Shown piece by piece: positions 1 to 64,000 of a stretch of 64,000 bases of DNA. The stretch comes from a bacterium (GTDB lineage: Bacteria > Bacillota > Clostridia > Lachnospirales > Lachnospiraceae). Position numbers and translations under genes: made by a program. Location of the stretch: assembly GCA_023664305.1 (NCBI GenBank), contig JAMPFT010000002.1, positions 146,440 through 210,439 on the forward strand. The letters run 5' to 3'. How positions within the stretch are numbered: the stretch's first letter is position 1; each line of letters begins with the position of its first letter. The notes below the pieces were generated by a model. The model was not told the origin of the DNA, ran no database searches, and saw only the letters and a list, made by a program, of their open reading frames with translations.

Positions 1-1
1 G

Positions 2-319
2 GGAGCCGGAGGGATGGCGCAGTTTGCCGTTTTAAGCGGTACGGACGGACAGTGGAAGGAGGAGTTTATCAGCCTGGATTTCGACCGGGAAAGGATGGTC
101 AGGGAGATGAAAGAATCGGGGCTGTGGGACAGGGCGCCTTACTGGTGCCGGATCACGGAGCGCCTGCTTCTCGGCGGAGAGGGCAAAAAAGAGGTCGGTC
201 ACGGGAAGGTGCTGCAGCGCGCCATGGAGCTTTGCAGGCAGGATACGGGAGCCTGTAACTGGCCGGATGTCCCGGAAAAATATTTGGAGCGGGCTGTCGG
301 GGAGCTTCTCGGGGGATGA
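2..319 (+). CDS. Metallophosphoesterase C-terminal part (5' end outside window)
   Basis: The reading frame is already open at the left edge, so this is the 3' end of a gene that begins upstream. An ATG at 14 lies inside the frame and need not be the start. The visible ~105 residues (aspartate- and arginine-rich, with SLDFDRERMVREMKESGLW and a RAPYW segment) resemble the tail of calcineurin-like metallophosphoesterases common in Lachnospiraceae, but the metal-binding motifs would lie off the window, so the family call is an inference from the tail alone. It is followed by palindromic elements rather than by a co-transcribed gene. Confidence 0.5.
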   Translation, partial: GAGGMAQFAVLSGTDGQWKEEFISLDFDRERMVREMKESGLWDRAPYWCRITERLLLGGEGKKEVGHGKVLQRAMELCRQDTGACNWPDVPEKYLERAVGELLGG

Positions 320-340
320 GGCAATTGTTGTCAGGGAGTT

Positions 341-471
341 CCGGCTGGGCGACAGCCCTTCTGCGGACACGTTTGCACTCGGGACGGCACATAGCGGACG
401 CTAAGCTCGCAAGTACCTCGCTAAGCGCCGATGTGCCTTTACGGTCCGCAGAAGGGCTGTCGCCCGGCCGG
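341..471. repeat. Palindromic element copy 1 with private arms
   Basis: The core (about 361-450) starts GCGGACACGTTTGCACTCGGG and ends TTTACGGTCCGC. The outer arms 341-368 and 444-471 are reverse complements over 28 bp with one mismatch. Inside, GGCACAT pairs with ATGTGCC, and CGC-TAA-GC faces GC-TAA-GCG around a short loop. Other copies lie at 501-597, 8272-8396, 8397-8557 and 32801-32921. No T-run follows the right arm, so it is not an ordinary terminator. Confidence 0.8.
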
Positions 472-500
472 AACGGGTAGCCGTCTGCCGGATATCAGTG

Positions 501-597
501 CTTTTGCGGACACGTTTGCACTCGGGTCGGCACATGGCGGACGCCAGGCTCAAAAAGATCTCGTCAAGCGCGATGAGCCTTTGCGTGTCCGCAGAAG
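501..597. repeat. Palindromic element copy 2 (diverged)
   Basis: Same core as copy 1 (GCGGACACGTTTGCACTCGG at the left, GTGTCCGCAGAAG at the right). Terminal arms pair over about 13 bp with one mismatch, but the long private extension seen in other copies is absent. The inner sequence has changed at several places. Confidence 0.7.
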
Positions 598-703
598 AAC
601 CCCTGTCTGTCCGAATTGCCTTCCGAACTGCTTTCCAAACCGCTGTCCGAACTCCGCGCAGCAACAAATTGTCAGTAAAATCATAAAAAGAATGAAAATA
701 GGA

Positions 704-755
704 TTGACAAATTGCCGATACAAGTATAAACTATAAACAGGTAAAACGTTTAACC
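704..755 (+). promoter_or_regulatory. Promoter and LacI-type operator of the sugar ABC operon
   Basis: TTGACA at 704-709 is followed, about 15-17 bp later, by an AT-rich -10 region (TATAAACT, 725-732). Directly downstream, GTAAAACGTTTAAC (741-754) is a near-perfect palindrome centred on CG, the typical shape of a LacI/GalR operator. Binding there would block transcription start. A LacI-family gene lies at the other end of this locus (5227-6258), which makes it the likely repressor. Confidence 0.6.
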
Positions 756-829
756 AAACTTAAGATCAGAAAATTTGAAGGACAAAGAGCCTTCCGATTT
801 AATAAAATCCAAATAGGAGGAAATGTTTT

Positions 830-2227
830 ATGAAAAAGAGAAGAGCACTTGTATTGGCTCTGGCCGGAGTTCTGTGTCTTAGCACGGCGTGCGGCAAGAC
901 CAAAACTGACTCGCTGGACTGGTGGGATCACTTTGCAAACCTGGAGGAAACCCATCAGGCGCTCTACGACGCTTATGAGCAGGAGACGGGGATTCATGTG
1001 AATTACGAGAACTTTGACGCCGCTTCCTTCAAGGAGGCTTTTGATCTGGCGCTGACCAGTCATCAGGCTCCCGACATCCTGTCCTACGCGTGGGATCAGA
1101 ATAACGCCGTGGCGAAGTACCAGGAGGGAAGCTTCAGCGCTCTGACCGTCAAGAAGGAGGATCTGCCGGAGTATGTGCAGAACACGCTGGTAGAAGGCTA
1201 TACGATGTTTGACGGAAAGGTGTATTCCTTCCCGACCTTTAATATTAACCATCAGGCTCTGCTCTGGTACAATACGGAGATGGTGGATCAGGTGCCCGAG
1301 TCTCTGGCGGATTTTCGGCAGCAGCTGAAGGATCTGACGAACGTGGATGCAAACCAGTACGGTATCGCGCTGCCGTTGACCGACACGGGCCGTATGCACA
1401 ATCTGATCCGGTATATCACGGCTCTGTCCGGAGGAACGGTGGATTTCGATTATACCACAGGTCAGTATGTCTATGATTCCGATCTGCTGAAGGAAGTATT
1501 TCAGTTCTTTGTGGATATCTATGAGGACGGATCCGTACATCCCGCTTCGACCACGCTGAAGACTCGTACCGTGCGTGAGCGCTGGGTGAACAACGAGGCG
1601 GCTTACGCCATCGACGGATGCTGGTATCCCGGCTCCATCAACAGCGCGTTCGGCGCGGAATCCCTGGATAAGCTGGGCGTCAGCGCCATGCCTGTCGTAG
1701 ACCCCAATGTCAGGGGAGTTTACGGTACGGCTCCTCAGACCGGAACCTTTTATGTGACAGGGGACTGCGAGGATACAGAGGCGGCTACGGAGCTTATGTT
1801 AAAGCTGCTGGATGATGATTACGCGATTGCACTGGCCAGCGCGATGGATCAGCCTCCGTTGAATACGGCGGCGATCGAGAAGGCGGACGTAGCGCCGGTA
1901 TATGTGGAGGGCTGTAATATCATGGCATCCCAGGTGAGCTATTATCCGGAGCCCCAGGTGCGCAATCCCAACGTGGCCGAAGTGTATACGGAGCTGATTG
2001 AGATCAAGCCCAACATCGGCGATATCTATGTAGGCTATGTGACGGGAACGGTCAGCGACTGGAAGGCTGCCCTGGACGAGTACAACCGGCTGATGAACGA
2101 AGAGCTGGACCGTGCGATCAAGGCATGTCAGGACAGGGGCGTAGAGGTATCCCGGGACGACTGGATTTTCCCGAACTTTGTACTGGGAGAAAGCTATACG
2201 TCGGATAAGTACGCAGAGCTGAAATAA
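830..2227 (+). CDS. Sugar ABC transporter substrate-binding lipoprotein
   Basis: Extracellular solute-binding protein of family 1 (CUT1 type), 465 residues. The N-terminus is a lipoprotein signal: basic MKKRR, a hydrophobic stretch, then the lipobox LSTAC with the lipidated Cys at residue 21. The mature protein would be anchored outside the membrane and hand a sugar or oligosaccharide to the permeases that follow. AGGAGG sits 8 bases before the ATG. First gene of an operon with two permeases and a HAD phosphatase; no ATPase gene is present, as is usual for CUT1 systems that share an MsmX-like ATPase. The substrate cannot be read from the sequence. Confidence 0.9.
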   Translation: MKKRRALVLALAGVLCLSTACGKTKTDSLDWWDHFANLEETHQALYDAYEQETGIHVNYENFDAASFKEAFDLALTSHQAPDILSYAWDQNNAVAKYQEGSFSALTVKKEDLPEYVQNTLVEGYTMFDGKVYSFPTFNINHQALLWYNTEMVDQVPESLADFRQQLKDLTNVDANQYGIALPLTDTGRMHNLIRYITALSGGTVDFDYTTGQYVYDSDLLKEVFQFFVDIYEDGSVHPASTTLKTRTVRERWVNNEAAYAIDGCWYPGSINSAFGAESLDKLGVSAMPVVDPNVRGVYGTAPQTGTFYVTGDCEDTEAATELMLKLLDDDYAIALASAMDQPPLNTAAIEKADVAPVYVEGCNIMASQVSYYPEPQVRNPNVAEVYTELIEIKPNIGDIYVGYVTGTVSDWKAALDEYNRLMNEELDRAIKACQDRGVEVSRDDWIFPNFVLGESYTSDKYAELK

Positions 2228-2277
2228 GTTTACATCGGCATGACAAAAGTATGAAAAATCAATAGAAAAGAAAAGGC

Positions 2278-2342
2278 TGCGGAAGGCTTCAGGGCCTTCC
2301 GCATTGTAAAAGAAGACTCCCTGCGGCGGGTATCGCCGCAGG
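2278..2342 (+). promoter_or_regulatory. Two stable hairpins between binding protein and permease genes
   Basis: TGCGGAAGGC (2278-2287) pairs with GCCTTCCGCA (2294-2303), and CCTGCGGCG (2320-2328) pairs with CGCCGCAGG (2334-2342). Neither is followed by a real T-run. Such hairpins after a binding-protein gene usually protect the upstream mRNA or reduce read-through, giving more binding protein than permease; that role is inferred here. Confidence 0.55.
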
Positions 2343-2366
2343 CATAAAAGAAAGTGGGATGGAAGG

Positions 2367-3287
2367 ATGAGGAGACAGCGCTCGCTTCAACGCAGCAGGA
2401 CGCCCTACGGATGGATTTATCTGTTTTTGGCGCCGACATTGATTCTGTTTACGATGTATACCCTGTATCCGATCGGGGCTACGGTCTGGTATTCCCTGAC
2501 GAATATGAGGAGCTTTACCGGCAGAAATATACAGTTTATCGGGCTGGCAAACTATGTGGCGCTGTTCAAGGATAAGCAGTTTCTGAACAGCCTGTATGTG
2601 ACGGGAAAATTTCTGCTGGCGGTGGTGCCGGCGCGATTCCTGCTGTCGCTGGGGCTGGCTCTTCTGCTGAACTGGAAGCGCTGCAAGGGCAAGACCTTCT
2701 TCCGAACCATGTTTTTCCTGCCGGTTCTGACGACCTCCGCGGTGATCGGCGTGGTCTTTATTATGATTCTGGATCCCACGATGGGGCCGATCAACGCGGT
2801 GATGAAGCAGCTTGGGCTGACGGAATGGGCAACCCTGTCCCTGTTGGGAAACGCCTCTACCGCGCTGAACACGGCCGGGGTAATCTGGGTGTGGAAATGG
2901 CTTGGAAACTCGCTGATCTACTGGATTGCCTCCCTGCAGAGTATTCCGGAGGAGCTGTATGAGGCGGCGAAGATCGACGGGGCCAGCGCATGGCAGATGT
3001 TTAAGAGTATCATGGTTCCGCTGTTGATGCCCTTTGCGGCGATCATCCTCGTCCTGACGGTCAGCGACGCGATCCGTGTGTTTAACCTGATGCTGACGTT
3101 GACCAACGGAGGACCTTATTATACGACGGAGACGGTGGAGGTCTTTATTTACCGGCACGCGTTCCAGGCGACGTCGCCGCGTATGGGCTACGCTTCCGCC
3201 GCAGCGACGGTGTTCGGGCTGTTCTTCATGGTGATCGTAATCGTGCAGCGCGGTGTGAAGGCTGTTTTTGAGAAAGTGGGGAAGTAG
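2367..3287 (+). CDS. Sugar ABC transporter permease (MalF-type)
   Basis: Inner-membrane permease, 306 residues with about six hydrophobic segments. The cytoplasmic EAA loop, which docks the ATPase, reads EELYEAAKIDGASAWQMF. It follows the binding-protein gene after a 139-bp gap holding two hairpins, and ends 3 bp before the second permease. The ribosome-binding site is weak (GGATGGAAGG just before the ATG), which fits lower expression than the binding protein. Confidence 0.9.
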   Translation: MRRQRSLQRSRTPYGWIYLFLAPTLILFTMYTLYPIGATVWYSLTNMRSFTGRNIQFIGLANYVALFKDKQFLNSLYVTGKFLLAVVPARFLLSLGLALLLNWKRCKGKTFFRTMFFLPVLTTSAVIGVVFIMILDPTMGPINAVMKQLGLTEWATLSLLGNASTALNTAGVIWVWKWLGNSLIYWIASLQSIPEELYEAAKIDGASAWQMFKSIMVPLLMPFAAIILVLTVSDAIRVFNLMLTLTNGGPYYTTETVEVFIYRHAFQATSPRMGYASAAATVFGLFFMVIVIVQRGVKAVFEKVGK

Positions 3288-3290
3288 GAG

Positions 3291-4145
3291 ATGGAAGGGA
3301 AAAAACCGATGAACCGAAGACGCGTAAGACCCGGGGACTGGATTATCTTTCTTCTGCTGCTGGCGCTGGGAATTGTCTGGGTCTATCCCTTTATCTGGAT
3401 GATCTCCGGTTCCTTTAAGACGAATCTGGAAATCCTGAATAAGGGGCTGAACCTGATTCCGGACGCGCTGAATTTTGCCGCCTATGGGCGGGCCTGGAAG
3501 GACGCGCACTTTGATACTTATTTTCTGAACTCGGTTATCACGACCTCCGCCACGGTTCTGATCGTAGTGATCCGCTGCGCTCTGGCGGGGTATGTGCTGG
3601 CGATGTATGATTTCCGCGGTAAAAAGCTGATTATGATGGTGCTTTTGGTGACCTTCTTCGTGCCGACCGGTACGACGCTGATCCCGACCGTATCCCTCAG
3701 CAACTCGCTGGGGCTGCTGAATACGCGGACGGGACTGATTCTGGCGTTAGCCGGAGGGGGACAGGTCGCCTCGATTTTCCTGTACAAGGGCTTCTTTGAG
3801 CAGACGCCCCGGGAGCTGATGGAGGCGGCGCAGATCGACGGCGCGGGCTTCCTGCAGGTGTTCCTGTCCGTGATGCTGCCGCTGACGGGGCCGGTTACGG
3901 CGACGACCGTTGTCATGACCTTTATGGGAGCCTGGAATAATTTCATGCTGCCGCTGGTATTTACCTTTTCCAATACCGGCCTGAGAACGCTTCCGGTAGG
4001 GATGATGGTCTTTTCCAGAGGCGATATGGTGGACTATGCCGGGCAGTGCGCCGCGGCGATCCTGTCGATCGCGCCGATTGTCGTGCTGTATGTATTCTGC
4101 CAGAAATACTTTGTGTCCGGTATCGCGGGCGCGATCAAGTCCTGA
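3291..4145 (+). CDS. Sugar ABC transporter permease (MalG-type)
   Basis: Second CUT1 permease subunit, 284 residues with six predicted membrane segments. The EAA loop reads RELMEAAQIDGAGFLQVF. It would form the channel heterodimer with the preceding permease. A second ATG lies at 3309 (MNRRRV). Followed after 24 bp by the HAD phosphatase gene in the same orientation. Confidence 0.9.
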   Translation: MEGKKPMNRRRVRPGDWIIFLLLLALGIVWVYPFIWMISGSFKTNLEILNKGLNLIPDALNFAAYGRAWKDAHFDTYFLNSVITTSATVLIVVIRCALAGYVLAMYDFRGKKLIMMVLLVTFFVPTGTTLIPTVSLSNSLGLLNTRTGLILALAGGGQVASIFLYKGFFEQTPRELMEAAQIDGAGFLQVFLSVMLPLTGPVTATTVVMTFMGAWNNFMLPLVFTFSNTGLRTLPVGMMVFSRGDMVDYAGQCAAAILSIAPIVVLYVFCQKYFVSGIAGAIKS

Positions 4146-4169
4146 GGGGGCGCGACAGGGAGGAAGAAT

Positions 4170-5024
4170 ATGGAAAAACTGGTTTACAACCATGAGATTA
4201 AGATGATCGTGACGGACCTGGACGGCACGCTATTGTACAATGAGTCGCAGTTGACGGAGCGGACGCGGAAGATTCTGGAGCTGGCGGATGTGATGGGGGT
4301 TCTTGTGGTCGTGGCTACGGGACGGAGCGTCTGCCAGCTGCCGGAGGCGGTTCTGGATACGAAGGGAATCCGTTTTATCATCACATCCAACGGGGCGGTG
4401 GCCATTGATCTTCGGGAGAACAGGAAGATCATGCGGATGATGATCAGTCATGAAAACGCGCTGAGGACGCTGGATATCATCAACGGGATCGAGCTTCCCC
4501 ATCGCTTCGAAATCAATCTGGACGATCATATTTTCTCGGAAAAATATTATCTGGAGCACATCGATGAAATGGAGCCGGAGCTGGCCCGGAAGGGCTGGTA
4601 CGATCCTCATCTCGTCCCCATCGACGACGCCAGAGAATTTCTGGAGGACGGACGTAAGGAGGTAGAAAAATTCAATATCTTTTTTCGGACGGTGGAGGAG
4701 CGGAATCAGGGAATCGAGATGCTGAAGCAATACCCGTTTCTGGCAATCTCCTATTCGTTGGAGAAGAATATCGAGGTCAACGACTGCAGGGCGGACAAGG
4801 GAAGCGCCATAGAGCTTCTGGCGAAATCACTGAATATCCGGAAGGAGAATATCATCGGTTTCGGGGACGGTACGAATGATATTTCCCTGTTAAGCGCCGC
4901 AGGGCTTGCCGTGGCTACGGACAATGCGGCGAAGGAGGTCAAGGAAATCGCCGACTATGTGACGCTGAGCAACAGACAGGACGGCGTGGCCGAGGTGCTG
5001 GAGAGGCTGATAACGACAGACTGA
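4170..5024 (+). CDS. Cof-type HAD hydrolase
   Basis: HAD-superfamily phosphatase of the IIB (Cof) type, 284 residues. The nucleophile motif DLDGTLLYNE lies near residue 16-25 and the C-terminal Mg2+-binding motif is GFGDGTNDISLLSAAG. The cap domain lies between. These enzymes typically act on sugar phosphates or phosphorylated cofactors. Its position at the end of a sugar-import operon suggests a sugar phosphate, but this is an inference. GGGAGGAAG precedes the ATG. Confidence 0.85.
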   Translation: MEKLVYNHEIKMIVTDLDGTLLYNESQLTERTRKILELADVMGVLVVVATGRSVCQLPEAVLDTKGIRFIITSNGAVAIDLRENRKIMRMMISHENALRTLDIINGIELPHRFEINLDDHIFSEKYYLEHIDEMEPELARKGWYDPHLVPIDDAREFLEDGRKEVEKFNIFFRTVEERNQGIEMLKQYPFLAISYSLEKNIEVNDCRADKGSAIELLAKSLNIRKENIIGFGDGTNDISLLSAAGLAVATDNAAKEVKEIADYVTLSNRQDGVAEVLERLITTD

Positions 5025-5083
5025 AAACCGGATCCTGCGTAAGGCCTTTGGGATGCGCAGAGAGAATCTGTGAGAAAATGCAA

Positions 5084-5134
5084 AGAGAGACTGTTGCAAA
5101 ACGGGGCGGACACGATTGTGTCTGCTCTCTTTTT
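5084..5134. terminator. Probable terminator between converging genes
   Basis: GCGGACAC (5106-5113) pairs with GTGTCTGC (5118-5125), inside an outer AGAGAG/CTCTCT pairing, followed by TTTTT on the plus strand. It lies between the HAD gene and the converging LacI gene. Confidence 0.6.
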
Positions 5135-5226
5135 GATGGGAGTCATTCCGGTTTGACGAATGTTTTGAGGTGAAAGCTTCTGCCGCCGCAATGGGGAGGA
5201 AGCCGTCAACAGCGGCAGACGTTAGT

Positions 5227-6258
5227 CTACAGGGAACGGACGGAAGCCCTCTCGTGCAGGCCGCAGTCCAGAATATATTGAGGATTTTGAGGCTTTTCGG
5301 CATGGTGGTACAGCGCCTGCGCCGCCGTGTAGCCGATCTCGTGCAGCGGCAGGGAGACGGAGGTCAAAGGCGGTATCGTATAGCTGGAGAAGGGCAGATT
5401 GCCGAAGCCGATCACGGAAAGATCCTCCGGGATCCGCAGCCCTGTCTGCGAGGCATACCGATAGACGCCGTATGCCATAATGTCATTCAGGGTGAGGATG
5501 GCAGTGGGGGGATCCGGGAGAGTCAGCAGCCTTTTTGCGTGGTACGCGCCGCTTTCCATCTCCAGATTGCCGTAGCGGACATAGTCGCTGCAGAAAGGCA
5601 GCCCTTCGTCCTCCAGAGCCGCACGGTAGCCCGCAATCTGATTGTCCGAGACCATCGTATTGGCGGGGCCGCAGATCAGGCCTATTTTCCGGTGGTTTTT
5701 CTTCAGGAGATACCGGGCGGCCGTCAGCGCGCCCTGATAATCATTGTAGGTGACATAAGGAACCTCTTTTGCGTTGTAGCAGTAGACATATACCACGGGA
5801 AGCCGAAGCTCCCGGATCAGGGGCAGAAGCTCGATATTTCGCTTGTAGATACCGATGTAAATCAGTCCGTCCACACAGGCAGAGGACAGGGCGAGAATGT
5901 TTTTGGTCAAAATATCGTTATACTGCTCCAGCAGGTAAAAATGGTCGTGAACTTTATTGTCGATACGGAGGTTATACAGGGAGATAGAGTAGCCGTGGGC
6001 TTCGCAAAAATCGTTGATGCCGTCTACGATAGCGGGGGTGTCGAATGCGGTGATATCCTCCGCGATTACGCCAAAGGTATTGGTCTGACTGGTTTTGAGG
6101 CTCTTTGCCATCTTGTTGGGAACATAATTGAGAGCCGCCACGGTATTGAGTACCCGATCTCTGGTTGCGTCGCCCACGCGGCCCGTGTGATTTAAAACAT
6201 TGGATACCGTCCCGATGGAGACGCCGGCGCTGCGGGCAATATCGTGAAGTGTCACCAT
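5227..6258 (-). CDS. LacI-family transcriptional repressor
   Basis: 343 residues. The N-terminal helix-turn-helix and hinge are canonical (VTLHDIARSAGVSIGTVSNV, then the LNY-VPN-AKSLKT region). The rest is a periplasmic-binding-protein-like ligand domain. It converges on the sugar ABC operon, whose promoter carries a CG-centred palindrome, so it most likely represses that operon until a sugar binds. Its own promoter is visible on the minus strand: TATTAT at 6291-6286 with a TTGCAC-type -35 at 6314-6309 (17-bp spacer). AGGAGG precedes the start. Confidence 0.9.
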   Translation of the reverse strand: MVTLHDIARSAGVSIGTVSNVLNHTGRVGDATRDRVLNTVAALNYVPNKMAKSLKTSQTNTFGVIAEDITAFDTPAIVDGINDFCEAHGYSISLYNLRIDNKVHDHFYLLEQYNDILTKNILALSSACVDGLIYIGIYKRNIELLPLIRELRLPVVYVYCYNAKEVPYVTYNDYQGALTAARYLLKKNHRKIGLICGPANTMVSDNQIAGYRAALEDEGLPFCSDYVRYGNLEMESGAYHAKRLLTLPDPPTAILTLNDIMAYGVYRYASQTGLRIPEDLSVIGFGNLPFSSYTIPPLTSVSLPLHEIGYTAAQALYHHAEKPQNPQYILDCGLHERASVRSL

Positions 6259-6435
6259 GCTCGTTTCCTCCTGCGCTTTTATTAGATAATATCATAAAAA
6301 GGGAAAATGTGCAATCAATACGAGAGAAAGCTTCAGCGATTGGTAACATTTTGCGGGGGATTTCGTGACAACTGTCAAAGGTTTTGGAAAAATGAGTCGA
6401 AATAAAAGGTAGCGGTATTTTGTTTGGGCATAGAT

Positions 6436-6486
6436 GACCGAATGTGTTGAGGAAGGAACTTGAGTCAACATATCCGGTCTTTTTTT
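6436..6486 (+). terminator. Intrinsic terminator / possible attenuator before the LytTR gene
   Basis: GACCG then AATGTGTTGA (6436-6450) pairs with TCAACATAT then CGGTC (6465-6479), followed by a run of eight T. No gene on the plus strand precedes it, so it ends a short transcript of unknown nature or attenuates transcription into the LytTR gene. The stretch 6315-6435 shows no coding sequence. Confidence 0.6.
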
Positions 6487-6494
6487 GGGAAAGC

Positions 6495-6676
6495 TTGGGA
6501 GTAAACTTCCAATGTCAGACCTGTCGGTCTGTCAACATAGGGCAAATATTGATTGATGTGCGCCGGAGCGCGCAAAGGGGTATAAGCTTGGAAGCAAACT
6601 TCCAAATATTGAATTGGCGCCAAAGAGGGGTGTTTACGCATCCTCTTATGAAGCGGTCAGGGGGTGTATAAGCATG
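6495..6676 (+). promoter_or_regulatory. Repeated leader: TTGGAAG palindromes and hairpin-RBS modules
   Basis: TTGGGAG-TAAA-CTTCCAA lies at 6495-6512 and TTGGAAG-CAAA-CTTCCAA at 6588-6605. CAAATATTGA occurs at 6543 and 6603, followed each time by a GC hairpin (around 6559-6573 and near GGCGCC at 6615-6620) and a GGGGTATAAGC-like or GGGGTGTTTACGC stretch. A third, diverged unit ends in GGGGGTGTATAAGC just before the ATG at 6674. The same module, in one copy, precedes the lipoprotein gene at 39049. Function unknown. Confidence 0.6.
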
Positions 6677-7390
6677 AAAATTGCAGTTTGCGACGGTGAG
6701 AAGGAAGCGTGTGCGGAATTGAGACGTCTGATCCGCAGGGAAAGATCGGATGCGGAGGTGGTATGCTTTTGCTCCGGCAGGCAGCTTTTAACGTCAAGGC
6801 AACGCTTTCCGATTGTGTTTATGGACGTCCGTATGGAGGGCGAGAGCGGGATCGAGACGGCGAAGGCGCTGCGGAGGAAGGATGAGACGGCAGTGCTGAT
6901 CTTTGTGACCGCGCTGAAGGAATATGTGTTTGAAGCCTTTGACGTGTCGGCCTTTCACTATCTGCTGAAGCCGGTGTCGGAGGACAAGTTCCGGAAGGTA
7001 TTTGCAAAGGCATGGGAAGAGGCGGTCAGGCGGGAACAAAAGAGCGGAGAACAGATCTTTTTTCGGACGAAAAGCAGAAATATTACCGTTCCAAAAGGAG
7101 ATATTCTGTATGTGGAAAGCCGGGGGCGGAAGGTGGATATCCATACCCCGCGGGAATGCGTGACGGTCTACGCCACCATGAACAGTCTGGCGGAGCAGCT
7201 GGGAAGCGGCTTTTACAGGTGTCACAGGGGATATCTTGTCAATCTGGCCCGCGTGGCGGAGTATGAGACAAACAAAATCCTGCTGGAGAACGGAGAGACC
7301 GTTTTGATGGCAAGGGAAAAGTATACGGAATTTGACAGGACTTATATAGAGTACCTGAAGAGCGAAGGCAAGGTGCGGATTATACTGTAG
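6674..7390 (+). CDS. LytTR-family response regulator (orphan)
   Basis: 238 residues from the ATG at 6674, which has GGGGGTGTATAAGC in front. The receiver domain has the acidic start (VCDGEKE), the phospho-acceptor Asp in FMDVRMEGESG and the conserved Lys in YLLKPVSED. The C-terminal half is a LytTR DNA-binding domain (FYRCHRGYLVNL is typical). No histidine kinase lies beside it, so its partner is elsewhere or it acts alone. The unusual repeated leader upstream is shared with the lipoprotein gene at 39049, which may mean co-regulation. Confidence 0.88.
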   Translation: MKIAVCDGEKEACAELRRLIRRERSDAEVVCFCSGRQLLTSRQRFPIVFMDVRMEGESGIETAKALRRKDETAVLIFVTALKEYVFEAFDVSAFHYLLKPVSEDKFRKVFAKAWEEAVRREQKSGEQIFFRTKSRNITVPKGDILYVESRGRKVDIHTPRECVTVYATMNSLAEQLGSGFYRCHRGYLVNLARVAEYETNKILLENGETVLMAREKYTEFDRTYIEYLKSEGKVRIIL

Positions 7391-7393
7391 AAG

Positions 7394-7556
7394 ATGACAG
7401 GGAAAAGGGGCGGCTGAGGCGTGGCGCAGAGAGTGACAGGAAAAGGGGCGGCTGAGGCGTGGCGCAGAGAGTGACAGGGAAAAGGAGCGGTTGAGGAGTG
7501 GCGCAGAGAGTGACAGGGAAAAGGGGCGGCTGAGGCGTGCCGTAGAGAGTGACAGA
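7394..7556. repeat. Minisatellite, ~39-bp unit, about 4 copies
   Basis: Units begin GTGACAGGGAAAAGG and contain GCGGCTGAGGCGTGGCGCAGAG, with small differences between copies (GGAGCGGTTGAGGAG in the third). The array fills the gap after the LytTR gene. The open frames across it on both strands are low-complexity by-products of the repeat. Confidence 0.85.
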
Positions 7557-7594
7557 AGGAACGGGCTGCAAAAGCATGCCGTAAGAGCAGACGG

Positions 7595-7623
7595 GGGCAG
7601 GCGGGAGTTTTCCCGGCCTGCCC
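7595..7623. terminator. GC-rich hairpin between converging genes
   Basis: GGGGCAGGC-GGGA and TCCCG-GCCTGCCCC form a stem around TTT. It lies directly after the minisatellite and before the nitroreductase stop codon, and probably ends transcription in one or both directions. There is no long T-run. Confidence 0.45.
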
Positions 7624-7634
7624 CGCCAAAATCC

Positions 7635-8165
7635 TTACAGACAGGTGACCTGCGCGGCAGCGTCATAGGTGTGAGGTTCCTTTGTCACAGCCTTATGGCC
7701 GAAAGCAATGGCGATCTTGTATTCAAAACGGGGAGGGAGCTTCAGGGCGTCGGCGAAGTATTCCTTTTTTTCGCCGTTGATCGCGTCCAGGATACAGCCG
7801 ATAATCAGGCTGCCCAGACCCAGCTCCTGCGCTGCGAGGGCCATGTTTTCCACGGCGATACCGGCGTCCAGGGTTCCCCATTTGAACGTGGCGTCGGCGC
7901 TGATGATGACTACGACGGGCGCTTCATAGTAAAAATTGTGAGGCGGTTCGGAAATTCCGCGCAGACGGTTTTTCTCCTCCTCCAGCTCCTGCAGGACGGG
8001 ATGATCTCCTTTTAACACGGTGAAGTGAATTTCCTGCTTGTTGGCGGCGGTGGGAGCCTGAAGCCCTGCGCTGATTAAGGTGTTAAGCTCTGTCTCCGTC
8101 AGCGCTTCCGGGGTATAACCTCTTGTAGAACTGCGTTCTCTGATGCTTTCAAGGGTGCTGCTCAT
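7635..8165 (-). CDS. Nitroreductase-family protein
   Basis: 176 residues with the nitroreductase fold: the N-terminal RERSSTRGYTPEAL helix start (FMN phosphate contact Arg/Ser-Thr-Arg), APTAANKQ, and the C-terminal AQELGLGSLIIG segment. These are flavin-dependent NAD(P)H oxidoreductases; the natural substrate cannot be told. GGAGGAAACCACAAC precedes the ATG. A minus-strand promoter is visible at 8255-8227. Confidence 0.88.
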   Translation of the reverse strand: MSSTLESIRERSSTRGYTPEALTETELNTLISAGLQAPTAANKQEIHFTVLKGDHPVLQELEEEKNRLRGISEPPHNFYYEAPVVVIISADATFKWGTLDAGIAVENMALAAQELGLGSLIIGCILDAINGEKKEYFADALKLPPRFEYKIAIAFGHKAVTKEPHTYDAAAQVTCL

Positions 8166-8226
8166 GTTGTGGTTTCCTCCTGATTCCTGATTTTTTCAGC
8201 TGTCTCAGCTGCTTTTGCATATTGTT

Positions 8227-8255
8227 ATTATAACGCCGGAGGGGAAAAAGAACAA
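8227..8255 (-). promoter_or_regulatory. Promoter of the nitroreductase gene
   Basis: On the minus strand, TTGTTC (8255-8250) and a perfect TATAAT (8232-8227) are separated by 17 bp, about 60 bp before the start codon. Palindromic element copy 3 begins right upstream of it at 8272. Confidence 0.65.
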
Positions 8256-8271
8256 GGGAAACTGTTGGTTC

Positions 8272-8396
8272 GGCCGGGCTTAGGTTTTCTGCGGACACGT
8301 TTGCACTCGGGTCGGCACATAGCGGACGCTAAGCTCGAAAGGACCTCGCTAAGCGCCGATGTGCCTTTACGGTCCGCCGAAAACCTAAGCCCGGCC
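8272..8396. repeat. Palindromic element copy 3 with private arms
   Basis: Arms 8272-8296 and 8372-8396 pair over 25 bp with one mismatch. The outer part (GGCCGGGCTTAGGTTTTC on the left) is unlike the outer arms of copies 1 and 6, while the core is nearly identical to theirs. Confidence 0.8.
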
Positions 8397-8557
8397 AAAG
8401 TGACACGTTTGTACACAAAGACGGCACATAGCGGACGCTAAGCTCGAAAGGACCTCGCCAAGCGCCGATATGCCTTTACGGTCCGCCGAAAACCTAAGTC
8501 CGGCCAAGGTGACACGTTTGTACACAAAGTCGGCACATAGCGGACGTATAGAGGATT
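8397..8557. repeat. Tandem partial copies 4 and 5 of the palindromic element
   Basis: The block from GGTCCGCCGAAAACC (8371) recurs at 8480, a period of 109 bp. The internal copies carry GTTTGTACACAAAG in place of GTTTGCACTCGGG. The last copy stops after GCGGACG near 8547. The sequence up to 8650 has no gene. Confidence 0.75.
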
Positions 8558-8674
8558 GGTGTCGGCCGGAACGGATTTGGTGACATTTTGCAAAAGTCGC
8601 CGGGCAGTCCGGCCGATTTACAGTTTAGAAAGAGCTGACCGGCATATCGGACAGAGCGGAAGGAGACGGTAGAA

Positions 8675-9304
8675 ATGAGAGTTACGACAGGAATGTTAAA
8701 CAGGAACAACGGGATGATCGGAAGCCGGAAATCCCTGTTAAGCTATGTACAGCAAAACAAGACGGGAGGAGCCGAGAGGCTTGCGGCCATGGGAACGGCA
8801 AGGACTTCCGGCGCGCTTCAGCGGACGCAGAAGGCCGGTTATGAGAAGCTAAAAAGCACGGCAGACCGGCTGATAGACGGCGCGGATCAGCTGGCCCGCA
8901 GGGCGGACGGGGATGCGGATTGCACCCGGGAGGCAAAAAGCTTTGTGGAGGCGTATAATCAGGCCATGGATACGCTGGGAAGTGAAACCGATGTCCTGAA
9001 CCGTTATTATCATCAGATGATGAAACAGACGTTTTCGGACAATCAGGCCCAGCTGGCGGAGCTGGGAATTACCAGAAATACGGCAGGAAAGCTTGTGCTG
9101 GATTCGGAAAAGCTTGCGGCGGCGGACACGGAGAAGGTGAAGAAGCTTTTGGGCGCAGAGGGAGATTTTGTCAAAAGGGTGAGTTATGTGGCGTCCCGGG
9201 CGGCGGACAATGCCAAGGTAAACATACAGAATCTGAGTACCGCGTACAACGCCAGAGGAAATGTGACAAACTCCTATCTGAGCAGATACAATCTTTTGGG
9301 CTAA
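8675..9304 (+). CDS. FliD-like (flagellar hook-associated protein 2 C-terminal-like) protein
   Basis: 209 residues, no signal peptide or membrane segment. The C-terminal half (LAELGITRNTAGKLVLDSEK followed by KVKKLLGAEGDFVKRV) looks like the C-terminal region of the flagellar filament cap FliD, and the end is helical and Asn/Ser-rich as in hook-associated proteins. There is no typical FliD N-terminus and no flagellar gene nearby. It could be an exported or cytoplasmic relative with a different job. The next gene, 126 bp downstream, is probably in the same unit. GGAAGGAGACGG precedes the ATG. Confidence 0.55.
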   Translation: MRVTTGMLNRNNGMIGSRKSLLSYVQQNKTGGAERLAAMGTARTSGALQRTQKAGYEKLKSTADRLIDGADQLARRADGDADCTREAKSFVEAYNQAMDTLGSETDVLNRYYHQMMKQTFSDNQAQLAELGITRNTAGKLVLDSEKLAAADTEKVKKLLGAEGDFVKRVSYVASRAADNAKVNIQNLSTAYNARGNVTNSYLSRYNLLG

Positions 9305-9429
9305 TGTGAGAAGAATTGTAATGAGAGCAGCGCGGCCTGCCGATATAAAGAAAAAGGTTCGGCAGCCAAGGGACTCCAAAAGCGATGGAAAGCGGTCTCG
9401 GAATCGGACCGCGCGGAAAGGAAACGGAT

Positions 9430-10083
9430 ATGCAGATTGGAATAAACGGACGCCTTGCGGGGGCGGACTATCAGCGGACGGCACAGCAACGCAGGGAGGA
9501 CTCCGCGGTGGGGAGTTGGATCGCCTCCTTAGCGGAGGCGGCAAAGAGCGGGAAAACATCGGAAGCCGCAGGCGGGGAGGCATCCCAATTGCTGTCGGCC
9601 ACGGAGAGCGCGGAAAAGCCGGAAGAAGCAAAAACCTCGGGAGAGCGTTCGGAGGCGGCCAAAATTTTTGAGGCGGCCTCCGCGGGCAGGGAAAATCCGC
9701 TGGCTAATCTGAGAACGGCGGGAAAAGTCCCTTACGCGTACCTGGCGAAGGACGGAATCATCGAATATAACGGCGTGGTCTTTGTCTGTGATGAGAAAAC
9801 CAACAGTATCTGTCTGGGAGACATGACGGATCCGAAGGAAGTGATTACCGTGGCGCTGTCCGGCGGAGGTCATCTGAAGGTGAACCGAAGCAATATCGGG
9901 GATCTTTCCAAAGCGGTAGGGATGTTTTCCCCGGAGGACCTGAATCGGATTATGCGCGCCATCGCTCAGGATACCAGGATTCAGTCCATGGAGAAGGAGA
10001 TCGAGGATCTGGAGAGCGAGGTCGGCGGAAATATGAGCGCTGAGAACGCGGCGGAGACGGAGGAGAAGAAGGAAGCTGTCTGA
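9430..10083 (+). CDS. Conserved hypothetical protein (partner of FliD-like gene)
   Basis: 217 residues from the ATG at 9430, chosen because GGAAAGGAAACGG precedes it; an ATG at 9385 is also in frame. The first ~95 residues are Ala/Ser/Glu-rich and likely disordered. A compact domain follows (about residues 95-185, with a YNGVVFVCDEKTNSICLGD strand-rich segment), then an acidic helical tail (EKEIEDLESEVGG). No known family was recognised. Position suggests a role with the FliD-like protein. Confidence 0.6.
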   Translation: MQIGINGRLAGADYQRTAQQRREDSAVGSWIASLAEAAKSGKTSEAAGGEASQLLSATESAEKPEEAKTSGERSEAAKIFEAASAGRENPLANLRTAGKVPYAYLAKDGIIEYNGVVFVCDEKTNSICLGDMTDPKEVITVALSGGGHLKVNRSNIGDLSKAVGMFSPEDLNRIMRAIAQDTRIQSMEKEIEDLESEVGGNMSAENAAETEEKKEAV

Positions 10084-10091
10084 GGTTGTTT

Positions 10092-10144
10092 TCTGCAGCA
10101 GGGATATTTTAACGTGGCTCTTTTTGAAATATCCCTGTTGCAGG
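10092..10144. terminator. Inverted repeat between converging genes
   Basis: CTGCAGCAGGGATATTTT (10092-10109) pairs with GAAATATCCCTGTTGCAG (10127-10144). The loop contains CTTTTT. It probably ends transcription of the two converging units. Confidence 0.55.
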
Positions 10145-10154
10145 GTGCTTTAAT

Positions 10155-10769
10155 CTATTTGCTGTTTTTGGCGCTCATAATAGCCTGATATAGCGACCTA
10201 TACTCGCTGTCTGACATGCTTTTCTGCGGCACACAGATTCTTTTATCTGTGAATGATATTTCAATCACTTTCTTTTTGGAAAAGAACAGGGCAATACCGA
10301 GCAAAATGCAAAGGATTGCCAGGACGTTCATGGTTCCGTTCATCCATCCCGGCAGGCTGACCGATTGATCGATCCATTTCAGATAATCGTTTGCTTTATC
10401 CACCCATTCGGTGAGTTTATCGATTACCGTCTTAACGACTTCCAGTGCGGAACCTGCAATGACAAACAGAAGGCATTTTTTGAAAGAGCGTTTTGCCAGA
10501 TACCCCATCCCGATAAAATTCTTAATCTGGGCGCTGTCGCTGCTGCCATGGGATTTTACAAATTCCTTGTCTCTTAAGTACCAAAAGTCCCCGGTCAACA
10601 GGAGAGTTTCCCTGTTGACCGTTATCGTGTAGTGACGCCCGGCATTTTCTGTAAGCTGATACAGCAGCTGATTGCCAGAAGATAAGCCTGTCTCATCGAT
10701 TGCCATGCCGCATTGGGGACAGAATGCGGCTCTGGCAGCTACTGTTTTTCCACATTTACTGCACTGCAT
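10155..10769 (-). CDS. Zinc-ribbon membrane protein
   Basis: 204 residues from an ATG at 10769 that comes one base after the stop of the upstream gene, so translation is probably coupled. The N-terminus is a zinc ribbon (CSKCGKTVAARAAFCPQCG). Two hydrophobic segments follow (near residues 95-112 and 150-170), then a short cytoplasmic tail. The role is unknown; such proteins are frequent in Firmicutes. A longer in-frame start at 10880 would lie inside the upstream gene and is not preferred. Confidence 0.75.
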   Translation of the reverse strand: MQCSKCGKTVAARAAFCPQCGMAIDETGLSSGNQLLYQLTENAGRHYTITVNRETLLLTGDFWYLRDKEFVKSHGSSDSAQIKNFIGMGYLAKRSFKKCLLFVIAGSALEVVKTVIDKLTEWVDKANDYLKWIDQSVSLPGWMNGTMNVLAILCILLGIALFFSKKKVIEISFTDKRICVPQKSMSDSEYRSLYQAIMSAKNSK

Positions 10770-10770
10770 A

Positions 10771-11391
10771 TCAGTTTTGTCCTTTGAGATGATTTTTTGC
10801 CCGGCGGATCTGCTTCTCAAAATCCTGTGATTCTGCAAGACCGTAGATGGCGGCGTCAAATTGAATGCAGCCTCCGGCATACTCGATTGAGAAAAGTGTA
10901 GTCCTGCCTTTTATGTATGAAACGATCAGCAAAATTGCCGAAATAATGAGCGCTGAAATAGGAGCGGCTGTATAGTCTATGTCCCCTACAACAAATATTA
11001 CCAATGAAACGATAAACAATAAAACGGCAAGTATCAGTTTCCATAATGGGTTGCTATAGATAAAGCCGGTGCCTGTAATATCTTCCAAATCAATTGTTTT
11101 TTGCATATTAAATCGCTGAATTTTGCCGCTGTTGGTATCGATCATATTGCCGCGCAGATATACGCGTTTATCGGAAAGAAAGGCAATACACCTTTTTATT
11201 GATTTAGCAGTCAGATAGCTGCCGATATATCCGTTTCCGAGAGAGCCTATGTAGTTTTCGTCCGGTTCAACGAATATCTTTGTATAGTTACTGTCATTTC
11301 CGACGGATACATCTTTTTCGACCATAGCCCCGCAGTGAGGACATACATTGCTGGAATCTTCTATTTGTTTTCCGCATTTTTCACACAACAT
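10771..11391 (-). CDS. Zinc-ribbon protein with two membrane segments
   Basis: 206 residues starting with a zinc ribbon (MLCEKCGKQIEDSSNVCPHCG). A beta-rich PH-like region follows (KSIKRCIAFLSDKRVYLRGN), then two adjacent membrane helices near residues 115-160. GGAGAGAAAAGAAA precedes the ATG. It shares build with the next gene and overlaps it in operon arrangement. The PH-like part suggests membrane association, but the function is unknown. Confidence 0.75.
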   Translation of the reverse strand: MLCEKCGKQIEDSSNVCPHCGAMVEKDVSVGNDSNYTKIFVEPDENYIGSLGNGYIGSYLTAKSIKRCIAFLSDKRVYLRGNMIDTNSGKIQRFNMQKTIDLEDITGTGFIYSNPLWKLILAVLLFIVSLVIFVVGDIDYTAAPISALIISAILLIVSYIKGRTTLFSIEYAGGCIQFDAAIYGLAESQDFEKQIRRAKNHLKGQN

Positions 11392-11647
11392 TTTCTTTTC
11401 TCTCCTATCGTTTTTAATCTCTTAATCCTGTAGTTCGCATAGACTCTTTTGCCGTCTTTAACGGCTTTGCCACGCAGTAGACAAAAGCCTTCCGCATGTC
11501 ATTTGCTGATCCCCTTTCTTTTTCTTATAGTTTACGCCCCCCCGTATTTATGTCGATGAAAAAATGATAATTTATTTCGGTGTGATCGGCAGATGGCGCA
11601 GGAAATCGATAAATATGGTGTCAGGGAGAAGGAAAAGAATAATTATG

Positions 11648-12226
11648 TTATGGAGTGAGTCTGTCGTATTGAGTTATTATTTCTCCGGTAGTCAGGCAGA
11701 GCTTTTCTTTTTTGAGCAGGGTATAGCGGGGGTGTCCGTGTGTATAGTCTTTATCTGATTTTGGGAAAAAGGTGCGGCAGAACAGGGTGTTTTCCCCGGA
11801 GCGCTGTGCCAGAAACAAATAGACGGGAGTACCGCGAAAATCATTTTCAAGAAGATAGTCCGCTTTGATAGCTGAAAAAGGGTTGGCTTTTGGATTATAG
11901 CGAAAAATGAGTTTATTGCTGTCCAGAAAATTTTCCAACTCTGCGAGCGGTAAGAGACGAGGTTCCATTTCGTAAAAGAAATCACTTTGCTTTGCTGTAG
12001 AAAATGTCAGACGGCCATCCAGAATTTCCTGCAAAATGTCAGCCCGCTTTCCGGTTTGGAAGCGGGCATTATCCCGCAATTTATGTAGTCCTGCAAGATG
12101 GTGAAAATCGGTATTGCTGAATGATACGGTGAAATCTAATGTTTTTCCTTTGCGTCCAATTACCATACGATACTGGTAAGGAATCAGCCGCTTAAAATTT
12201 TGTGCGCATTGTAATAGTAAATCCAT
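11648..12226 (-). CDS. PBECR4-type nuclease-domain protein
   Basis: 192 residues, soluble. The pattern VIGRKGKTLDFTVSF, then DFHHLAGLHKL, a mid-protein IFRYNPKANPF-SAIKADYLLE, and a C-terminal FFPKSDKDYTHGHPRYTLL-EK matches my memory of the PBECR4 domain (phage/Barnase-EndoU-ColicinE5/D-RelE-like nuclease). Such domains are predicted RNases or DNases found in mobile elements and toxins. The gene is more AT-rich than its neighbours. It starts 20 bp after a terminator hairpin that ends a structured RNA on the same strand, so it seems to depend on read-through, the arrangement of type III toxin-antitoxin loci. That reading is a hypothesis. Confidence 0.7.
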   Translation of the reverse strand: MDLLLQCAQNFKRLIPYQYRMVIGRKGKTLDFTVSFSNTDFHHLAGLHKLRDNARFQTGKRADILQEILDGRLTFSTAKQSDFFYEMEPRLLPLAELENFLDSNKLIFRYNPKANPFSAIKADYLLENDFRGTPVYLFLAQRSGENTLFCRTFFPKSDKDYTHGHPRYTLLKKEKLCLTTGEIITQYDRLTP

Positions 12227-12246
12227 GCTTTTTCCTTTTCTGTATA

Positions 12247-12275
12247 AAAAATCCCTGCTCTAAAACAGGGATTTT
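12247..12275 (-). terminator. Terminator of the structured RNA
   Basis: AAAAATCCCTG pairs with CAGGGATTTTT around a TTTTAGAG loop and is followed by T residues on the minus strand. It lies between the RNA (12276-12420) and the nuclease gene start at 12226. Its stem is symmetrical enough to work in both directions. Confidence 0.8.
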
Positions 12276-12420
12276 TCGTGCATTTTCTTTCGGTTTTATC
12301 AGCCTACGCCGGTTTGAGGTTTCATTGCACAACCCCTCCCGAAAGCTCCGTAAGGCAATGCATACCGGCACACGCCCTTACTTCAACGCTTTGACAGACA
12401 CACGTCGTTGCCTGCCTTAT
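12250..12420 (-). ncRNA. Structured small RNA, class not established
   Basis: An RNA of about 170-175 nt is predicted between a consensus promoter and a terminator. Helices that can be read off (minus strand): TAAGGCA 12419-12413 with TGCCTTA 12357-12351; CAACG 12410-12406 with CGTTG 12388-12384; CTTTCGG 12345-12339 with CCGAAAG 12293-12287; GAGGGGTT 12338-12331 with AACCTC 12321-12316. Two more pairings would be pseudoknots: GCCGGT 12369-12364 with ACCGGC 12313-12308, and GTGCA 12330-12326 (a hairpin loop) with TGCAC 12282-12278. Size, promoter strength and complexity fit abundant Clostridia RNAs such as the raiA motif; 6S RNA is a less likely alternative. It could also be the RNA partner of the nuclease downstream. 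Confidence 0.7.
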
Positions 12421-12426
12421 GATATT

Positions 12427-12455
12427 ATTATATACAGACAAGAAAAGTATGTCAA
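12427..12455 (-). promoter_or_regulatory. Perfect consensus sigma-A promoter of the small RNA
   Basis: TTGACA (12455-12450), a 17-bp spacer and TATAAT (12432-12427). Both hexamers and the spacing match the consensus exactly, which predicts a very strong, constitutive promoter. Transcription should begin near 12420. Confidence 0.85.
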
Positions 12456-12478
12456 TCTGTTTTGGAAAGTTTTCCCGC

Positions 12479-13525
12479 CTACTCCCCCGGCTTCCAGCCC
12501 TTCAGCACATTTTCCGACGTATATTCCGCGGCCTCGCTGTCTGTCAGCTGGCAGGAAAAATCCGCCCGGGTATCGGGGCTTGCCCCGGGGCCGTAGGAGC
12601 CGTACTCGCCGTAGTAGAAATGGCCGTGGGGCTTGTTCCAGTCGTTCCAGCCCGCAGGGTGGATGTGTTCATCCATCCGGCAGTTTATGAAGACGGTCTT
12701 TGCCCATTCCCGCCAGGGGCGCCCCAGCATCACGGTGTGAGGCGGGCAGTCGCTTTTTAGGCTGCAGTGATAAAAAACATAGCCAAAGGGTTCCTCCTTC
12801 GGCGTGGAGGCGGCGGTAATATAGCCGTAAACCACGTTTGGGTTGGGAGTCTCTTCCGTTTTCCGATCCCGCGGAAAACCGGAAAAGATTGTACAGTCTT
12901 CAAACCAGGCGATCGCGCCGCCAAAAATGAAGTCCACATCCCCCTGAATATAGCAGTTTTTATAGCAGTGCCGTCCCAGAATCCTGGGCTTAAATTCTCC
13001 GGGGCCTTTAAAGCCGCCGGGCTGCGCCTCCTTTAAGGGCAGGGGCGCGGTAAAGAGGGTGTCCTGACTGCCAAGCAGACAGCAGTCTTCGAAGTAATTC
13101 CGATCGCCGTCCACATAGAGGGCCAGGGCCTGTCCTACGGCGTGGCCGTACCCCGCGTCGTTTTGGAAGGTCAGATGCCTCGCTGTGAAGTCATGGGTAT
13201 CGACTCGGACGGAGGCGGTGCGGAAGGTGCCTCGCTTGTCCCCCTCCGGCATTATATCTGCCGCGGCGTCGCCGTACACCAGCACGACATCCTCGCGGCG
13301 TTCGCCTTCTCCCTGGAGGGTGAGGTTGGGGCGGGTAATCACCAGTTTTTCCCGGTAGACGCCGCTGCCGATATGGAGAACGGCGGGAGGAAGGTCGGAA
13401 AAGACGGCGGGATAGGTTTTTTCCGTCTCTGCGCCGCCCAACCCCTCCAGGGCGGCGGTTATGGTGTTGTAGCAGGGCGTGTGCCCCGGCATGTTGACGT
13501 ATCGGTGAATCGTTTCTTTTTTCAT
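12479..13525 (-). CDS. Pectinesterase (CE8), cytoplasmic
   Basis: 348 residues from the ATG at 13525, which has AAAAAGGAG upstream. It carries the family 8 carbohydrate-esterase signatures in order: the GQALAL segment, GSQDTL, QGDVDFIFGGA with the catalytic Asp residues, and LGRPWREWAKTVF. It removes methyl esters from galacturonate residues. There is no signal peptide (MKKETIHRYVNMPGHTPCY is not hydrophobic), so the substrate must be an imported oligogalacturonide. No other pectin gene is nearby. Confidence 0.88.
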   Translation of the reverse strand: MKKETIHRYVNMPGHTPCYNTITAALEGLGGAETEKTYPAVFSDLPPAVLHIGSGVYREKLVITRPNLTLQGEGERREDVVLVYGDAAADIMPEGDKRGTFRTASVRVDTHDFTARHLTFQNDAGYGHAVGQALALYVDGDRNYFEDCCLLGSQDTLFTAPLPLKEAQPGGFKGPGEFKPRILGRHCYKNCYIQGDVDFIFGGAIAWFEDCTIFSGFPRDRKTEETPNPNVVYGYITAASTPKEEPFGYVFYHCSLKSDCPPHTVMLGRPWREWAKTVFINCRMDEHIHPAGWNDWNKPHGHFYYGEYGSYGPGASPDTRADFSCQLTDSEAAEYTSENVLKGWKPGE

Positions 13526-13626
13526 TCTAATCTCCTTTTTGAAGAAGCCTGAAATTATTTTTAAGCTATATATCGGTAACTGCAAGAGCTACGCTTTCCC
13601 GCGGATTGCTCGCGCATACTATACCG

Positions 13627-13786
13627 CCGGTTCGGCAGGAGTTAGACGTTGGCAGCTCTATGTTTGCCGGTTCGGCAGCAGTCAGCCGTCGGCGGCTCTA
13701 TGTTTGTTTTCCCGACAGCAGTCAGCCGTCGTCGGTTCTATGTTTGCTGATCCGGCAGCAGTCAGTCGCCGACAGCTCTATGTTTG
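13627..13786. repeat. Minisatellite, exact 40-bp period, 4 copies
   Basis: CTCTATGTTTG recurs at 13656, 13696, 13736 (as TTCTATGTTTG) and 13776, exactly 40 bp apart. Each unit also holds CGGCAGCAGTCAGCCGTCG or a variant. The right end reaches into the last codons of the methyltransferase gene (13778-14542, minus). Confidence 0.9.
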
Positions 13787-14542
13787 TTTTCCGGCGACAA
13801 TCAGATATCGGTGAATCGTCCCCTCGATCTTACCGTCTCTAAAAAGCGTTTCCTGCATTTTTAACAGCTGTTCGAAGCATTTATCGACGGAAAAATCCGG
13901 AAACTCCCACTCTATGATACGGGCAAACCAGACGAACGCTCCTATATCATAGAATTTAATAGGACGGTAGGCTTCCTCCGCCTGAATTATTTTAAATCCG
14001 GCGGACTCAAAATGCCTGCGCTGTTCGGCCAGATTCAGGTGCGGAAACGGTTTTTCGGCCTCCGGCAATACCAGCTCGACCAAATCCCGGTCATTGTCCC
14101 CGCCGACCTGTTCTGTGATAAAAAATCCGTTTGGACGCAACAGCCGAAACAGCTCCCTTGCATCAAAACCGCCGTGCCGGTTGATCACCAGATCAAAGGC
14201 TTCGTCCTCAAACGGAATCTGGGATGGATCGTTACATTCCCGGAAGTCGATTCCCAATGGCAGCAGCTTTTCCCTGCAGAGTTCAACATTCGGCGGATAA
14301 CCTTCCGTTGCGGAGGTCCTGTCATGCGGATGATGAAGAGACAATAAAAATTCCCCGCCGCCCGTGTCGTAATCCATTATTTTGAGATCCTTTTTCAGGT
14401 ACTGTCTGACAATTTCCTCATAATTCCAGGACAAATCCCTTTCTACCTCGTATCTGCCGTGAATATGCGAAAAGTCCCAGCCGTGAATGTGGGCGGCTTC
14501 CTCTTCCTGCTTCCAGATTTGTTTTAATTTTTCTTTGTTCAT
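13778..14542 (-). CDS. Class I SAM-dependent methyltransferase
   Basis: 254 residues from an ATG at 14542 with AAGGAG upstream; a start at 14575 is also open. SAM-binding motif I reads IMDYDTGGGEFLL, followed by an acidic loop and FEDEAFDLVINRHGGFD as motif IV region. The substrate is not known. The last codons lie in the edge of a 40-bp minisatellite, so the C-terminus may vary between strains. Confidence 0.8.
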   Translation of the reverse strand: MNKEKLKQIWKQEEEAAHIHGWDFSHIHGRYEVERDLSWNYEEIVRQYLKKDLKIMDYDTGGGEFLLSLHHPHDRTSATEGYPPNVELCREKLLPLGIDFRECNDPSQIPFEDEAFDLVINRHGGFDARELFRLLRPNGFFITEQVGGDNDRDLVELVLPEAEKPFPHLNLAEQRRHFESAGFKIIQAEEAYRPIKFYDIGAFVWFARIIEWEFPDFSVDKCFEQLLKMQETLFRDGKIEGTIHRYLIVAGKQT

Positions 14543-14585
14543 AAAACTGCGCTCCTTTTCATAGAATTGTTCCACTCTCTGACAG

Positions 14586-14650
14586 GTGCAGTTCCTGACA
14601 ACATGCTGTTTCTCCTCGATGCAATCTGCTGTCAGATTTTGAACTGCACC
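14586..14650. repeat. Inverted repeat between minus-strand genes
   Basis: GGTGCAGTTC (14586-14595) and GAACTGCACC (14641-14650) are perfect reverse complements, with CTGACA/TGTCAG pairing inside. It lies between the phosphorylase gene and the methyltransferase gene. No T-run follows, so it may be a processing or stability element. Confidence 0.55.
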
Positions 14651-14694
14651 GAGTCGCTAATTCGTCTCATCACGGACTTCCTCCTTTTGCTCCG

Positions 14695-15459
14695 CTACAG
14701 AAGCTTCACCAGCTCCTTACACAGCTGAACCAAATCATACCGGACGCCCTCCCGGCTGCGCCAGCCTCTTCCGGACCATTCCTCTCCGGAGAGATCGTCT
14801 CCGCCGTAGATCAGCGCGCCGTAGGCAAAGCCCCGAAACTGCGCCACGGCAATACAGCCGGACTGCTCCATTTCCACGATCTTTGCGCCTTCTTCTTTTC
14901 GGCGGCTGATCCGATCGGCGGTCTCCCGAAACATCGCGTCCGTGGTCCAGGTCAGCCCGCTGAGATAGGAGACGCCGTTCTCATCCAGATATTGTCTGAT
15001 CTTATCCGTAACCTTCGGATCCGTGTAAATTACCCTTGAGGGGGCGATATACTGGTAGGAAAAGCCTTCGTCCCGGATCGCTCCGTCTACCACAAGGATC
15101 TGTCCGACTTCGATATTTCGGTCCAGAACGCCGCCTCCGCCGCAGAACATGACCTTCGTGATGCCCATGGCGTGGAAGACCTCCAGATTTCCCGCGCAGG
15201 CGGGACAGCCCACCTGTCCCAGGGTCAACAGGACGTCCGGCTGCTCCGCAAAGCGGTAGACGACAACGGGATTTTCGCCGGGAATCGTCCATTCCTCCGC
15301 AATCCGGCCTTCCGCCGCCAGTTTATTTACTACCTCCGGGAAGAAGGTAATCACCAGTTTATCCGTGCCAAACCCGTCCGGCGCAAAATTCATCGGATTC
15401 AGCTTTGCGGTCAGAGCGTCGTCAAGCTCCAACACAGGGAAATCGTTTTGGTGAAACAT
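14695..15459 (-). CDS. Nucleoside phosphorylase (PNP/UDP family)
   Basis: 254 residues from the ATG at 15459, selected because AAGGAGG sits six bases ahead of it. The family pattern is clear: a Gly-rich VMFCGGGGVLD, the QILVVDGAIRDEGFSYQY stretch, and the C-terminal VEMEQSGCIAVAQFRGF motif with the ribose-binding Met-Glu. It should cleave a nucleoside with phosphate to a base and ribose-1-phosphate (uridine or purine type cannot be decided). A promoter and two palindromes lie upstream. Confidence 0.85.
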   Translation of the reverse strand: MFHQNDFPVLELDDALTAKLNPMNFAPDGFGTDKLVITFFPEVVNKLAAEGRIAEEWTIPGENPVVVYRFAEQPDVLLTLGQVGCPACAGNLEVFHAMGITKVMFCGGGGVLDRNIEVGQILVVDGAIRDEGFSYQYIAPSRVIYTDPKVTDKIRQYLDENGVSYLSGLTWTTDAMFRETADRISRRKEEGAKIVEMEQSGCIAVAQFRGFAYGALIYGGDDLSGEEWSGRGWRSREGVRYDLVQLCKELVKLL

Positions 15460-15504
15460 AGGGGGCCTCCTTTGCTGTATGAGAAACTTATCTCGAATAA
15501 AGTT

Positions 15505-15573
15505 ATTATACCATGATTTTGTGCGCTTTAGCGCACATGGAATCGGAAGTTGACACAATATCTTTCCGTGTCA
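15505..15573 (-). promoter_or_regulatory. Promoter with two palindromic operator-like sites
   Basis: An extended -10 (TGGTATAAT, minus strand, 15513-15505) precedes the phosphorylase gene. TGTGCGCTTTAGCGCACA (15520-15537) is an 18-bp palindrome covering its -35 region. TGACAC (15551-15556) and GTGTCA (15568-15573) form a second inverted repeat. The regulator is unknown. Confidence 0.55.
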
Positions 15574-15769
15574 ACATTATACCATGGCGAATTTTGCCGT
15601 GCAAGTTCGTATTGGCTCCTTTCTCTTGTGGGTTGGCGGTATTGACGGGGAAAGCCCGGCAGCTTCACCAAAAGCTTGCCACAGGAAGCTTGACGTGTTA
15701 AAGTAATAGCGGTGCATGGAAATTGCAAAAAACGGACAAATCGGATTTTCGGTTGGAGTACAAACAGGT

Positions 15770-16675
15770 ATGGACTGCAGAGAAGCGATCGCAATATTTG
15801 AAAACGACACCTCAAAAAGTGTTGCTCAGATAGAACGCTGCAGCACAGGTATTGCAAATTATGTTTTTATAGTTTCCACTACAACTGAAAAGTTTGTTCT
15901 CAGATGCAGTAAGGACAAAAATGCCTATAAAGACAGCATCTATTGGCTCGGCAAGCTGTCTGTATGTGAAATCCCGATTCCGGCAGTCTTATCACAGGGA
16001 ACATATCAGGATTATTCCTATTTGATTCTTTCCTATATCCGCGGAGATGATATCGGGAATGTTTATTGTCAGTTAAATGACCGCGAAAAAAAGCAGATTG
16101 CCGGGGAAGTCGTTGCGATACAGAGAAAAGTTTCAAAAATTGATATCATAACGGATACTGATTGGACTTGGAATGATGTTATAAATGAAATGCTGAACCG
16201 TGCAGAAGAGCGAATAAGACAAAACCGGTATTTTGACGCTGCAAGGATTCGGATCATAAGAAATTTGCAGTACGAAATGCGGGAGTACCTGAATGCGGTG
16301 CGGCCAATACCGTATTTGGATGATATCACTACAAAAAATTTACTGGTTTATGAAGGCAGGCTGTCCGGAATAGTTGACATAGATTGGATCGGTTTGGGCG
16401 ATATGCTTACCTTTGTGGCACTGACGAGGGTGGCGTTGCTCAATATGGATTTGGATACCAGGTATGTTGATTATCTGTTGGATGAGATTCATCCAAATGC
16501 AGCAGAGTATAAAGCGTTCCTGTTTTACTGCCTGATTTATTGCGTGGATTTTATGGGGGAAAGAGGTATGCAGTTTCTCGATAAGGTGGTTCCCGTAAAT
16601 GAAACTGTAGTCAGGAGATTGAACGGTATCTTTGATGTCCTCATGGGCGAATGGAAGAAATTCACAAATTGTTAA
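15770..16675 (+). CDS. APH-like phosphotransferase (kinase fold)
   Basis: 301 residues from an ATG at 15770 (TTGGAG upstream); another ATG at 15716 has no ribosome-binding site. It has the build of the aminoglycoside/choline kinase family: an N-lobe with CSTGIANYVFIV and FVLRC, the catalytic loop YLDDITTKNLLV (Asp and Asn present, the usual His replaced by Leu-Asp context) and the metal-binding VDIDWIGLGD. The family phosphorylates small molecules; resistance is only one option. The gene is clearly AT-rich compared with secA next to it, suggesting later acquisition. Confidence 0.7.
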   Translation: MDCREAIAIFENDTSKSVAQIERCSTGIANYVFIVSTTTEKFVLRCSKDKNAYKDSIYWLGKLSVCEIPIPAVLSQGTYQDYSYLILSYIRGDDIGNVYCQLNDREKKQIAGEVVAIQRKVSKIDIITDTDWTWNDVINEMLNRAEERIRQNRYFDAARIRIIRNLQYEMREYLNAVRPIPYLDDITTKNLLVYEGRLSGIVDIDWIGLGDMLTFVALTRVALLNMDLDTRYVDYLLDEIHPNAAEYKAFLFYCLIYCVDFMGERGMQFLDKVVPVNETVVRRLNGIFDVLMGEWKKFTNC

Positions 16676-16695
16676 TTTCCTGTCAAACCTTTCTG

Positions 16696-16724
16696 TTGAA
16701 TCTGTCGCCGTTTTCTGTTACAAT
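16696..16724 (+). promoter_or_regulatory. Promoter of secA
   Basis: TTGAAT (16696-16701), a 17-bp spacer and TACAAT (16719-16724), about 70 bp before the secA start. Confidence 0.65.
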
Positions 16725-16791
16725 TAAGTTTAGGTTTTCGGAATGACAGAGTGTGCGGGCGGCTGTTTGCGTCCGCGGATTACAGAAAGGT

Positions 16792-19371
16792 ATGGATATT
16801 TTCGTGAAAGTGATTGACAAAATATTCGGTACACACAGTGAGCGGGAGATCAAGAGAATCACTTCCCTGGCGGACAAAATCGACGGGATGCGTTCTGAGA
16901 TGATGGAGATGTCCGACGAGGAGCTGAAGGCGAAGACGCCGGAGTTTAAAAAGCGGCTGGCGGAGGGCGAGACGCTGGACGACATCCTGCCGGAGGCCTT
17001 TGCCACGGTAAGGGAAGCCGCAAGGCGTGTGCTGAACATGGAACATTACCGGGTGCAGATGATCGGCGGGATTATCCTGCATCAGGGGCGTATCGCCGAA
17101 ATGCGTACCGGTGAAGGAAAAACGCTGGTTTCCACCGCGCCCGCTTACCTGAACGCGCTGGAAGGAAAAGGCGTCCACATCGTCACGGTAAACGACTATC
17201 TGGCAAAGCGTGACGCGGAGTGGATGGGTCAGGTGCATGAGTTTTTGGGACTGTCGGTGGGGGTTGTGCTCAACAGCATGACCAGCGAGGAGCGGCAGAA
17301 GGCTTATCGCTGCGACATCACCTATGTGACCAACAACGAGCTGGGATTTGACTATCTGCGCGACAATATGGTGATTTACAAGGAGCAGCTTGTGCTCCGG
17401 GGGCTGCATTTCTGTATCATCGACGAGGTGGACTCGGTATTGATCGACGAGGCGAGAACCCCGTTGATTATCTCGGGTCAGAGCGGGAAGTCCACGGCCC
17501 TGTACGAAATGTGCGATCTGCTGGCGCGCCGCATGAAGCGGGGCGACGATATGCAGCAGCTGTCGAAGATGGACGCCATTATGGGGATTGTCCAGGAGGA
17601 GACGGGGGACTTTATTGTAAACGAAAAGGACAAGGTCATCAATCTGACGGCGGCGGGCGTGAAGAAGGTGGAGGATTTCTTCCACATTGCCAATTACGCC
17701 GATCCGGAAAATCTGGAGATCCAGCATACCATCATTCTGGCGCTGCGGGCGCACAACCTGATGTTCAGGGATCAGGATTATGTCGTGAAGGACGATCAGG
17801 TGCTCATTGTAGACGAGTTTACGGGCCGTATTATGCCGGGCCGCCGTTATTCGGACGGCCTTCATCAGGCCATCGAGGCAAAGGAGCATGTAAAGGTAAA
17901 GCGGGAGAGCAAGACGCTTGCCTCCATTACCTTCCAGAATTTCTTCAATCTGTTTGAAAAGAAATGCGGCATGACGGGTACGGCTCTCACCGAGGAGAAG
18001 GAGTTCAGGGAGATTTACGGGATGGATGTGGTGGAGATACCGACCAACCGTCCCGTGATCCGTACCGACCTGCAGGACGCGGTGTATAAGACAAGAGAAG
18101 AGAAGCTGAAAGCGATCGTTGACGCTGTGGAGGCGTCTCATGACAAGGGGCAGCCGGTGCTGGTGGGCACCATCACCATCGAGGCCAGCGAGGAGCTGAG
18201 CCGCAGGCTGACCAAGAGGGGCATCAAGCACAAGGTTCTGAACGCAAAATTCCACGAGCTGGAGGCGGAGATCGTGGCGGACGCCGGTATCCACGGGGCC
18301 GTTACCATCGCGACCAACATGGCGGGCCGCGGTACGGATATCAAGCTGGATGAGGAGGCACGGGCTGCCGGGGGCTTAAAGATCATCGGCACGGAGCGTC
18401 ACGAGTCCAGGCGTATCGACAATCAGCTGAGAGGGCGTTCCGGACGTCAGGGAGACCCCGGAGAGTCAAAATTTTATATTTCTCTGCAGGACGATCTGAT
18501 GAGGCTTTTCGGTTCCGAGCGTCTGATCAGTATGTTTAACGCACTGGGCGTGCCGGAGGGACAGGAAATCGAGCATAAGGCGCTGACCAACGCTATCGAG
18601 TCGGCGCAGAAAAAGATCGAGAACAACAATTTCGGAATCCGTAAGAATCTGCTGGAGTATGACCGCGTTATGAGCGAGCAGAGGGAAATTATCTATGAGG
18701 AGCGGAACCGTGTGCTGAACGGCGAGAGCATGCGGGACTTTATCTACAAGATGATTACGGATATCGCGGAAAACTGTGTGGATATCAGCATCAACGACGA
18801 CGCGGAGGTGGAGGAGTGGAACTTTAACGAGCTGAACACTCTTCTGATCCCGACGATCCCTCTGCAGCCTGTGACGGCGGAGCGGGTGAAGAAGCCGAAG
18901 AAAAACAGCTTAAAGCAGCAGCTGAAGGAAGAAGCGGTGAAGCTCTACGAGAGCAAGGAAGCGGAATTTCCCGATGCGGAGGCGATCCGCGAGCTGGAGA
19001 GGGTCATCCTTTTAAAGGTGATCGACAGAAAGTGGATGGATCATATCGACGATATGGAGCAGCTGCGTCAGGGTATCGGACTGCAGGCGTACGGCCAGCG
19101 GGATCCTCTGGTGGAGTATAAGACCAGCGGATATCAGATGTTTGACGAGATGATCCAGAATATCAAGGAGGAGACCGTCCGTCTTTTGTTCCACATCAAG
19201 GTAGAGCAGAAGGTGGAGCGGGAGCAGGTGGCAAAGGTCACCGGCACCAATAAGGACGACAGCGTGCAGAAGGCACCGAAGAAGCGCGAGAACGTCAAGA
19301 TTTATCCAAACGATCCCTGTCCCTGCGGCAGCGGCAAAAAGTATAAGCAGTGCTGCGGACGGAAGGCGTAG
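16792..19371 (+). CDS. secA: Preprotein translocase ATPase SecA
   Basis: 859 residues from the ATG at 16792 (AGAAAGGT upstream). SecA is the ATPase motor that drives proteins through SecYEG. Visible: Walker [10 protein letters not shown] near residue 105, the DEAD-like [26 protein letters not shown], the [13 protein letters not shown] arginine-finger region, the preprotein cross-linking and helical scaffold regions, and a C-terminal zinc/SecB-type tail ([13 protein letters not shown]). Length fits the family. It has its own promoter and a terminator, so it is expressed as a single gene. Confidence 0.97.
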
Positions 19372-19397
19372 ACCGGAAATTTCGGAACTGTAAAAAG

Positions 19398-19424
19398 GAA
19401 GCGCCAAAAACAGGCGCTTCTTTC
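19398..19424 (+). terminator. secA terminator
   Basis: GAAGCGCC (19398-19405) pairs with GGCGCTTC (19413-19420), followed by TTT. Confidence 0.6.
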
Positions 19425-19463
19425 CGGTACCGTCATCGGTCTGTGTAGAGAGGTGGTTGCTGT

Positions 19464-21143
19464 ATGCGGCAGGAACTTCAAAAGAATAGCAGGCGGTTCC
19501 TGTATCTTCTTTGGTTTGGGGCTGTTCTTGTCAGTATTAAGAGTATTTTTACGGACTTCGGTGTAGACAACGGTTATGCGGTTGCAGCCTCATACAGGCA
19601 TATTTCGGGCGACCGCATGTTTTGGGAGATGTGGGAGCCTCACCAGACCTCATCCTTTCTGGTTGATGTTTTAATGCTCATCTACAGGGTCTTTGTGCCG
19701 TCTTTCACCGGAGTGGCGATATATCTTCAGATAATGGGGGTTCTTCTGTGGATTCCCATTGTTTTTGTCCTGCACAAAGAGCTGTCGAAGCATATCGGCA
19801 AAGAACTGTCGCACTTGATCTGTATTTTTTTGTTTGTCTTTCGCGCAAAGCAGACCGTATTTCCTGAGTTTTCCAATATGCAGATAGGGTTTTCCGTGCT
19901 TTTTTTTGTATTTCTGATCAAATTTATCTGTGATCAGACGCAGTGGAAGCACCTGATTTTGGCGGCGGTTTTCCTGTGCCTGGAGATCATATCGTATCCG
20001 ACCTGTATCATTGCCTATGCGGCGGCAGTGGGAATCCTCCTGCTTTATACGGAGCGAAAGGGAAGAAATGTATTGGCGTTCAGCGGTGTGTGTGCCGCAT
20101 TGGGAACTTTGTATGTGGGTTATTTTCTGTTGACAAGGGGTCTGACGGGATTTGCGGAGGTGTTGTCGCTGTTGATCCGGGCAGACGCTTCCCACACAGG
20201 GGTTTCCATGTCTCTTTCCCGGTATTTTCAGGTGTTTGCGGAAGGGGCGGCCTACATGGCGGGGGTGTTGGCGATTGCGGCGGCGGTATGGCTCCTGCTT
20301 TGCAGGCATAAGAAAGACAGGGATATGCCCTTTCTGGCGGTTTTCGGGACGACATTGCTCGCCGTGACGGGAGTAACGCTTCCGCTGTGGATGGGCGGAA
20401 AGCTGAGCGCGTCGGAATGGCATTACTGCATCGTGCTGGCTTTGTTGATTTTGCTCGGTTGGGGGGGGCACAGGCTCCTGACGGATATGGAAAAAAAGAT
20501 ATGGGTTTCCGGCGTATTGATTTCCGCTTCCTCGTTTTTTGCGGTTGCGGTGCTCACGAATTGCGCGCTGATGTCAGTCGTGGCCTATTTGCCTTTAGCT
20601 GCGGCTGTCTCCATGATACCGCTTTCCAAATTCCGAAAAGGGTTCTTTTGCGCGGGTACTGTCCTTCTGGTGGTTTTGCTTCACAGGGGCCTGATAACAT
20701 GCGGTTATAATCAGGTGGGCCGCCATACCTTTGTGACGGAATTGGAGAGTATTGTCCGAACCGGCCCGGCGGCGGGTATTATGTGTGACGATACTACGAG
20801 CTGTATTTTCAGGGATAATGTGACGGATTTTGAAAGCTTTATCGAACCGGATGACTCCGTCTTTTTTATCGGGGGCTGGGGGTATGACCCGCTGTATTAT
20901 GTACAGGCGGGCGTCGATGTTTCCGCGTCGTCCGTGATTTCCAGTCCTACGTTCGGCAGACATCAGATAGATTATTGGAGCAGATATGACGGTAAAACCC
21001 CGACGGTCATTGCGGTTGCGTGCTATGACGGCCGGTTTCTGGCAGAGCAAGGCGAGTGGCAGACGATATCCGAATGGATGGAAGAGCGCTATGTATGGGT
21101 CGGAGACGGGATATGGTGGAGATTTTACCGTAGGAAAGAATGA
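19464..21143 (+). CDS. Polytopic membrane protein, GT-C-like
   Basis: 559 residues with roughly 10-12 membrane helices. An Asp in the first outside loop (TDFGVDNGYAV) followed by SYRHISGDRMFWEMWEPHQ resembles the first loop of GT-C lipid-linked sugar transferases, which carries the catalytic Asp. A ~110-residue soluble domain forms the C-terminus (from about residue 430). This fold is known for transfer of sugars from polyprenyl phosphates, but no specific family was recognised. AGAGAGGTGG precedes the ATG. Confidence 0.6.
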   Translation: MRQELQKNSRRFLYLLWFGAVLVSIKSIFTDFGVDNGYAVAASYRHISGDRMFWEMWEPHQTSSFLVDVLMLIYRVFVPSFTGVAIYLQIMGVLLWIPIVFVLHKELSKHIGKELSHLICIFLFVFRAKQTVFPEFSNMQIGFSVLFFVFLIKFICDQTQWKHLILAAVFLCLEIISYPTCIIAYAAAVGILLLYTERKGRNVLAFSGVCAALGTLYVGYFLLTRGLTGFAEVLSLLIRADASHTGVSMSLSRYFQVFAEGAAYMAGVLAIAAAVWLLLCRHKKDRDMPFLAVFGTTLLAVTGVTLPLWMGGKLSASEWHYCIVLALLILLGWGGHRLLTDMEKKIWVSGVLISASSFFAVAVLTNCALMSVVAYLPLAAAVSMIPLSKFRKGFFCAGTVLLVVLLHRGLITCGYNQVGRHTFVTELESIVRTGPAAGIMCDDTTSCIFRDNVTDFESFIEPDDSVFFIGGWGYDPLYYVQAGVDVSASSVISSPTFGRHQIDYWSRYDGKTPTVIAVACYDGRFLAEQGEWQTISEWMEERYVWVGDGIWWRFYRRKE

Positions 21144-21194
21144 AATTACAAATGCAGCCGTAAATTTGACGGGCGTGCGAAAAATGTGTCAGGC

Positions 21195-21223
21195 TGGTCA
21201 AAAAGGCGGAATGGTGATATATT
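21195..21223 (+). promoter_or_regulatory. Probable promoter of prfB
   Basis: TGGTCA (21195-21200), 17 bp and TATATT (21218-21223), 50 bp before the start codon. Confidence 0.45.
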
Positions 21224-21272
21224 ATTAACGGATTGTTCCCATAGGGAAGAATGCAGAAAGCAGGTGGCATAA

Positions 21273-22382
21273 ATGGTAGAGCTTGACCAGATGAAAACGG
21301 AGATACTGGCCTATGAGACGTCTTTGAACGAGGTGCGGGATTCCCTGGACCTGGCGAACAAGTCAAAGCGGATCGAGGAACTGGAGATGGAAATGGAGGC
21401 GCCCGGCTTCTGGGACGATCCGGGCAGCTCCAATCTGAAAATGAAGGAGCTGAAAAACCTGAAGGATACTGTGGAGGAGTGCAACGGGCTGTTTACGCAG
21501 TACGAGGATATCCTGACGCTAATCGAGATGGGGTACGAGGAGAATGACGACGCCATGGCGGCGGAGATCCGGGAAGAGCTCGACAACTTTATCGCGACTT
21601 TCGAGGAGCTGCGGATTGGAACGCTGCTCTCCGGGGAGTACGACAAGAGCAACGCGATTCTGAAGCTGAACGCGGGCGCGGGCGGAACGGAGAGCTGCGA
21701 CTGGTGCAGTATGCTGTACCGTATGTACACCAGATGGGCGGAGCGGAAGGGCTTTGAACTGGAGGTATTGGATTATCTGGACGGCGACGAGGCGGGGATC
21801 AAGTCGGTGACTTTCCAGGTCAACGGGCTCAACGCCTACGGTTATCTGAAGTCGGAAAAGGGAGTCCACAGGCTGGTGCGGATTTCTCCCTTTAATGCCC
21901 AGGGAAAGCGGCAGACCTCCTTTGTGTCGCTGGATGTGATGCCGGACATTGAGGAGGATCTGGATGTGGAGATCGACGAGAAGGATCTGCGTATCGATAC
22001 CTACCGAAGCAGCGGCGCGGGCGGCCAGCACATCAATAAGACGTCTTCCGCCATCCGGATCACGCATATTCCCACGGGAACCGTGGTGCAGTGCCAGAAT
22101 GAGAGAAGCCAGTTTCAGAATAAAGACAAGGCCATGCAGATGTTGAAGGCAAAGCTGTATCTGCTCAAGCAGGAGGCCAATGTGGAGAAGCTGTCGGATA
22201 TCCGGGGCGAGGTCAAGGAGATTGGCTGGGGGAACCAGATCCGTTCCTATGTGCTGCAGCCTTATAAGCTGGTGAAGGATTTGAGAACCGATGTGGAGAC
22301 GGGAAACGCCGACGCTGTGTTGGACGGCGCGCTGGATCCCTTTATCAACGGGTATCTGAAGTGGATTAATACAAAGGACTAA
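21273..22382 (+). CDS. prfB: Peptide chain release factor 2
   Basis: 369 residues. RF2 recognises UGA and UAA stop codons. The stop-recognition SPF tripeptide is present (RISPFNAQGKR) and the GGQ motif that triggers peptide release lies in SSGAGGQHINK. The frame is continuous through the DSLDLANKSKR region where most bacterial RF2 genes carry an in-frame UGA and a +1 programmed frameshift, so this gene has lost (or never had) that autoregulation. It ends overlapping the last bases of the converging DUF975-like gene. Confidence 0.97.
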   Translation: MVELDQMKTEILAYETSLNEVRDSLDLANKSKRIEELEMEMEAPGFWDDPGSSNLKMKELKNLKDTVEECNGLFTQYEDILTLIEMGYEENDDAMAAEIREELDNFIATFEELRIGTLLSGEYDKSNAILKLNAGAGGTESCDWCSMLYRMYTRWAERKGFELEVLDYLDGDEAGIKSVTFQVNGLNAYGYLKSEKGVHRLVRISPFNAQGKRQTSFVSLDVMPDIEEDLDVEIDEKDLRIDTYRSSGAGGQHINKTSSAIRITHIPTGTVVQCQNERSQFQNKDKAMQMLKAKLYLLKQEANVEKLSDIRGEVKEIGWGNQIRSYVLQPYKLVKDLRTDVETGNADAVLDGALDPFINGYLKWINTKD

Positions 22383-23119
22383 GACTTCATCAGATCCAGA
22401 TAAAACAGTACCTGCGTCATATGCGCGTAGGGGCAGATCCAGAGGAAACCGACTCCCAGAGACAGGATACAGAGCAGATACAGAGGCAGGAAGCTGATCC
22501 GCAGAAGAAAGAACCGTCTGCGGTGTCCGTGGATAACATGGAGGGTGGCGTCTAAAAGCGCGCCGAGCCTCTTCTCCGGGAAGTCCAAAAGAAGATAGTA
22601 AGCGATGTCAAAAGTCAGACCGATGGGAACGTAAATCAGGTAACCGGCGGCGGAGGCGAGAAGCGCCGCAATAAGCATACGGTAGTCCGCGGAATTGATA
22701 TATTGCAGGAAAAGATAGAGAAAAGGCAGCTGGAACAGGATCCCGACCAGCAGGTGCAGCGTGGAGAGAAACAGGGCTTTCCCCAGAATTTCGCCGGAAA
22801 ATCCGTAAAAGATGTTTTCGTAACGGCAGGACTGGCCGCAGGCAATCCGAAAACATAAATACGAGATTCCCAGTTTGAAAAAACCCGTCAGAATCAGGCA
22901 GAATATAAGCCCTGTTTGGACGGAAGCGGTATAGAACGCACGAAAGGAGAAGACTCCGGTCAGCATGGCGGCCAGCGCTGGAAAAAGAACAGGGATCAAA
23001 AAAGCGCCGACAAGAACCAGAAAAAAGAGGAAACATCCGAAGACCGTATCTGTGTAGCTGCCACAGAGGCGGTCTTTTGCGCTGTCCTTCAGTTTGTAAA
23101 GCTTTGCGTACTGATTCAT
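22379..23119 (-). CDS. DUF975-like integral membrane protein
   Basis: 246 residues with about five or six membrane segments, preceded by a short basic cytoplasmic head (LYKLKDSAKDRL). The pattern (basic head, YENIFYGFSG between helices, a cytosolic loop with RLGALLDATLHVIHGHRRRFF) fits the DUF975 family, whose function is unknown. It converges with prfB, sharing 4 bp. The gene upstream on the same strand ends 10 bp before its start, so the two are probably co-transcribed. Confidence 0.7.
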   Translation of the reverse strand: MNQYAKLYKLKDSAKDRLCGSYTDTVFGCFLFFLVLVGAFLIPVLFPALAAMLTGVFSFRAFYTASVQTGLIFCLILTGFFKLGISYLCFRIACGQSCRYENIFYGFSGEILGKALFLSTLHLLVGILFQLPFLYLFLQYINSADYRMLIAALLASAAGYLIYVPIGLTFDIAYYLLLDFPEKRLGALLDATLHVIHGHRRRFFLLRISFLPLYLLCILSLGVGFLWICPYAHMTQVLFYLDLMKS

Positions 23120-23129
23120 TCTGCTGCTC

Positions 23130-23654
23130 CTACACTGCGTAATCGATGTTCCTGCCGCTGTATTTTGCGCGGTCCGCTGATTTCAGTCCCTTTTGATAAG
23201 GGTTGTCTTCGTTGTAATATTTGATCTGAGTGTGTGTGGTCCCGCCGGACACATAGGTACGGCCGCATTCGGGACATATGGCCGTTTGGATGGAAACGGA
23301 AGCGGAGATTACCCTGCCGTTGTTTGCGGAGGCCTTTTTATAGGCGTTGGAGACATGCTCCTGTTCGTGCGCCCGCACTCTCGCCGCGGCGCTTTCCGGA
23401 GAGATGTGCGCGGCGCTCTTGAAGGAAACCATCTCGTCGGAGCCGTCCTGATATTTCCGCCTTTTACAGGTTTCACACTCCTCGTTGGGATCCTTCAGGC
23501 CGGCGCGTTTTTCACGGCTTTCTTTTTCCGTGTCCTTCTCCTTTTTGGGAGAGAGGGGAGCGGGGGCGGTTTTGTCTGCGTTTTTTTCGGACGGGAAAGG
23601 GAAGCCTGCACTTTTGAATGTCATATCGTTGTATTTTCCAATGGAAAGATTCAT
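23130..23654 (-). CDS. SprA-related putative zinc metalloprotease
   Basis: 174 residues from the ATG at 23654 (GAAAGGCAG upstream). The core has HEQEH (in VRAHEQEHVSNA), an HExxH zinc-protease motif, flanked by two cysteine pairs (CETCKRRKYQ and CPECGRTYVSGG). The first ~60 residues are charged and low-complexity. This arrangement matches the SprA-related (CatA-like) family of unknown substrate. There is no signal peptide. Confidence 0.7.
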   Translation of the reverse strand: MNLSIGKYNDMTFKSAGFPFPSEKNADKTAPAPLSPKKEKDTEKESREKRAGLKDPNEECETCKRRKYQDGSDEMVSFKSAAHISPESAAARVRAHEQEHVSNAYKKASANNGRVISASVSIQTAICPECGRTYVSGGTTHTQIKYYNEDNPYQKGLKSADRAKYSGRNIDYAV

Positions 23655-23739
23655 AAAACACTGCCTTTCTTTTTCGGGGGACATCTGCGTCCCGGAGTAT
23701 CGGGGTTGAAAAGGATGGCAAAGCGGCTGCCGCGGCGTC

Positions 23740-24168
23740 TTACAAAAGAGAAATAAACGCCGGATTCACAGATGCTGCCAGGAGCCGGGTGTAAGCGACA
23801 TACAGACCGAAAACCCCGTAAAAGCATCCGAATATGCTCAGACAGAGTCCCAACCGGCAGTTGCTGTTTAAAGCTTTTTTCTTTCGGCAGCACAAAAACG
23901 CGAAAAGGATTCCCATGGCGCCAAAGGGAAGCGACAGATAACAGCAGCTTAATGTGACGGACAAAAAGCCGCAGATCATCGACGCCAGGGAAAAGCTCTG
24001 GTCGTAAGGCGGATGGGTCGGCTGATTGTAATAGCTGCTTTTGGAAGCGTTGCTGTCCCATTTGTCCCAGTCCTTCTTCGCTTCCTGCTCCTGCCACTTT
24101 TCCCAGTTTTCCCGGGCGTTTTCCCAGCTGTTCTCTCGGTTGTCCTGCCCGTTCTGATCATAATCCAT
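23740..24168 (-). CDS. DUF4190-like small membrane protein
   Basis: 142 residues from the ATG at 24168 (AAGGAG, eight bases upstream). The first ~65 residues are hydrophilic with Asn/Glu/Trp repeats (ENWEKWQEQEAKKDWDKWD). Two membrane segments follow, separated by a short CCRKKKALNSNC loop. The layout fits DUF4190-type proteins. Function unknown. A promoter-like TTGACA/TACATT pair lies on the minus strand near 24288-24260, and two hairpins (24210-24258) lie in the 5' leader. Confidence 0.6.
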   Translation of the reverse strand: MDYDQNGQDNRENSWENARENWEKWQEQEAKKDWDKWDSNASKSSYYNQPTHPPYDQSFSLASMICGFLSVTLSCCYLSLPFGAMGILFAFLCCRKKKALNSNCRLGLCLSIFGCFYGVFGLYVAYTRLLAASVNPAFISLL

Positions 24169-24209
24169 GCGTTCGGCTCCTTTACTGGTAACGGAAATCT
24201 TGCTGCAGC

Positions 24210-24260
24210 CGGGAAGAATGCTTCGCATTCTTCTAAGCGAGCGAAGCTCGCTTTTTTATA
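24210..24260. terminator. Two hairpins, the second with a T-run on the plus strand
   Basis: AGAATGC-TTC-GCATTCT, then AAGCGAGC-GAA-GCTCGCTT followed by TTTTTT on the plus strand. On the minus strand they lie in the 5' leader of the DUF4190-like gene. They may act as a plus-strand terminator. Confidence 0.4.
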
Positions 24261-24333
24261 ATGTACCATTTTATTCGGATAATGTCAAAGGCGGAAGCCG
24301 CATTTATAAAGATTTTAGGAAATTAATTCAGGA

Positions 24334-24362
24334 TTGCAGTTCTTTCCTTTTTTTAGTAAAAT
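24334..24362 (+). promoter_or_regulatory. Promoter of tex
   Basis: TTGCAG (24334-24339), a 17-bp spacer and TAAAAT (24357-24362), 60 bp before the tex start. Confidence 0.5.
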
Positions 24363-24421
24363 AGAGATAGGGCGGGAAGAAAATCCCGCCTGTGATACAG
24401 GACGGAAAGAGGGGCTTAAAA

Positions 24422-26884
24422 ATGGATATCACACAGAAGATCAAAGAGGAATTGCAGGTAGAGAAATGGCAGGTTGAGGCCGCCGTCAAGCTGATCGACG
24501 AGGGCAATACCATTCCCTTTATCTCGCGATACAGAAAGGAAGTCACGGGATCGTTAAATGACGAGCAGCTTCGGAATCTGTATGAGCGGCTGACGTATCT
24601 GCGCAACCTTGAGGAGAAGAAGGAACAGGTACTGGGGAGCATAGAGGAGCAGGGAAAACTGACGGAGGAACTGAAGGAGAAAATCCTGGCGGCGGAAACG
24701 CAGGTAGTCGTGGAGGATCTGTACAGGCCCTACCGCCCCAAGCGAAAGACGAGAGCCAGCGTGGCGAAGGAAAAAGGTCTGGAGGGTCTGGCGGCGTATC
24801 TTCTGGCCCAGGACGCAAAGGCCCCTGTGCTGGAGGAAGCGGCAAAGTATGTCACCGGGGAAGAGGTAGAGGAAGAAAAGCGCGTCAGGACGCCGCAGGA
24901 GGCTCTGCAGGGCGCGATGGATATTATTGCCGAGAGCATCTCCGACAACGCGGATTACAGGAGCTATATCCGTGAGGCGACGGTGGAGGAAGGCGTTGTG
25001 ACCGGTACGGCGAAGGATGAAAAGGTACAGAGCGTCTATGAGATGTATTATCATTTTGAGGAGGCGGTGAAGAAGATTGCCGGCCACAGGGTGCTTGCGC
25101 TGAACAGGGGCGAGGCGGAAAAGATACTGACCGTAAAGGTCAACGCGCCGAGGGAGCGCATCCTGCAATATCTGGCAAAGAAAACGGTCACCTCGGACAA
25201 CGAATATACCACTCCCGTATTGTCGGAGGTGCTGGAGGACAGCTATGACCGTTTGATCGCCCCCGCCATCGAAAGAGAAATCAGGAACGATCTGACGGAG
25301 AAGGCGGAGGACGGAGCGATCAGTGTGTTCGGGAAAAATCTGGAGCAGCTTCTCCTGCAGCCGCCGATTGCCGGGAAGGTGGTGCTGGGATGGGACCCCG
25401 CTTTTCGGACGGGCTGTAAGCTGGCGGTAGTGGATCCCACGGGAAAGGTGCTGGATACGAAGGTGATTTATCCGACCGCGCCCCAGAATAAGGTGGAAGA
25501 GGCGAAAACGGAGCTGAAGAGACTGATTAAGAAGTACGGCGTGGATTTGATTTCCGTGGGAAACGGAACCGCATCCAGAGAGTCGGAGCAGGTGATTGTG
25601 GAGCTGTTAAAGGAGATCGACCGCCCGGTGCAGTATGTGATTGTCAACGAGGCAGGGGCGAGCGTATATTCCGCCAGCAAGCTGGCGACGGAGGAGTTTC
25701 CGAATTTTGACGTGGGTCAGAGAAGCGCTGCGTCCATCGCGAGAAGACTGCAGGATCCTCTGGCGGAATTGGTAAAGATCGATCCTCAGTCCATCGGCGT
25801 CGGCCAGTACCAGCATGATATGAACCAGAAAAAGCTGGGAGAAGCCCTAAACGGCGTGGTGGAGGACAGTGTGAACAAGGTGGGGGTGGATCTGAATACC
25901 GCTTCGGTATCCCTGCTGGAGTATGTCTCCGGTATCAACAAGACCATCGCCAGGAATATCGTGGACTACCGGGAGGCAAACGGACGCTTTACCAACCGGA
26001 ATCAGCTGTTGAAGGTGGCAAAGCTGGGGCCTAAGGCCTATGAGCAGTGCGCCGGGTTTATGCGGATTATGGACGGCGAGAACCCCTTGGACGCGACCAG
26101 CGTCCATCCGGAGTCCTACGAGGCGGCCATGAAGCTCCTTGACAGGCTGGGAATGACGATGGAGGATGTGCGTGCGGCCCAGAAGAAGGCGGCGCAGGAG
26201 AAAGCGGCCGGAAAGAAGACGCAGGCCGCGGGAAATGTGACAGGCAAAACGGCATCCGCGTCAGGAGCTTCTTCCCAAAACGCGAAAAAGGCAAAACCTG
26301 TGCAGATACGCAATACCAACACGGCTATGGGCAAGGCGCTCGCGGCTGCCATGGGAGGAGTGACGCTTACCGACGACAGGAGCGTCGGAAAACAGGAGAC
26401 CGGTTCGGTCAATGAAAAGGGCGGAAAAGGACGCACGGAGCAGACGGGCGTATCCGGCCTGGAGAAACGGATCAAGGATAAAAAGCTTCTGGCGCAGGAG
26501 CTGGGGATCGGCGAAATCACACTGACGGATATTTTAAAGGAGCTGGAAAAGCCGGCGAGAGATCCCAGGGACGATATGCCGAAGCCTATCCTGAGAAGCG
26601 ATGTGCTGGATATGAAGGACCTGAAGCCCGGCATGGTTTTAAAGGGCACGGTGCGCAATGTGATCGACTTCGGAGTGTTTGTGGATATCGGCGTCCATCA
26701 GGACGGTCTGGTACACATTTCCCAGATCACGGACCGGTATATCAGGCACCCTCTGGAAGCTGTCAGCGTGGGAGATATCGTGGAGGTGGAAGTGCTGTCG
26801 GTGGATACCGCCAAAAAGAGGATTTCCCTGACCATGAAGCTGGGCCAAAACCGCCAGGCTGCGGATCATTCCCGACATATTTGA
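24422..26884 (+). CDS. tex: Tex-family RNA-binding protein
   Basis: 820 residues from the ATG at 24422 (AAAGAGGGG upstream). Tex is a conserved cytoplasmic nucleic-acid-binding protein linked to transcription and RNA handling. Domain order: helical Tex N-terminus (TIPFISRYRKEVTGSL), a YqgF-like RNase H fold (VVLGWDPAFRTGCKLAVVD), helix-hairpin-helix region (GVDLNTASVSLLEYVSG), and a C-terminal S1 domain (VIDFGVFVDIGVHQDGLVHI). Between the HhH and S1 parts is an extra Ala/Lys-rich linker of about 120 residues, longer than in E. coli. Confidence 0.95.
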   Translation: MDITQKIKEELQVEKWQVEAAVKLIDEGNTIPFISRYRKEVTGSLNDEQLRNLYERLTYLRNLEEKKEQVLGSIEEQGKLTEELKEKILAAETQVVVEDLYRPYRPKRKTRASVAKEKGLEGLAAYLLAQDAKAPVLEEAAKYVTGEEVEEEKRVRTPQEALQGAMDIIAESISDNADYRSYIREATVEEGVVTGTAKDEKVQSVYEMYYHFEEAVKKIAGHRVLALNRGEAEKILTVKVNAPRERILQYLAKKTVTSDNEYTTPVLSEVLEDSYDRLIAPAIEREIRNDLTEKAEDGAISVFGKNLEQLLLQPPIAGKVVLGWDPAFRTGCKLAVVDPTGKVLDTKVIYPTAPQNKVEEAKTELKRLIKKYGVDLISVGNGTASRESEQVIVELLKEIDRPVQYVIVNEAGASVYSASKLATEEFPNFDVGQRSAASIARRLQDPLAELVKIDPQSIGVGQYQHDMNQKKLGEALNGVVEDSVNKVGVDLNTASVSLLEYVSGINKTIARNIVDYREANGRFTNRNQLLKVAKLGPKAYEQCAGFMRIMDGENPLDATSVHPESYEAAMKLLDRLGMTMEDVRAAQKKAAQEKAAGKKTQAAGNVTGKTASASGASSQNAKKAKPVQIRNTNTAMGKALAAAMGGVTLTDDRSVGKQETGSVNEKGGKGRTEQTGVSGLEKRIKDKKLLAQELGIGEITLTDILKELEKPARDPRDDMPKPILRSDVLDMKDLKPGMVLKGTVRNVIDFGVFVDIGVHQDGLVHISQITDRYIRHPLEAVSVGDIVEVEVLSVDTAKKRISLTMKLGQNRQAADHSRHI

Positions 26885-26894
26885 CCGACAGGAA

Positions 26895-26990
26895 GGAACC
26901 GGAACGCGCGGACGGACGTACCGTGTGAAGGACTGTGCCGGAGGGTCAGTCGGGTTCAGGCGGAACCGGAATGCGCGGGTATACCGTGTG
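26895..26990. repeat. Direct repeat before fbp
   Basis: GGAACCGGAACGCGCGG followed by TACCGTGTG (from about 26895) recurs as GGAACCGGAATGCGCGGG with TACCGTGTG (from about 26962). The spacing is about 67 bp. Role unknown. Confidence 0.55.
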
Positions 26991-27035
26991 TTCCGGTTTG
27001 TGATAAAACTGTGGAAGTGATAGAAGGAGAATCGT

Positions 27036-28961
27036 ATGATCAGCAAATATCTGAGACTCATGGCTAAAGAATATCCCACCATTGACAGTGTGGCAAGCGA
27101 AATGGTAAATCTTTCGGCAATCAGAAGCCTGCCCAAGGGCACCGAGTATTTTTTCAGCGACCTTCACGGCGAATACGAAGCTTTTCTCCACATGCTGAAA
27201 AGCGCTTCGGGCAAGATAAAGCAGAAAATAGACATGGTTTTCGGCAAGACCGTTTCCAACGGGGAGCGGGAAGCTCTCGCCAACCTGATTTATTATCCCG
27301 AAAAGGAAATAAAGCTGCTGCGCGGCGAGGGAAGACTTACCGACGAGTGGAAGAAAATCACGATTTACAGGCTGATTTTCGTCTGTGAGGCAGTTTCGTC
27401 AAAGTACACCCGCTCAAGAGTGCGGAAGCGCGTGCCGAAGGATCTGGTGTATATCGTTGACGAACTGTTAAACATTACGGATGATGTGAACAGGGACTTT
27501 TACTATGAGGAGATCATCAACACGATCATCGACACGGGGATTGCCGAGAACTTTATTGTGTCGCTGTGCAGTCTGATCCGGTCGCTTGCCATAGACAGGC
27601 TCCATATCATCGGCGATATTTTTGACAGGGGTCCGCGGGCGGATATCATAATGGATGAACTGCTTTCCATGCATGACGTTGACGTGCAGTGGGGCAATCA
27701 TGATATTTCGTGGATCGGGGCGGCCTCGGGATGCTACGCGCTGATTGCCAATGTCATCAGGATCTCCATGCGCTATAATAATTTCGATATTTTAGAGGAC
27801 GGCTACGGGTTCAATCTCCGCGCCCTTGCGGTATTTGCGGGCGAAGTTTACAAGGACGACGACTGTGCGCTTTATTATCCGCACACGCTCGACAAAAATA
27901 TTTACGATCCTGTGGATACAAAGCTGGCGGCAAAGATGCACAAGGCGATCGCGGTAATTCAGCTCAAGCTGGAGGGGCAGCTGATCGAAAAGCATCCCGA
28001 ATGGGAGATGGCGGAGCGGAACCTTTTCGGTAGCGTCGATTTTGCAAAAGGCTCCGTGAAAATAAACGGTGCGGAATATGAGCTCAGAGACAAAAATTTC
28101 CCCACGGTCGATCCCGAAAATCCCCTTGCGCTTTCGAAGGGCGAGGAGGAGCTGATGACGGTGTTTGCCAATTCGTTTATGCACAGTAAGCGGCTCAACG
28201 AGCATATCAATTTCCTGCTTTCAAAGGGCTCGATGTACAACGTGTGCAACGGCAATCTGCTTTTTCACGGATGCATCCCCATGGACGAGGACGGCGGGTT
28301 CCAGAATGTCGTCATAGACGGCAAGAGCTACAGCGGGAAGGCCCTGCTCAACAAGATCGACGAAACGGTAAACAAGGCTTATTATTTCGGCGTCGATTCG
28401 AAAGAAAAGGAATATGCCTGCGACTTTATGTGGTATTTGTGGTGCGGCCCCAAATCCCCGCTTTACGGCAAGGACAAACTGGCGTTTTTTGAAAGATATT
28501 TTCTTGACGACGAGGAGCTGCAGGCGGAGCATTACAACGCTTACTACAGATTTTCGGAGAAGGCGGAGGTCTGCTGCGAGATCCTTAGAATGTTCGGCAT
28601 CGACGAGGAAAAGGGTCACATCATCAACGGACATGTGCCCGTAAAGATCAAAAACGGAGAGAGCCCCGTAAAAGCGGGAGGAAAGCTTTTCGTGATCGAC
28701 GGAGGGATCTCAAAGGCGTATCAGAAGGCCACGGGAATAGCGGGCTATACGTTGATCTACGATTCCCACAGCTTAAGCCTTGCGGAGCATAAGCCGTTTA
28801 TATCGGGGGAAAGCGAGCACACGCCGAAGATCATGCTGGTGGAAAAGCTGGAGCAGCGGGTGAATATTGCCGATACCGACGCGGGCAGGGAGATGCTGGA
28901 AAGGATCGACGATCTGCGGGAGCTGCTGGAGGCCTACAAGTCGGGGCTTATTAAAAATTAA
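27036..28961 (+). CDS. fbp: Fructose-1,6-bisphosphatase, class III
   Basis: 641 residues, the usual length of the Firmicutes-type enzyme (class III), which hydrolyses fructose-1,6-bisphosphate to fructose-6-phosphate in gluconeogenesis. Metal-binding motifs of its metallophosphatase fold are visible: FSDLHGEYEAF near residue 40, GDIFDRGPRAD near residue 195, and WGNHDISW near 216. GAAGGAGAATC precedes the ATG. It has a direct repeat upstream and is probably monocistronic. A promoter for the following exporter lies after it. Confidence 0.96.
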   Translation: MISKYLRLMAKEYPTIDSVASEMVNLSAIRSLPKGTEYFFSDLHGEYEAFLHMLKSASGKIKQKIDMVFGKTVSNGEREALANLIYYPEKEIKLLRGEGRLTDEWKKITIYRLIFVCEAVSSKYTRSRVRKRVPKDLVYIVDELLNITDDVNRDFYYEEIINTIIDTGIAENFIVSLCSLIRSLAIDRLHIIGDIFDRGPRADIIMDELLSMHDVDVQWGNHDISWIGAASGCYALIANVIRISMRYNNFDILEDGYGFNLRALAVFAGEVYKDDDCALYYPHTLDKNIYDPVDTKLAAKMHKAIAVIQLKLEGQLIEKHPEWEMAERNLFGSVDFAKGSVKINGAEYELRDKNFPTVDPENPLALSKGEEELMTVFANSFMHSKRLNEHINFLLSKGSMYNVCNGNLLFHGCIPMDEDGGFQNVVIDGKSYSGKALLNKIDETVNKAYYFGVDSKEKEYACDFMWYLWCGPKSPLYGKDKLAFFERYFLDDEELQAEHYNAYYRFSEKAEVCCEILRMFGIDEEKGHIINGHVPVKIKNGESPVKAGGKLFVIDGGISKAYQKATGIAGYTLIYDSHSLSLAEHKPFISGESEHTPKIMLVEKLEQRVNIADTDAGREMLERIDDLRELLEAYKSGLIKN

Positions 28962-29010
28962 TGTGAAAATCTAAAAATCTAAAAATTCTGAAAACAATGC
29001 GGAACACGGA

Positions 29011-29040
29011 TTGACAATTTCAGGAAACGGTGAGTATGAT
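29011..29040 (+). promoter_or_regulatory. Promoter of the ABC exporter operon
   Basis: TTGACA (29011-29016), 18 bp and TATGAT (29035-29040), 38 bp before the first exporter gene. Confidence 0.6.
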
Positions 29041-29078
29041 TACATTGTTCTATCCATATTCAGAAAGGGAGTGCGTAT

Positions 29079-30827
29079 ATGCTGAAAACACTTGGAGCCC
29101 AGATCAAAGAATTTAAAAAGGCTTCCATCGCGACGCCTGTCTTCATGATCGGAGAGGTTATCATGGAGACGATCATTCCGCTGCTCATGGCGTCCATTAT
29201 CGACGACGGAGTGAACAAGAGTAACATGAACCATATTTATCTGGTCGGAGGACTGATGGTGCTGACGGCGCTGTTAAGCCTTACCTTCGGAATCGGCGGA
29301 GGGGTCTTCGGGGCGAAGGCGTCCACCGGCTTTGCCAGAAATCTGCGGAGGGCCATGTACGACAATATCCAGACCTTCAGCTTTTCCAACATTGATAAGT
29401 TCAGCACATCCGGCCTGGTGACCAGACTGACCACGGATGTGACCAATCTGCAGAACGCCTATCAGATGATTCTGAGGATGACAATGCGCGCGCCCTTCAG
29501 CCTGCTCTTTGCCATGATCATGTCCTTTACGATCAGTCCCAGACTGGCCAGCATCTATCTGATTGCCGTGCTGATTTTGGGCTGTATTCTGGCGGTTATT
29601 GTGACCGCGGCCATGAAACACTTCAGCCAGGCGTTCCCGAAATATGACGACTTAAACGAGAGCGTGCAGGAGAATGTGTCCGCGATCCGCGTGGTAAAGG
29701 CCTACGTCCGCGAGGATTACGAAAACGAAAAGTTCAAGAAGGCCAGCGGCGCTATTTACAAAATATTCTGTAAGGCGGAGGGAATCGTAGCCTGGAACAG
29801 CCCGGTGATGAACCTTACGGTATACACCTGTATCGTGCTGATCAGCTGGATCGGCGCTCATATGATCGTGCAGAATGAGCTGACCACGGGACAGCTGATG
29901 AGCCTTTTGACCTACTGCATGAATATTCTGATGAACCTGATGATGCTTTCCATGATCTTTGTCATGCTGACCATGTCGGCGGCAAGCGCAAAGCGTGTCT
30001 GTGAGGTGCTGGAAGAGAAGCCCGATCTGACAAACCCGGAGGAGCCCGTATACGAGGTGGCGGACGGCAGCATATGCTTTGACAATGTGTCCTTCAGCTA
30101 CAGGAAGGACGCGGACACGCCGGTACTGAAAAATATCAATCTGGATATCAGATCCGGGGAGACGATCGGCATCATCGGCGGCACGGGAAGCGCAAAGTCC
30201 AGTCTGGTCAATCTGATCAGCAGACTCTATGACGTGAGCGGCGGACGGCTTTTGGTGGGAGGCGTGGACGTGCGCCGATACGATATGGAATCCCTGAGAA
30301 ACCAGGTAGCCGTAGTGCTTCAGAACAATGTGCTCTTTTCGGGAACCATTCTGGAGAATCTGCGCTGGGGAGACAAGGAGGCCACGGAGGCGGAGTGCAG
30401 ACGTGCCTGTGAGCTTGCCTGCGCCGACGAATTTATCCAAAAGCTGCCGGAGGGCTACAATACCTTTATCGAACAGGGCGGAACCAATGTGTCCGGCGGA
30501 CAGAAGCAGCGTCTCTGTATCGCCAGAGCCCTGCTGAAGAAGCCTAAAATACTGATTCTGGACGATTCCACCAGCGCGGTGGATACCGCTACGGACGCAA
30601 AGATCAGGCGGGCCTTTGCGAAGGAGATCCCCGGGACGACCAAGCTGATCATCGCTCAGCGTATTTCCAGCGTGGAGCACGCCGACCGGATCATTGTCAT
30701 GAACGAGGGCCAGATCGACGGCTTCGGCACCCATGAGGAGCTGTTGGCCGGGAATGAAATCTACCGCGATGTCTACGAGTCCCAGACCGGCGGAAGCGGC
30801 GACTTTGACGAGAAGGGAGGAATGTGA
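29079..30827 (+). CDS. ABC exporter, subunit A (degenerate ATP site)
   Basis: 582 residues: six membrane helices, then an ATPase domain. Walker A is GGTGSAKSSLVNL, the signature is NVSGGQKQRL, Walker B ends ILILDDST (Asp where the catalytic Glu is expected) and the H-loop reads IIAQRISS (Gln for His). These changes mark the non-hydrolysing partner of a heterodimeric exporter, as in TM287/288-type pairs. Its partner starts right after the stop. Function: export of drugs, peptides or lipids; not determined. Confidence 0.9.
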   Translation: MLKTLGAQIKEFKKASIATPVFMIGEVIMETIIPLLMASIIDDGVNKSNMNHIYLVGGLMVLTALLSLTFGIGGGVFGAKASTGFARNLRRAMYDNIQTFSFSNIDKFSTSGLVTRLTTDVTNLQNAYQMILRMTMRAPFSLLFAMIMSFTISPRLASIYLIAVLILGCILAVIVTAAMKHFSQAFPKYDDLNESVQENVSAIRVVKAYVREDYENEKFKKASGAIYKIFCKAEGIVAWNSPVMNLTVYTCIVLISWIGAHMIVQNELTTGQLMSLLTYCMNILMNLMMLSMIFVMLTMSAASAKRVCEVLEEKPDLTNPEEPVYEVADGSICFDNVSFSYRKDADTPVLKNINLDIRSGETIGIIGGTGSAKSSLVNLISRLYDVSGGRLLVGGVDVRRYDMESLRNQVAVVLQNNVLFSGTILENLRWGDKEATEAECRRACELACADEFIQKLPEGYNTFIEQGGTNVSGGQKQRLCIARALLKKPKILILDDSTSAVDTATDAKIRRAFAKEIPGTTKLIIAQRISSVEHADRIIVMNEGQIDGFGTHEELLAGNEIYRDVYESQTGGSGDFDEKGGM

Positions 30828-30829
30828 CC

Positions 30830-32764
30830 ATGGCAGAGGAAAGAAACCCCAAAGTAAACCAGGGACCCGGCCCGCGGGGCGCCAGAGGTCCCAGACCCAA
30901 GATAGAGAATCCCGGAAAGCTGTTAAAAAGGGTTCTCGGATATACTTTTAAAGATTATGCCGTCTGCTGGATTGTCGTGTTGATCTGTATTGTGACGGCA
31001 GTGTTCGCGTCCCTGCAGGGAACTCTGTTTATCAGGACCCTGATCGACGATTACATTACGCCCATGCTGGGTCAGCAAAACCCGGATTTCGGGCCGCTGG
31101 CGGGAGCCATAGGGCGGGTGGTCTGCTTTTACGGCCTGGGGATTGTCGCTACCTTTACCCAGTCCAGAGTCATGATCTATGTGACGCAGGGAACCCAGCG
31201 CAATATGCGTAATGACCTGTTTGAAAAGATGGAGCGGCTGCCCATCAAATATTTCGATACCCACTCCCACGGCGATATCATGTCCGTTTACACGAACGAT
31301 ATCGACACCATGCGGCAGATGATCAGCCAGAGTATTCCTCAGCTGGTCAACAGTGTGACCTCCGTGGTGGGAACGCTGATTTCCATGCTGATTCTGGATA
31401 TCCCGCTGACCGTCATCTCTCTTGTCATGGTGACGGGGATGGTCTTCGCCTCAAAGAAGATCGGTTCTCAGAGCAGCCGGTTCTTCCTGGCGCAGCAAAA
31501 GAACCTGGGCAGTCTGAACGGATGTATCGAGGAGACCATGACCGGGCAGAAGGTTGTCAAGGTGTTCTGCCACGAGGAGGAGAGCCTGAAGCAGTTCAAC
31601 GATCTCAACGATCAGCTTTACAGCAGCTCCTACAGGGCCAATAAGTTTGCCAATATCATGGGGCCGGTCAACGCGCAGCTGGGGAATTTGAGCTATGTGG
31701 TCTGCGCCGTGGCCGGAGGAATCCTTGCGATCACCGGCGTGTCGGGACTGAGCCTGGGAGACCTGGCGGCTTTCCTGACGCTGAACAAGTCCTTCAGTAT
31801 GCCGGTCAACCAGATCAGTATGCAGTTCAACAGTATTCTCATGGCGCTGGCCGGCGCGGACAGAATCTTTAAGCTGATGGACGAGACGCCGGAGGTGGAT
31901 CAGGGCTATGTGGAGCTGGTCAACGCGGTGAAGAACGACCGGGGCGAGCTGACGGAGAGCAAGGAGAGAACCGGACTCTGGGCCTGGAAGCATTATCACA
32001 AGGATTTCGACACGACGACCTATCAGGAGCTGAAGGGGGATGTGGTGTTCGATCATGTGGACTTTGGCTACAATGACGAGAAGATGATTCTGCACGATAT
32101 CGAGCTTTACGCGAAGCCCGGCCAGAAGATCGCCTTCGTGGGCGCTACCGGCGCGGGAAAGACCACGATTACCAATCTGATCAATCGGTTTTACGATATT
32201 CAGGACGGAAAGATCCGCTACGACGGTATCAATGTGACGAAGATCAAGAAGGACGATCTGCGGCGCTCCCTGGGGATTGTGCTGCAGGATACTCATCTGT
32301 TTACCGGAACCGTGATGGAGAATATCAGGTACGGAAAGCTGGACGCTACCGACGAGGAAGTGATTCGGGCGGCAAAGCTTGCCAACGCAGACGGATTTAT
32401 CCGCAGACTGCCGGACGGCTACCAGACCATGCTGCGGGGCGACGGCGCAAACTTAAGCCAGGGACAGCGGCAGCTCCTTGCCATCGCCCGGGCGGCTATT
32501 GCGGACCCGCCGGTTCTGATTCTGGATGAGGCGACCAGCTCTATCGACACCAGAACGGAAAAGCTGGTGCAGCAGGGAATGGACGCGCTGATGAAGGGAC
32601 GTACCAATTTTGTCATCGCGCACAGACTTTCCACGGTCAGAAACAGCGACTGTATCATCGTGCTGGAGCAGGGCCGCATCATCGAGCGCGGCACCCACGA
32701 CCAGCTGATCGAGCAGCAGGGCAAGTATTATCAGCTTTACACCGGGAACGCGGCGGCGCATTAG
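30830..32764 (+). CDS. ABC exporter, subunit B (canonical ATP site)
   Basis: 644 residues from the ATG at 30830, nine bases after GGGAGG; a GTG at 30824 overlaps the previous stop and is less well spaced. N-terminal tail is Pro/Arg/Gly-rich. Six membrane helices are followed by an NBD with canonical GATGAGKTTI, LSQGQRQLLAIARA, LILDEATSSID and VIAHRLSTV. A ~35-residue insertion lies between the membrane part and the NBD (near GELTESKERTGLWAW). It pairs with the degenerate subunit upstream. Confidence 0.93.
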   Translation: MAEERNPKVNQGPGPRGARGPRPKIENPGKLLKRVLGYTFKDYAVCWIVVLICIVTAVFASLQGTLFIRTLIDDYITPMLGQQNPDFGPLAGAIGRVVCFYGLGIVATFTQSRVMIYVTQGTQRNMRNDLFEKMERLPIKYFDTHSHGDIMSVYTNDIDTMRQMISQSIPQLVNSVTSVVGTLISMLILDIPLTVISLVMVTGMVFASKKIGSQSSRFFLAQQKNLGSLNGCIEETMTGQKVVKVFCHEEESLKQFNDLNDQLYSSSYRANKFANIMGPVNAQLGNLSYVVCAVAGGILAITGVSGLSLGDLAAFLTLNKSFSMPVNQISMQFNSILMALAGADRIFKLMDETPEVDQGYVELVNAVKNDRGELTESKERTGLWAWKHYHKDFDTTTYQELKGDVVFDHVDFGYNDEKMILHDIELYAKPGQKIAFVGATGAGKTTITNLINRFYDIQDGKIRYDGINVTKIKKDDLRRSLGIVLQDTHLFTGTVMENIRYGKLDATDEEVIRAAKLANADGFIRRLPDGYQTMLRGDGANLSQGQRQLLAIARAAIADPPVLILDEATSSIDTRTEKLVQQGMDALMKGRTNFVIAHRLSTVRNSDCIIVLEQGRIIERGTHDQLIEQQGKYYQLYTGNAAAH

Positions 32765-32800
32765 CGGGCGGCGTTCGTGGGCTGAAAGGGATGCTTCCTG

Positions 32801-32921
32801 CAGGCGCAGGTCCTTCTGCGGACACGTTTGCACTCGGGTCGGCACGCAGCGGACGCTAAGCTCGAAAAGACCTCGCTAAGCGCCGTCGTGCCTTTACGGT
32901 CCGCAGAAGGACCTGCGCCTG
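32801..32921. repeat. Palindromic element copy 6 with private arms
   Basis: Arms 32801-32823 and 32899-32921 are perfect reverse complements over 23 bp; the outer 12 or so bases differ from copies 1 and 3. The inner stem is GGCACG/CGTGCC here, against GGCACAT/ATGTGCC in copies 1 and 3, so both sides changed together. Confidence 0.82.
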
Positions 32922-32954
32922 CGGAAGCTGGTATCTTACAGGGTGCAATTCATT

Positions 32955-33091
32955 CACGGACACGTTTGCACTCGGGTCGGCACGCAGCGGTCATTCCCCG
33001 TCGGACACGCTCTCGCTTGGGGCGCGAGCGTAGCGGTGCGTAAGCAAGCAAAGTACGCTTGCTAAGCACCGACGTCGCGCACAGTCCGACG
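32955..33091. repeat. Truncated copy 7 joined to a divergent relative of the element
   Basis: 32955-32990 matches the left part of the element and then stops. From 32999 a second palindrome runs to 33091 with outer arms CGTCGGAC/GTCCGACG and an inner hairpin CGGTGC-GTAAGCAAGC / GCTTGCTAA-GCACCG. The layout (GGACACG start, CGG stem, TAA facing TAA) matches the main family although most bases differ. 33092-33200 shows no gene. Confidence 0.6.
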
Positions 33092-33201
33092 AGAAACGCC
33101 CGCCGTCTGCCGCCTGAGTTCGGGTAGCGCGGGGATGGCGTTGTCCGGAGTCTGCATGAGTGTCGGCAGGCGGCACCTCAGCGGACGGCGAAAAAAAATA
33201 C

Positions 33202-33230
33202 TTGCATTTTGAGCCGGACGGCATTACAAT
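33202..33230 (+). promoter_or_regulatory. Promoter of the FMN riboswitch-ribU transcript
   Basis: TTGCAT (33202-33207), 17 bp and TACAAT (33225-33230), just upstream of the riboswitch. Confidence 0.65.
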
Positions 33231-33245
33231 AGCAAAAGAGAAAAT

Positions 33246-33381
33246 TCTTCGGGGTTGGGTGCGATTCCCTACTGGCGGTAAAGTCCGCGACCCGGAGCGG
33301 AGGAAGGGCGTATGCGCCCGGCTCCGCGAAGGCTGACTCGGTGAAAGTCCGGGACCAACAGTAAAGTCTGGATGAGAGAAG
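33246..33381 (+). promoter_or_regulatory. FMN riboswitch (RFN element)
   Basis: The hallmarks of the RFN aptamer are present: GGGTGCGATTCCCTACTGGCGG near the start, AAAGTCCGCGACCC, the variable stem with GCGTATGCGCCC, GGCTGACTCGGTGAAAGTCCG and the closing GGATGAGAGAAG. It senses flavin mononucleotide and controls the riboflavin transporter gene downstream, through the terminator at 33463. Confidence 0.95.
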
Positions 33382-33462
33382 AAAAGGCGGCTCGTATGTT
33401 GTTTTTCCGCGCGTGCGGAGAGCAGGGCATACGAAAAGTCCGCATGAGTATGCAGACCAGAC

Positions 33463-33495
33463 GACCCCCGAACGGAAGAGTTCGGGGGTCTTTTT
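33463..33495 (+). terminator. Riboswitch expression-platform terminator
   Basis: GACCCCCGAAC (33463-33473) pairs with GTTCGGGGGTC (33480-33490) and is followed by TTTTT. With FMN bound, transcription should stop here, before ribU. Confidence 0.88.
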
Positions 33496-33516
33496 GCGCG
33501 AATCGGCTGAGTGCGG

Positions 33517-33566
33517 AGCTTAGTTTGCGAGAACCGTGCCTGCACGAGGTTTTCGCAAGCTGAGGT
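33517..33566 (+). other. Strong hairpin between terminator and ribU
   Basis: CTTAGTTTGCGAGAACC (about 33519-33535) pairs, with G-T wobbles, with GGTTTTCGCAAGCTGAG (about 33548-33564). It lies in the 5' leader of ribU after the riboswitch terminator. Function unknown. Confidence 0.5.
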
Positions 33567-33675
33567 TCGGACGGGCAACGCGGACGAGGGAGGCAAAGAA
33601 CCTTAAGTCTGCTGATTCACGGAAGCGCAGACTGATTTGCGCCAAGCGCCCCCGAAAGAGATAGGAGGAAAAGAA

Positions 33676-34407
33676 ATGAGTAAACTATTTACCGATGTGG
33701 CGGAGCACGCCGCGTATGTCCTGAGTTTTTTTGTAATTATCGCGCTTTTGTTCGCGGCGGCGTTCTTGCTGGAAAAGGCGGCGCAGAAGAAGAACGGGAT
33801 TAACGAACCGGTTTTCAACACCAGAAAGATCGCGATGATCGGTATGTTTTCCGCCGTGGCGATGATTCTGTTTTTGTTTGAGTTTCCCCTGCCCTTCGCC
33901 CCGGCCTTTTATGAGCTGGACTTCAGCGAGCTGCCGATTCTGGTGGGGACCTTCGCCTTCGGCCCTACCGCCGGGGTGCTGATGGAGTTTGTCAAAATCC
34001 TGCTGAAGCTCTGCGTCAAGGGAACCAGCACGGCCTTTGTAGGAGATCTGGCGAATTTTGTGGTGGGCTGTAGCTTTATCCTGCCTGCCTCCCTGGTCTA
34101 TACCTTCCGGAAGAGCAAGAAGAATGCGATTATCGGCTGCGTGCTCGGGACGCTTTGCATGACAGTATTCGGCACGGCCTTCAACGCGGTTTATCTGCTC
34201 CCGGCGTTTTCCGCCCTGTTTCATATGTCCATGGAGGATATTCTGGCTATGGGAAGCGCCGTCAACCCGCTGATGACGGAGGGGAGCATCGTCAGCTTTG
34301 TGGCAGCCTGCGTGGCGCCCATGAACCTGATCAAGGGGGGCAGCGTTTCGCTGGTGACGCTGTTGATTTATAAACCGCTGAGCCCGATTATCAAGGGCGG
34401 ACGGTAA
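33676..34407 (+). CDS. ribU: Riboflavin ECF transporter S-component (RibU-like)
   Basis: 243 residues from the ATG at 33676, seven bases after AGGAGG. A membrane protein with about six segments; the characteristic S-component start RKIAMIGMFSAVAMILFLF and the FELDF/ELPILVGTFAFGP loop of riboflavin-binding RibU proteins are visible. An extra N-terminal helix (about residues 10-35) precedes the usual core. It would bind riboflavin and work with a shared EcfAA'T module. Control by the FMN riboswitch upstream supports the substrate. Confidence 0.93.
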   Translation: MSKLFTDVAEHAAYVLSFFVIIALLFAAAFLLEKAAQKKNGINEPVFNTRKIAMIGMFSAVAMILFLFEFPLPFAPAFYELDFSELPILVGTFAFGPTAGVLMEFVKILLKLCVKGTSTAFVGDLANFVVGCSFILPASLVYTFRKSKKNAIIGCVLGTLCMTVFGTAFNAVYLLPAFSALFHMSMEDILAMGSAVNPLMTEGSIVSFVAACVAPMNLIKGGSVSLVTLLIYKPLSPIIKGGR

Positions 34408-34418
34408 AGGAGTAGCAG

Positions 34419-35303
34419 ATGCGCTTTTTGGTTTTTACCGACTTACATTATGACGCGGTTCCGGACGGAGACAAAAGACTGGAGGAGCTGATAGCGGCAG
34501 CCAGAGAAAAAAAGGCGGATTTCATTCTGAATCTTGGCGATACCTGTCATCCAAAGGCTGAGAATCAAAAGATTGTGGAAACGATACGAAGCTGCGGGAT
34601 TCCCTGTTATATGATTCCCGGGAATCATGACAGCGATATCTGGTCGGAAGCGGAGGTGTTAAGCTTCTGGGGGCTTCCAAAGACATATTATTCGATGGTA
34701 AGGGATAATGTGAAGTTTCTTTTTCTGAATACCGTGGAGCTACAGGGCGGGCCTGTTATTCCGGAGGAACAGATCGCATGGCTGCACGAAGAGCTGACGT
34801 CCGATCACTACTTTGTGATTCTTACCCATCAAAGCCTTGGCAATGATTTTGTGACGCCGGACGGCAAATCCAGAGGCATCCGGAACAGAAAGATAATTCA
34901 GGATATTCTTGAGAAGAATAAGGAGCGGGTTCTCTTATGTATAAACGGTCATGATCACGGCTGTGATGTGAAAGAGATAAACGGGATCTGTTATTACACC
35001 TTAAATTCTGCATCCTATACCTGGCAGAACGGTATGTTTTTATACAGACAGACTCTTTATTGCATGATTACGGTTGACGAGGATACGGGAAGCGCCGCGA
35101 TGCATGACAATAGAATCCCGCGAAGCGAGAATGTCACGGTTGAGGGCGTTGCGGGCGATTATCTTACCGCGAGCCCTGAGAGCATCGGAATGAGCGGCAG
35201 GTGGAACGGCGTCCGCGTCACGCCCAATACGTTATCCATAGAGATAAAAAAGCAGCTCATTTTTGCGCAACAATGGAAATCCACGCCGGCAGCGCTGCCA
35301 TAG
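34419..35303 (+). CDS. Calcineurin-like metallophosphoesterase
   Basis: 294 residues with the five metal-binding motifs in order: FTDLHYD, LNLGDTCH, GNHDSD, LTHQSLG and NGHDHG. It is soluble. The substrate may be a phosphodiester or nucleotide. AAAGGAG sits eight bases before the ATG and the ribU stop is 12 bp upstream, so it may be in the riboflavin transcript. The last ~16 codons overlap the 3' end of the converging methyltransferase gene, and its tail KKQLIFAQQWKSTPAALP looks like read-through into new sequence. Confidence 0.85.
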   Translation: MRFLVFTDLHYDAVPDGDKRLEELIAAAREKKADFILNLGDTCHPKAENQKIVETIRSCGIPCYMIPGNHDSDIWSEAEVLSFWGLPKTYYSMVRDNVKFLFLNTVELQGGPVIPEEQIAWLHEELTSDHYFVILTHQSLGNDFVTPDGKSRGIRNRKIIQDILEKNKERVLLCINGHDHGCDVKEINGICYYTLNSASYTWQNGMFLYRQTLYCMITVDEDTGSAAMHDNRIPRSENVTVEGVAGDYLTASPESIGMSGRWNGVRVTPNTLSIEIKKQLIFAQQWKSTPAALP

Positions 35304-36039
35304 GATTATATTTCCAGTTATTTATTTTTGCAGATTTTTCTTTGTCCTGTTTTATTAATTCCTCATAGGAAAACCAAAAGGATGCGTTTACAGCCTGTAA
35401 CTCTTCCATTTCCTTTATCGATAATCGCGCCTGTATCATTGCATTTACGAAATCCTGTACACGCCAATGGCAATGTGGCATAATTTGCTCATATGGCTTC
35501 CTAATCCGGGGTTCTTTCCAGGGTTCGCCTGTAAATGGACGATTGAAGGGATGGATATCAAACATAATCGAAAGTCCGTCTGTTTTTAATACTCTGTATA
35601 TGCTTTTGTACATTGCCGCTATGTCCGCAATCCAAGTGTGTGTACCGTTTGATGTATAAACCAAATCAAAGCTGTTATCTTCAATATTTGAAAGCTGCGT
35701 TGTATCGTCACAGATAAAACGAATGTTAAGATTCTTTTTATCTGCAATTTCCTGCGCAAATTCTAATTGTCTCTCGCTGATATCAGTTGAAGTAACTTCT
35801 GCACCCAATAATGCAAAAGCAAAAGCGGCATGATTATCCCCGCTTGAAGGTAACAGCACCTTCTTTCCACGCAATTCAGGTATATAGTTATTTATCATTT
35901 GATATACTGCGGGATGAAAGGCGCTGGCTGGCTCTTTAACCAATTCTTCTATTTTCGCATCTGTTCTGAGCGATTGATACCAGTCTGATTCTGCCGTTTC
36001 ATTCCAGCTATCTTTGATTTGCTTTAGCCATTCTTCCAC
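35257..36039 (-). CDS. Class I SAM-dependent methyltransferase
   Basis: 260 residues from a GTG start preceded by GAGGAGA. Motif I reads VLLPSSGDNHAAFAFALLGAEV, with Asp as acidic loop (STDISERQLEFA), then FDLVYTSNGTHTWI. This N-terminal Trp-rich form (ESDWYQSL) is common in Firmicutes methyltransferases of unknown substrate. The gene is AT-rich compared with the surrounding chromosome and its 3' end overlaps the metallophosphoesterase by 47 bp. Confidence 0.82.
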   Translation of the reverse strand: MEEWLKQIKDSWNETAESDWYQSLRTDAKIEELVKEPASAFHPAVYQMINNYIPELRGKKVLLPSSGDNHAAFAFALLGAEVTSTDISERQLEFAQEIADKKNLNIRFICDDTTQLSNIEDNSFDLVYTSNGTHTWIADIAAMYKSIYRVLKTDGLSIMFDIHPFNRPFTGEPWKEPRIRKPYEQIMPHCHWRVQDFVNAMIQARLSIKEMEELQAVNASFWFSYEELIKQDKEKSAKINNWKYNPMAALPAWISIVAQK

Positions 36040-36300
36040 TGCAATGTCTCCTCTGATATTATGTTTTAAATTTACACTTATTGAATTGTTTCATGCTGTT
36101 ATCTTACCACAAGCACGCGCTCATTTCCAGCAATATGCCGGAATAGGACAACTTTTTGATGATAAACGCTCCCAAATATGATATGATAGGTTTGCAGTTG
36201 AACATTTACAAAAGTGGAAGTGAGATTATTCATGAAAACTTTGCGATCAGAAAGATGCGGACGGAGGAAAATTCCTCCGAAATCAGGAGGAATAACTGAA

Positions 36301-36744
36301 ATGACAGAGGTTAAATTTTATGAGAGTATAGAGGATGAACGGCTCAGGTTTGCCGTGATTATATCCAAAACACAAAATAAATACGTCTTCTGCAAACATA
36401 AGGATAGGGATACATGGGAAATCCCCGGAGGACACAGGGAACAGTTTCCGGATGGAAACTGGGAAAATATTGTGGATACAGCAAAGCGGGAACTATATGA
36501 GGAAACCGGTGCCCTGGAATTTGAAATAAAACCTGTTTGCGTATATTCTGTTACAAAACCGGATAATTTTGACGGCGAGGAATCGTTTGGTATGTTGTTT
36601 TTTGCCGATATCCAATGCTTTGAAACGGAATTACATAATGAAATTGAGAAAATCGCAATAATGGATGAATTTCCAAAAAAGTGGACATATCCCGATATCC
36701 AGCCGCATTTGATAGACGAGGCGGCAAGGCGGGGCTATTTATAG
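36301..36744 (+). CDS. NUDIX hydrolase
   Basis: 147 residues from an ATG at 36301 with AGGAGG about ten bases upstream. The Nudix box is present as WEIPGGHRE, then AKRELYEETGA, with a short insertion (QFPDGNWENIVDT) in the linker. These enzymes hydrolyse nucleoside diphosphates linked to other groups (8-oxo-dGTP-like and others). An ATG at 36232 would add 23 residues. A CGGAGGAA/TTCCTCCG hairpin lies just before the ribosome-binding site. AT-rich, like the genes beside it. Confidence 0.85.
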   Translation: MTEVKFYESIEDERLRFAVIISKTQNKYVFCKHKDRDTWEIPGGHREQFPDGNWENIVDTAKRELYEETGALEFEIKPVCVYSVTKPDNFDGEESFGMLFFADIQCFETELHNEIEKIAIMDEFPKKWTYPDIQPHLIDEAARRGYL

Positions 36745-36819
36745 ACTGAAAGGAATTTTCTTATGCGAAAACGAAGTGTTGACGGAAATATTTTGAAGTA
36801 AAAAATCAAAATTGGGGGA

Positions 36820-36848
36820 TTGACAGGGCGGGAAAAATAGCTTATTCT
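36820..36848 (+). promoter_or_regulatory. Promoter-like site facing the remnant gene
   Basis: TTGACA (36820-36825), 17 bp and TATTCT (36843-36848). It would transcribe antisense to the pseudogene at 36888-37076; no convincing gene on the plus strand follows. Confidence 0.35.
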
Positions 36849-36887
36849 TGGTGATAAGAAAGAAATGGGTTTTACCGTACAGTGTTT

Positions 36888-37076
36888 TCACTCAAGCGGG
36901 CTGCTCGTTTCTTTTTTTACTGCCAAAATATCATACAGATATTTTTTCCCATTGTCCGCATGGCGGACTAACATACTTGCTGAATAAATGTTATGCCTTG
37001 CTATTTTGCCCGTCTTATCATCACATACAGGCAAGGCAAACCTGATGTCGTATCTGTACCAGCCGTACAGCGCATC
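36888..37076 (-). pseudogene. C-terminal remnant of a mobile-element protein
   Basis: About 60 codons (from YGWYRYDIRFALPV to KKETSSPLE and a stop) look like real protein: RHNIYSASMLVRHADNGKKY followed by LYDILAVKKE. I recall this ending from large nuclease/methylase proteins of conjugative elements and phages. The frame upstream runs into the 3' end of the mrr gene in another frame and has no start of its own, so it is a truncated remnant. The family call is tentative. Confidence 0.45.
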
Positions 37077-37179
37077 CGTCTTATGTTTTTGTTTCCGGTT
37101 TGCTTCGTGTTTTGGGTTGGCGGCGTAGAGTTTGCTGTTCCAGTTTGTATCCTCTGGCTTCGTATTCCTTTCGGACAAC

Positions 37180-38097
37180 TTACTCGTCCTGATACTCTGC
37201 CAATGCGTCTGTATCGATTGCCTTAATTTCAAAGGTCCTACGGGTAGATACGCAGAAATTATATTCAATCATCAGGTTAGCAAGTCGTTCACCATCAATA
37301 AGAATAATGTGGTGTGTATTTGCGTAATCTTTAGCTTTCTGTGAAAACTTTGCAGTCGTGACAAAAAGACCATCACCATGTTTTCCTGCAATCGCACCGA
37401 CAAAACTTTGAATCTCCGGCTGACCAACAATCCGATCTGGCGCCCACTCCTTTGCCTGCATATAAATCAGGGAGAATCCGAGTTTATCTTCCATGATTAC
37501 CCCATCGATACCATCATCCCCAGAAGCGACCGTTGCGTGACTACCATATGCCACGGTGCCATATCCCATCTTGGACAGAAGATCAACGACAAGTTTTTCA
37601 AAGGTATACGGCGTGATTTTCAATATTTCACTCAGCAAATCAGAGGCGAGACTGGCATTGATCTGCTTATATGCATCTTCGAGTTGATCGTCAGGAGTCA
37701 GGTCTGTTGGCTTAGGCGTGACCGCTACTGGATTATCGCTATCTGTCGTTCCACCCATTGACGTAAAGTCTACGAAAGAAGGGAACTGCTCCAGATATTT
37801 GGAATCTATTTTATCTGGATTTTCAGCAACGACCTTCTTTCCGGCATCGGTGATAACGATAGACGCACGAGCAGGACTTTCAAGGAGTCCAGCTTTCTTC
37901 AAATAGGTTTTTGCCCATGCAACTCTGTTTCTAAATACCGTCTGTCGTCCACTGGGGAGCAGCTCCATAAGGTCATCAGAAGATAAATTCAACTGTTGCG
38001 CTAACACAGCAGTGAGATCTTTGATTTTATACACCTCACCGTCCTTTACTGCTACCAATAAGGGTTTCATCAATTCATCATACTTTGGCACTGCCAT
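37180..38097 (-). CDS. mrr: Mrr-type restriction endonuclease
   Basis: 305 residues. The N-terminal winged-helix Mrr_N domain (KYDELMKPLL to AWAKTYLKKAGLL) binds DNA; the C-terminal catalytic domain has TFEKLVVDLLSKMGYG, then DDGIDGVI and IYMQAKEW, the D-(x)-QxK nuclease signature. Mrr cuts methylated DNA (type IV), so it needs no partner methylase. GAGGAGGG precedes the ATG. AT-rich; flanked by a protein remnant and a broken IS66 transposase, so it sits in transferred DNA. Confidence 0.9.
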   Translation of the reverse strand: MAVPKYDELMKPLLVAVKDGEVYKIKDLTAVLAQQLNLSSDDLMELLPSGRQTVFRNRVAWAKTYLKKAGLLESPARASIVITDAGKKVVAENPDKIDSKYLEQFPSFVDFTSMGGTTDSDNPVAVTPKPTDLTPDDQLEDAYKQINASLASDLLSEILKITPYTFEKLVVDLLSKMGYGTVAYGSHATVASGDDGIDGVIMEDKLGFSLIYMQAKEWAPDRIVGQPEIQSFVGAIAGKHGDGLFVTTAKFSQKAKDYANTHHIILIDGERLANLMIEYNFCVSTRRTFEIKAIDTDALAEYQDE

Positions 38098-38221
38098 AGT
38101 TAACCCTCCTCATGTTCTTATATTTACTATATCACAAAGACCAACGGATTTCCAGAGCAACCCCGCTATTTCTTCAAGAAGTTTTGTAGCGCTTTTTCAT
38201 GTCATTCTTTATGTAAGGTTC

Positions 38222-38696
38222 TCTCTGATGTCACATACGGAGGAAATGTAAAGGCACTGGCAGCCATGCTTTATGCGGAGGGCGTCATGTCCAATGACAG
38301 GATCGCGGCTTTCTTAAATGCGGCATGAGGGGATGCACTGGAGCTTTCGGAAGGAAGCATCTACCACTTCTGTAAAAAATGTCCCAAAATTCGGCGGAAA
38401 GCATTGCACATCTGGAGGAAAACTTGACAAACCAGACAATCGTTGCAACAGATGCCATTACCGTGACGGTAAACGGGGAGCAGAATTATATACGGAACTT
38501 CAGCACAGGGGAAACCGTTGTATATCACGCAATGGACAGCAAGTCCATGGAAGCCTTAAAAAAGATCGGATTTCTTGCCGGATACACCGGCACTCTTGTG
38601 CATGACCATGAGATCGCTTTATACCATTTCGGCACAGACCATGCGGAATGCAATGTCCATATCATATTGTATTTTCTGTTGAAATCGGATAAATGA
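38222..38696 (+). pseudogene. Broken IS66-family transposase fragment
   Basis: Two frames together give IS66 transposase (TnpC) sequence: DVTYGGNVKALAAMLYAEGV and NDRIAAFLNAA up to a TGA at about 38327, continuing in the same frame as DALELSEGSIYHFCKK, and then, after a frameshift near 38378, LEENLTNQTIVATDAITVTV, IRNFSTGETVVYHAM and HFGTDHAECNVH. The N- and C-terminal parts are missing. The element is dead but marks the region as a past insertion site. Confidence 0.8.
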
Positions 38697-38988
38697 GTTA
38701 AATTATGGTTGTACTGTTTGAGCTTAGCGTTCCCGGATTTCCAATATTAAAGCACAGAAAAATATTGAATTTATAGCATTTTCATAAAATCCCAAAGTAG
38801 TACAGGACACGGTTTTTATGGATTATCGTGCGATATTGCCGGAGCGCCGGATTTTGAGACAAAGCAGATACAAATCAAATACAAGTCGGATACAAAATCC
38901 TGTTATGACATAAATGCAGCCAGATTCGTGCAGAAAAAGGCGCGACAAGGTTTTCGTGCTGCAATCAGTTTGCAAGGAGGAGAAAAGT

Positions 38989-39048
38989 TTGGAAGTAAAC
39001 TTCCAAATATTAAATGAATGCCCGCTAAAGCGGGCGGGAGGTATAAGC
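38989..39048 (+). promoter_or_regulatory. Leader with TTGGAAG palindrome and hairpin-RBS module
   Basis: AAGGAGG (about 38974) precedes a TTG at 38989 that is in frame with the lipoprotein. TTGGAAG-TAAA-CTTCCAA (38989-39006) is a perfect palindrome, then CAAATATTAAATGAAT, then the hairpin GCCCGC-TAAA-GCGGGC (39020-39035), then GGGAGGTATAAGC and the ATG at 39049. A second, 20-codon extension of the lipoprotein frame is therefore possible. The 38697-38988 gap shows no gene. Confidence 0.6.
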
Positions 39049-40371
39049 ATGTATAAAAAAACAGGATTATGGAAAAAGGTACCGCTCCTGCTATTGCTGT
39101 TTTTGTTGACGGCCTGTTCACAGCGGGAAAGCAGGGAAGGATCGGATGAAGCCTTCTCAGACACGACAGAGCTTGGCTTCGGTACGCAGGAAGCAGAAAA
39201 CAGCCCGGATACCCCGGAAGCGGGAAGCCGCTCTGAGGCTCCGGGGGAGGGAAACAATACCGACAGGCAGGATGCCGCGCGGCAGGCGGCGGATGCTTCC
39301 AACCGGGACATTCTTGCCGCCTGCGCGGGGACAACGGTGACGCGGACGATAGAGACCTCCGCCGGAGGGGTCCTATCCGTTGAGGCGCAGGTGGATGTGG
39401 AAGGGGTCAGCCGTGTGAGCTGCTATCGGTATCTGCCGATGCAGTTTACGGAGGATGGTCGGAAAGCGTTATTGAAGAAATGGTTTCCGGCGGAGAACTG
39501 GGATGTAAACGAAGCGGCAGTGTATAACGCAGAGGAAGAAAGGTGGGAATTTACCACTCCCCGCGGGAGAAGCTGTGTCTATCAGGTCATCGGCTCCGAA
39601 AATCCGGAGGAGCAGATCCTGAACGTGGAAGTGATATCGGAACAGCCGGATTATACGGGGGAAAGCATTCTGTTCCCCGTGCGGCTTACCTCTGAATTTA
39701 CTGAAATCGTAGAAGAAATTTTGCTGACAGAGGATGCGACGGGCCGCTCGCCGGATGAAATACGGCAAATAGGGTTGATCATCCTTCAAACTTGTTACCA
39801 TGCCGCCAGCGGCGGAACAAATGATGATATGGACGAGGATGTGTATTCGTGCAATTATATGCATGTTTGCGAGGAAAGCGGAGGCAATAAGTATGCAAAG
39901 ACCGTATTTAAACAAACGGTAGACGGGATGCCCGTAACGGTCTGGCATAATTTTACAACGGTAACGACTAAAGACGATTTCTGGCCGGTAAAAGCATGGG
40001 GCAGCCTGTTTTCGACGGAAGAAATCGGATTGGATCAGCCGATCCTGACGCCGGAGGAAGCCGCCGCAGCCGTGCAGGAACAGATCGACTCCGTTCAGAC
40101 CCAGGCAACGCAGACCCAGGCAACGCAGACCCAGGCAACGCAGACCCAGGCAACGCAAATACAGGAAACGCAGATGCGGATCACAAAAATCACTCTGGAA
40201 TATCTGTCTGTCATCTCTTCGGAAGGGACGCCGGAGATCGTGCCGGTCTGGAGATTCTGGCCCGGAGGCGACGAGGAGGAGAGAAGCAGGATGTGTGAAC
40301 AGATTTTAGCGGTAAATGCGGTCAGCGGCGAACTGATTTGGGAAAACCGGGGAGGCTTCATGTCCTTTTGA
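39049..40371 (+). CDS. Lipoprotein with QTQAT repeat
   Basis: 440 residues from the ATG at 39049. Signal: MYKKTGLWKKVPLLLLLFLLTAC with the lipobox LTAC; the mature protein is outside the membrane. A disordered acidic/Ser/Gln-rich stretch (about residues 25-85) is followed by a globular part. Near residue 350 lies a run of four exact QTQAT repeats encoded by a 15-bp unit (40097-40160). No known family was recognised. It precedes a second lipoprotein with a matching leader, so they probably work together. Confidence 0.75.
   Translation: MYKKTGLWKKVPLLLLLFLLTACSQRESREGSDEAFSDTTELGFGTQEAENSPDTPEAGSRSEAPGEGNNTDRQDAARQAADASNRDILAACAGTTVTRTIETSAGGVLSVEAQVDVEGVSRVSCYRYLPMQFTEDGRKALLKKWFPAENWDVNEAAVYNAEEERWEFTTPRGRSCVYQVIGSENPEEQILNVEVISEQPDYTGESILFPVRLTSEFTEIVEEILLTEDATGRSPDEIRQIGLIILQTCYHAASGGTNDDMDEDVYSCNYMHVCEESGGNKYAKTVFKQTVDGMPVTVWHNFTTVTTKDDFWPVKAWGSLFSTEEIGLDQPILTPEEAAAAVQEQIDSVQTQATQTQATQTQATQTQATQIQETQMRITKITLEYLSVISSEGTPEIVPVWRFWPGGDEEERSRMCEQILAVNAVSGELIWENRGGFMSF
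40097..40160 (+). repeat. 15-bp in-frame tandem repeat
   Basis: CAGACCCAGGCAACG repeats four times without change and encodes QTQAT. It lies inside the lipoprotein gene and can change length without breaking the frame. Confidence 0.85.
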
Positions 40372-40514
40372 GAGACCGGGCGCGGCGTTTTGCGAATGAC
40401 GCGGGGCTCACATACCATAGCGTCCGAAGGACGCATTGTGGTCTGCAGCGCTGCAAGACCGGCGGTTCGTTGCTTGCAGTGAGGTGGTTGACGGGTACGC
40501 GTGCCACTATTGAA

Positions 40515-40549
40515 AATTATGACCGCTGATGCGGGCAGAGGGTATAACG
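40515..40549 (+). promoter_or_regulatory. Hairpin-RBS module before the second lipoprotein
   Basis: ATTGAAAATTATGA, then CCGC-TGAT-GCGG (40523-40534), then CAGAGGGTATAACG directly before the ATG at 40550. Same order as at 39001-39048. Confidence 0.5.
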
Positions 40550-42931
40550 ATGCGAAAGAGAAGATATCAAATCATCTTGTTTTTATGGATTGGACTTTTT
40601 TTGACGGCCGGATGCGGGAAAGCGGACGGTGCGAATACAGACGGCGGGCAGCAGGGTGTGCAGAGCGGCTTCGATCATACCAATGCGGGACAGGAAGCGG
40701 CGGAAAACGGCGGGAATCGCAATGCCGTTTCCTGGCAGGCAAGGTATTATCAGATGGCGGATCGGTATGACTTTGTGCTGTCGGCAGACCGGTTATACGG
40801 TTGCGTGATTCGGGATCGTCAGGTTGTAATCGATGTCTATAATGTTAGGGACATTAATGACGGGAAGGATGTCAGTGACGGAAAGGATGTCAACGCAGAA
40901 AAAGATCACAATGATAACGGGGCTATCAATGATCAGCAAGAGCTCTATGTAGAACAGACCCTGACGGTTCCAGGCGTCTCCTCTGTCCTGGGAATGGCAG
41001 CGGATCAGGAGGGCAATGCCTATTTTATGGGACGAAAAGAAGACCGCAAAGAGGAAAGCGCCGGCCTTTGGAGGATCGATGCGGAGGGGCAGCTTTCGGA
41101 TTATGCGGAGCTAAAATTGGAGGACACAGAGGCGGCCGAGGATTTCTCCCTGAAGGGGATCTGTACAGACTCGGACGGAACCCTTTTTATCTGGTGCAAA
41201 ATGTTAGTCGAAGAGGAAGAAAGCGGGGCGTGGCACTGGGAAGACCGCGTCTATGTGAAGGACGCACAGTGGAACACGCTTTTTTGCGAAAAAATTGCGG
41301 ATATGGGTGGAACGGAGGTATTGAGCTTTCAGCTCGGGACAGACGGCAGTCCTTTTTTCATCGTAAGGGATCTCGACGGAGGATACTTACAGGAAATCGA
41401 TGTGGCGCAGAAAGGGCTCAAAGACGCCGTGAGGCTGGAAAAGGCGGGGGAGGTTTTTGACGCCGGGTACGGAAACGGCATGGAACAGACTGCCCCTTCA
41501 GAGGACGGCTTTCTGTATTGCCGGGATAACGGGCTTTTCCTGTTCCGCATAAACGAGCAGAAAACAGAAAAGCTATTGAGCCTGTCAACCTACGGGATCT
41601 TTTCCGCAGATATTCTTTTCCTGAAAAAGGACGGGGATGTAATTGAGATCATCGACAGTCCTGAGGGCTCCGGAAATCAGGAGTTCGTCTCCTTTACATT
41701 GGGGGAAAACGAAAAAAAGACCGTGACCCTGGGCTCCACCTCGATGCTTCCCTATTTGGAGAGGGTGGTGGCGGAGTTTAACCGGTACAGCGGCGAGTAC
41801 AGGGTAGAGATCGTGGATTATATTGCGCAGAAAGGAAATTATGAGGACGCAGCGGAGCAGCTGAAGCTGGATGTAATCTCCGGAAAAGCCCCGGACATTA
41901 TCACGGTGACAGGAACGGATTACCGTGTCTTTGCCGAAAAAGGAGCGCTTGCAGATTTATACGACTTTATGGAGGGAGATGAGGAATGCAGCAGGGAGAT
42001 GCTGGTGCGGTCGGTGGCGGAGGCCTACGAAGACCGGGGACATTTATACCGTATCAGCCCTTCGTTCCAGCTCCATTCCATGTGGGGATACGGCGACGTG
42101 ACGGGAGGACAAGGCGGCGTTACCTTTGAGGAGTTATTCCAAATGCTGGAGAACAGCGGAAAAGATATCAATGCCATCGCCGGATTTTCTGCGGACGAGC
42201 CGGTGCTGACCAGGCTCTGCACGGTTTCCATGGAGGAATTTATAGACTGGGAGAACGGAACCTGCAGCTTTGACGGAGATTATTTTAAGAAGGCGCTTTC
42301 CTTTGCCGGGGAGTACACCGGACCCGGCCCGGGCGACCCTTACTCGGAGAGAATCCGAAGCAGGGAAACGGTGCTGTCCGTGGGAATCATTTCCGACGTG
42401 ACGGATTATCAGCTGCAGAAGGAATTGTACGGAGGAAATGTGAGCTTTGTGGGCTATCCGGTTGCGGAGGGCTCCGGAACGGCCGTCGCCTTCCGGGCAG
42501 ACGCCGTCGCCGTCAACGCCGGGAAGGAAGACCTGACGGGCGCGTGGGCGTTTGTAAAATTTTATTTGCTTCACGGATATGACGGACAGGGCTTTCCGAT
42601 CCTCCGGGAGCAATTCGATCAGGTATTGGACGCCGCCATGGTTGAGGATGATATTGTTTCGGAAGACGGGCAGGAGGAAAAGTATCCCAAAGAATACTAT
42701 TATGACGGCGGCAGAGGGATCTTTCTCTATGCCGCGACGCAGGAAGATGTGGATGCGGTCCGGAGGCTGGTAGAAAGTGCGGGAACCAGGTGCGAAGTAA
42801 ATTCGACCATACAGAATATCATCGATGAGGAGGCGGCAGGCTACTTTTCCGGACAGATCGATTTAGACAGTACGGTGAAAAAAATTCAGAACAGGGTGCA
42901 GCTTTATCTGGACGAGGGGAGGCAGGGGTAG
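40550..42931 (+). CDS. Lipoprotein: sensor-like N-domain plus solute-binding domain
   Basis: 793 residues from the ATG at 40550 (AGAGGG upstream). Signal with lipobox LTAGC; Cys at residue 21. The N-terminal ~370 residues look like beta-propeller repeats (recurring DG/Trp-containing strands, LWRIDAEGQLSDYAEL). The C-terminal ~400 residues (TSMLPYLERVVAEFN onward) are an extracellular solute-binding protein, family 1. This fused build is unusual; the pair could bind a sugar and report on it. The preceding lipoprotein is 178 bp upstream. Confidence 0.75.
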   Translation: MRKRRYQIILFLWIGLFLTAGCGKADGANTDGGQQGVQSGFDHTNAGQEAAENGGNRNAVSWQARYYQMADRYDFVLSADRLYGCVIRDRQVVIDVYNVRDINDGKDVSDGKDVNAEKDHNDNGAINDQQELYVEQTLTVPGVSSVLGMAADQEGNAYFMGRKEDRKEESAGLWRIDAEGQLSDYAELKLEDTEAAEDFSLKGICTDSDGTLFIWCKMLVEEEESGAWHWEDRVYVKDAQWNTLFCEKIADMGGTEVLSFQLGTDGSPFFIVRDLDGGYLQEIDVAQKGLKDAVRLEKAGEVFDAGYGNGMEQTAPSEDGFLYCRDNGLFLFRINEQKTEKLLSLSTYGIFSADILFLKKDGDVIEIIDSPEGSGNQEFVSFTLGENEKKTVTLGSTSMLPYLERVVAEFNRYSGEYRVEIVDYIAQKGNYEDAAEQLKLDVISGKAPDIITVTGTDYRVFAEKGALADLYDFMEGDEECSREMLVRSVAEAYEDRGHLYRISPSFQLHSMWGYGDVTGGQGGVTFEELFQMLENSGKDINAIAGFSADEPVLTRLCTVSMEEFIDWENGTCSFDGDYFKKALSFAGEYTGPGPGDPYSERIRSRETVLSVGIISDVTDYQLQKELYGGNVSFVGYPVAEGSGTAVAFRADAVAVNAGKEDLTGAWAFVKFYLLHGYDGQGFPILREQFDQVLDAAMVEDDIVSEDGQEEKYPKEYYYDGGRGIFLYAATQEDVDAVRRLVESAGTRCEVNSTIQNIIDEEAAGYFSGQIDLDSTVKKIQNRVQLYLDEGRQG

Positions 42932-42984
42932 AAAACAGTAAATCGGAATAGGTTACTTGTGTATTTCCGCATTACGGTAACAAG

Positions 42985-44202
42985 TCAATGTTCCTTCTGC
43001 TTTCCGTATCGTTCCCGATACTCACCTGCAGACATCCCGGCAGCTTTCCTGAACTGGACGCCAAAGTAGCTCTGCGCACTGAATCCAAGCTGCTCGCTGA
43101 TAGACTGGATGCTGTCCTCTCCGGAGACCAGCAGCTCCTTCGCCCGTTCTATTCTGCATTCTGTCACATAGTCCATGACTGTTTTTCCTGTCTCCTGACG
43201 GAATTTTTTTGACAGGTAAGTGACGGAGTAACTGATCTGTTCCGCAAGGGTTTCCAGCGTGAGCTTCTCCGCAAGATGCAGCTGAATATAATCCTGGCAG
43301 GCTTGTATGGGCTTGGAAATGCCGGATGCAAGCTTTGCCCGGTGTACTCTGCGGATGAAATCGTCCTGCATATTTCCGCTGATCTCCGCCAGCTCGGACA
43401 CGGAAACAGCGGCCTCCACCATCTGGATATACTGATCCGACAGGGTATAGGAGGTCTCAGGGGAAAGGCCGCCCCGGATGGCCGCGCGGGTGCAGAGGGC
43501 GGTATAGATGATGATTTGGTTCTTTACCTGCCGCAGGGGGTTGTCTGCCGCCAGCTTTCCCACATTGCCGACCAGATTAAATTTGCTGCGGATTGCCTTA
43601 TAATCCAGATTCCCATCTTCCACCAGCTTCAGAAGCGCCTGCTCTGCGGCCCAGGTGCCATGCCGCTTTTCAGGCTGGGGCTCCGGTCTGGAACCGGACC
43701 TGGACGAGTGGAAAGAAAGCTCGCTGTTTGTGATCCGTTCTCCTGTGAGCGTATAGTGCAGCATCAGGGCGTATTCCATCATCCTTGTTACCGGGATGAC
43801 CGGAATATGTTCCATGACTGCCATAAAGCTGTTCTGCAGCACGGCAGAAAATCCCTGTTCTTTCATAACGTCAAAGAGGGATTGGTGGGTGACGCTGTCA
43901 AAGAACGCCGGTCCGATCAGATGATACACTGTTTTTTCCGGTTCGTTCCCCTGTGATGCCTCCACAGCCCAGATCATCCCCAGTGAGTTTGTAAAAATCG
44001 TAGGTCGGTTTTGGTTGAAACCGCCTTGTTTCATCACATCCGCAATTCGCCCCAGGGAAAGGATCGTCTGAAAGACCGGGGCGTTGGGGCAGTTGCTGTA
44101 AATCAGCTCAAAGCTGCTGCTAAAGCTCCAGGAATACAGATCATGGGCGCATTGAATCAGTTCCCCAAAATAGGGCAGTCGAAATTCCAGTGATAATTCC
44201 AT
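42985..44202 (-). CDS. AraC-family transcriptional regulator
   Basis: 405 residues from an ATG at 44202 (AGGAG six bases upstream; a TTG at 44208 is the alternative). The N-terminal ~300 residues form a ligand domain; the C-terminal ~100 residues are a typical AraC double helix-turn-helix (LTLETLAEQISYSVTYLSKK, then SISEQLGFSAQSYFGVQFR). Divergent from the GPH-GH1-GH3-GH78 operon, it is the likely activator of glycoside use. Confidence 0.9.
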   Translation of the reverse strand: MELSLEFRLPYFGELIQCAHDLYSWSFSSSFELIYSNCPNAPVFQTILSLGRIADVMKQGGFNQNRPTIFTNSLGMIWAVEASQGNEPEKTVYHLIGPAFFDSVTHQSLFDVMKEQGFSAVLQNSFMAVMEHIPVIPVTRMMEYALMLHYTLTGERITNSELSFHSSRSGSRPEPQPEKRHGTWAAEQALLKLVEDGNLDYKAIRSKFNLVGNVGKLAADNPLRQVKNQIIIYTALCTRAAIRGGLSPETSYTLSDQYIQMVEAAVSVSELAEISGNMQDDFIRRVHRAKLASGISKPIQACQDYIQLHLAEKLTLETLAEQISYSVTYLSKKFRQETGKTVMDYVTECRIERAKELLVSGEDSIQSISEQLGFSAQSYFGVQFRKAAGMSAGEYRERYGKQKEH

Positions 44203-44217
44203 ATACAACTCCTGTTC

Positions 44218-44445
44218 TTATAAAAGGAAAGACTCTAACTTAGACAGATCCGATTTGTCTCTGCAGATCAGGCTGCCTTTTTCCAAAAGCAGCGGATTGG
44301 CTGCGACCACGGCAAAGATGTAGCGGCACAGTTCTGATTTCAGATTCAGCACATCGCCGTCCGTTGTAGTGAAAACCACATCTCCGGTACAGTGTTCGAC
44401 CGTCTCCAGAAAATTTGCAAAATTACATTTGGGATTTAATTTCAT
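44218..44445 (-). CDS. Small conserved protein
   Basis: 75 residues, no signal or membrane segment. AGGAGG precedes the ATG, which makes the start secure. It begins NPKCNFANFLETVEHC and has VVFTTTDGDVLNLKSELCRYIF. The pattern recalls short HPr-length proteins found next to AraC regulators in Lachnospiraceae, but no function is known. It ends 16 bp before the AraC start, so the two are probably co-transcribed. Confidence 0.65.
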   Translation of the reverse strand: MKLNPKCNFANFLETVEHCTGDVVFTTTDGDVLNLKSELCRYIFAVVAANPLLLEKGSLICRDKSDLSKLESFLL

Positions 44446-44642
44446 CTGTATACCTCCTGTGGTTCCAGTATAGCGGACTTTCTTGTATATTTATTATAAT
44501 TTATTTGTCTTTTTTGTCAATATCACATACTGTTTCAGGAAGTAAATATGATTTTAACAAAAAAGAAAATATTTTGATAACGCGGGTCAGGCAATATCTG
44601 TTAGAATATCCTCGAAATCCCAAAATGAGAGGAGAAAGCAGC

Positions 44643-46313
44643 ATGAAAACCTTATCTATGCCTATTTTCAACAACAAAGCAATGAACTCACGCATCCGTT
44701 CTGCCAATGTACAGGCCAGCGAGCGCATCATCGGCTATTTCTTTGGCCCGGCCGGTGTGATTCTGCTCAACGGTATCCTGGCCACCTATCTGAATGTGTT
44801 CTATACGGACATCATCAAGGTCGGCGGGCTGTGGGGCGGGCTGTTCCTGACGGTTTTCCCCATTCTATCCAAGGTCGTGGATGCGGTCACGAATGTTATC
44901 ATGGGACAGATCATTGATAAGACACAGACCGGACAGGGAAAAGCCAGACCGTGGATGCTGATCGGCGGTCCCATTGTCGCCATCAGCGCGGTGCTGCTGT
45001 TTCTGATTCCAAACGCCAGCACCACGGTACAGGTCATCTGGATCATCTTCAGCTTTAACCTGTACTATTCGATTGGCTACACCATTTATTACATGAGCCA
45101 CAGTATGCTGGTGCCCCTCTCCACCCGCAACGTGAAGCAGAGGGACGGTCTCGGTATGCTGACCAACATGGCGCAGTCCATTATCCCCGGCATGTTCGTG
45201 GCGCTGCTGTTCCCCGCAGTGATCATTCCCGCCCTCGGCGTGGACCAGGGCAAGTGGATCACCATGATTGCCATCTTTGCCGTCGTCACGCTGCCCTGCG
45301 TCATGCTGGAATACTATTTCACCAAAGAGCGCGTCACGGAGGAAATCGGCACCGCCGAGGAGAAAAACACAATATCCCTCGGGGATCAGATCAGGGCCTG
45401 CTTCTCCAGCAAATATTGGATCATCATGATGGTCGCCATGTTCATTATTCATCTTACGACGAATCTGACCAATACCGGCCTTGTGTATTACTGCAACTGG
45501 GTGCTGGGCACCTATAACGACGGGATTACTCAGACCATGGTTTCCGCCATCGGCAACGCTCCATTAGGCTTTGACATTCTCATTATGTGGCCCCTGGTCA
45601 AGAAATTCGACAAGCGCCGCGTCATGCTGGTCGGGCTGGTCGTTTCAGTCGTGGCAATCTTTACCTTTATGATGAATCCCACCAGCATGGGCTGGGTGCT
45701 CATCATGCTGGCGGTCCGCGCCTTCGGTTCGCTTCCCATCACCTACATATACATGTCTATGCTGGCGGACGCGCTGGATCATGTGGAGTGGAAGGCCGGC
45801 TACCGGGCGGATGGTTTCTCCATGTCGGTCTACACCATCATTTTCACCCTGACAGCCGGTATCGCCCAAGGCATCTTTAATCTGGGGCTGAGCGTATTCG
45901 GATATGTCCCGCCCGCTGCGGATGGGACGTGGGTTGCCCAGAGCCAGGCCGTACAGAATTACTTTGTGTTTACCTATCAGGGAGCCGCAGCCATCGGCAT
46001 GATTATCCTGTTCGTCCTGTTCTGGTTCTATAAGGTGGAGAAGGAGCTGCCCCAGATTCAGGCGGATGTGATTGCCCGTCATAAGGCGGAAGCGGCGGCC
46101 CGGGGCGTTGAATGGCACTCTGCGGAGGAACTGGCAGCCATGGAGCAGGCCGAGCAGGACAGAATCGCGGAAGAAAACCGCATCCGCGAGCTGCGTGAGA
46201 AATGTGCGAAGAAGGGGCTGAACTTTGACGAAGAGGAAGCCAGGTATCAGGCAAAGCTGGCGGAACAGAAGGCAAAGGAAGAAGCAAAGGCGGCCAAAAA
46301 AGCGAAAAAGTGA
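44643..46313 (+). CDS. GPH-family sugar symporter (MelB-like)
   Basis: 556 residues from the ATG at 44643 (GAGGAGA upstream). About 12 membrane helices; the GPH pattern is present (VVDAVTNVIMGQIIDKTQTG followed by GKARPWMLIGGP). The family imports glycosides with a cation. The last ~85 residues are a charged coiled coil (EEARYQAKLAEQKAKEEAKA), not part of the transport core. It is the first gene of the glycoside operon. Confidence 0.9.
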   Translation: MKTLSMPIFNNKAMNSRIRSANVQASERIIGYFFGPAGVILLNGILATYLNVFYTDIIKVGGLWGGLFLTVFPILSKVVDAVTNVIMGQIIDKTQTGQGKARPWMLIGGPIVAISAVLLFLIPNASTTVQVIWIIFSFNLYYSIGYTIYYMSHSMLVPLSTRNVKQRDGLGMLTNMAQSIIPGMFVALLFPAVIIPALGVDQGKWITMIAIFAVVTLPCVMLEYYFTKERVTEEIGTAEEKNTISLGDQIRACFSSKYWIIMMVAMFIIHLTTNLTNTGLVYYCNWVLGTYNDGITQTMVSAIGNAPLGFDILIMWPLVKKFDKRRVMLVGLVVSVVAIFTFMMNPTSMGWVLIMLAVRAFGSLPITYIYMSMLADALDHVEWKAGYRADGFSMSVYTIIFTLTAGIAQGIFNLGLSVFGYVPPAADGTWVAQSQAVQNYFVFTYQGAAAIGMIILFVLFWFYKVEKELPQIQADVIARHKAEAAARGVEWHSAEELAAMEQAEQDRIAEENRIRELREKCAKKGLNFDEEEARYQAKLAEQKAKEEAKAAKKAKK

Positions 46314-46324
46314 GGAGTTTTCCA

Positions 46325-47602
46325 ATGACTTTACCGAAAGATTTTTTCCTGGGGGCGGCGACAGCCGCCCACCAGGTGGAGGGCAACAACATCCACAGCG
46401 ACTACTGGGTCATGGAGCATCTGAGACACAGTGATTTTGTGGAGCCCAGCGGGTCTGCCTGTGACCATTACAACCGCTATGCCGAGGATATTGCACTGCT
46501 GGCTAAGGCCGGGTGCAATGCCTATCGGTTCAGCATCGAATGGGCGCGGGTCGAGCCGGAAGAGGGACATTTTGACCGGAAAGAAATAGAGCACTACCGT
46601 CAGGTGCTGTTGTGCTGCAGGGAGAACGGAATTACTCCCCTGGTGACGCTCTGCCATTTTTCCAGCCCTGCGTGGCTGATTTCCAAAGGCGGCTGGCGCA
46701 GGGAATATGCGGTGTCCGCCTTTGCCCGGTATGTACGCAGGACCGTGCAGGAGTTGGGGGAGCTTATCCTCTATATCTGCACCATCAATGAGGCCAATAT
46801 GGGCTACCAACTGAACAAAATCGCCGCAGACATGATGAAGGCCGGGAAAAAGAAGGAAGGCGGCGTCCAGGTCGGCCAGAACACAGGTCTGGACTTAAAG
46901 ACCATCGTGTTAGGGATGTTTGAGCAGGGAAGGGCCTTCCGCTGCAGCCCCTTCGCCGTCAACACCTTCCTCAAGCCCCGCAGGCAGGAACAGGAGAAGC
47001 TTATCATGGATGCACACCGGGCGGCAGTGCGGGAGATAAAAGCCATCCGTTCGGAAATCAAGGTAGGCTTGACGCTCTCCCTGTTTGACTACCAGCCGAC
47101 AGACGGCGGCGGGGAAATGGCCGCCAGACTGTGGCAGGAGGATTTTGGGTGGTATCTGCCTTATTTCAGGGAGGATGATTTTCTGGGGATTCAGAGCTAT
47201 TCCCGAAAAATTGTGGATGCCGGAGGAGCCAGAGAACCCGCAGACGGAGTGGCAGTCACGCAGATGGGCTATGAAGACTATCCGCAGGCTATTGGGAACG
47301 TGGTGCGGAAGGTTGCCGCGGAATTTGACGGTGAACTGATTGTCACGGAAAACGGCATCGCCACTGCAGATGATGACCGCCGGTGTGAGTTTATCCGGCA
47401 GGCGCTTGACGGCGTGGCCGCAGCAAAAGCAGAGGGCGCAAACGTCAAAGGTTACTTATATTGGAGTCTGCTGGACAATTTTGAATGGCAGGCGGGTTAT
47501 GCGAAGACTTTCGGCCTGATTGCGGTGGACAGGGCAACCCAGCGCCGAGCGCCGAAGCGGAGCCTGCGCGTCCTTAGCGGATTCCGTGACAGCATCCAAT
47601 AA
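46325..47602 (+). CDS. Glycoside hydrolase family 1
   Basis: 425 residues from the ATG at 46325 (GAGGAG upstream). GH1 signatures: FLGAATAAHQVEG near the N-terminus, FSIEWARVEP, the acid/base region TINEAN, and the nucleophile in IVTENGIA, with YWSLLDNFEWQAGYAKTFG at the end. No signal peptide, so it works in the cytoplasm. Beta-glucosidase or 6-phospho type; the GPH transporter beside it favours unphosphorylated glycoside. Confidence 0.92.
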   Translation: MTLPKDFFLGAATAAHQVEGNNIHSDYWVMEHLRHSDFVEPSGSACDHYNRYAEDIALLAKAGCNAYRFSIEWARVEPEEGHFDRKEIEHYRQVLLCCRENGITPLVTLCHFSSPAWLISKGGWRREYAVSAFARYVRRTVQELGELILYICTINEANMGYQLNKIAADMMKAGKKKEGGVQVGQNTGLDLKTIVLGMFEQGRAFRCSPFAVNTFLKPRRQEQEKLIMDAHRAAVREIKAIRSEIKVGLTLSLFDYQPTDGGGEMAARLWQEDFGWYLPYFREDDFLGIQSYSRKIVDAGGAREPADGVAVTQMGYEDYPQAIGNVVRKVAAEFDGELIVTENGIATADDDRRCEFIRQALDGVAAAKAEGANVKGYLYWSLLDNFEWQAGYAKTFGLIAVDRATQRRAPKRSLRVLSGFRDSIQ

Positions 47603-47626
47603 ACCGGCAGATTTGAGAAAGAAGAT

Positions 47627-47655
47627 GCCCGCCGAAGCGGGCAGGAGGTATCAGT
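47627..47655 (+). promoter_or_regulatory. Hairpin-RBS module before the SGNH gene
   Basis: GCCCGC-CGAA-GCGGGC (47627-47642), then AGGAGGTATCAG and a TTG start at 47656. Same hairpin-SD-TAT pattern as at 39020 and 40523. Confidence 0.55.
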
Positions 47656-48441
47656 TTGAAAACATGGAAAAAGTTACTTATCATTATTGTGTGTGTATTT
47701 CTGCTCATTTCAGTGGGTGGATTTGTCGCATACAAGGTAATCGGGAGCCGGGTGGTAAACATACTGTATGCCGGGAAGCCGGGGAACGGGAAGGAATACG
47801 GCCTTGATGCTGTCGCAGCGGATTCTGCGAGTCCTCTGCGGGGGAAGACGATTATTTTTCTCGGAAGCTCCATCACGGAGGGTTACGGCTCAGGGCAGGT
47901 GACATTTGTGGAATATCTGGAGAAAAAGGACGGCGTGATCGCGGTCAAGGAGGCAAAGGGCGGGACTACCCTTGTGGATGATGGCGGCGATTCCTATATC
48001 TCTCGCATGAAAACGATTGACACCGGCCTTGCCGCCGATGCGTTTGTGTGTCAGCTCTCAACGAACGACGCCACAAAAGAGCTGCCGCTGGGTGCGGTAT
48101 CCGACAGTACGGACAAGGAGGACTTCGATACCGCTACCGTGGCGGGCAGCATCGAGTATATCATCGCTTATGCGCAGGAGACATGGGACTGTCCCGTAGT
48201 GTTCCATATCAGCCCAAGGTATGACAGCGAAGCCTATGGCGCAATGGTCAGCCTCCTGCTGGATATTCAGAAAAAGTGGGACATCACCGTGATTGATATG
48301 TGGAATGATGCGGAGGTGAACGCAACCAGTGAAAGCGACCGTTCCCTCTACATGATTGATGACATTCACCCCACAAAAGCGGGCTATCTGGTCTGGTGGC
48401 TGCCGCAGTTTGAAAAGACACTGGAGGAGGTATTCCGATGA
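47656..48441 (+). CDS. SGNH/GDSL-type esterase
   Basis: 261 residues, starting with TTG at 47656 (AGGAGG eight bases ahead). One membrane segment near the N-terminus (LLIIIVCVFLLISVGGFVAY) anchors the enzyme or acts as a signal. Catalytic Ser lies in FLGSSITEGYG, and the Asp/His pair in DDIHPTKAG. Likely removes acyl groups from sugars. It ends with ATGA, overlapping the next gene, so translation is coupled. Confidence 0.85.
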   Translation: MKTWKKLLIIIVCVFLLISVGGFVAYKVIGSRVVNILYAGKPGNGKEYGLDAVAADSASPLRGKTIIFLGSSITEGYGSGQVTFVEYLEKKDGVIAVKEAKGGTTLVDDGGDSYISRMKTIDTGLAADAFVCQLSTNDATKELPLGAVSDSTDKEDFDTATVAGSIEYIIAYAQETWDCPVVFHISPRYDSEAYGAMVSLLLDIQKKWDITVIDMWNDAEVNATSESDRSLYMIDDIHPTKAGYLVWWLPQFEKTLEEVFR

Positions 48442-50864
48442 AGCCTATCATTCATGCATCCACCTCTGACGCAGTGACGGAACGGGAACAGATTCACGCC
48501 GCGCTGGCCCGGAGGATATGCGCGGAGGGTATCGTGCTGCTGGAAAATGACGGTGTCCTTCCGCTGAATACGAAAAAGATAGCCCTTTACGGAACCGGCG
48601 CGCGTCACACGGCCTTCGGCGGCGCGGGTTCCGGGGAAAACAATCCCCGCTATCAGGTCAATGTGGAACAGGGGCTTGAAAACGCAGGACTGCAGATTGC
48701 CAACAAAGACTGGCTTGACAAGTATGATGCGCTCTACGCCGAACAGTATGCCGGGTATCGGGCTGAGCTGGCGGCGGGGCTGAAAAAGGTGCCCCGCATG
48801 GAGCAGATGGACTACGCCATGGAGCATCCGTTCCCTTTCCCAGCCGGAGAACCGGTCGCATCCCCCGCAGATGCGGATACCGCAATCTATGTCCTCACAC
48901 GCCAGCCCGGGGAGGGAGCAGACCGCAGGGAGGCCCAAGGCGACTACTACATTACGGACGGGGAACTGGCGCTTCTGCGTTCCATGGCGGAGCATTACCG
49001 GCGTATGATTCTGGTTTTGAACGTGGGTGCAGTGATAGACTTAGGCTTCCTCGACGAACTCAGATTTTCAGCCGTGGTGCTGCTCATGCAGGGCGGCATG
49101 GAGGCCGGGAATGCCCTTGCAGACGTGCTGACGGGAAAGGTGAATCCGTCCGGCAGACTTGCCGATACCTGGGGGCGGAGTTATTCTGACTACCCTTCCG
49201 CAGACACGTTTTCCGAGCGCAGCCCGGAACCTCTGCAGGAGGACTACCGGGAGGGCATCTATGTGGGCTACCGCTGGTTTGACAAAAACCGCATCCAGCC
49301 CCGCTATCCCTTCGGCTATGGCTTGAGCTATACCTCTTTTGAGATTTCCCATGTCGGGACAGAGGCGGAGGGGACAAAAATTACCGTGACCGCCGAGGTG
49401 AAAAACACGGGCGATGCTGCCGGGCGGGAAGTGGTTCAGCTTTACCTGTCCGCCCCGGAGGGCAGGCTCCATCGGGAGTCCCGGAGTCTTGCGGCGTTTG
49501 CCAAAACGAAGCTGCTGGCTCCCGGGGAAGCTGAAACGGCCACGCTGGTCTTTGATTTGCGGGATCATGCGGGGTTTGACAACAATACCCATGAATTTTT
49601 GCTGGAGAAGGGCGCGTATATCCTTACCATGAACGGCAAGGATGTTTCCGTTCTGGAGCTGGACGCGGATGCCGTGACGGAGCGGGTGGAGGCGATTTGC
49701 CCCATGCAGAGAAAAATCGCCTTTTTCACTCCGGACAAAGAAAACCGCCATGTTTCCGACCTTTCCCGCGTTTTGGTCAAAGCGGCGGAGATTGAAACAG
49801 TTACCCATAACTACAGCACGCCGGGGATGCCCCATTCGCCGGAAATGGATGCCGTCATGACGAGGCTCAGCGAGAAGGACATGGCAAAGCTTTTGACAGG
49901 CAGCAGCTATGTAGGGCCGTTCCAGCACCGTGTATTTGGCGCCGGAGGATACACCACCTCCGCGCTGGTGAAAAAAGGGGTTGCGGGGATGCCCATGTCG
50001 GACGGGCCGCAGGGCCTGAATCTGACGCAAAAGAGCTTCAAGCCCCGGCAGAATTTCTTCTCCGTCCCCTCGTTCCCGGACGCGCTCAGGGGAAGCGACA
50101 TTTTTTCAAGTCTCGGAGGCGTGTCGGCGGAAAACCCCGGCAGACGCGCCGTGTACTATCAATTTTGCACTGCATGGCCCAGCGAAACGCTGGTGGCCCA
50201 GACGTGGGATGTGGAGCTTGCACGTCTGCAGGGAGATGCCATCGGGAAAGAAATGCTGGAATTTGGCGTTGTATTCTGGCTGGCGCCTGCCGTCAATATC
50301 CACCGCAATCCGCTCTGCGGCAGAAACTATGAGTATTACGCCGAGGACCCGGTGCTCACCGGCCTGATGGCCGCCGCAGTCACGGAAGGCGTACAGTCCC
50401 ACCCGGGCTGCTTCGTGACGCTGAAGCACTACGCCGCCAACAACCTGGAGACCCACCGCAACAAATCCAGCAGCAATATGGATGAGCGGACCCTGCGGGA
50501 GATTTATCTCAAGGCATTCCGTATCGCCATTGAAAAGGCACACGCAAAGGCTGTCATGTGCAGCTATAACAAGGTAAACGGCGTGTATGCGGCGATGAGC
50601 CATGATCTGCAGACAAAAGTGCTGCGCAATGAGTGGGGGTTTGACGGCGTAGTGATGACCGACTGGTTTGCCACCGGACATGATGAGAGCATAGATGAAC
50701 TGGGATGTGCAGCGGGCACTGACCTTATTATGCCGGGGATTCCCAATATTCCCGGTAAGCTCAGGAAGGCGTTGAAGGCGGGACAGATCAGCCATGACGA
50801 TTTGGAGCGCAGTACACGGCGCATTGTCCGGCTGGCCCTGTACACACACAGGAGGAGCCTATGA
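48438..50864 (+). CDS. Glycoside hydrolase family 3, domain-permuted
   Basis: 808 residues, no signal peptide. The usual C-terminal alpha/beta domain comes first (VLLENDGVLPLNTKKIALYG), followed by a fibronectin-like part, with the TIM-barrel domain last (GMPMSDGPQGLN, LKHYAANNLETHRNKS, and the nucleophile in VVMTDWFATG). This order is permuted relative to most GH3 enzymes and is known from Butyrivibrio and Ruminococcus. It should release beta-linked glucose or xylose. Starts and ends in 4-bp overlaps with its neighbours. Confidence 0.92.
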   Translation: MKPIIHASTSDAVTEREQIHAALARRICAEGIVLLENDGVLPLNTKKIALYGTGARHTAFGGAGSGENNPRYQVNVEQGLENAGLQIANKDWLDKYDALYAEQYAGYRAELAAGLKKVPRMEQMDYAMEHPFPFPAGEPVASPADADTAIYVLTRQPGEGADRREAQGDYYITDGELALLRSMAEHYRRMILVLNVGAVIDLGFLDELRFSAVVLLMQGGMEAGNALADVLTGKVNPSGRLADTWGRSYSDYPSADTFSERSPEPLQEDYREGIYVGYRWFDKNRIQPRYPFGYGLSYTSFEISHVGTEAEGTKITVTAEVKNTGDAAGREVVQLYLSAPEGRLHRESRSLAAFAKTKLLAPGEAETATLVFDLRDHAGFDNNTHEFLLEKGAYILTMNGKDVSVLELDADAVTERVEAICPMQRKIAFFTPDKENRHVSDLSRVLVKAAEIETVTHNYSTPGMPHSPEMDAVMTRLSEKDMAKLLTGSSYVGPFQHRVFGAGGYTTSALVKKGVAGMPMSDGPQGLNLTQKSFKPRQNFFSVPSFPDALRGSDIFSSLGGVSAENPGRRAVYYQFCTAWPSETLVAQTWDVELARLQGDAIGKEMLEFGVVFWLAPAVNIHRNPLCGRNYEYYAEDPVLTGLMAAAVTEGVQSHPGCFVTLKHYAANNLETHRNKSSSNMDERTLREIYLKAFRIAIEKAHAKAVMCSYNKVNGVYAAMSHDLQTKVLRNEWGFDGVVMTDWFATGHDESIDELGCAAGTDLIMPGIPNIPGKLRKALKAGQISHDDLERSTRRIVRLALYTHRRSL

Positions 50865-53392
50865 TAACAGCCACAAATTTACAAATCAATCATTTGCGTC
50901 GGCCGATGGGGATCAGCGCAGGCAGCCTGCGCCTGAACTGGATACCTGACGGTATTCAGGGCGCATGGCGTGTCGTGGTCTATGCGGACGGCAGAAGCCT
51001 GTGGGACTCCGGTGTGGTCAAAGGAGGGGAAAACCGTGCGGTATGTCCTGTCCGCATTTCCGGCGCTGCGGCGGGACAGGCTGAGCTCACCCTCTGGGAC
51101 AAAGACGGCGTTAAGGGCGGGACAACTTCCATCTCCTTTGAAACCACCCTTGCCCCTGCAGACTGGACGGCAGAGTGGATTGATCCGGAGGGAAAAAGAA
51201 ACCCCAGGGTTCGGCAGAGGGCAAGCTATCTGACGAAAACTTTTTCCGTGAGCGGCACGGAACAGGCACGGCTTTATATTACCGCCCACGGAATTTACGA
51301 TGTTTTTCTCAATGGCCGCCATGTGGACGGATATCTCCTCGCTCCCGGCAACAGCCAGTATGACAGACGGCTCCAGGTGCAGACCTACGATGTGTCCGAG
51401 TACCTGAAAGCCGGGGAAAATGAAATCGTGATCACTCTGGGTGACGGCTGGTATCGGGGAAGCTGCCACAACGGGATGGAGACAAACAGCTTCGGCACAG
51501 ACATTTCCCTGCTGGCAGAGCTGCGGGTCAGGGGCAAAGTTATTCTGAAAACGGATGAAAGCTGGCGGGCCAGCCAGAACGGAGCGCTGGGTCTTAACGA
51601 TTTCATGATGGGCGAGGAATATGACGCGACCAGAGAAGTCGTTACCGATTACCACGGCGTCACGGTGCGTGATTACGGCTATCAGAATCTGATTGGGACG
51701 GACACAGTTCCCGTCACGACGCATGAAACCTTCCAAGCCCGGTTCATCACCACACCGAAGGGTGAAAAGGTTTTGGATTTCGGGCAGAATATGGCGGGCT
51801 TTGTATCCTTTTGCCTGAACGCAGGGAAAGGGCAGCGGCTCATCCTGACCCACGGTGAGGCGCTGGATGAAGACGGTAATTTCACGGTTGAAAATTTCCA
51901 GAATCCCCGCCTGCCCCGCTGCTTTCAGAAAATCACCTACATCTGTAAGGACGGGGAAAACGAGTATCACCCCACCAAGTGCTATATGGGTTTTCGTTAT
52001 GTGAAGGTGGAGGGGGATGTGGCCATCGACGGCAGCGAGTTTACTGCCCATGCCATCTATTCCGATATGCCCCGGACCGGCTTCTTCATCTGTGGGAACG
52101 CCGAGATCAATCAGCTGTTCCACAACGCCCTCTGGAGCATGAAGTCTAATTTTGTGGATGTGCCGACAGACTGCCCGACCCGTGAGAAAAGCGGTTATTC
52201 AGGCGATCTGGTCACATTCCTCCACACGGCCATGTATCTGATGGATGTGTATCCCGTGGTTGCCAAATGGCATCGGGAGCAGGCTGCCACCCAGAGCCCG
52301 GACGGCATGGTCAGGCAGATTGCGCCTTACGGGGGTAAAAAAAGCCTGTGGGACGGCGGCGTCGGCTGGTGTGATTCCTTTGAGTTGATTCCGTGGCGTC
52401 TGACCCGCCGGTATCATGACATATCGCTGGCGGAGGAGACCTATGATCAAATCAAAGCGTGGCTGCTGTTTTGTCTGAAGCGGGCAAAAAAGAGCAATCT
52501 GCTGAACCGCTCCCTGAAATTGCCCGGGGAACTGAAGCAGCACTTTGTGGACACGGGCATCCACTGGGGCGAGTGGCTGGAGCCGGGGGCAGACCCTGTA
52601 GCTCAGATGAAACAGGTCGTGCTCCACGGTGAGCCGGAGGTAGCCACGGCGTACCTTTCCTACGGCTGCGCAGCCATGTCTGAACTGGCCGAAAAGCTGG
52701 GGAAAGCGGACGACGCTGCACTTTTTGCGGAACACGCCCGTCTGGCGTTAGATGCGTACCGCCATGCTTTTCTGGAAAACGGAGCGGTAAAGGAAACCGG
52801 ACGGCAATGCCGGTATGTCCGTCCTCTTTCCATGGGATTTATGGAAGACGGCGAACGAAAAGCGGCTGCGGATACGCTGGCCGCGATGATTCGGGAAAAC
52901 GGGAATCACCTGAATACCGGTTTCCTGACCACCCATGAGCTGTGCCGTGTACTCTGCGACAATGGCCACGCGGAAACAGCCTATGACCTTCTGCTGCAGG
53001 ATACCGAACCCTCATGGCTCTACCCCGTGAAAATGGGGGCGACTACAATTCCGGAAAGCTGGGACGGGTATCAGGCGGACGGCAAAAAGAAAAACAGTCT
53101 CAACCATTACTCTTTCGGCTCCATTGTGGGCTGGCTTTTTGACCGTGCGGCTGGCATCGTTGCGGAAAACGGAAGGATTGTCATTCAGCCCTATCCTGAC
53201 AGGCGGCTGGGTTTTGTGGAGGCGGCTTATCGTTCGCCTCTTGGCGAAATTCAGTCAGGATGGCGTTACAGTGGAAATGTACTTTGCATTTATGGACGCA
53301 TTCCGCAAAATGCAGAGGCAGAAGTTATTTTACCGAACAATGAGACACATATCATCACCGGTGGGGAATATAAGTTTAAAATTATGCTTTAA
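50861..53392 (+). CDS. Alpha-L-rhamnosidase, GH78
   Basis: 843 residues, no signal peptide. Typical GH78 layout: N-terminal beta-sandwich domains (YITAHGIYDVFLNGRHVDG), then the (alpha/alpha)6 barrel with DCPTREKSGYSGD as the catalytic region and GVGWCDSFELIPW, and a C-terminal beta-sandwich (GIVAENGRIVIQPYPDRRLG). It removes terminal rhamnose. Translated with overlap after GH3; last gene of the operon. Confidence 0.92.
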   Translation: MITATNLQINHLRRPMGISAGSLRLNWIPDGIQGAWRVVVYADGRSLWDSGVVKGGENRAVCPVRISGAAAGQAELTLWDKDGVKGGTTSISFETTLAPADWTAEWIDPEGKRNPRVRQRASYLTKTFSVSGTEQARLYITAHGIYDVFLNGRHVDGYLLAPGNSQYDRRLQVQTYDVSEYLKAGENEIVITLGDGWYRGSCHNGMETNSFGTDISLLAELRVRGKVILKTDESWRASQNGALGLNDFMMGEEYDATREVVTDYHGVTVRDYGYQNLIGTDTVPVTTHETFQARFITTPKGEKVLDFGQNMAGFVSFCLNAGKGQRLILTHGEALDEDGNFTVENFQNPRLPRCFQKITYICKDGENEYHPTKCYMGFRYVKVEGDVAIDGSEFTAHAIYSDMPRTGFFICGNAEINQLFHNALWSMKSNFVDVPTDCPTREKSGYSGDLVTFLHTAMYLMDVYPVVAKWHREQAATQSPDGMVRQIAPYGGKKSLWDGGVGWCDSFELIPWRLTRRYHDISLAEETYDQIKAWLLFCLKRAKKSNLLNRSLKLPGELKQHFVDTGIHWGEWLEPGADPVAQMKQVVLHGEPEVATAYLSYGCAAMSELAEKLGKADDAALFAEHARLALDAYRHAFLENGAVKETGRQCRYVRPLSMGFMEDGERKAAADTLAAMIRENGNHLNTGFLTTHELCRVLCDNGHAETAYDLLLQDTEPSWLYPVKMGATTIPESWDGYQADGKKKNSLNHYSFGSIVGWLFDRAAGIVAENGRIVIQPYPDRRLGFVEAAYRSPLGEIQSGWRYSGNVLCIYGRIPQNAEAEVILPNNETHIITGGEYKFKIML

Positions 53393-53522
53393 GCTGTGAT
53401 GAGTTTTTATTCACAGAAATTAATTTGCTGACGTTTCGTCCATGCACCAATAAATCAACCGCCGGTAGATTTCAATGAAATTCCATTCGATTGCGCGCTG
53501 CAAAAACCTGATATATACTGTG

Positions 53523-53636
53523 TTTATCAGCTGATAAAAAAACGCAGTCAATCAGTAGTTGAGCAAGGGCTGCCCGCCGGACTTAAAACGCAGGAGAACC
53601 TGTCGTCGGCCGCGCGCGGGAAACCGGCCGGGCAGC
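53523..53636 (+). promoter_or_regulatory. 16-bp palindrome and GC hairpin upstream of the XRE gene
   Basis: TTTATCAGCTGATAAA (53523-53538) is a perfect palindrome, a possible operator. GCTGCCCG...CCGG (from 53569) pairs with CCGG...CCGGGCAGC (to about 53636), a long hairpin in the leader. 53393-53522 shows no gene. Confidence 0.5.
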
Positions 53637-53656
53637 GAAAAGCGGAGGCAAATCAA

Positions 53657-54691
53657 ATGGATATGGGAAAACGAATCAAAACCCTGCGCATCGCAAAGAA
53701 GGTGAAGCAGGAGGAATTAGCCGAATATCTGGGCGTGACGGCCCAGGCGGTTTCCAAGTGGGAGACCGGGGCCAGCGCGCCGGACATCGCGCTGCTCCCG
53801 AACCTGGCGATCTTTTTCGGCGTGACCATCGACGAGCTGTTCCAGTTCCCGGACGAGGCGGAGTTTGAACGGATTGAAAATATGGTCTGGCAGGAGAGCC
53901 GGATCCGGCCGGAGACCTTTGACCACAGCGTCACGTTTCTGGAGGAGGTCATCCGAAACGACCCCAAAAACGAGCGGGCTTATCTCTGCCTGGCGGAGCT
54001 TTACAATCACAGGGCGAGGAGCGACCACAGGGCGGCGGACGGGTACGCCAGGACGGTGCTGGAGCTGAATCCGGAGGAAAAGGCGGGCTGGGTAGCCTTC
54101 CTGGAGGCGAACAACGGCGTGTGCGGGGACGAGTGGTACGACAACCACGCCGAGGTGATAGAGTACTTTAAGAAGTTTTTGGAGACAAATCCGGGAAATT
54201 ATCTGGGGCTTTACGGGATCATCGAAAATCTGCTGGCGGACGGACGGGGGGAGGAGGCCCTTCCCTATATCGAGCAGATTCGGACAGTGGCGAAAAACCA
54301 TCAGTACGAGGTGTACATGGGCGAGGTCATGCTGGGCCGGGGCGACGGGGAGAAGGCCATGGAGTACCTGGACGCGGCGGTGGAGCATTTCCCCAAGGCT
54401 TGGCAGGCCCGCTGCGACAGGGGAGACTGTCTGAAAAAGCTGGGGCGTTATCAGGAGGCGCTGGCGGATTACGAGGAATGCTTTACCATGCAGGAGCCGC
54501 CGCGGATTTCGGACGGTCTGTATTCCATGGCCCAGCTTCATGAGCGGCTGGGGGATCTGGACGGGGCGATCCGGGATCGGGAAAGGATCCTGCAGTGCCT
54601 GAAGGAAGAATACCAGACCAGCTCCGGAGAAGAGGTGGAAAAACAGCGGGAGGAGATCCGGCGTCTGAAAAGAGAGAAGGCGCAAGCCTGA
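53657..54691 (+). CDS. XRE-family regulator with TPR repeats
   Basis: 344 residues. The N-terminal HTH (RIKTLRIAKKVKQEELAEYL, then AVSKWETGASAPD) is a typical XRE domain. The rest is a series of helical tetratricopeptide-like repeats (several NPxxxxAWxxL and GDGEKAMEYL units), the fold often used to bind peptide signals. GGAGGCAAATCAA precedes the ATG. It ends 93 bp before an ECF sigma gene. Confidence 0.82.
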   Translation: MDMGKRIKTLRIAKKVKQEELAEYLGVTAQAVSKWETGASAPDIALLPNLAIFFGVTIDELFQFPDEAEFERIENMVWQESRIRPETFDHSVTFLEEVIRNDPKNERAYLCLAELYNHRARSDHRAADGYARTVLELNPEEKAGWVAFLEANNGVCGDEWYDNHAEVIEYFKKFLETNPGNYLGLYGIIENLLADGRGEEALPYIEQIRTVAKNHQYEVYMGEVMLGRGDGEKAMEYLDAAVEHFPKAWQARCDRGDCLKKLGRYQEALADYEECFTMQEPPRISDGLYSMAQLHERLGDLDGAIRDRERILQCLKEEYQTSSGEEVEKQREEIRRLKREKAQA

Positions 54692-54708
54692 AAATATTTT
54701 TGCAAAAT

Positions 54709-54735
54709 GAACCTTTCGATACCGCCGCGCGTCTA
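54709..54735 (+). promoter_or_regulatory. ECF-type promoter
   Basis: GAACCT (54709-54714) and CGTCTA (54730-54735) are 15-16 bp apart, matching the GAAC/CGTC type of ECF promoter, about 50 bp before the sigma gene. The sigma factor probably drives its own gene. Confidence 0.65.
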
Positions 54736-54784
54736 TATAGGTGAAACCGGTTTTCATCACTTGTAGACGAAAGAAGGTGAGGAT

Positions 54785-56056
54785 GTGGATGAATTTGAAA
54801 AAATGTTGGAAGCGGAGCGGGTGTCCGTGGAGCGTTTCGTGCGGTTCCGGCTGAACTCAAAAGCGGATGCGGACGACGTTTTACAGGAGGTTTACCTTGC
54901 CGCCTGTCAGAAGTTTCATCAGTTAAAAAACAGGGAATCGTTTAAGGCATGGATGATCAGTATCGCGAGAAATAAATGTAACGATTACTTTCGCAGGAAA
55001 GCGGCGCAGTACGAAATCCCGGTGGATGAAATAGCCGAAAGGGAATTGTCGGACGGCAGACACGGCGCATCGGTAGTCGCCGCAGTAAGGGAAACCTTAA
55101 GCTTGCTGGGCGATAAAGACAGGCAAATTCTGTATCTTTACTTTTGGAAAGAGCTTCCGCAGGTCGAAATTGCCAGACAACTGAACATTCCTGTCGGGAC
55201 GGTGAAAAGCAGACTGCATAAGGCAAAACAGAATTTCAAAGTCAAATATCCGCATCGCACCGAAGTATCGAAAGGAGAAAGCACTATGAAAAAGCTGCCT
55301 GAATTTATTCCCGAATACAAAATCGAAGCAAGCGCCGAGGCCCCCTTCCCGGTAAAATGGGAGGAGCTTATGGGGTGGTTCCTGGTTCCGAAGCCCGGCG
55401 AAAAACTGTCCTGGGGTATGTATGATATTCCTTCCCGGAAATGCAGCCATATTTATGACATGCAGGTTACGGGGAAAGCTAAGGTTCACGGCATCGAGGG
55501 AGTGGAACTCACGGCAAGAGAAGCGCCGTATTCGGATCAGAAGGATGTGGTCAACCGTACCTTTGTGGCACAGCTGACAGATACGCATTGCCGCTATCTG
55601 GCGACGCTTCGAAACGACGGCGACGTCCGCAATTATATCACGTTTCTGGACGGGGACGAGTTTATGCTTAACTGGGGATTCGGGGAAGATAATTGCGGCA
55701 ACGAAACCAATCTGACGGTAAAAGGCGATATCAGGAGGAGCGGGACGGCGGTTACAAGCGCGGACAAGGACTTCCTCCTGGATATTGTCGGCAGATATAC
55801 CGTTACGATCGGCGGCAAAAGCTATGACACGGTATGCGTGATGGATATTGAAACCTATAACTGCGGCGTGGTATCCGAGCAGTTTTTGGATCGAGAGGGA
55901 AGGACGGTTCTCTGGCGGAGATACAACCGTGACGATTGGGCGATCGACAGTTACGGGAAAAAATGGAGCGAACAGCTGCCGGACAACGACAGGCTTACGG
56001 TAAACGGCGTAACCTATGTTCATTGGTACGATTGCATCACCGATTATATTCTGTAA
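54785..56056 (+). CDS. ECF sigma factor fused to a C-terminal domain
   Basis: 423 residues, GTG start at 54785 (GAAGGTGAGGAT). The first ~165 residues are a complete ECF sigma: region 2 (SKADADDVLQEVYLAAC, FKAWMISIARNKCNDYFRR) and region 4 (ARQLNIPVGTVKSRLHKAKQ). The remaining ~255 residues (from MKKLPEFIPEYKIEAS) are a beta-rich domain of unknown family, in frame with no stop. An internal AAAGGAG and ATG at 55286 stand at the junction, so a separate C-terminal product may also be made. Confidence 0.8.
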   Translation: MDEFEKMLEAERVSVERFVRFRLNSKADADDVLQEVYLAACQKFHQLKNRESFKAWMISIARNKCNDYFRRKAAQYEIPVDEIAERELSDGRHGASVVAAVRETLSLLGDKDRQILYLYFWKELPQVEIARQLNIPVGTVKSRLHKAKQNFKVKYPHRTEVSKGESTMKKLPEFIPEYKIEASAEAPFPVKWEELMGWFLVPKPGEKLSWGMYDIPSRKCSHIYDMQVTGKAKVHGIEGVELTAREAPYSDQKDVVNRTFVAQLTDTHCRYLATLRNDGDVRNYITFLDGDEFMLNWGFGEDNCGNETNLTVKGDIRRSGTAVTSADKDFLLDIVGRYTVTIGGKSYDTVCVMDIETYNCGVVSEQFLDREGRTVLWRRYNRDDWAIDSYGKKWSEQLPDNDRLTVNGVTYVHWYDCITDYIL

Positions 56057-56088
56057 AAAAAACGTCATAAAGTTTCCGACAGAGTATA

Positions 56089-56130
56089 AAGCGGCGGGGC
56101 AGGAAGCAAATTTCTGCCCCGCCGCTTTTT
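56089..56130 (+). terminator. Strong intrinsic terminator
   Basis: AAGCGGCGGGGCAG (56089-56102) pairs with CTGCCCCGCCGCTT (56114-56127) and is followed by TTT. Confidence 0.85.
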
Positions 56131-56242
56131 GAAGGTGCGTTCGGCAGCGCACGTTTCTAAGCGGCAAATCAAACCCGTCAAATCAAACCCGCGCAGATTA
56201 TGCTTGCATTTTATCCGCTTTTAGAGTAATATTTTAGCAGGC

Positions 56243-56266
56243 ACCTCCTGACAGGTGCTTTTTCAG
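56243..56266 (+). terminator. Second terminator-like hairpin before the YcxB-like gene
   Basis: GCACCT and AGGTGC flank CCTGAC and are followed by TTTTT. It lies 25 bp before the next gene and may attenuate it. Confidence 0.5.
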
Positions 56267-56290
56267 GATGCGATATAAAAGGAGAATACG

Positions 56291-56767
56291 ATGATAGAGT
56301 TTGATGTGAAGATAGGGGCGAAGGATTTGTATGATTACCTGCTGAGGCACTCCTACAACAGTGCGGCGGGAATTATCGGAAGCTGTTTCGGCGCGTTCCT
56401 GATCGTGTTTGCGGTAATGAAAGGACAGTGGCTGTATCTGGTGTTGGGGGTAATTATGTTACTTTACCTGCCCTGGACGCTGTATATCCGGAGTAAGCAG
56501 CAGGTGGTGAGCAATCCCAGCTTTCAGCAGCCCCTTCACTATATGCTGGACGATCAGGGCCTTACCATTTCCCAGGGGGAGGATTCCGTACAGTATCTGT
56601 GGGGGGAAATGTATAAGGCGGTATCCACGGGAAGGAGCGTTATTGTCTACACGTCCCGGATCAACGCGACGATTTTTCCCAGAAAGCAGATGGGGGATCA
56701 GGGAACCGCGGTGATTGAGATGATTTCGACCCACATGCCGCCCGGAAAAGTGAAAATACGCAGCTGA
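56291..56767 (+). CDS. YcxB-like membrane protein
   Basis: 158 residues with two adjacent membrane segments near residues 28-64 and a beta-rich C-terminal part (SVQYLWGEMYKAVSTGRSV) that fits the YcxB-like family. AAAGGAG precedes the ATG. Role unknown. It is separated from the t6A cluster by 86 bp and has two hairpins upstream. Confidence 0.65.
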   Translation: MIEFDVKIGAKDLYDYLLRHSYNSAAGIIGSCFGAFLIVFAVMKGQWLYLVLGVIMLLYLPWTLYIRSKQQVVSNPSFQQPLHYMLDDQGLTISQGEDSVQYLWGEMYKAVSTGRSVIVYTSRINATIFPRKQMGDQGTAVIEMISTHMPPGKVKIRS

Positions 56768-56853
56768 GGCGGAGAAGTCGCTGTACGCGGAAAAAGGATG
56801 TTTCGGGCGCAGAGTCCGGAGGAGGCTTTTGAGTCGGACGCATGGGGAGAAGC

Positions 56854-57318
56854 ATGGAAGAGATCGGAAAGCGTTTGAGCGCGGGGGAAAAACTGGTGTA
56901 TGAGGTGCAGAGTCCGGAAGAGACCTTTGAACTGGGACGCCGCCTGGGAGAAGAGGCGGTCTCGGGGGAGGTCTATGCGTTGATCGGGGATCTCGGCGCG
57001 GGAAAGACCGTGTTTACGCAGGGCTTTGCCGCAGGCTTAAAGATTACGGAGCCTGTAAACAGTCCTACCTTTACCGTTCTGCAGATTTATGAGGAGGGGC
57101 GTCTTCCTTTCTGTCATTTTGACGTGTACCGCATTGCGGACGTGGAAGAGATGGAAGAGATCGGCTACGAGGACTGCTTTTACGGGGACGGTGTGTCCGT
57201 GGTGGAATGGGCGGGGCTGGTAGAGGAGATCCTGCCGCGTCATTACCGGCGTGTGACCATCGAAAAGGAGCCGGAAAAAGGATTTGACTATCGCAGGATT
57301 ACGTTGGAAAGCGTGTAA
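56854..57318 (+). CDS. tsaE: tRNA t6A ATPase TsaE
   Basis: 154 residues from the ATG at 56854 (GGGGAG upstream). Walker A GDLGAGKTVFTQGF, NSPTFTVL and the FHFDVYRI-like CHFDVYRIAD are diagnostic, followed by VVEWAGLVEEILP. TsaE is an ATPase needed with TsaB and TsaD to make threonylcarbamoyl-adenosine at tRNA position 37. Ends 11 bp before tsaB. Confidence 0.96.
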   Translation: MEEIGKRLSAGEKLVYEVQSPEETFELGRRLGEEAVSGEVYALIGDLGAGKTVFTQGFAAGLKITEPVNSPTFTVLQIYEEGRLPFCHFDVYRIADVEEMEEIGYEDCFYGDGVSVVEWAGLVEEILPRHYRRVTIEKEPEKGFDYRRITLESV

Positions 57319-57329
57319 GAAGGATAGAG

Positions 57330-58052
57330 ATGAAGATATTGGGAATTGACAGTTCGGGGCTGGTGGCAGGCGTGGCTGTGGTGGAGGATGACCGGCTTGT
57401 GGGGGAGTATACCACCGATTATAAAAAGACGCATTCGCAGACGCTGCTGCCCATGCTGGACGAACTGAAAAAAATGATTGAGTTGGAGCTTGACAGCATC
57501 GACGCGATAGCCGTCGCGTCCGGTCCCGGTTCCTTTACCGGGCTGCGCATCGGTTCCGCTACGGCAAAGGGGCTGGGGCTTGCGCTAAAAAAGCCGCTTG
57601 TGGAGGTGCCGACGCTGGAAGGGCTTGCCTGGAATCTGTGGGGAACGGAAAGCCTTGTCTGTCCGATGATGGACGCCAGAAGAAATCAGGTCTACACCGC
57701 GGTGTATGAATTTGTTCCGGAGGGGGAGGGCTTTGCGCTGAAAAGCGTTGTTCCTCAGAGTCCCAGAGAGATCGGGGACATTTTGGAAACCGTCAACAAA
57801 CTGGGGAGACAGGTGATCTTTCTGGGAGACGGCGTCCCTGTGTATCTGCCGCAGATCCGCGAGCTGATCCGGGTGGAATACCGTGTTGCTCCCGCGGGCT
57901 GCAACAGACAGCGGGCCGCGTGTATCGCCGCGCTGGGAGCGGTTTATTATAGCTGTGGCCGGACGGTGGAGGCGGATCTGCATCAGCCGGAATATCTGCG
58001 CAAGAGTCAGGCGGAGCGTGAGCAGGACGAAAGGGCGCGGGAGGGGCGGTAA
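57330..58052 (+). CDS. tsaB: tRNA t6A protein TsaB
   Basis: 240 residues. ILGIDSSGLVAGVAVVEDD at the start, the SGPGSFTGLRIG motif and the short actin-like ATPase fold show TsaB, the TsaD partner. GAAGGATAGAG precedes the ATG. Confidence 0.96.
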   Translation: MKILGIDSSGLVAGVAVVEDDRLVGEYTTDYKKTHSQTLLPMLDELKKMIELELDSIDAIAVASGPGSFTGLRIGSATAKGLGLALKKPLVEVPTLEGLAWNLWGTESLVCPMMDARRNQVYTAVYEFVPEGEGFALKSVVPQSPREIGDILETVNKLGRQVIFLGDGVPVYLPQIRELIRVEYRVAPAGCNRQRAACIAALGAVYYSCGRTVEADLHQPEYLRKSQAEREQDERAREGR

Positions 58053-58180
58053 CTGTTTTGCCGGGCCGCTTTTCACGGTAAAGCAGATGCTTGCCGCGGA
58101 GATTCCGGCCGGTATTGGCGGCTGCGCTGCTTTGTGAGACAGCTGCGGATAATTTGCGATAGGCGCGGGAAGGAGTCGGG

Positions 58181-58624
58181 ATGGATATTACGGTGCGCGC
58201 GCTGCGGGATGAGGATATCGCGGGGGTAGCTGAAATAGAAGCGGAGTCTTTCTCTATGCCATGGTCGGAGCAGGCGTTCCGGGAGCTGCTTTCCCGCCCT
58301 TACTGCAGGTATCTTGTGGCGCTGGCGGAGGGAAAGCCGGTCGGCTGCTGCGGGTATACCGATAGCTGCGGTGTGGCCAACATTGACAATGTAGTGGTTG
58401 CGCCAAAGTTTCGGGGCAGGGGGATTGCTCAGGCGATGCTGCGGGAGCTGATCGCCCGGGGAGAGGCGGAGGGCGTGGAAGCCTTTACGCTGGAGGTGAG
58501 GGTCGGCAATGCGCCCGCCATTCACCTGTACGAAAAGCTTGGTTTCGTCTCCGAGGGAATCCGTCCGAAATTTTATGAAAAGCCGACGGAGGACGCCAAT
58601 ATTATGTGGAGACGCAGGAAATAA
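58181..58624 (+). CDS. rimI: Ribosomal-protein-S18-alanine N-acetyltransferase RimI
   Basis: 147 residues of the GNAT fold with the acetyl-CoA-binding VAPKFRGRGIAQAML and the C-terminal FTLEVRVGNAPAIHLYEKLGF. RimI acetylates the N-terminus of ribosomal protein S18. It sits in its usual place next to tsaB. AAGGAGTCGGG precedes the ATG. Confidence 0.92.
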   Translation: MDITVRALRDEDIAGVAEIEAESFSMPWSEQAFRELLSRPYCRYLVALAEGKPVGCCGYTDSCGVANIDNVVVAPKFRGRGIAQAMLRELIARGEAEGVEAFTLEVRVGNAPAIHLYEKLGFVSEGIRPKFYEKPTEDANIMWRRRK

Positions 58625-58702
58625 CGGTAACAACAATTACCACAGCCGCATCGGCTTTTCTTCTGATAAAATAGAGGCAGCTGCACGGTTTTGGCAGCTG
58701 CG

Positions 58703-58890
58703 GACAAAGGGAAACAAGGTCGGGACAGTCCGGAGGGAACAAAGTCGGGACGGTCCGGCGGAGACAAAGTCGGGACAGTCCGGAGGGAACAAAGCCGGGA
58801 ACGGTCCGGCGGGAGACAAAGTCGGGACGGTTCGGCGGAAACAAAAGCCGGGAACGGTCCCGGTGAGAAAAAGCGGGAACGGTTCCGGAC
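58703..58890. repeat. Minisatellite, ~25-bp unit, about 7 copies
   Basis: Units read ACAAAGTCGGGACAGTCCGG with variants (AAAGCCGGGAACGGTCCGG and others). It fills the gap between rimI and the small zinc-ribbon gene. The long minus-strand frame across it is a by-product of the repeat. Confidence 0.9.
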
Positions 58891-58911
58891 GGATACGAGA
58901 GGAAGAGCAGG

Positions 58912-59169
58912 ATGCGTAAATTCGAAAAAGGCACGGAAAAGAAAATAACGCAGGTTGTATGCAACATGTGCGGGAGAGAGTTGAAGCTTGAGGACGGCTG
59001 CCTGAGAGAGGGATGCTTTTCGGGAGAGGCGGCGTTCGGCTATTTCAGCCGCAAGGACGGGACGCTGCAGCGCTTTGACCTGTGTGAGGATTGTTATGAC
59101 GAGATGACAGCCCGGTTTCGGATCCCGGCGGAGACCGCGGAGGATCCGGAGCTTGTCTGGGAGGTATAG
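58912..59169 (+). CDS. Small cysteine-rich protein
   Basis: 85 residues, with two Cys pairs (CNMCGREL and DLCEDCYDEM) and a lone Cys pair region (GCLREGCF), likely a zinc-binding fold. No known family was recognised. Ends 15 bp before rnz in the same direction. AGAGCAGG precedes the ATG. Confidence 0.65.
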   Translation: MRKFEKGTEKKITQVVCNMCGRELKLEDGCLREGCFSGEAAFGYFSRKDGTLQRFDLCEDCYDEMTARFRIPAETAEDPELVWEV

Positions 59170-59184
59170 ACGCGGAGGTTTGAA

Positions 59185-60099
59185 ATGCTGGATGTAAGCT
59201 TGCTGGGGACAGGCGGGATGATGCCGCTGCCCTATCGGTGGCTCACCGCCCTGATGCTGCGGTATAACGGGAGAAGTATCCTGATCGACTGCGGGGAGGG
59301 CACGCAGATTGCGCTGCGGGAAAAGGGCTGGAGTCCCAACCCTATCGACATTATCTGTTTTACCCATTATCACGCGGATCATATCAGCGGACTGCCCGGT
59401 ATGCTTTTAACCATGGGCAATGCGGAGCGGACAGAGCCCCTTTTGCTGATCGGCCCCAAAGGCCTTGCAAGGACGGTGAACGCTCTTCGGACGATTGCCC
59501 CTGAGCTGCCCTTTGAAATAAATTACAGGGAGATCGAGGAGAAGGAACAGGAATTTTCTTTTGAAGGTTTTCGGATTAAGGCTTTCAAGGTGAACCATAG
59601 TGTGGTATGCTATGGATATAGCGTGATCGTAGACAGAGCGGGACGCTTTGACAGAGACAGGGCCCTGGAGCAGGAGATTCCCATGAAATTCTGGAGCAGG
59701 CTGCAGAAGGGAGAAGTCATCGAGGAGCAGGGCCGCATCTTTACGCCGGAGATGGTGCTGGGGGCGGCAAGAAAGGGGATTAAGGTGACATACTGCACCG
59801 ATTCCCGGCCTGCGGATTCCATAACGGCGAACGCGGCGGGCTCGGATCTGTTGATTCTGGAAGGCATGTACGGCGAGCCCGACAAGCTCACGAAGGCCAG
59901 GGAAAACAGACATATGACCATGTACGAGGCGGCAAGGATCGCCAGGGAGGCGGACGTGCCTGAGCTCTGGCTGACGCATTACAGCCCTTCCCTGATGCAT
60001 CCGGAGGAGTATCTGGACGAGGTCCGGAAGATTTTTCCGGGGACGGTAGCGGCCAGGGACGGCAGGACGGTGGAACTTAACTTTGACGAAGAACAGTGA
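59185..60099 (+). CDS. rnz: Ribonuclease Z
   Basis: 304 residues. The metallo-beta-lactamase motif THYHADHISGLPG (two His, Asp, His), the GTQIALREKG region and the C-terminal LTHYSPS motif are those of RNase Z/ElaC, which trims the 3' end of pre-tRNA. Position next to the t6A genes and tRNA genes fits. Confidence 0.94.
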   Translation: MLDVSLLGTGGMMPLPYRWLTALMLRYNGRSILIDCGEGTQIALREKGWSPNPIDIICFTHYHADHISGLPGMLLTMGNAERTEPLLLIGPKGLARTVNALRTIAPELPFEINYREIEEKEQEFSFEGFRIKAFKVNHSVVCYGYSVIVDRAGRFDRDRALEQEIPMKFWSRLQKGEVIEEQGRIFTPEMVLGAARKGIKVTYCTDSRPADSITANAAGSDLLILEGMYGEPDKLTKARENRHMTMYEAARIAREADVPELWLTHYSPSLMHPEEYLDEVRKIFPGTVAARDGRTVELNFDEEQ

Positions 60100-60107
60100 G
60101 GTGGCGC

Positions 60108-60692
60108 ATGAAAAAATCGACGGTGGCAGTGACAGTAATACTTCTTGTAGTAATTGTCGGCGTGGTGGGCATCTTTGCTTTTTTGACGGGAAAGGCCAGA
60201 ACCGAGTCGCTTGAGGCAGCCATGACGCCTGTGCAGAAGGTGCTTGCAGTGGATCTGGACCGGAGTTATCCCGGGACGGTGAAGGAGGTAGTCAAGCTGT
60301 ATACGGAGATCGAAAAGTGCTTCTATAACGAAGACTGCACGGAGGAGGAGATCGAACAGCTTGGCATGCAGGCCAGAAAGCTTTATGACGACGAGCTGCT
60401 GGCGGCCAATGATGTGGATACCTATCTGATCCGGCTCAAGACCGATATCCAAAATATCAGGAACGCAAAGAAGAGACTGAACAGCGTGGCGGTGGCGTCG
60501 GCGGCCAATGTGGAAACCTTTACCGACGACGGATACACATTTGCCAGGATTTACTGCGGGTACACGGTGAAGGAAGGCAATAAGGCAAGCGCGTCCGAAG
60601 GCAGAGTTTTCCTGCTGCGCCGGGACGAGAACAGACGGTGGAAGATTTACGGATGGGAGTCGTCCGATCTGGTGAATCCGGGAGGAAACTGA
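60108..60692 (+). CDS. Membrane-anchored protein of unknown function
   Basis: 194 residues from the ATG at 60108 (GAGGTGG upstream). One N-terminal membrane helix (VAVTVILLVVIVGVVGIFAF) followed by an outside domain of ~150 residues that is helical (VDTYLIRLKTDIQNIRNAKK) with a beta-rich tail. No known family was recognised. Overlaps the rnz tail region by operon spacing of 8 bp. Confidence 0.7.
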   Translation: MKKSTVAVTVILLVVIVGVVGIFAFLTGKARTESLEAAMTPVQKVLAVDLDRSYPGTVKEVVKLYTEIEKCFYNEDCTEEEIEQLGMQARKLYDDELLAANDVDTYLIRLKTDIQNIRNAKKRLNSVAVASAANVETFTDDGYTFARIYCGYTVKEGNKASASEGRVFLLRRDENRRWKIYGWESSDLVNPGGN

Positions 60693-60701
60693 CCGTTGCG
60701 A

Positions 60702-60864
60702 GGATGAGCGGAGACGCGAGTCGGGCAGGATGAAGGAAAGCAAAACATGACTGCAAGGATGAGCGAAGACGTGAGCCGGGCAGGACGAAGGAAAGCAAAA
60801 CCGACCGCCGCGGATGAGCGGAGATATAAGCCGGGCAGGACGAAGGAAAGTAAGACTGCCTGTT
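60702..60864. repeat. Minisatellite, ~55-bp unit, 3 copies
   Basis: Each unit starts GGATGAGCGGAGACG (or GAAGACG, GAGATA) and includes CGGGCAGGACGAAGGAAAG. It fills the gap before tsaD and puts false ATGs in frame with it. Confidence 0.85.
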
Positions 60865-60897
60865 GTAAGTATGGGCGGAGGACAGGGGGAATACGGT

Positions 60898-61923
60898 TTG
60901 GAACAGTTGAATACGGAGGACTCTCTGATATTGGCCATAGAGAGCTCCTGCGACGAGACAGCAGCCTCTGTGGTGAGAAACGGCAGAGAGGTGCTGTCTA
61001 ATGTTATTTATTCGCAGATTGCGCTGCATACACAGTTTGGGGGCGTGGTGCCGGAAATCGCGTCCAGAAAGCATATCGAAAAGATCAATCAGGTCATCCG
61101 GCAGGCGCTGAAGGAAGCGGATGCGGCGCTGGCGGACATTACGGCTGTTGCGGTGACCTACGGCCCCGGACTGGTGGGGGCGCTTCTGGTCGGGGTTGCG
61201 GAAGCCAAGGCAATCAGCTTTGCCACGGGGATTCCCCTGGTAGGTGTACACCATATCAGCGGTCACATCAGCGCGAATTACATCGAGCACAAAGAGCTGG
61301 AGCCGCCCTTTGTGTGTCTGGTGGCGTCCGGCGGGCATTCCCATCTGGTGATTGTGAAGGATTACGGTGTGTATGAGATTATTGGGCGGACGAGAGATGA
61401 CGCGGCGGGGGAGGCCTTCGACAAGGTGGCGCGGGCCATCGGTCTGGGATATCCCGGCGGCCCCAAAATCGACAGACTGTCAAAGGAGGGGAATCCGGAT
61501 GCCGTTCCCTTTCCCAGGGCGAAGGTGGCGGAAAACGAGTATGATTTCAGCTTCAGCGGGCTGAAGTCGGCGGTTTTAAATTATCTGAATTTCTGTAAGA
61601 TGAGGGGAGAGGAAGTAAACCGGGCGGATGTGGCGGCTTCCTTCCAGAAGGCGGTCATCGATGTCCTGGTAGAGCATTCTCTTCATGCGGTCAACGCTTT
61701 CGGGTATCGGAAGTTTGCCATTGCGGGCGGCGTTGCCGCCAATTCTTCCCTGAGGGAGGCTTTTTGCCGGGAGTGCGGGGCGAGAGGGATCGACTTCTAT
61801 TACCCGTCGCCTGTGTACTGCACCGACAATGCGGCGATGATCGGCGTGGCCGGTTATTATGAGTATAAAAAGGGCGTCCGCCATGGACTTGACCTGAACG
61901 CGGCGCCGAATCTGAAATTATAA
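60898..61923 (+). CDS. tsaD: tRNA t6A transferase TsaD
   Basis: 341 residues if it starts with TTG at 60898 (AGGGGGA eight bases ahead). ATGs at 60871 and 60814 are also open, but the latter lies inside the minisatellite. [16 protein letters not shown] is the conserved N-terminus; metal-binding His residues lie in GVHHISGHI, and SGGHSHLV and the [15 protein letters not shown] ending are diagnostic. It transfers the threonylcarbamoyl group to A37. Confidence 0.95.
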
Positions 61924-62011
61924 AGAGCGTATTTGCTGGGAAATTTTGTCTTGGTCGGAGCCGTCGTGCGGCGTTTCAGGCCGATGGCGATGGGATAAAA
62001 GAGGGAGCGGT

Positions 62012-62770
62012 ATGGAGAGGAAACCGGAGGGACAAAGACCGGGCTGCAGCGTGATCCTTTTGGCAGGCGGCAGCGGAAAAAGAATGGGGACCGGACGGCC
62101 GAAGCAATATCTGGAAATTGCCGGAAAGCCGTTAATCTGGTATCCGCTGTATGCGCTGGAGAAATCTGCCGTTGTGGACGATTGTATCCTGGTGGTGCCG
62201 GAGGGCGATATCGACTACGCGAAGGAAAAAATAGTTCAAGCGGGTCAATTTTCCAAGGTGCTTGCCGTCGTGGCGGGAGGCCGGGAGCGGTATGAGTCCG
62301 TGTGGCGCGGAATCCGGGCGTTGACGGAGCGTGGACCGGGGGAGGCGTCCCGGATCGTGATGATCCATGACGGGGCCAGGCCCTGCCTGACGGAGGAGGT
62401 TTTGGAGAGATGTCTTTACGGCGCGCTGGAGTATGGCGCGTGTACGGCTGCGGTTCCGTCCAAGGATACGGTTACTCTTTCCGACGGCGAGGGCTTTGAG
62501 GCGGAGACGCCTGAACGGAAATATGTCTGGAACGTACAGACGCCCCAGGCCTTCCGGCGGGAAATTCTTCTGCCTGCCTTTGAAAGGATGGCCGCGGAGC
62601 TGGAGACAGAGGGCCGGGAGAAGCTTTCCTGGATTACGGACGACGTCAGCGTGGTGCGTCATTACACCGGCGCACGGATCCGGCTGGTACAGGGAGATTA
62701 CCGCAACCTCAAGGTGACCACGGTGGAGGATCTGCGGATTGCGGAGAGTTTTCTGAAGGAAGGATTCTGA
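62012..62770 (+). CDS. ispD: 2-C-methyl-D-erythritol 4-phosphate cytidylyltransferase
   Basis: 252 residues from the ATG at 62012 (AGAGGGAGC upstream). The nucleotidyltransferase loop LLAGGSGKRMGTGRPKQYL, VAGGRERYESV and MIHDGARPCL are IspD signatures, with VQTPQAFR near the end. IspD makes CDP-ME in the MEP isoprenoid pathway. Confidence 0.95.
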   Translation: MERKPEGQRPGCSVILLAGGSGKRMGTGRPKQYLEIAGKPLIWYPLYALEKSAVVDDCILVVPEGDIDYAKEKIVQAGQFSKVLAVVAGGRERYESVWRGIRALTERGPGEASRIVMIHDGARPCLTEEVLERCLYGALEYGACTAAVPSKDTVTLSDGEGFEAETPERKYVWNVQTPQAFRREILLPAFERMAAELETEGREKLSWITDDVSVVRHYTGARIRLVQGDYRNLKVTTVEDLRIAESFLKEGF

Positions 62771-62820
62771 CGGCGCATCCGTACCGATGACAGCAAAACG
62801 ACAATATTTGGAGGAAGAAA

Positions 62821-63567
62821 ATGCCATACATAAATTTAGAAGATGTAAACATATTTTATGAGGAGTTTGGAAAAGGAGAAACCGTTCTGTTTCTGCACAG
62901 CCATTTCAGCAGGGCGTTGTTGGCGTTTTCCGGCCAGATTCTGCCCTTTGCCGGGAGATACCGCTGTCTGTATCCCGATTTCCGCGGACATGGACGTACA
63001 ACTTCAGAAAATCTTTTCTGGGACAGCCGCAAAATTGCAGATGACATGGCACAGTTTCTTGACGCATTGAAAATAGAACATGCGCATCTGATCGGCTACA
63101 GCTGCGGTGCTTATGTAGGCTGCTATATGGCGTCAAAATATCCGAAGAAGGTCAGAAGCCTTGTGACGATAGGGGGCGGCGCTTACCCGAGGCCGGACGG
63201 GGCGGATGACTTTCTGCCTGAAAAGCTGCTTGCCAAAGGGGAGACGGGCTTTATTGAAGACATGCGGCTAAGGCATCTTGAGGCTCACAGGGGCGACTGG
63301 CGGACATATCTCAGAATGACTGTCGCCGACTGGAAGAAACATCCCAATCTGTCTGAGGACGAATGGAAGAGCATAAAATGCCCGGCTCTTTTTATAAACG
63401 GCGAAAACGATCCTTTTGGCACTTGCGCAGAGCTGCAGGAAAAAGTACCGCATTCGAGAAGCTGCGAGATCAAAAACGGCGGACACAGACCGCACTTTGT
63501 GGGAGAGCAGATCGATGAAGTAAATGCAGTGATACTGGATTTTTTGAAAGGAATTGATTTGTTATGA
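62821..63567 (+). CDS. Alpha/beta hydrolase
   Basis: 248 residues. Oxyanion region FLHSHFS, nucleophile elbow GYSCGA, acid in GENDPFG and catalytic His in NGGHRPHF. No signal peptide. Substrate unknown. AATATTTGGAGGAAG precedes the ATG. A tRNA promoter follows the stop. Confidence 0.88.
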   Translation: MPYINLEDVNIFYEEFGKGETVLFLHSHFSRALLAFSGQILPFAGRYRCLYPDFRGHGRTTSENLFWDSRKIADDMAQFLDALKIEHAHLIGYSCGAYVGCYMASKYPKKVRSLVTIGGGAYPRPDGADDFLPEKLLAKGETGFIEDMRLRHLEAHRGDWRTYLRMTVADWKKHPNLSEDEWKSIKCPALFINGENDPFGTCAELQEKVPHSRSCEIKNGGHRPHFVGEQIDEVNAVILDFLKGIDLL

Positions 63568-63594
63568 AAAATTGGTAAAAATGAAAAAAACAGG

Positions 63595-63623
63595 TTGACA
63601 GGTAAACGCCTTTTTGATAAAAT
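63595..63623 (+). promoter_or_regulatory. Promoter of the tRNA-Ser genes
   Basis: TTGACA (63595-63600), 17 bp and TAAAAT (63618-63623), 30 bp before the first tRNA. Confidence 0.75.
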
Positions 63624-63653
63624 ATTTTTTGCCGTTGAAATAGCGGCTCGCTT

Positions 63654-63739
63654 GGAGAGATATCGAAGTGGTCATAACGAGGCGGTCTTGAAAACCGTTT
63701 GTCCGCAAGGGCGCGTGGGTTCGAATCCCACTCTCTCCG
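63654..63739 (+). tRNA. tRNA-Ser (anticodon TGA)
   Basis: Acceptor GGAGAGA/TCTCTCC, anticodon loop CTTGAAA (TGA), a long variable arm typical of serine tRNAs, and the T-loop GGTTCGAATCC. The sequence ends with G and C, so CCA is not encoded. Confidence 0.95.
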
Positions 63740-63799
63740 CTGGGGATGAACAGGGAGCCCCGATAAACAAATAGAAAGTTGATGCGATTCAGTTTGCTT

Positions 63800-63888
63800 G
63801 GAGAAGTACCCAAGAGGCCGAAGGGACACCCCTGGAAAGGGTGCAGGTCGTTAATAGCGGCGCGAGGGTTCAAATCCCTCCTTCTCCG
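63800..63888 (+). tRNA. tRNA-Ser (anticodon GGA)
   Basis: Acceptor GGAGAAG/CTTCTCC, anticodon loop CCTGGAAAG (GGA), long variable arm, T-loop GGTTCAAATCC. Second serine tRNA in tandem, about 60 bp after the first, sharing its promoter. Confidence 0.95.
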
Positions 63889-63939
63889 TTCGGAAACAGA
63901 CGGCAGCGTTCTGGTTCCCGCAGACGAAGGTCTGTGTTC

Positions 63940-63951
63940 TGCTCTTTGACA
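63940..63951 (+). promoter_or_regulatory. boxA-like antitermination site
   Basis: TGCTCTTTGACA matches the boxA sequence found in rRNA leaders (TGCTCTTT). It suggests that an rRNA operon starts just past the right edge. No rRNA sequence is in the window. Confidence 0.5.
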
Positions 63952-64000
63952 AGTAAACAGTAATGCAACCCTGAAAATTCCAGAAAAGAATTATTCAGAG

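Follow-up and report, generated by a model that had tools for sequence, protein, structure and literature searches.

A drum RNA and a PBECR4 gene as a probable mobile module resembling type III toxin-antitoxin systems

Introduction

Does the structured RNA that lies directly ahead of a putative nuclease gene in a Lachnospiraceae genome control that gene, or do the two merely happen to adjoin? The locus belongs to a stretch of 64,000 nucleotides of contig JAMPFT010000002.1 (assembly GCA_023664305.1), hereafter the window. An earlier note, made from the letters of the window without database searches, offered two readings: a known abundant RNA of Clostridia, with raiA as first guess, that only happens to lie there, or an RNA that controls the nuclease as a repeat-less form of type III toxin-antitoxin system. 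According to passages of PMC5086642, a single promoter serves the RNA antitoxin, the Rho-independent terminator and the toxin gene of a type III locus, and tandem repeats are a key feature.

Results

Organisation of the window locus

Read from the sequence alone, the locus runs promoter, RNA, terminator and gene on the same strand (Table 1). When both strands of the 64-kb window were scanned, a perfect TTGACA-N17-TATAAT was found a single time, at the minus-strand site where the earlier note had placed it. The transcript predicted from this promoter agrees in length with the RNA of about 170-175 nt proposed there, and it folds at -61.5 kcal/mol (z = -4.1), a value matched by 0 of 200 shuffles. 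A pattern scan reports the hairpin of the intrinsic terminator on the plus strand only, because the minus-strand stem absorbs the Ts. The gap between RNA and gene, previously put at 20 bp and measured here at 19 nt, is too short to house a promoter, in line with the earlier statement that the gene has none of its own. Among 60 homologous loci examined, the perfect pair of -35 and -10 hexamers recurs in 34, and 42 pass a crude hairpin-plus-T test for a terminator between the RNA and the gene.

Table 1. Features of the locus (window positions, position 1 being the first letter of the window)
Feature	Position	Strand	Basis or remark
-35 element TTGACA	12455-12450	minus	sequence inspection and promoter pattern scan
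-10 element TATAAT	12432-12427	minus	17-nt spacer from TTGACA
Predicted drum transcript, about 174 nt, proposed RNA antitoxin	12246..12419	minus	5' end inferred from promoter
5' hairpin GGCAGGC/GTCTGTC	12393..12416	minus	outside the Rfam drum model
drum RNA, Rfam RF02958 match	12275..12391	minus	cmscan, 91.4 bits
Pseudoknot 1, GCCGGT (12369-12364) with ACCGGC (12313-12308)	12308..12369	minus	
Pseudoknot or long-range helix 2, GTGCA (12330-12326) with TGCAC (12282-12278)	12278..12330	minus	
Intrinsic terminator (hairpin and T-run), between RNA and gene	12246..12273	minus	
19-nt leader, A/G-rich ribosome-binding-like stretch	12227..12245	minus	
PBECR4 (PF18813) gene, 192 aa, proposed nuclease toxin	11648..12226, ATG at 12226	minus	

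The RNA is a drum RNA with two covarying pseudoknots

The RNA of the window matches the Rfam family drum over the whole model (positions 1-112 of 112; gathering cut-off 43 bits), and this identification displaces raiA. Other candidates, including 6S, were likewise rejected, drum alone matching there at the gathering threshold.

The structure was assessed in an alignment of 30 RNAs (29 distinct rows) taken from the 39 drum hits described below; seven weak, cut or near-identical hits were left out, as were L012 and L054. As named, the structure comprises 38 pairs in six helices, all six of which covary, and 35 of the 38 pairs change on both sides. Across the alignment 84.8% of cells pair, compared to 65.8% in shuffles and 34-40% when the sequences are slid; the weakest helix, a small 3' hairpin, has 58.1% of its cells paired. 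Both pseudoknots drawn in the earlier note have their arms in place and withstood this comparison: GCCGGT/ACCGGC is 93.1% paired in the 30 homologues, with changes on both sides in 6/6 pairs, and GTGCA/TGCAC is 82.1% paired, with such changes in 5/5 pairs. The 5' hairpin, which precedes the Rfam model, covaries as well (both-side changes in 6/7 pairs among homologues). A repeat search of window 12246-12460 found no direct repeats, in line with the reported absence of the tandem repeats of type III antitoxin RNAs.

The downstream gene encodes a PBECR4 protein

The 192-residue product matches the PF18813 profile with 146.3 bits against a cut-off of 27, over positions 2-187 of 188, which settles the family assignment in favour of the PBECR4 type named before. 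Searches of NCBIfam (E <= 0.1) and PADLOC returned no family for this protein, and chance-level matches for three of six other PBECR4 proteins. In PHROGs there was a single weak match, to phrog_3446, a family of unknown function (E 1e-4). Among PDB sequences, neither the window protein nor profile A6 found a match; the profile of a second PBECR4 clade (clade B, below) gave two chance-level matches.

The AF2 model of the protein has a pLDDT of 93.5, and a Foldseek search with it returned no match in the PDB at E <= 0.001, so that the Pfam label is the basis for the putative nuclease fold and active site; it is likewise the Pfam family name that suggests nuclease activity. Weak matches of the predicted model include PfiT, RelE, YoeB/ParE and HigB2 at E 0.2-2.2, and these RelE-superfamily toxins would be weakly in keeping with that label. 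No ToxN-family title stands among the best 50 of the 386 weak fold matches.

drum reportedly was described in an earlier published paper, which lies outside the literature searched. Within that literature no paper linking drum or PBECR4 to toxin-antitoxin systems and none naming PBECR4 was found, and the passages that mention RF02958 state no function for drum.

Every intact PBECR4 gene of the protein-first set is accompanied by drum

Linkage was counted from both partners, and the count that starts from the protein is the fairer test. A clade A protein profile, used alone, fetched 65 PBECR4 loci on 8 viral and 57 genome contigs, whose record titles include Lachnospiraceae, other Clostridia, Treponema, Lactobacillus, Bombilactobacillus, Phascolarctobacterium and Mitsuokella among others; some of the genome contigs come from the same genomes as the RNA-first sets. 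At 59 of these loci the RNA model R1 places drum no more than 118 nt upstream of the gene, and it finds drum on 7 of the 8 viral contigs. At one further locus (L119) drum lies 1.5 kb upstream, and the intervening sequence looks inserted, by eye; another (L103) begins at the contig edge. Only L141, L152, L156 and L158 have no drum. The 60 RNA hits include near-copies (55 are distinct), and 10 have the same sequence as RNAs from which R1 was built, with 42 intact loci outside that set; the low scores are those of L161 (23 bits), L105 (32.5), L100 (34.8) and L159 (40.9).

Genes were called intact if a single frame spanned at least model positions 10 to 149 of 194 and a start codon stood close by, a lenient rule that admitted L151, whose gene is cut by the contig end. 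By this rule 51 of 51 intact genes have drum at the locus (the one at 1.5 kb included) and no intact gene among the 65 loci lacks it, compared to 9 of 13 evaluable broken genes (Fisher p = 0.0011). The four drum-less genes are all broken: one has no N-terminus, one a stop at codon 4, one a lost start codon and a disrupted C-terminus, and in one the match ends at model position 64. By eye, L152 and L156 retain the promoter and the 5' end of the RNA, and L158 retains its 3' end. The distance from model end to start codon is 42-65 nt in 43 of the 51 intact loci.

Divergence of the RNA tracks that of the toxin (r = 0.835 over 43 of the 51 intact pairs, a value reached in 0 of 5000 permutations). 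This co-divergence fits a partnership, although shared descent alone could also produce it. Searches of viral contigs with a drum DNA pattern, and of phage records with drum by blastn, found nothing; these searches were too strict, since 7 of the 8 viral contigs reached through the protein do carry drum.

Solitary and tandem drum RNAs

The search that started from drum took in 146 related genomes, with a match in 12, and 391 genomes of the class, with a match in 19; the window's genome is counted in both sets. At 21 of the 39 hits a PBECR4 HMM, built from the same loci, matches directly downstream on the same strand; by reading, the gene is intact at 14 of these hits, and at the other 7 it is incomplete or has no normal start. 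The remaining hits include two with a remnant of the PBECR4 N-terminus after drum, by eye (L005, L058), two additional drums in tandem with a drum-PBECR4 locus (L006, L016) and two at contig ends (L012, L069). The earlier note had held that an RNA found elsewhere without the nuclease would speak against control, and this objection was half borne out: 12 of the 39 hits look solitary, two of them under the Rfam cut-off.

Five of the solitary drums (L063, L065-L068) are copies of one similar element, which is phage-linked where the flank is long enough, and those of genomes G161 and G381 resemble one another. One solitary drum lies right after an endolysin-like gene (L187 8024-8131), and another has a head-protein gene as well as a group II intron close by (L188 6671-6778). 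Solitary drums of this type are possible decoy antitoxins on prophages.

Contig C15 of genome G068 (L006, L014, L016) carries three consecutive drum genes, each with its own promoter. The PBECR4 gene follows the first drum only, so that the two extra copies lie downstream of the toxin gene, an arrangement that suits a trans-acting RNA.

The pair moves as a unit

Flanking genes were grouped by any shared protein, using intact genome loci with enough flank. The 41 upstream flanks fall into 38 groups and the 40 downstream flanks into 33, which indicates that little beyond the drum-PBECR4 pair is conserved and that its contexts are mostly unrelated. A sibling genome, G050, has the neighbouring pectinesterase's best relative (96% identical) and keeps window 4001-10076 in the same order, and the drum-PBECR4 module is missing from it: coming from one side, the alignment breaks off at window 12470 and picks up again at 10076, and the counterpart site holds other genes, with no drum in the 12 kb read. 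Sequence comparison shows that drum and PBECR4 move together. The variable site spans window 10076-12470 and, in the sibling, L197 1113-3642; the window carries zinc-ribbon genes and the drum-PBECR4 module there, and the sibling, by eye, a 344-aa ORF and a short acetyltransferase-like ORF.

In plasmid records, tblastn found PBECR4 on 21 (20 from Enterococcus and 1 from Streptococcus, several of them near-copies). Six of the 21 loci were examined for drum, and all six have it just upstream with a score over the Rfam cut-off; at the plasmid locus L185 the protein match is confined to the first quarter. Possible defence genes were seen near the pair on plasmids, namely an AAA ATPase beside it in the Enterococcus plasmids L181 and L186, a TIR-domain protein in L186 and an AbiH-family protein in L182. 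Phage records gave no tblastn match to the window PBECR4; one clade B protein matched three phage records and no plasmid record.

The window's genome holds a second pair (L001/L002), with drum at G000:C11:42026-42167 and PBECR4 at G000:C11:41408-41962. The two toxins are 36-37% identical. A CptIN-family toxin is also present in this genome, at G000:C33.

A second PBECR4 clade is preceded by a different RNA

A tree was built from 48 PBECR4 proteins. The window's clade (support 86/91) has 16 members there, of which 15 have drum, and the sole exception, L080, is missing its N-terminus. Elsewhere in the same half of the tree, low-scoring drum-like RNAs lie where drum would be expected (L088 24.8, L089 16.6, L040 14.4, L091 12.1 and L090 11.1 bits), L032 offers just 46 nt of upstream sequence, and the divergent members L043, L093 and L095 have no drum detectable by R1. 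The other half (23 rows) has no drum.

Clade B was analysed as a core of 17 members, 15 of them scanned by motif, plus four viral loci (examples are L018, L020, L022, L023, L083 and L163-L166). All 19 scanned loci have two tandem units of about 50 nt upstream, by a motif drawn from the loci on which it was scored; a repeat finder gave two units in 3/3 loci. Each unit is a hairpin of the type GTTG-NNNN-CAAC whose loop pairs with the segment behind it to form a pseudoknot, the tandem units are closed by a covarying outer helix and, by eye, the terminator and PBECR4 gene follow. The alignment used 18 of the 19 RNAs, L082 being omitted because its repeats align poorly; pairing holds in 98.9% of the cells, and both-side changes occur in 19 of 26 pairs. 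Rfam returned no match at the RNA in 10 clade B loci at E <= 0.05 (two matches fell elsewhere) and none at the RNA in three more at the gathering threshold. By eye L084 resembles the clade B layout, and L039 has only 4 nt of upstream sequence. The two PBECR4 profiles match each other in hhalign at 95.4%.

Divergent PBECR4 genes at L031/L035, L033 and L092 are preceded, by eye, by what seem to be other RNA classes; L031 and L035 share a nearly identical block of about 165 nt, with flanks that differ. In 14 control genomes PBECR4 matched in one (Lactococcus lactis) and drum in none.

We incline slightly towards a broader picture, in which PBECR4 would be the toxin half of a large RNA-antitoxin superfamily that has recruited several pseudoknotted RNAs: drum, drum-like RNAs in an intermediate clade, two-unit tandem pseudoknots in the second clade and other conserved RNAs in outliers. 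The solitary drums, several of which adjoin endolysin or head genes of prophages, would then be decoys that free phages or cells from the toxin.

Comparison with known systems

Passages of PMC5086642 ascribe to ToxIN, CptIN and TenpIN the order of promoter, RNA antitoxin, Rho-independent terminator and toxin gene, a pseudoknotted RNA and a presence on both plasmids and chromosomes, all of which recur in drum-PBECR4. Their RNAs are sets of 34-50 nt repeats, whereas drum forms a single structure of about 150 nt free of repeats; unlike the drum clade, the second PBECR4 clade does carry two units of about 50 nt, the classic type III layout. The NCBIfam models for CptIN (NF047359) and TenpIN (NF047358) do not match the window PBECR4 at E <= 0.1, and they do match in related genomes. 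drum-PBECR4 thus falls outside formal type III membership on both repeats and the curated CptIN and TenpIN models. In hhalign the PBECR4 profiles reach 0.1-2.2% probability against CptN and TenpN, low figures that carry little weight against a remote link, because CptN against TenpN itself scores just 4.9%.

Another parallel in layout is AbiF-RCd22 of Clostridioides difficile (RF03085 abiF), for which passages of PMC12373285 describe, as in drum-PBECR4, a sigma-A promoter, a short ncRNA, a terminator and a toxin, and in which an Rfam ncRNA proved to be an antitoxin that binds its toxin and acts in cis and trans. The parts differ: AbiF is, according to the same passages, an Abi_2 family protein linked to Cas13 ancestry, and RCd22, which contains two abiF motifs, is unlike drum. 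AvcID is classed as type III by its authors despite its toxin being a deoxycytidylate deaminase and not a BECR-type nuclease; its RNA is AvcI, and the word 'repeats' is absent from the searched main text of PMC10511110. That text also reports no predicted terminator between RNA and gene, unlike drum-PBECR4.

Discussion

With the type III layout and the AbiF-RCd22 and AvcID precedents, our reading is that drum serves as an RNA antitoxin and masks the PBECR4 protein. Comparative evidence favours the earlier note's second alternative, an RNA that controls the nuclease in a repeat-less, type III-like form, and we put at about 0.82 the probability that drum-PBECR4 is a mobile type III-like toxin-antitoxin module with a non-repeat pseudoknotted RNA as antitoxin. 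In the proposed mechanism the strong promoter would yield much drum RNA and the terminator would let little read-through into the PBECR4 gene, so that together they keep the RNA in excess. The double-pseudoknotted RNA would bind the PBECR4 protein directly and block it, in the way that type III antitoxin RNAs bind and neutralise their toxins, usually once the toxin has processed them. Should transcription stop, as in a phage takeover, or the DNA be lost, as in plasmid loss, these putative triggers would cause the RNA to decay first, and the freed nuclease, presumably toxic, would cut RNA. Against this interpretation count the lack of tandem repeats in drum, given that passages of PMC5086642 use repeats to define type III loci, as well as the 12 solitary drums among 39 hits and the three divergent members in which R1 detects no drum.

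The solitary drums are also what coincidence or mere synteny, an abundant housekeeping RNA beside an unrelated gene, would have in its favour. This explanation is refuted by the protein-first linkage and the differing flanks, and has a negligible probability: drum lies within 118 nt of the gene in 59 of 65 protein-found loci in mostly unrelated contexts, and accompanies it at all six plasmid loci examined. The linkage in fact persists across genera, plasmids and phage-like contigs, contradicting the notion that the RNA merely happens to adjoin the gene. A lack of such linkage across genomes, another refutation proposed in the earlier note, is clearly not what was found. An RNA so placed, with a terminator at its end and a near-constant spacing to the start codon (42-65 nt in 43 of 51 intact loci), could also be a cis-acting leader, that is, a riboswitch or attenuator that tunes read-through or translation of PBECR4 without binding the protein. 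We consider this unlikely, since solitary drums have no PBECR4 gene to lead and the two extra drums of G068 lie downstream of the toxin with a promoter each; the different RNA class ahead of clade B genes would be odd for one ligand sensor, and the perfect promoter in 34 of 60 loci also speaks against it.

Tight linkage and co-divergence would suit any ribonucleoprotein, including one that acts positively, with drum guiding or activating the nuclease, and passages of PMC12373285 on AbiF, which is RNA-bound and linked to Cas13 ancestors, show that such families exist. Here the broken genes are informative. Broken genes often still have the RNA next to them (9 of 65 loci protein-first, 7 of 21 RNA-first), but an intact gene without the RNA at its locus occurs in 0 of the 65; this is the direction expected if the protein alone is harmful. 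A positive-acting complex is therefore highly improbable.

If drum-PBECR4 is indeed an RNA-inhibited toxin module, a function would be obtained at once for an orphan Rfam family, drum, and for the uncharacterised PBECR4 nuclease domain, and a type III-like family would be added to the curated CptIN and TenpIN, its drum clade using an antitoxin RNA free of repeats. It would predict addiction modules on enterococcal plasmids and perhaps a role in phage defence in gut Clostridia. Two RNA classes opposite one toxin family would show how RNA antitoxins get swapped or invented.

Other features of the window

Elsewhere in the window, Rfam identifies an FMN riboswitch at 33241-33387 (103.3 bits), and two tRNA genes lie on the plus strand at 63654-63739 and 63800-63888.
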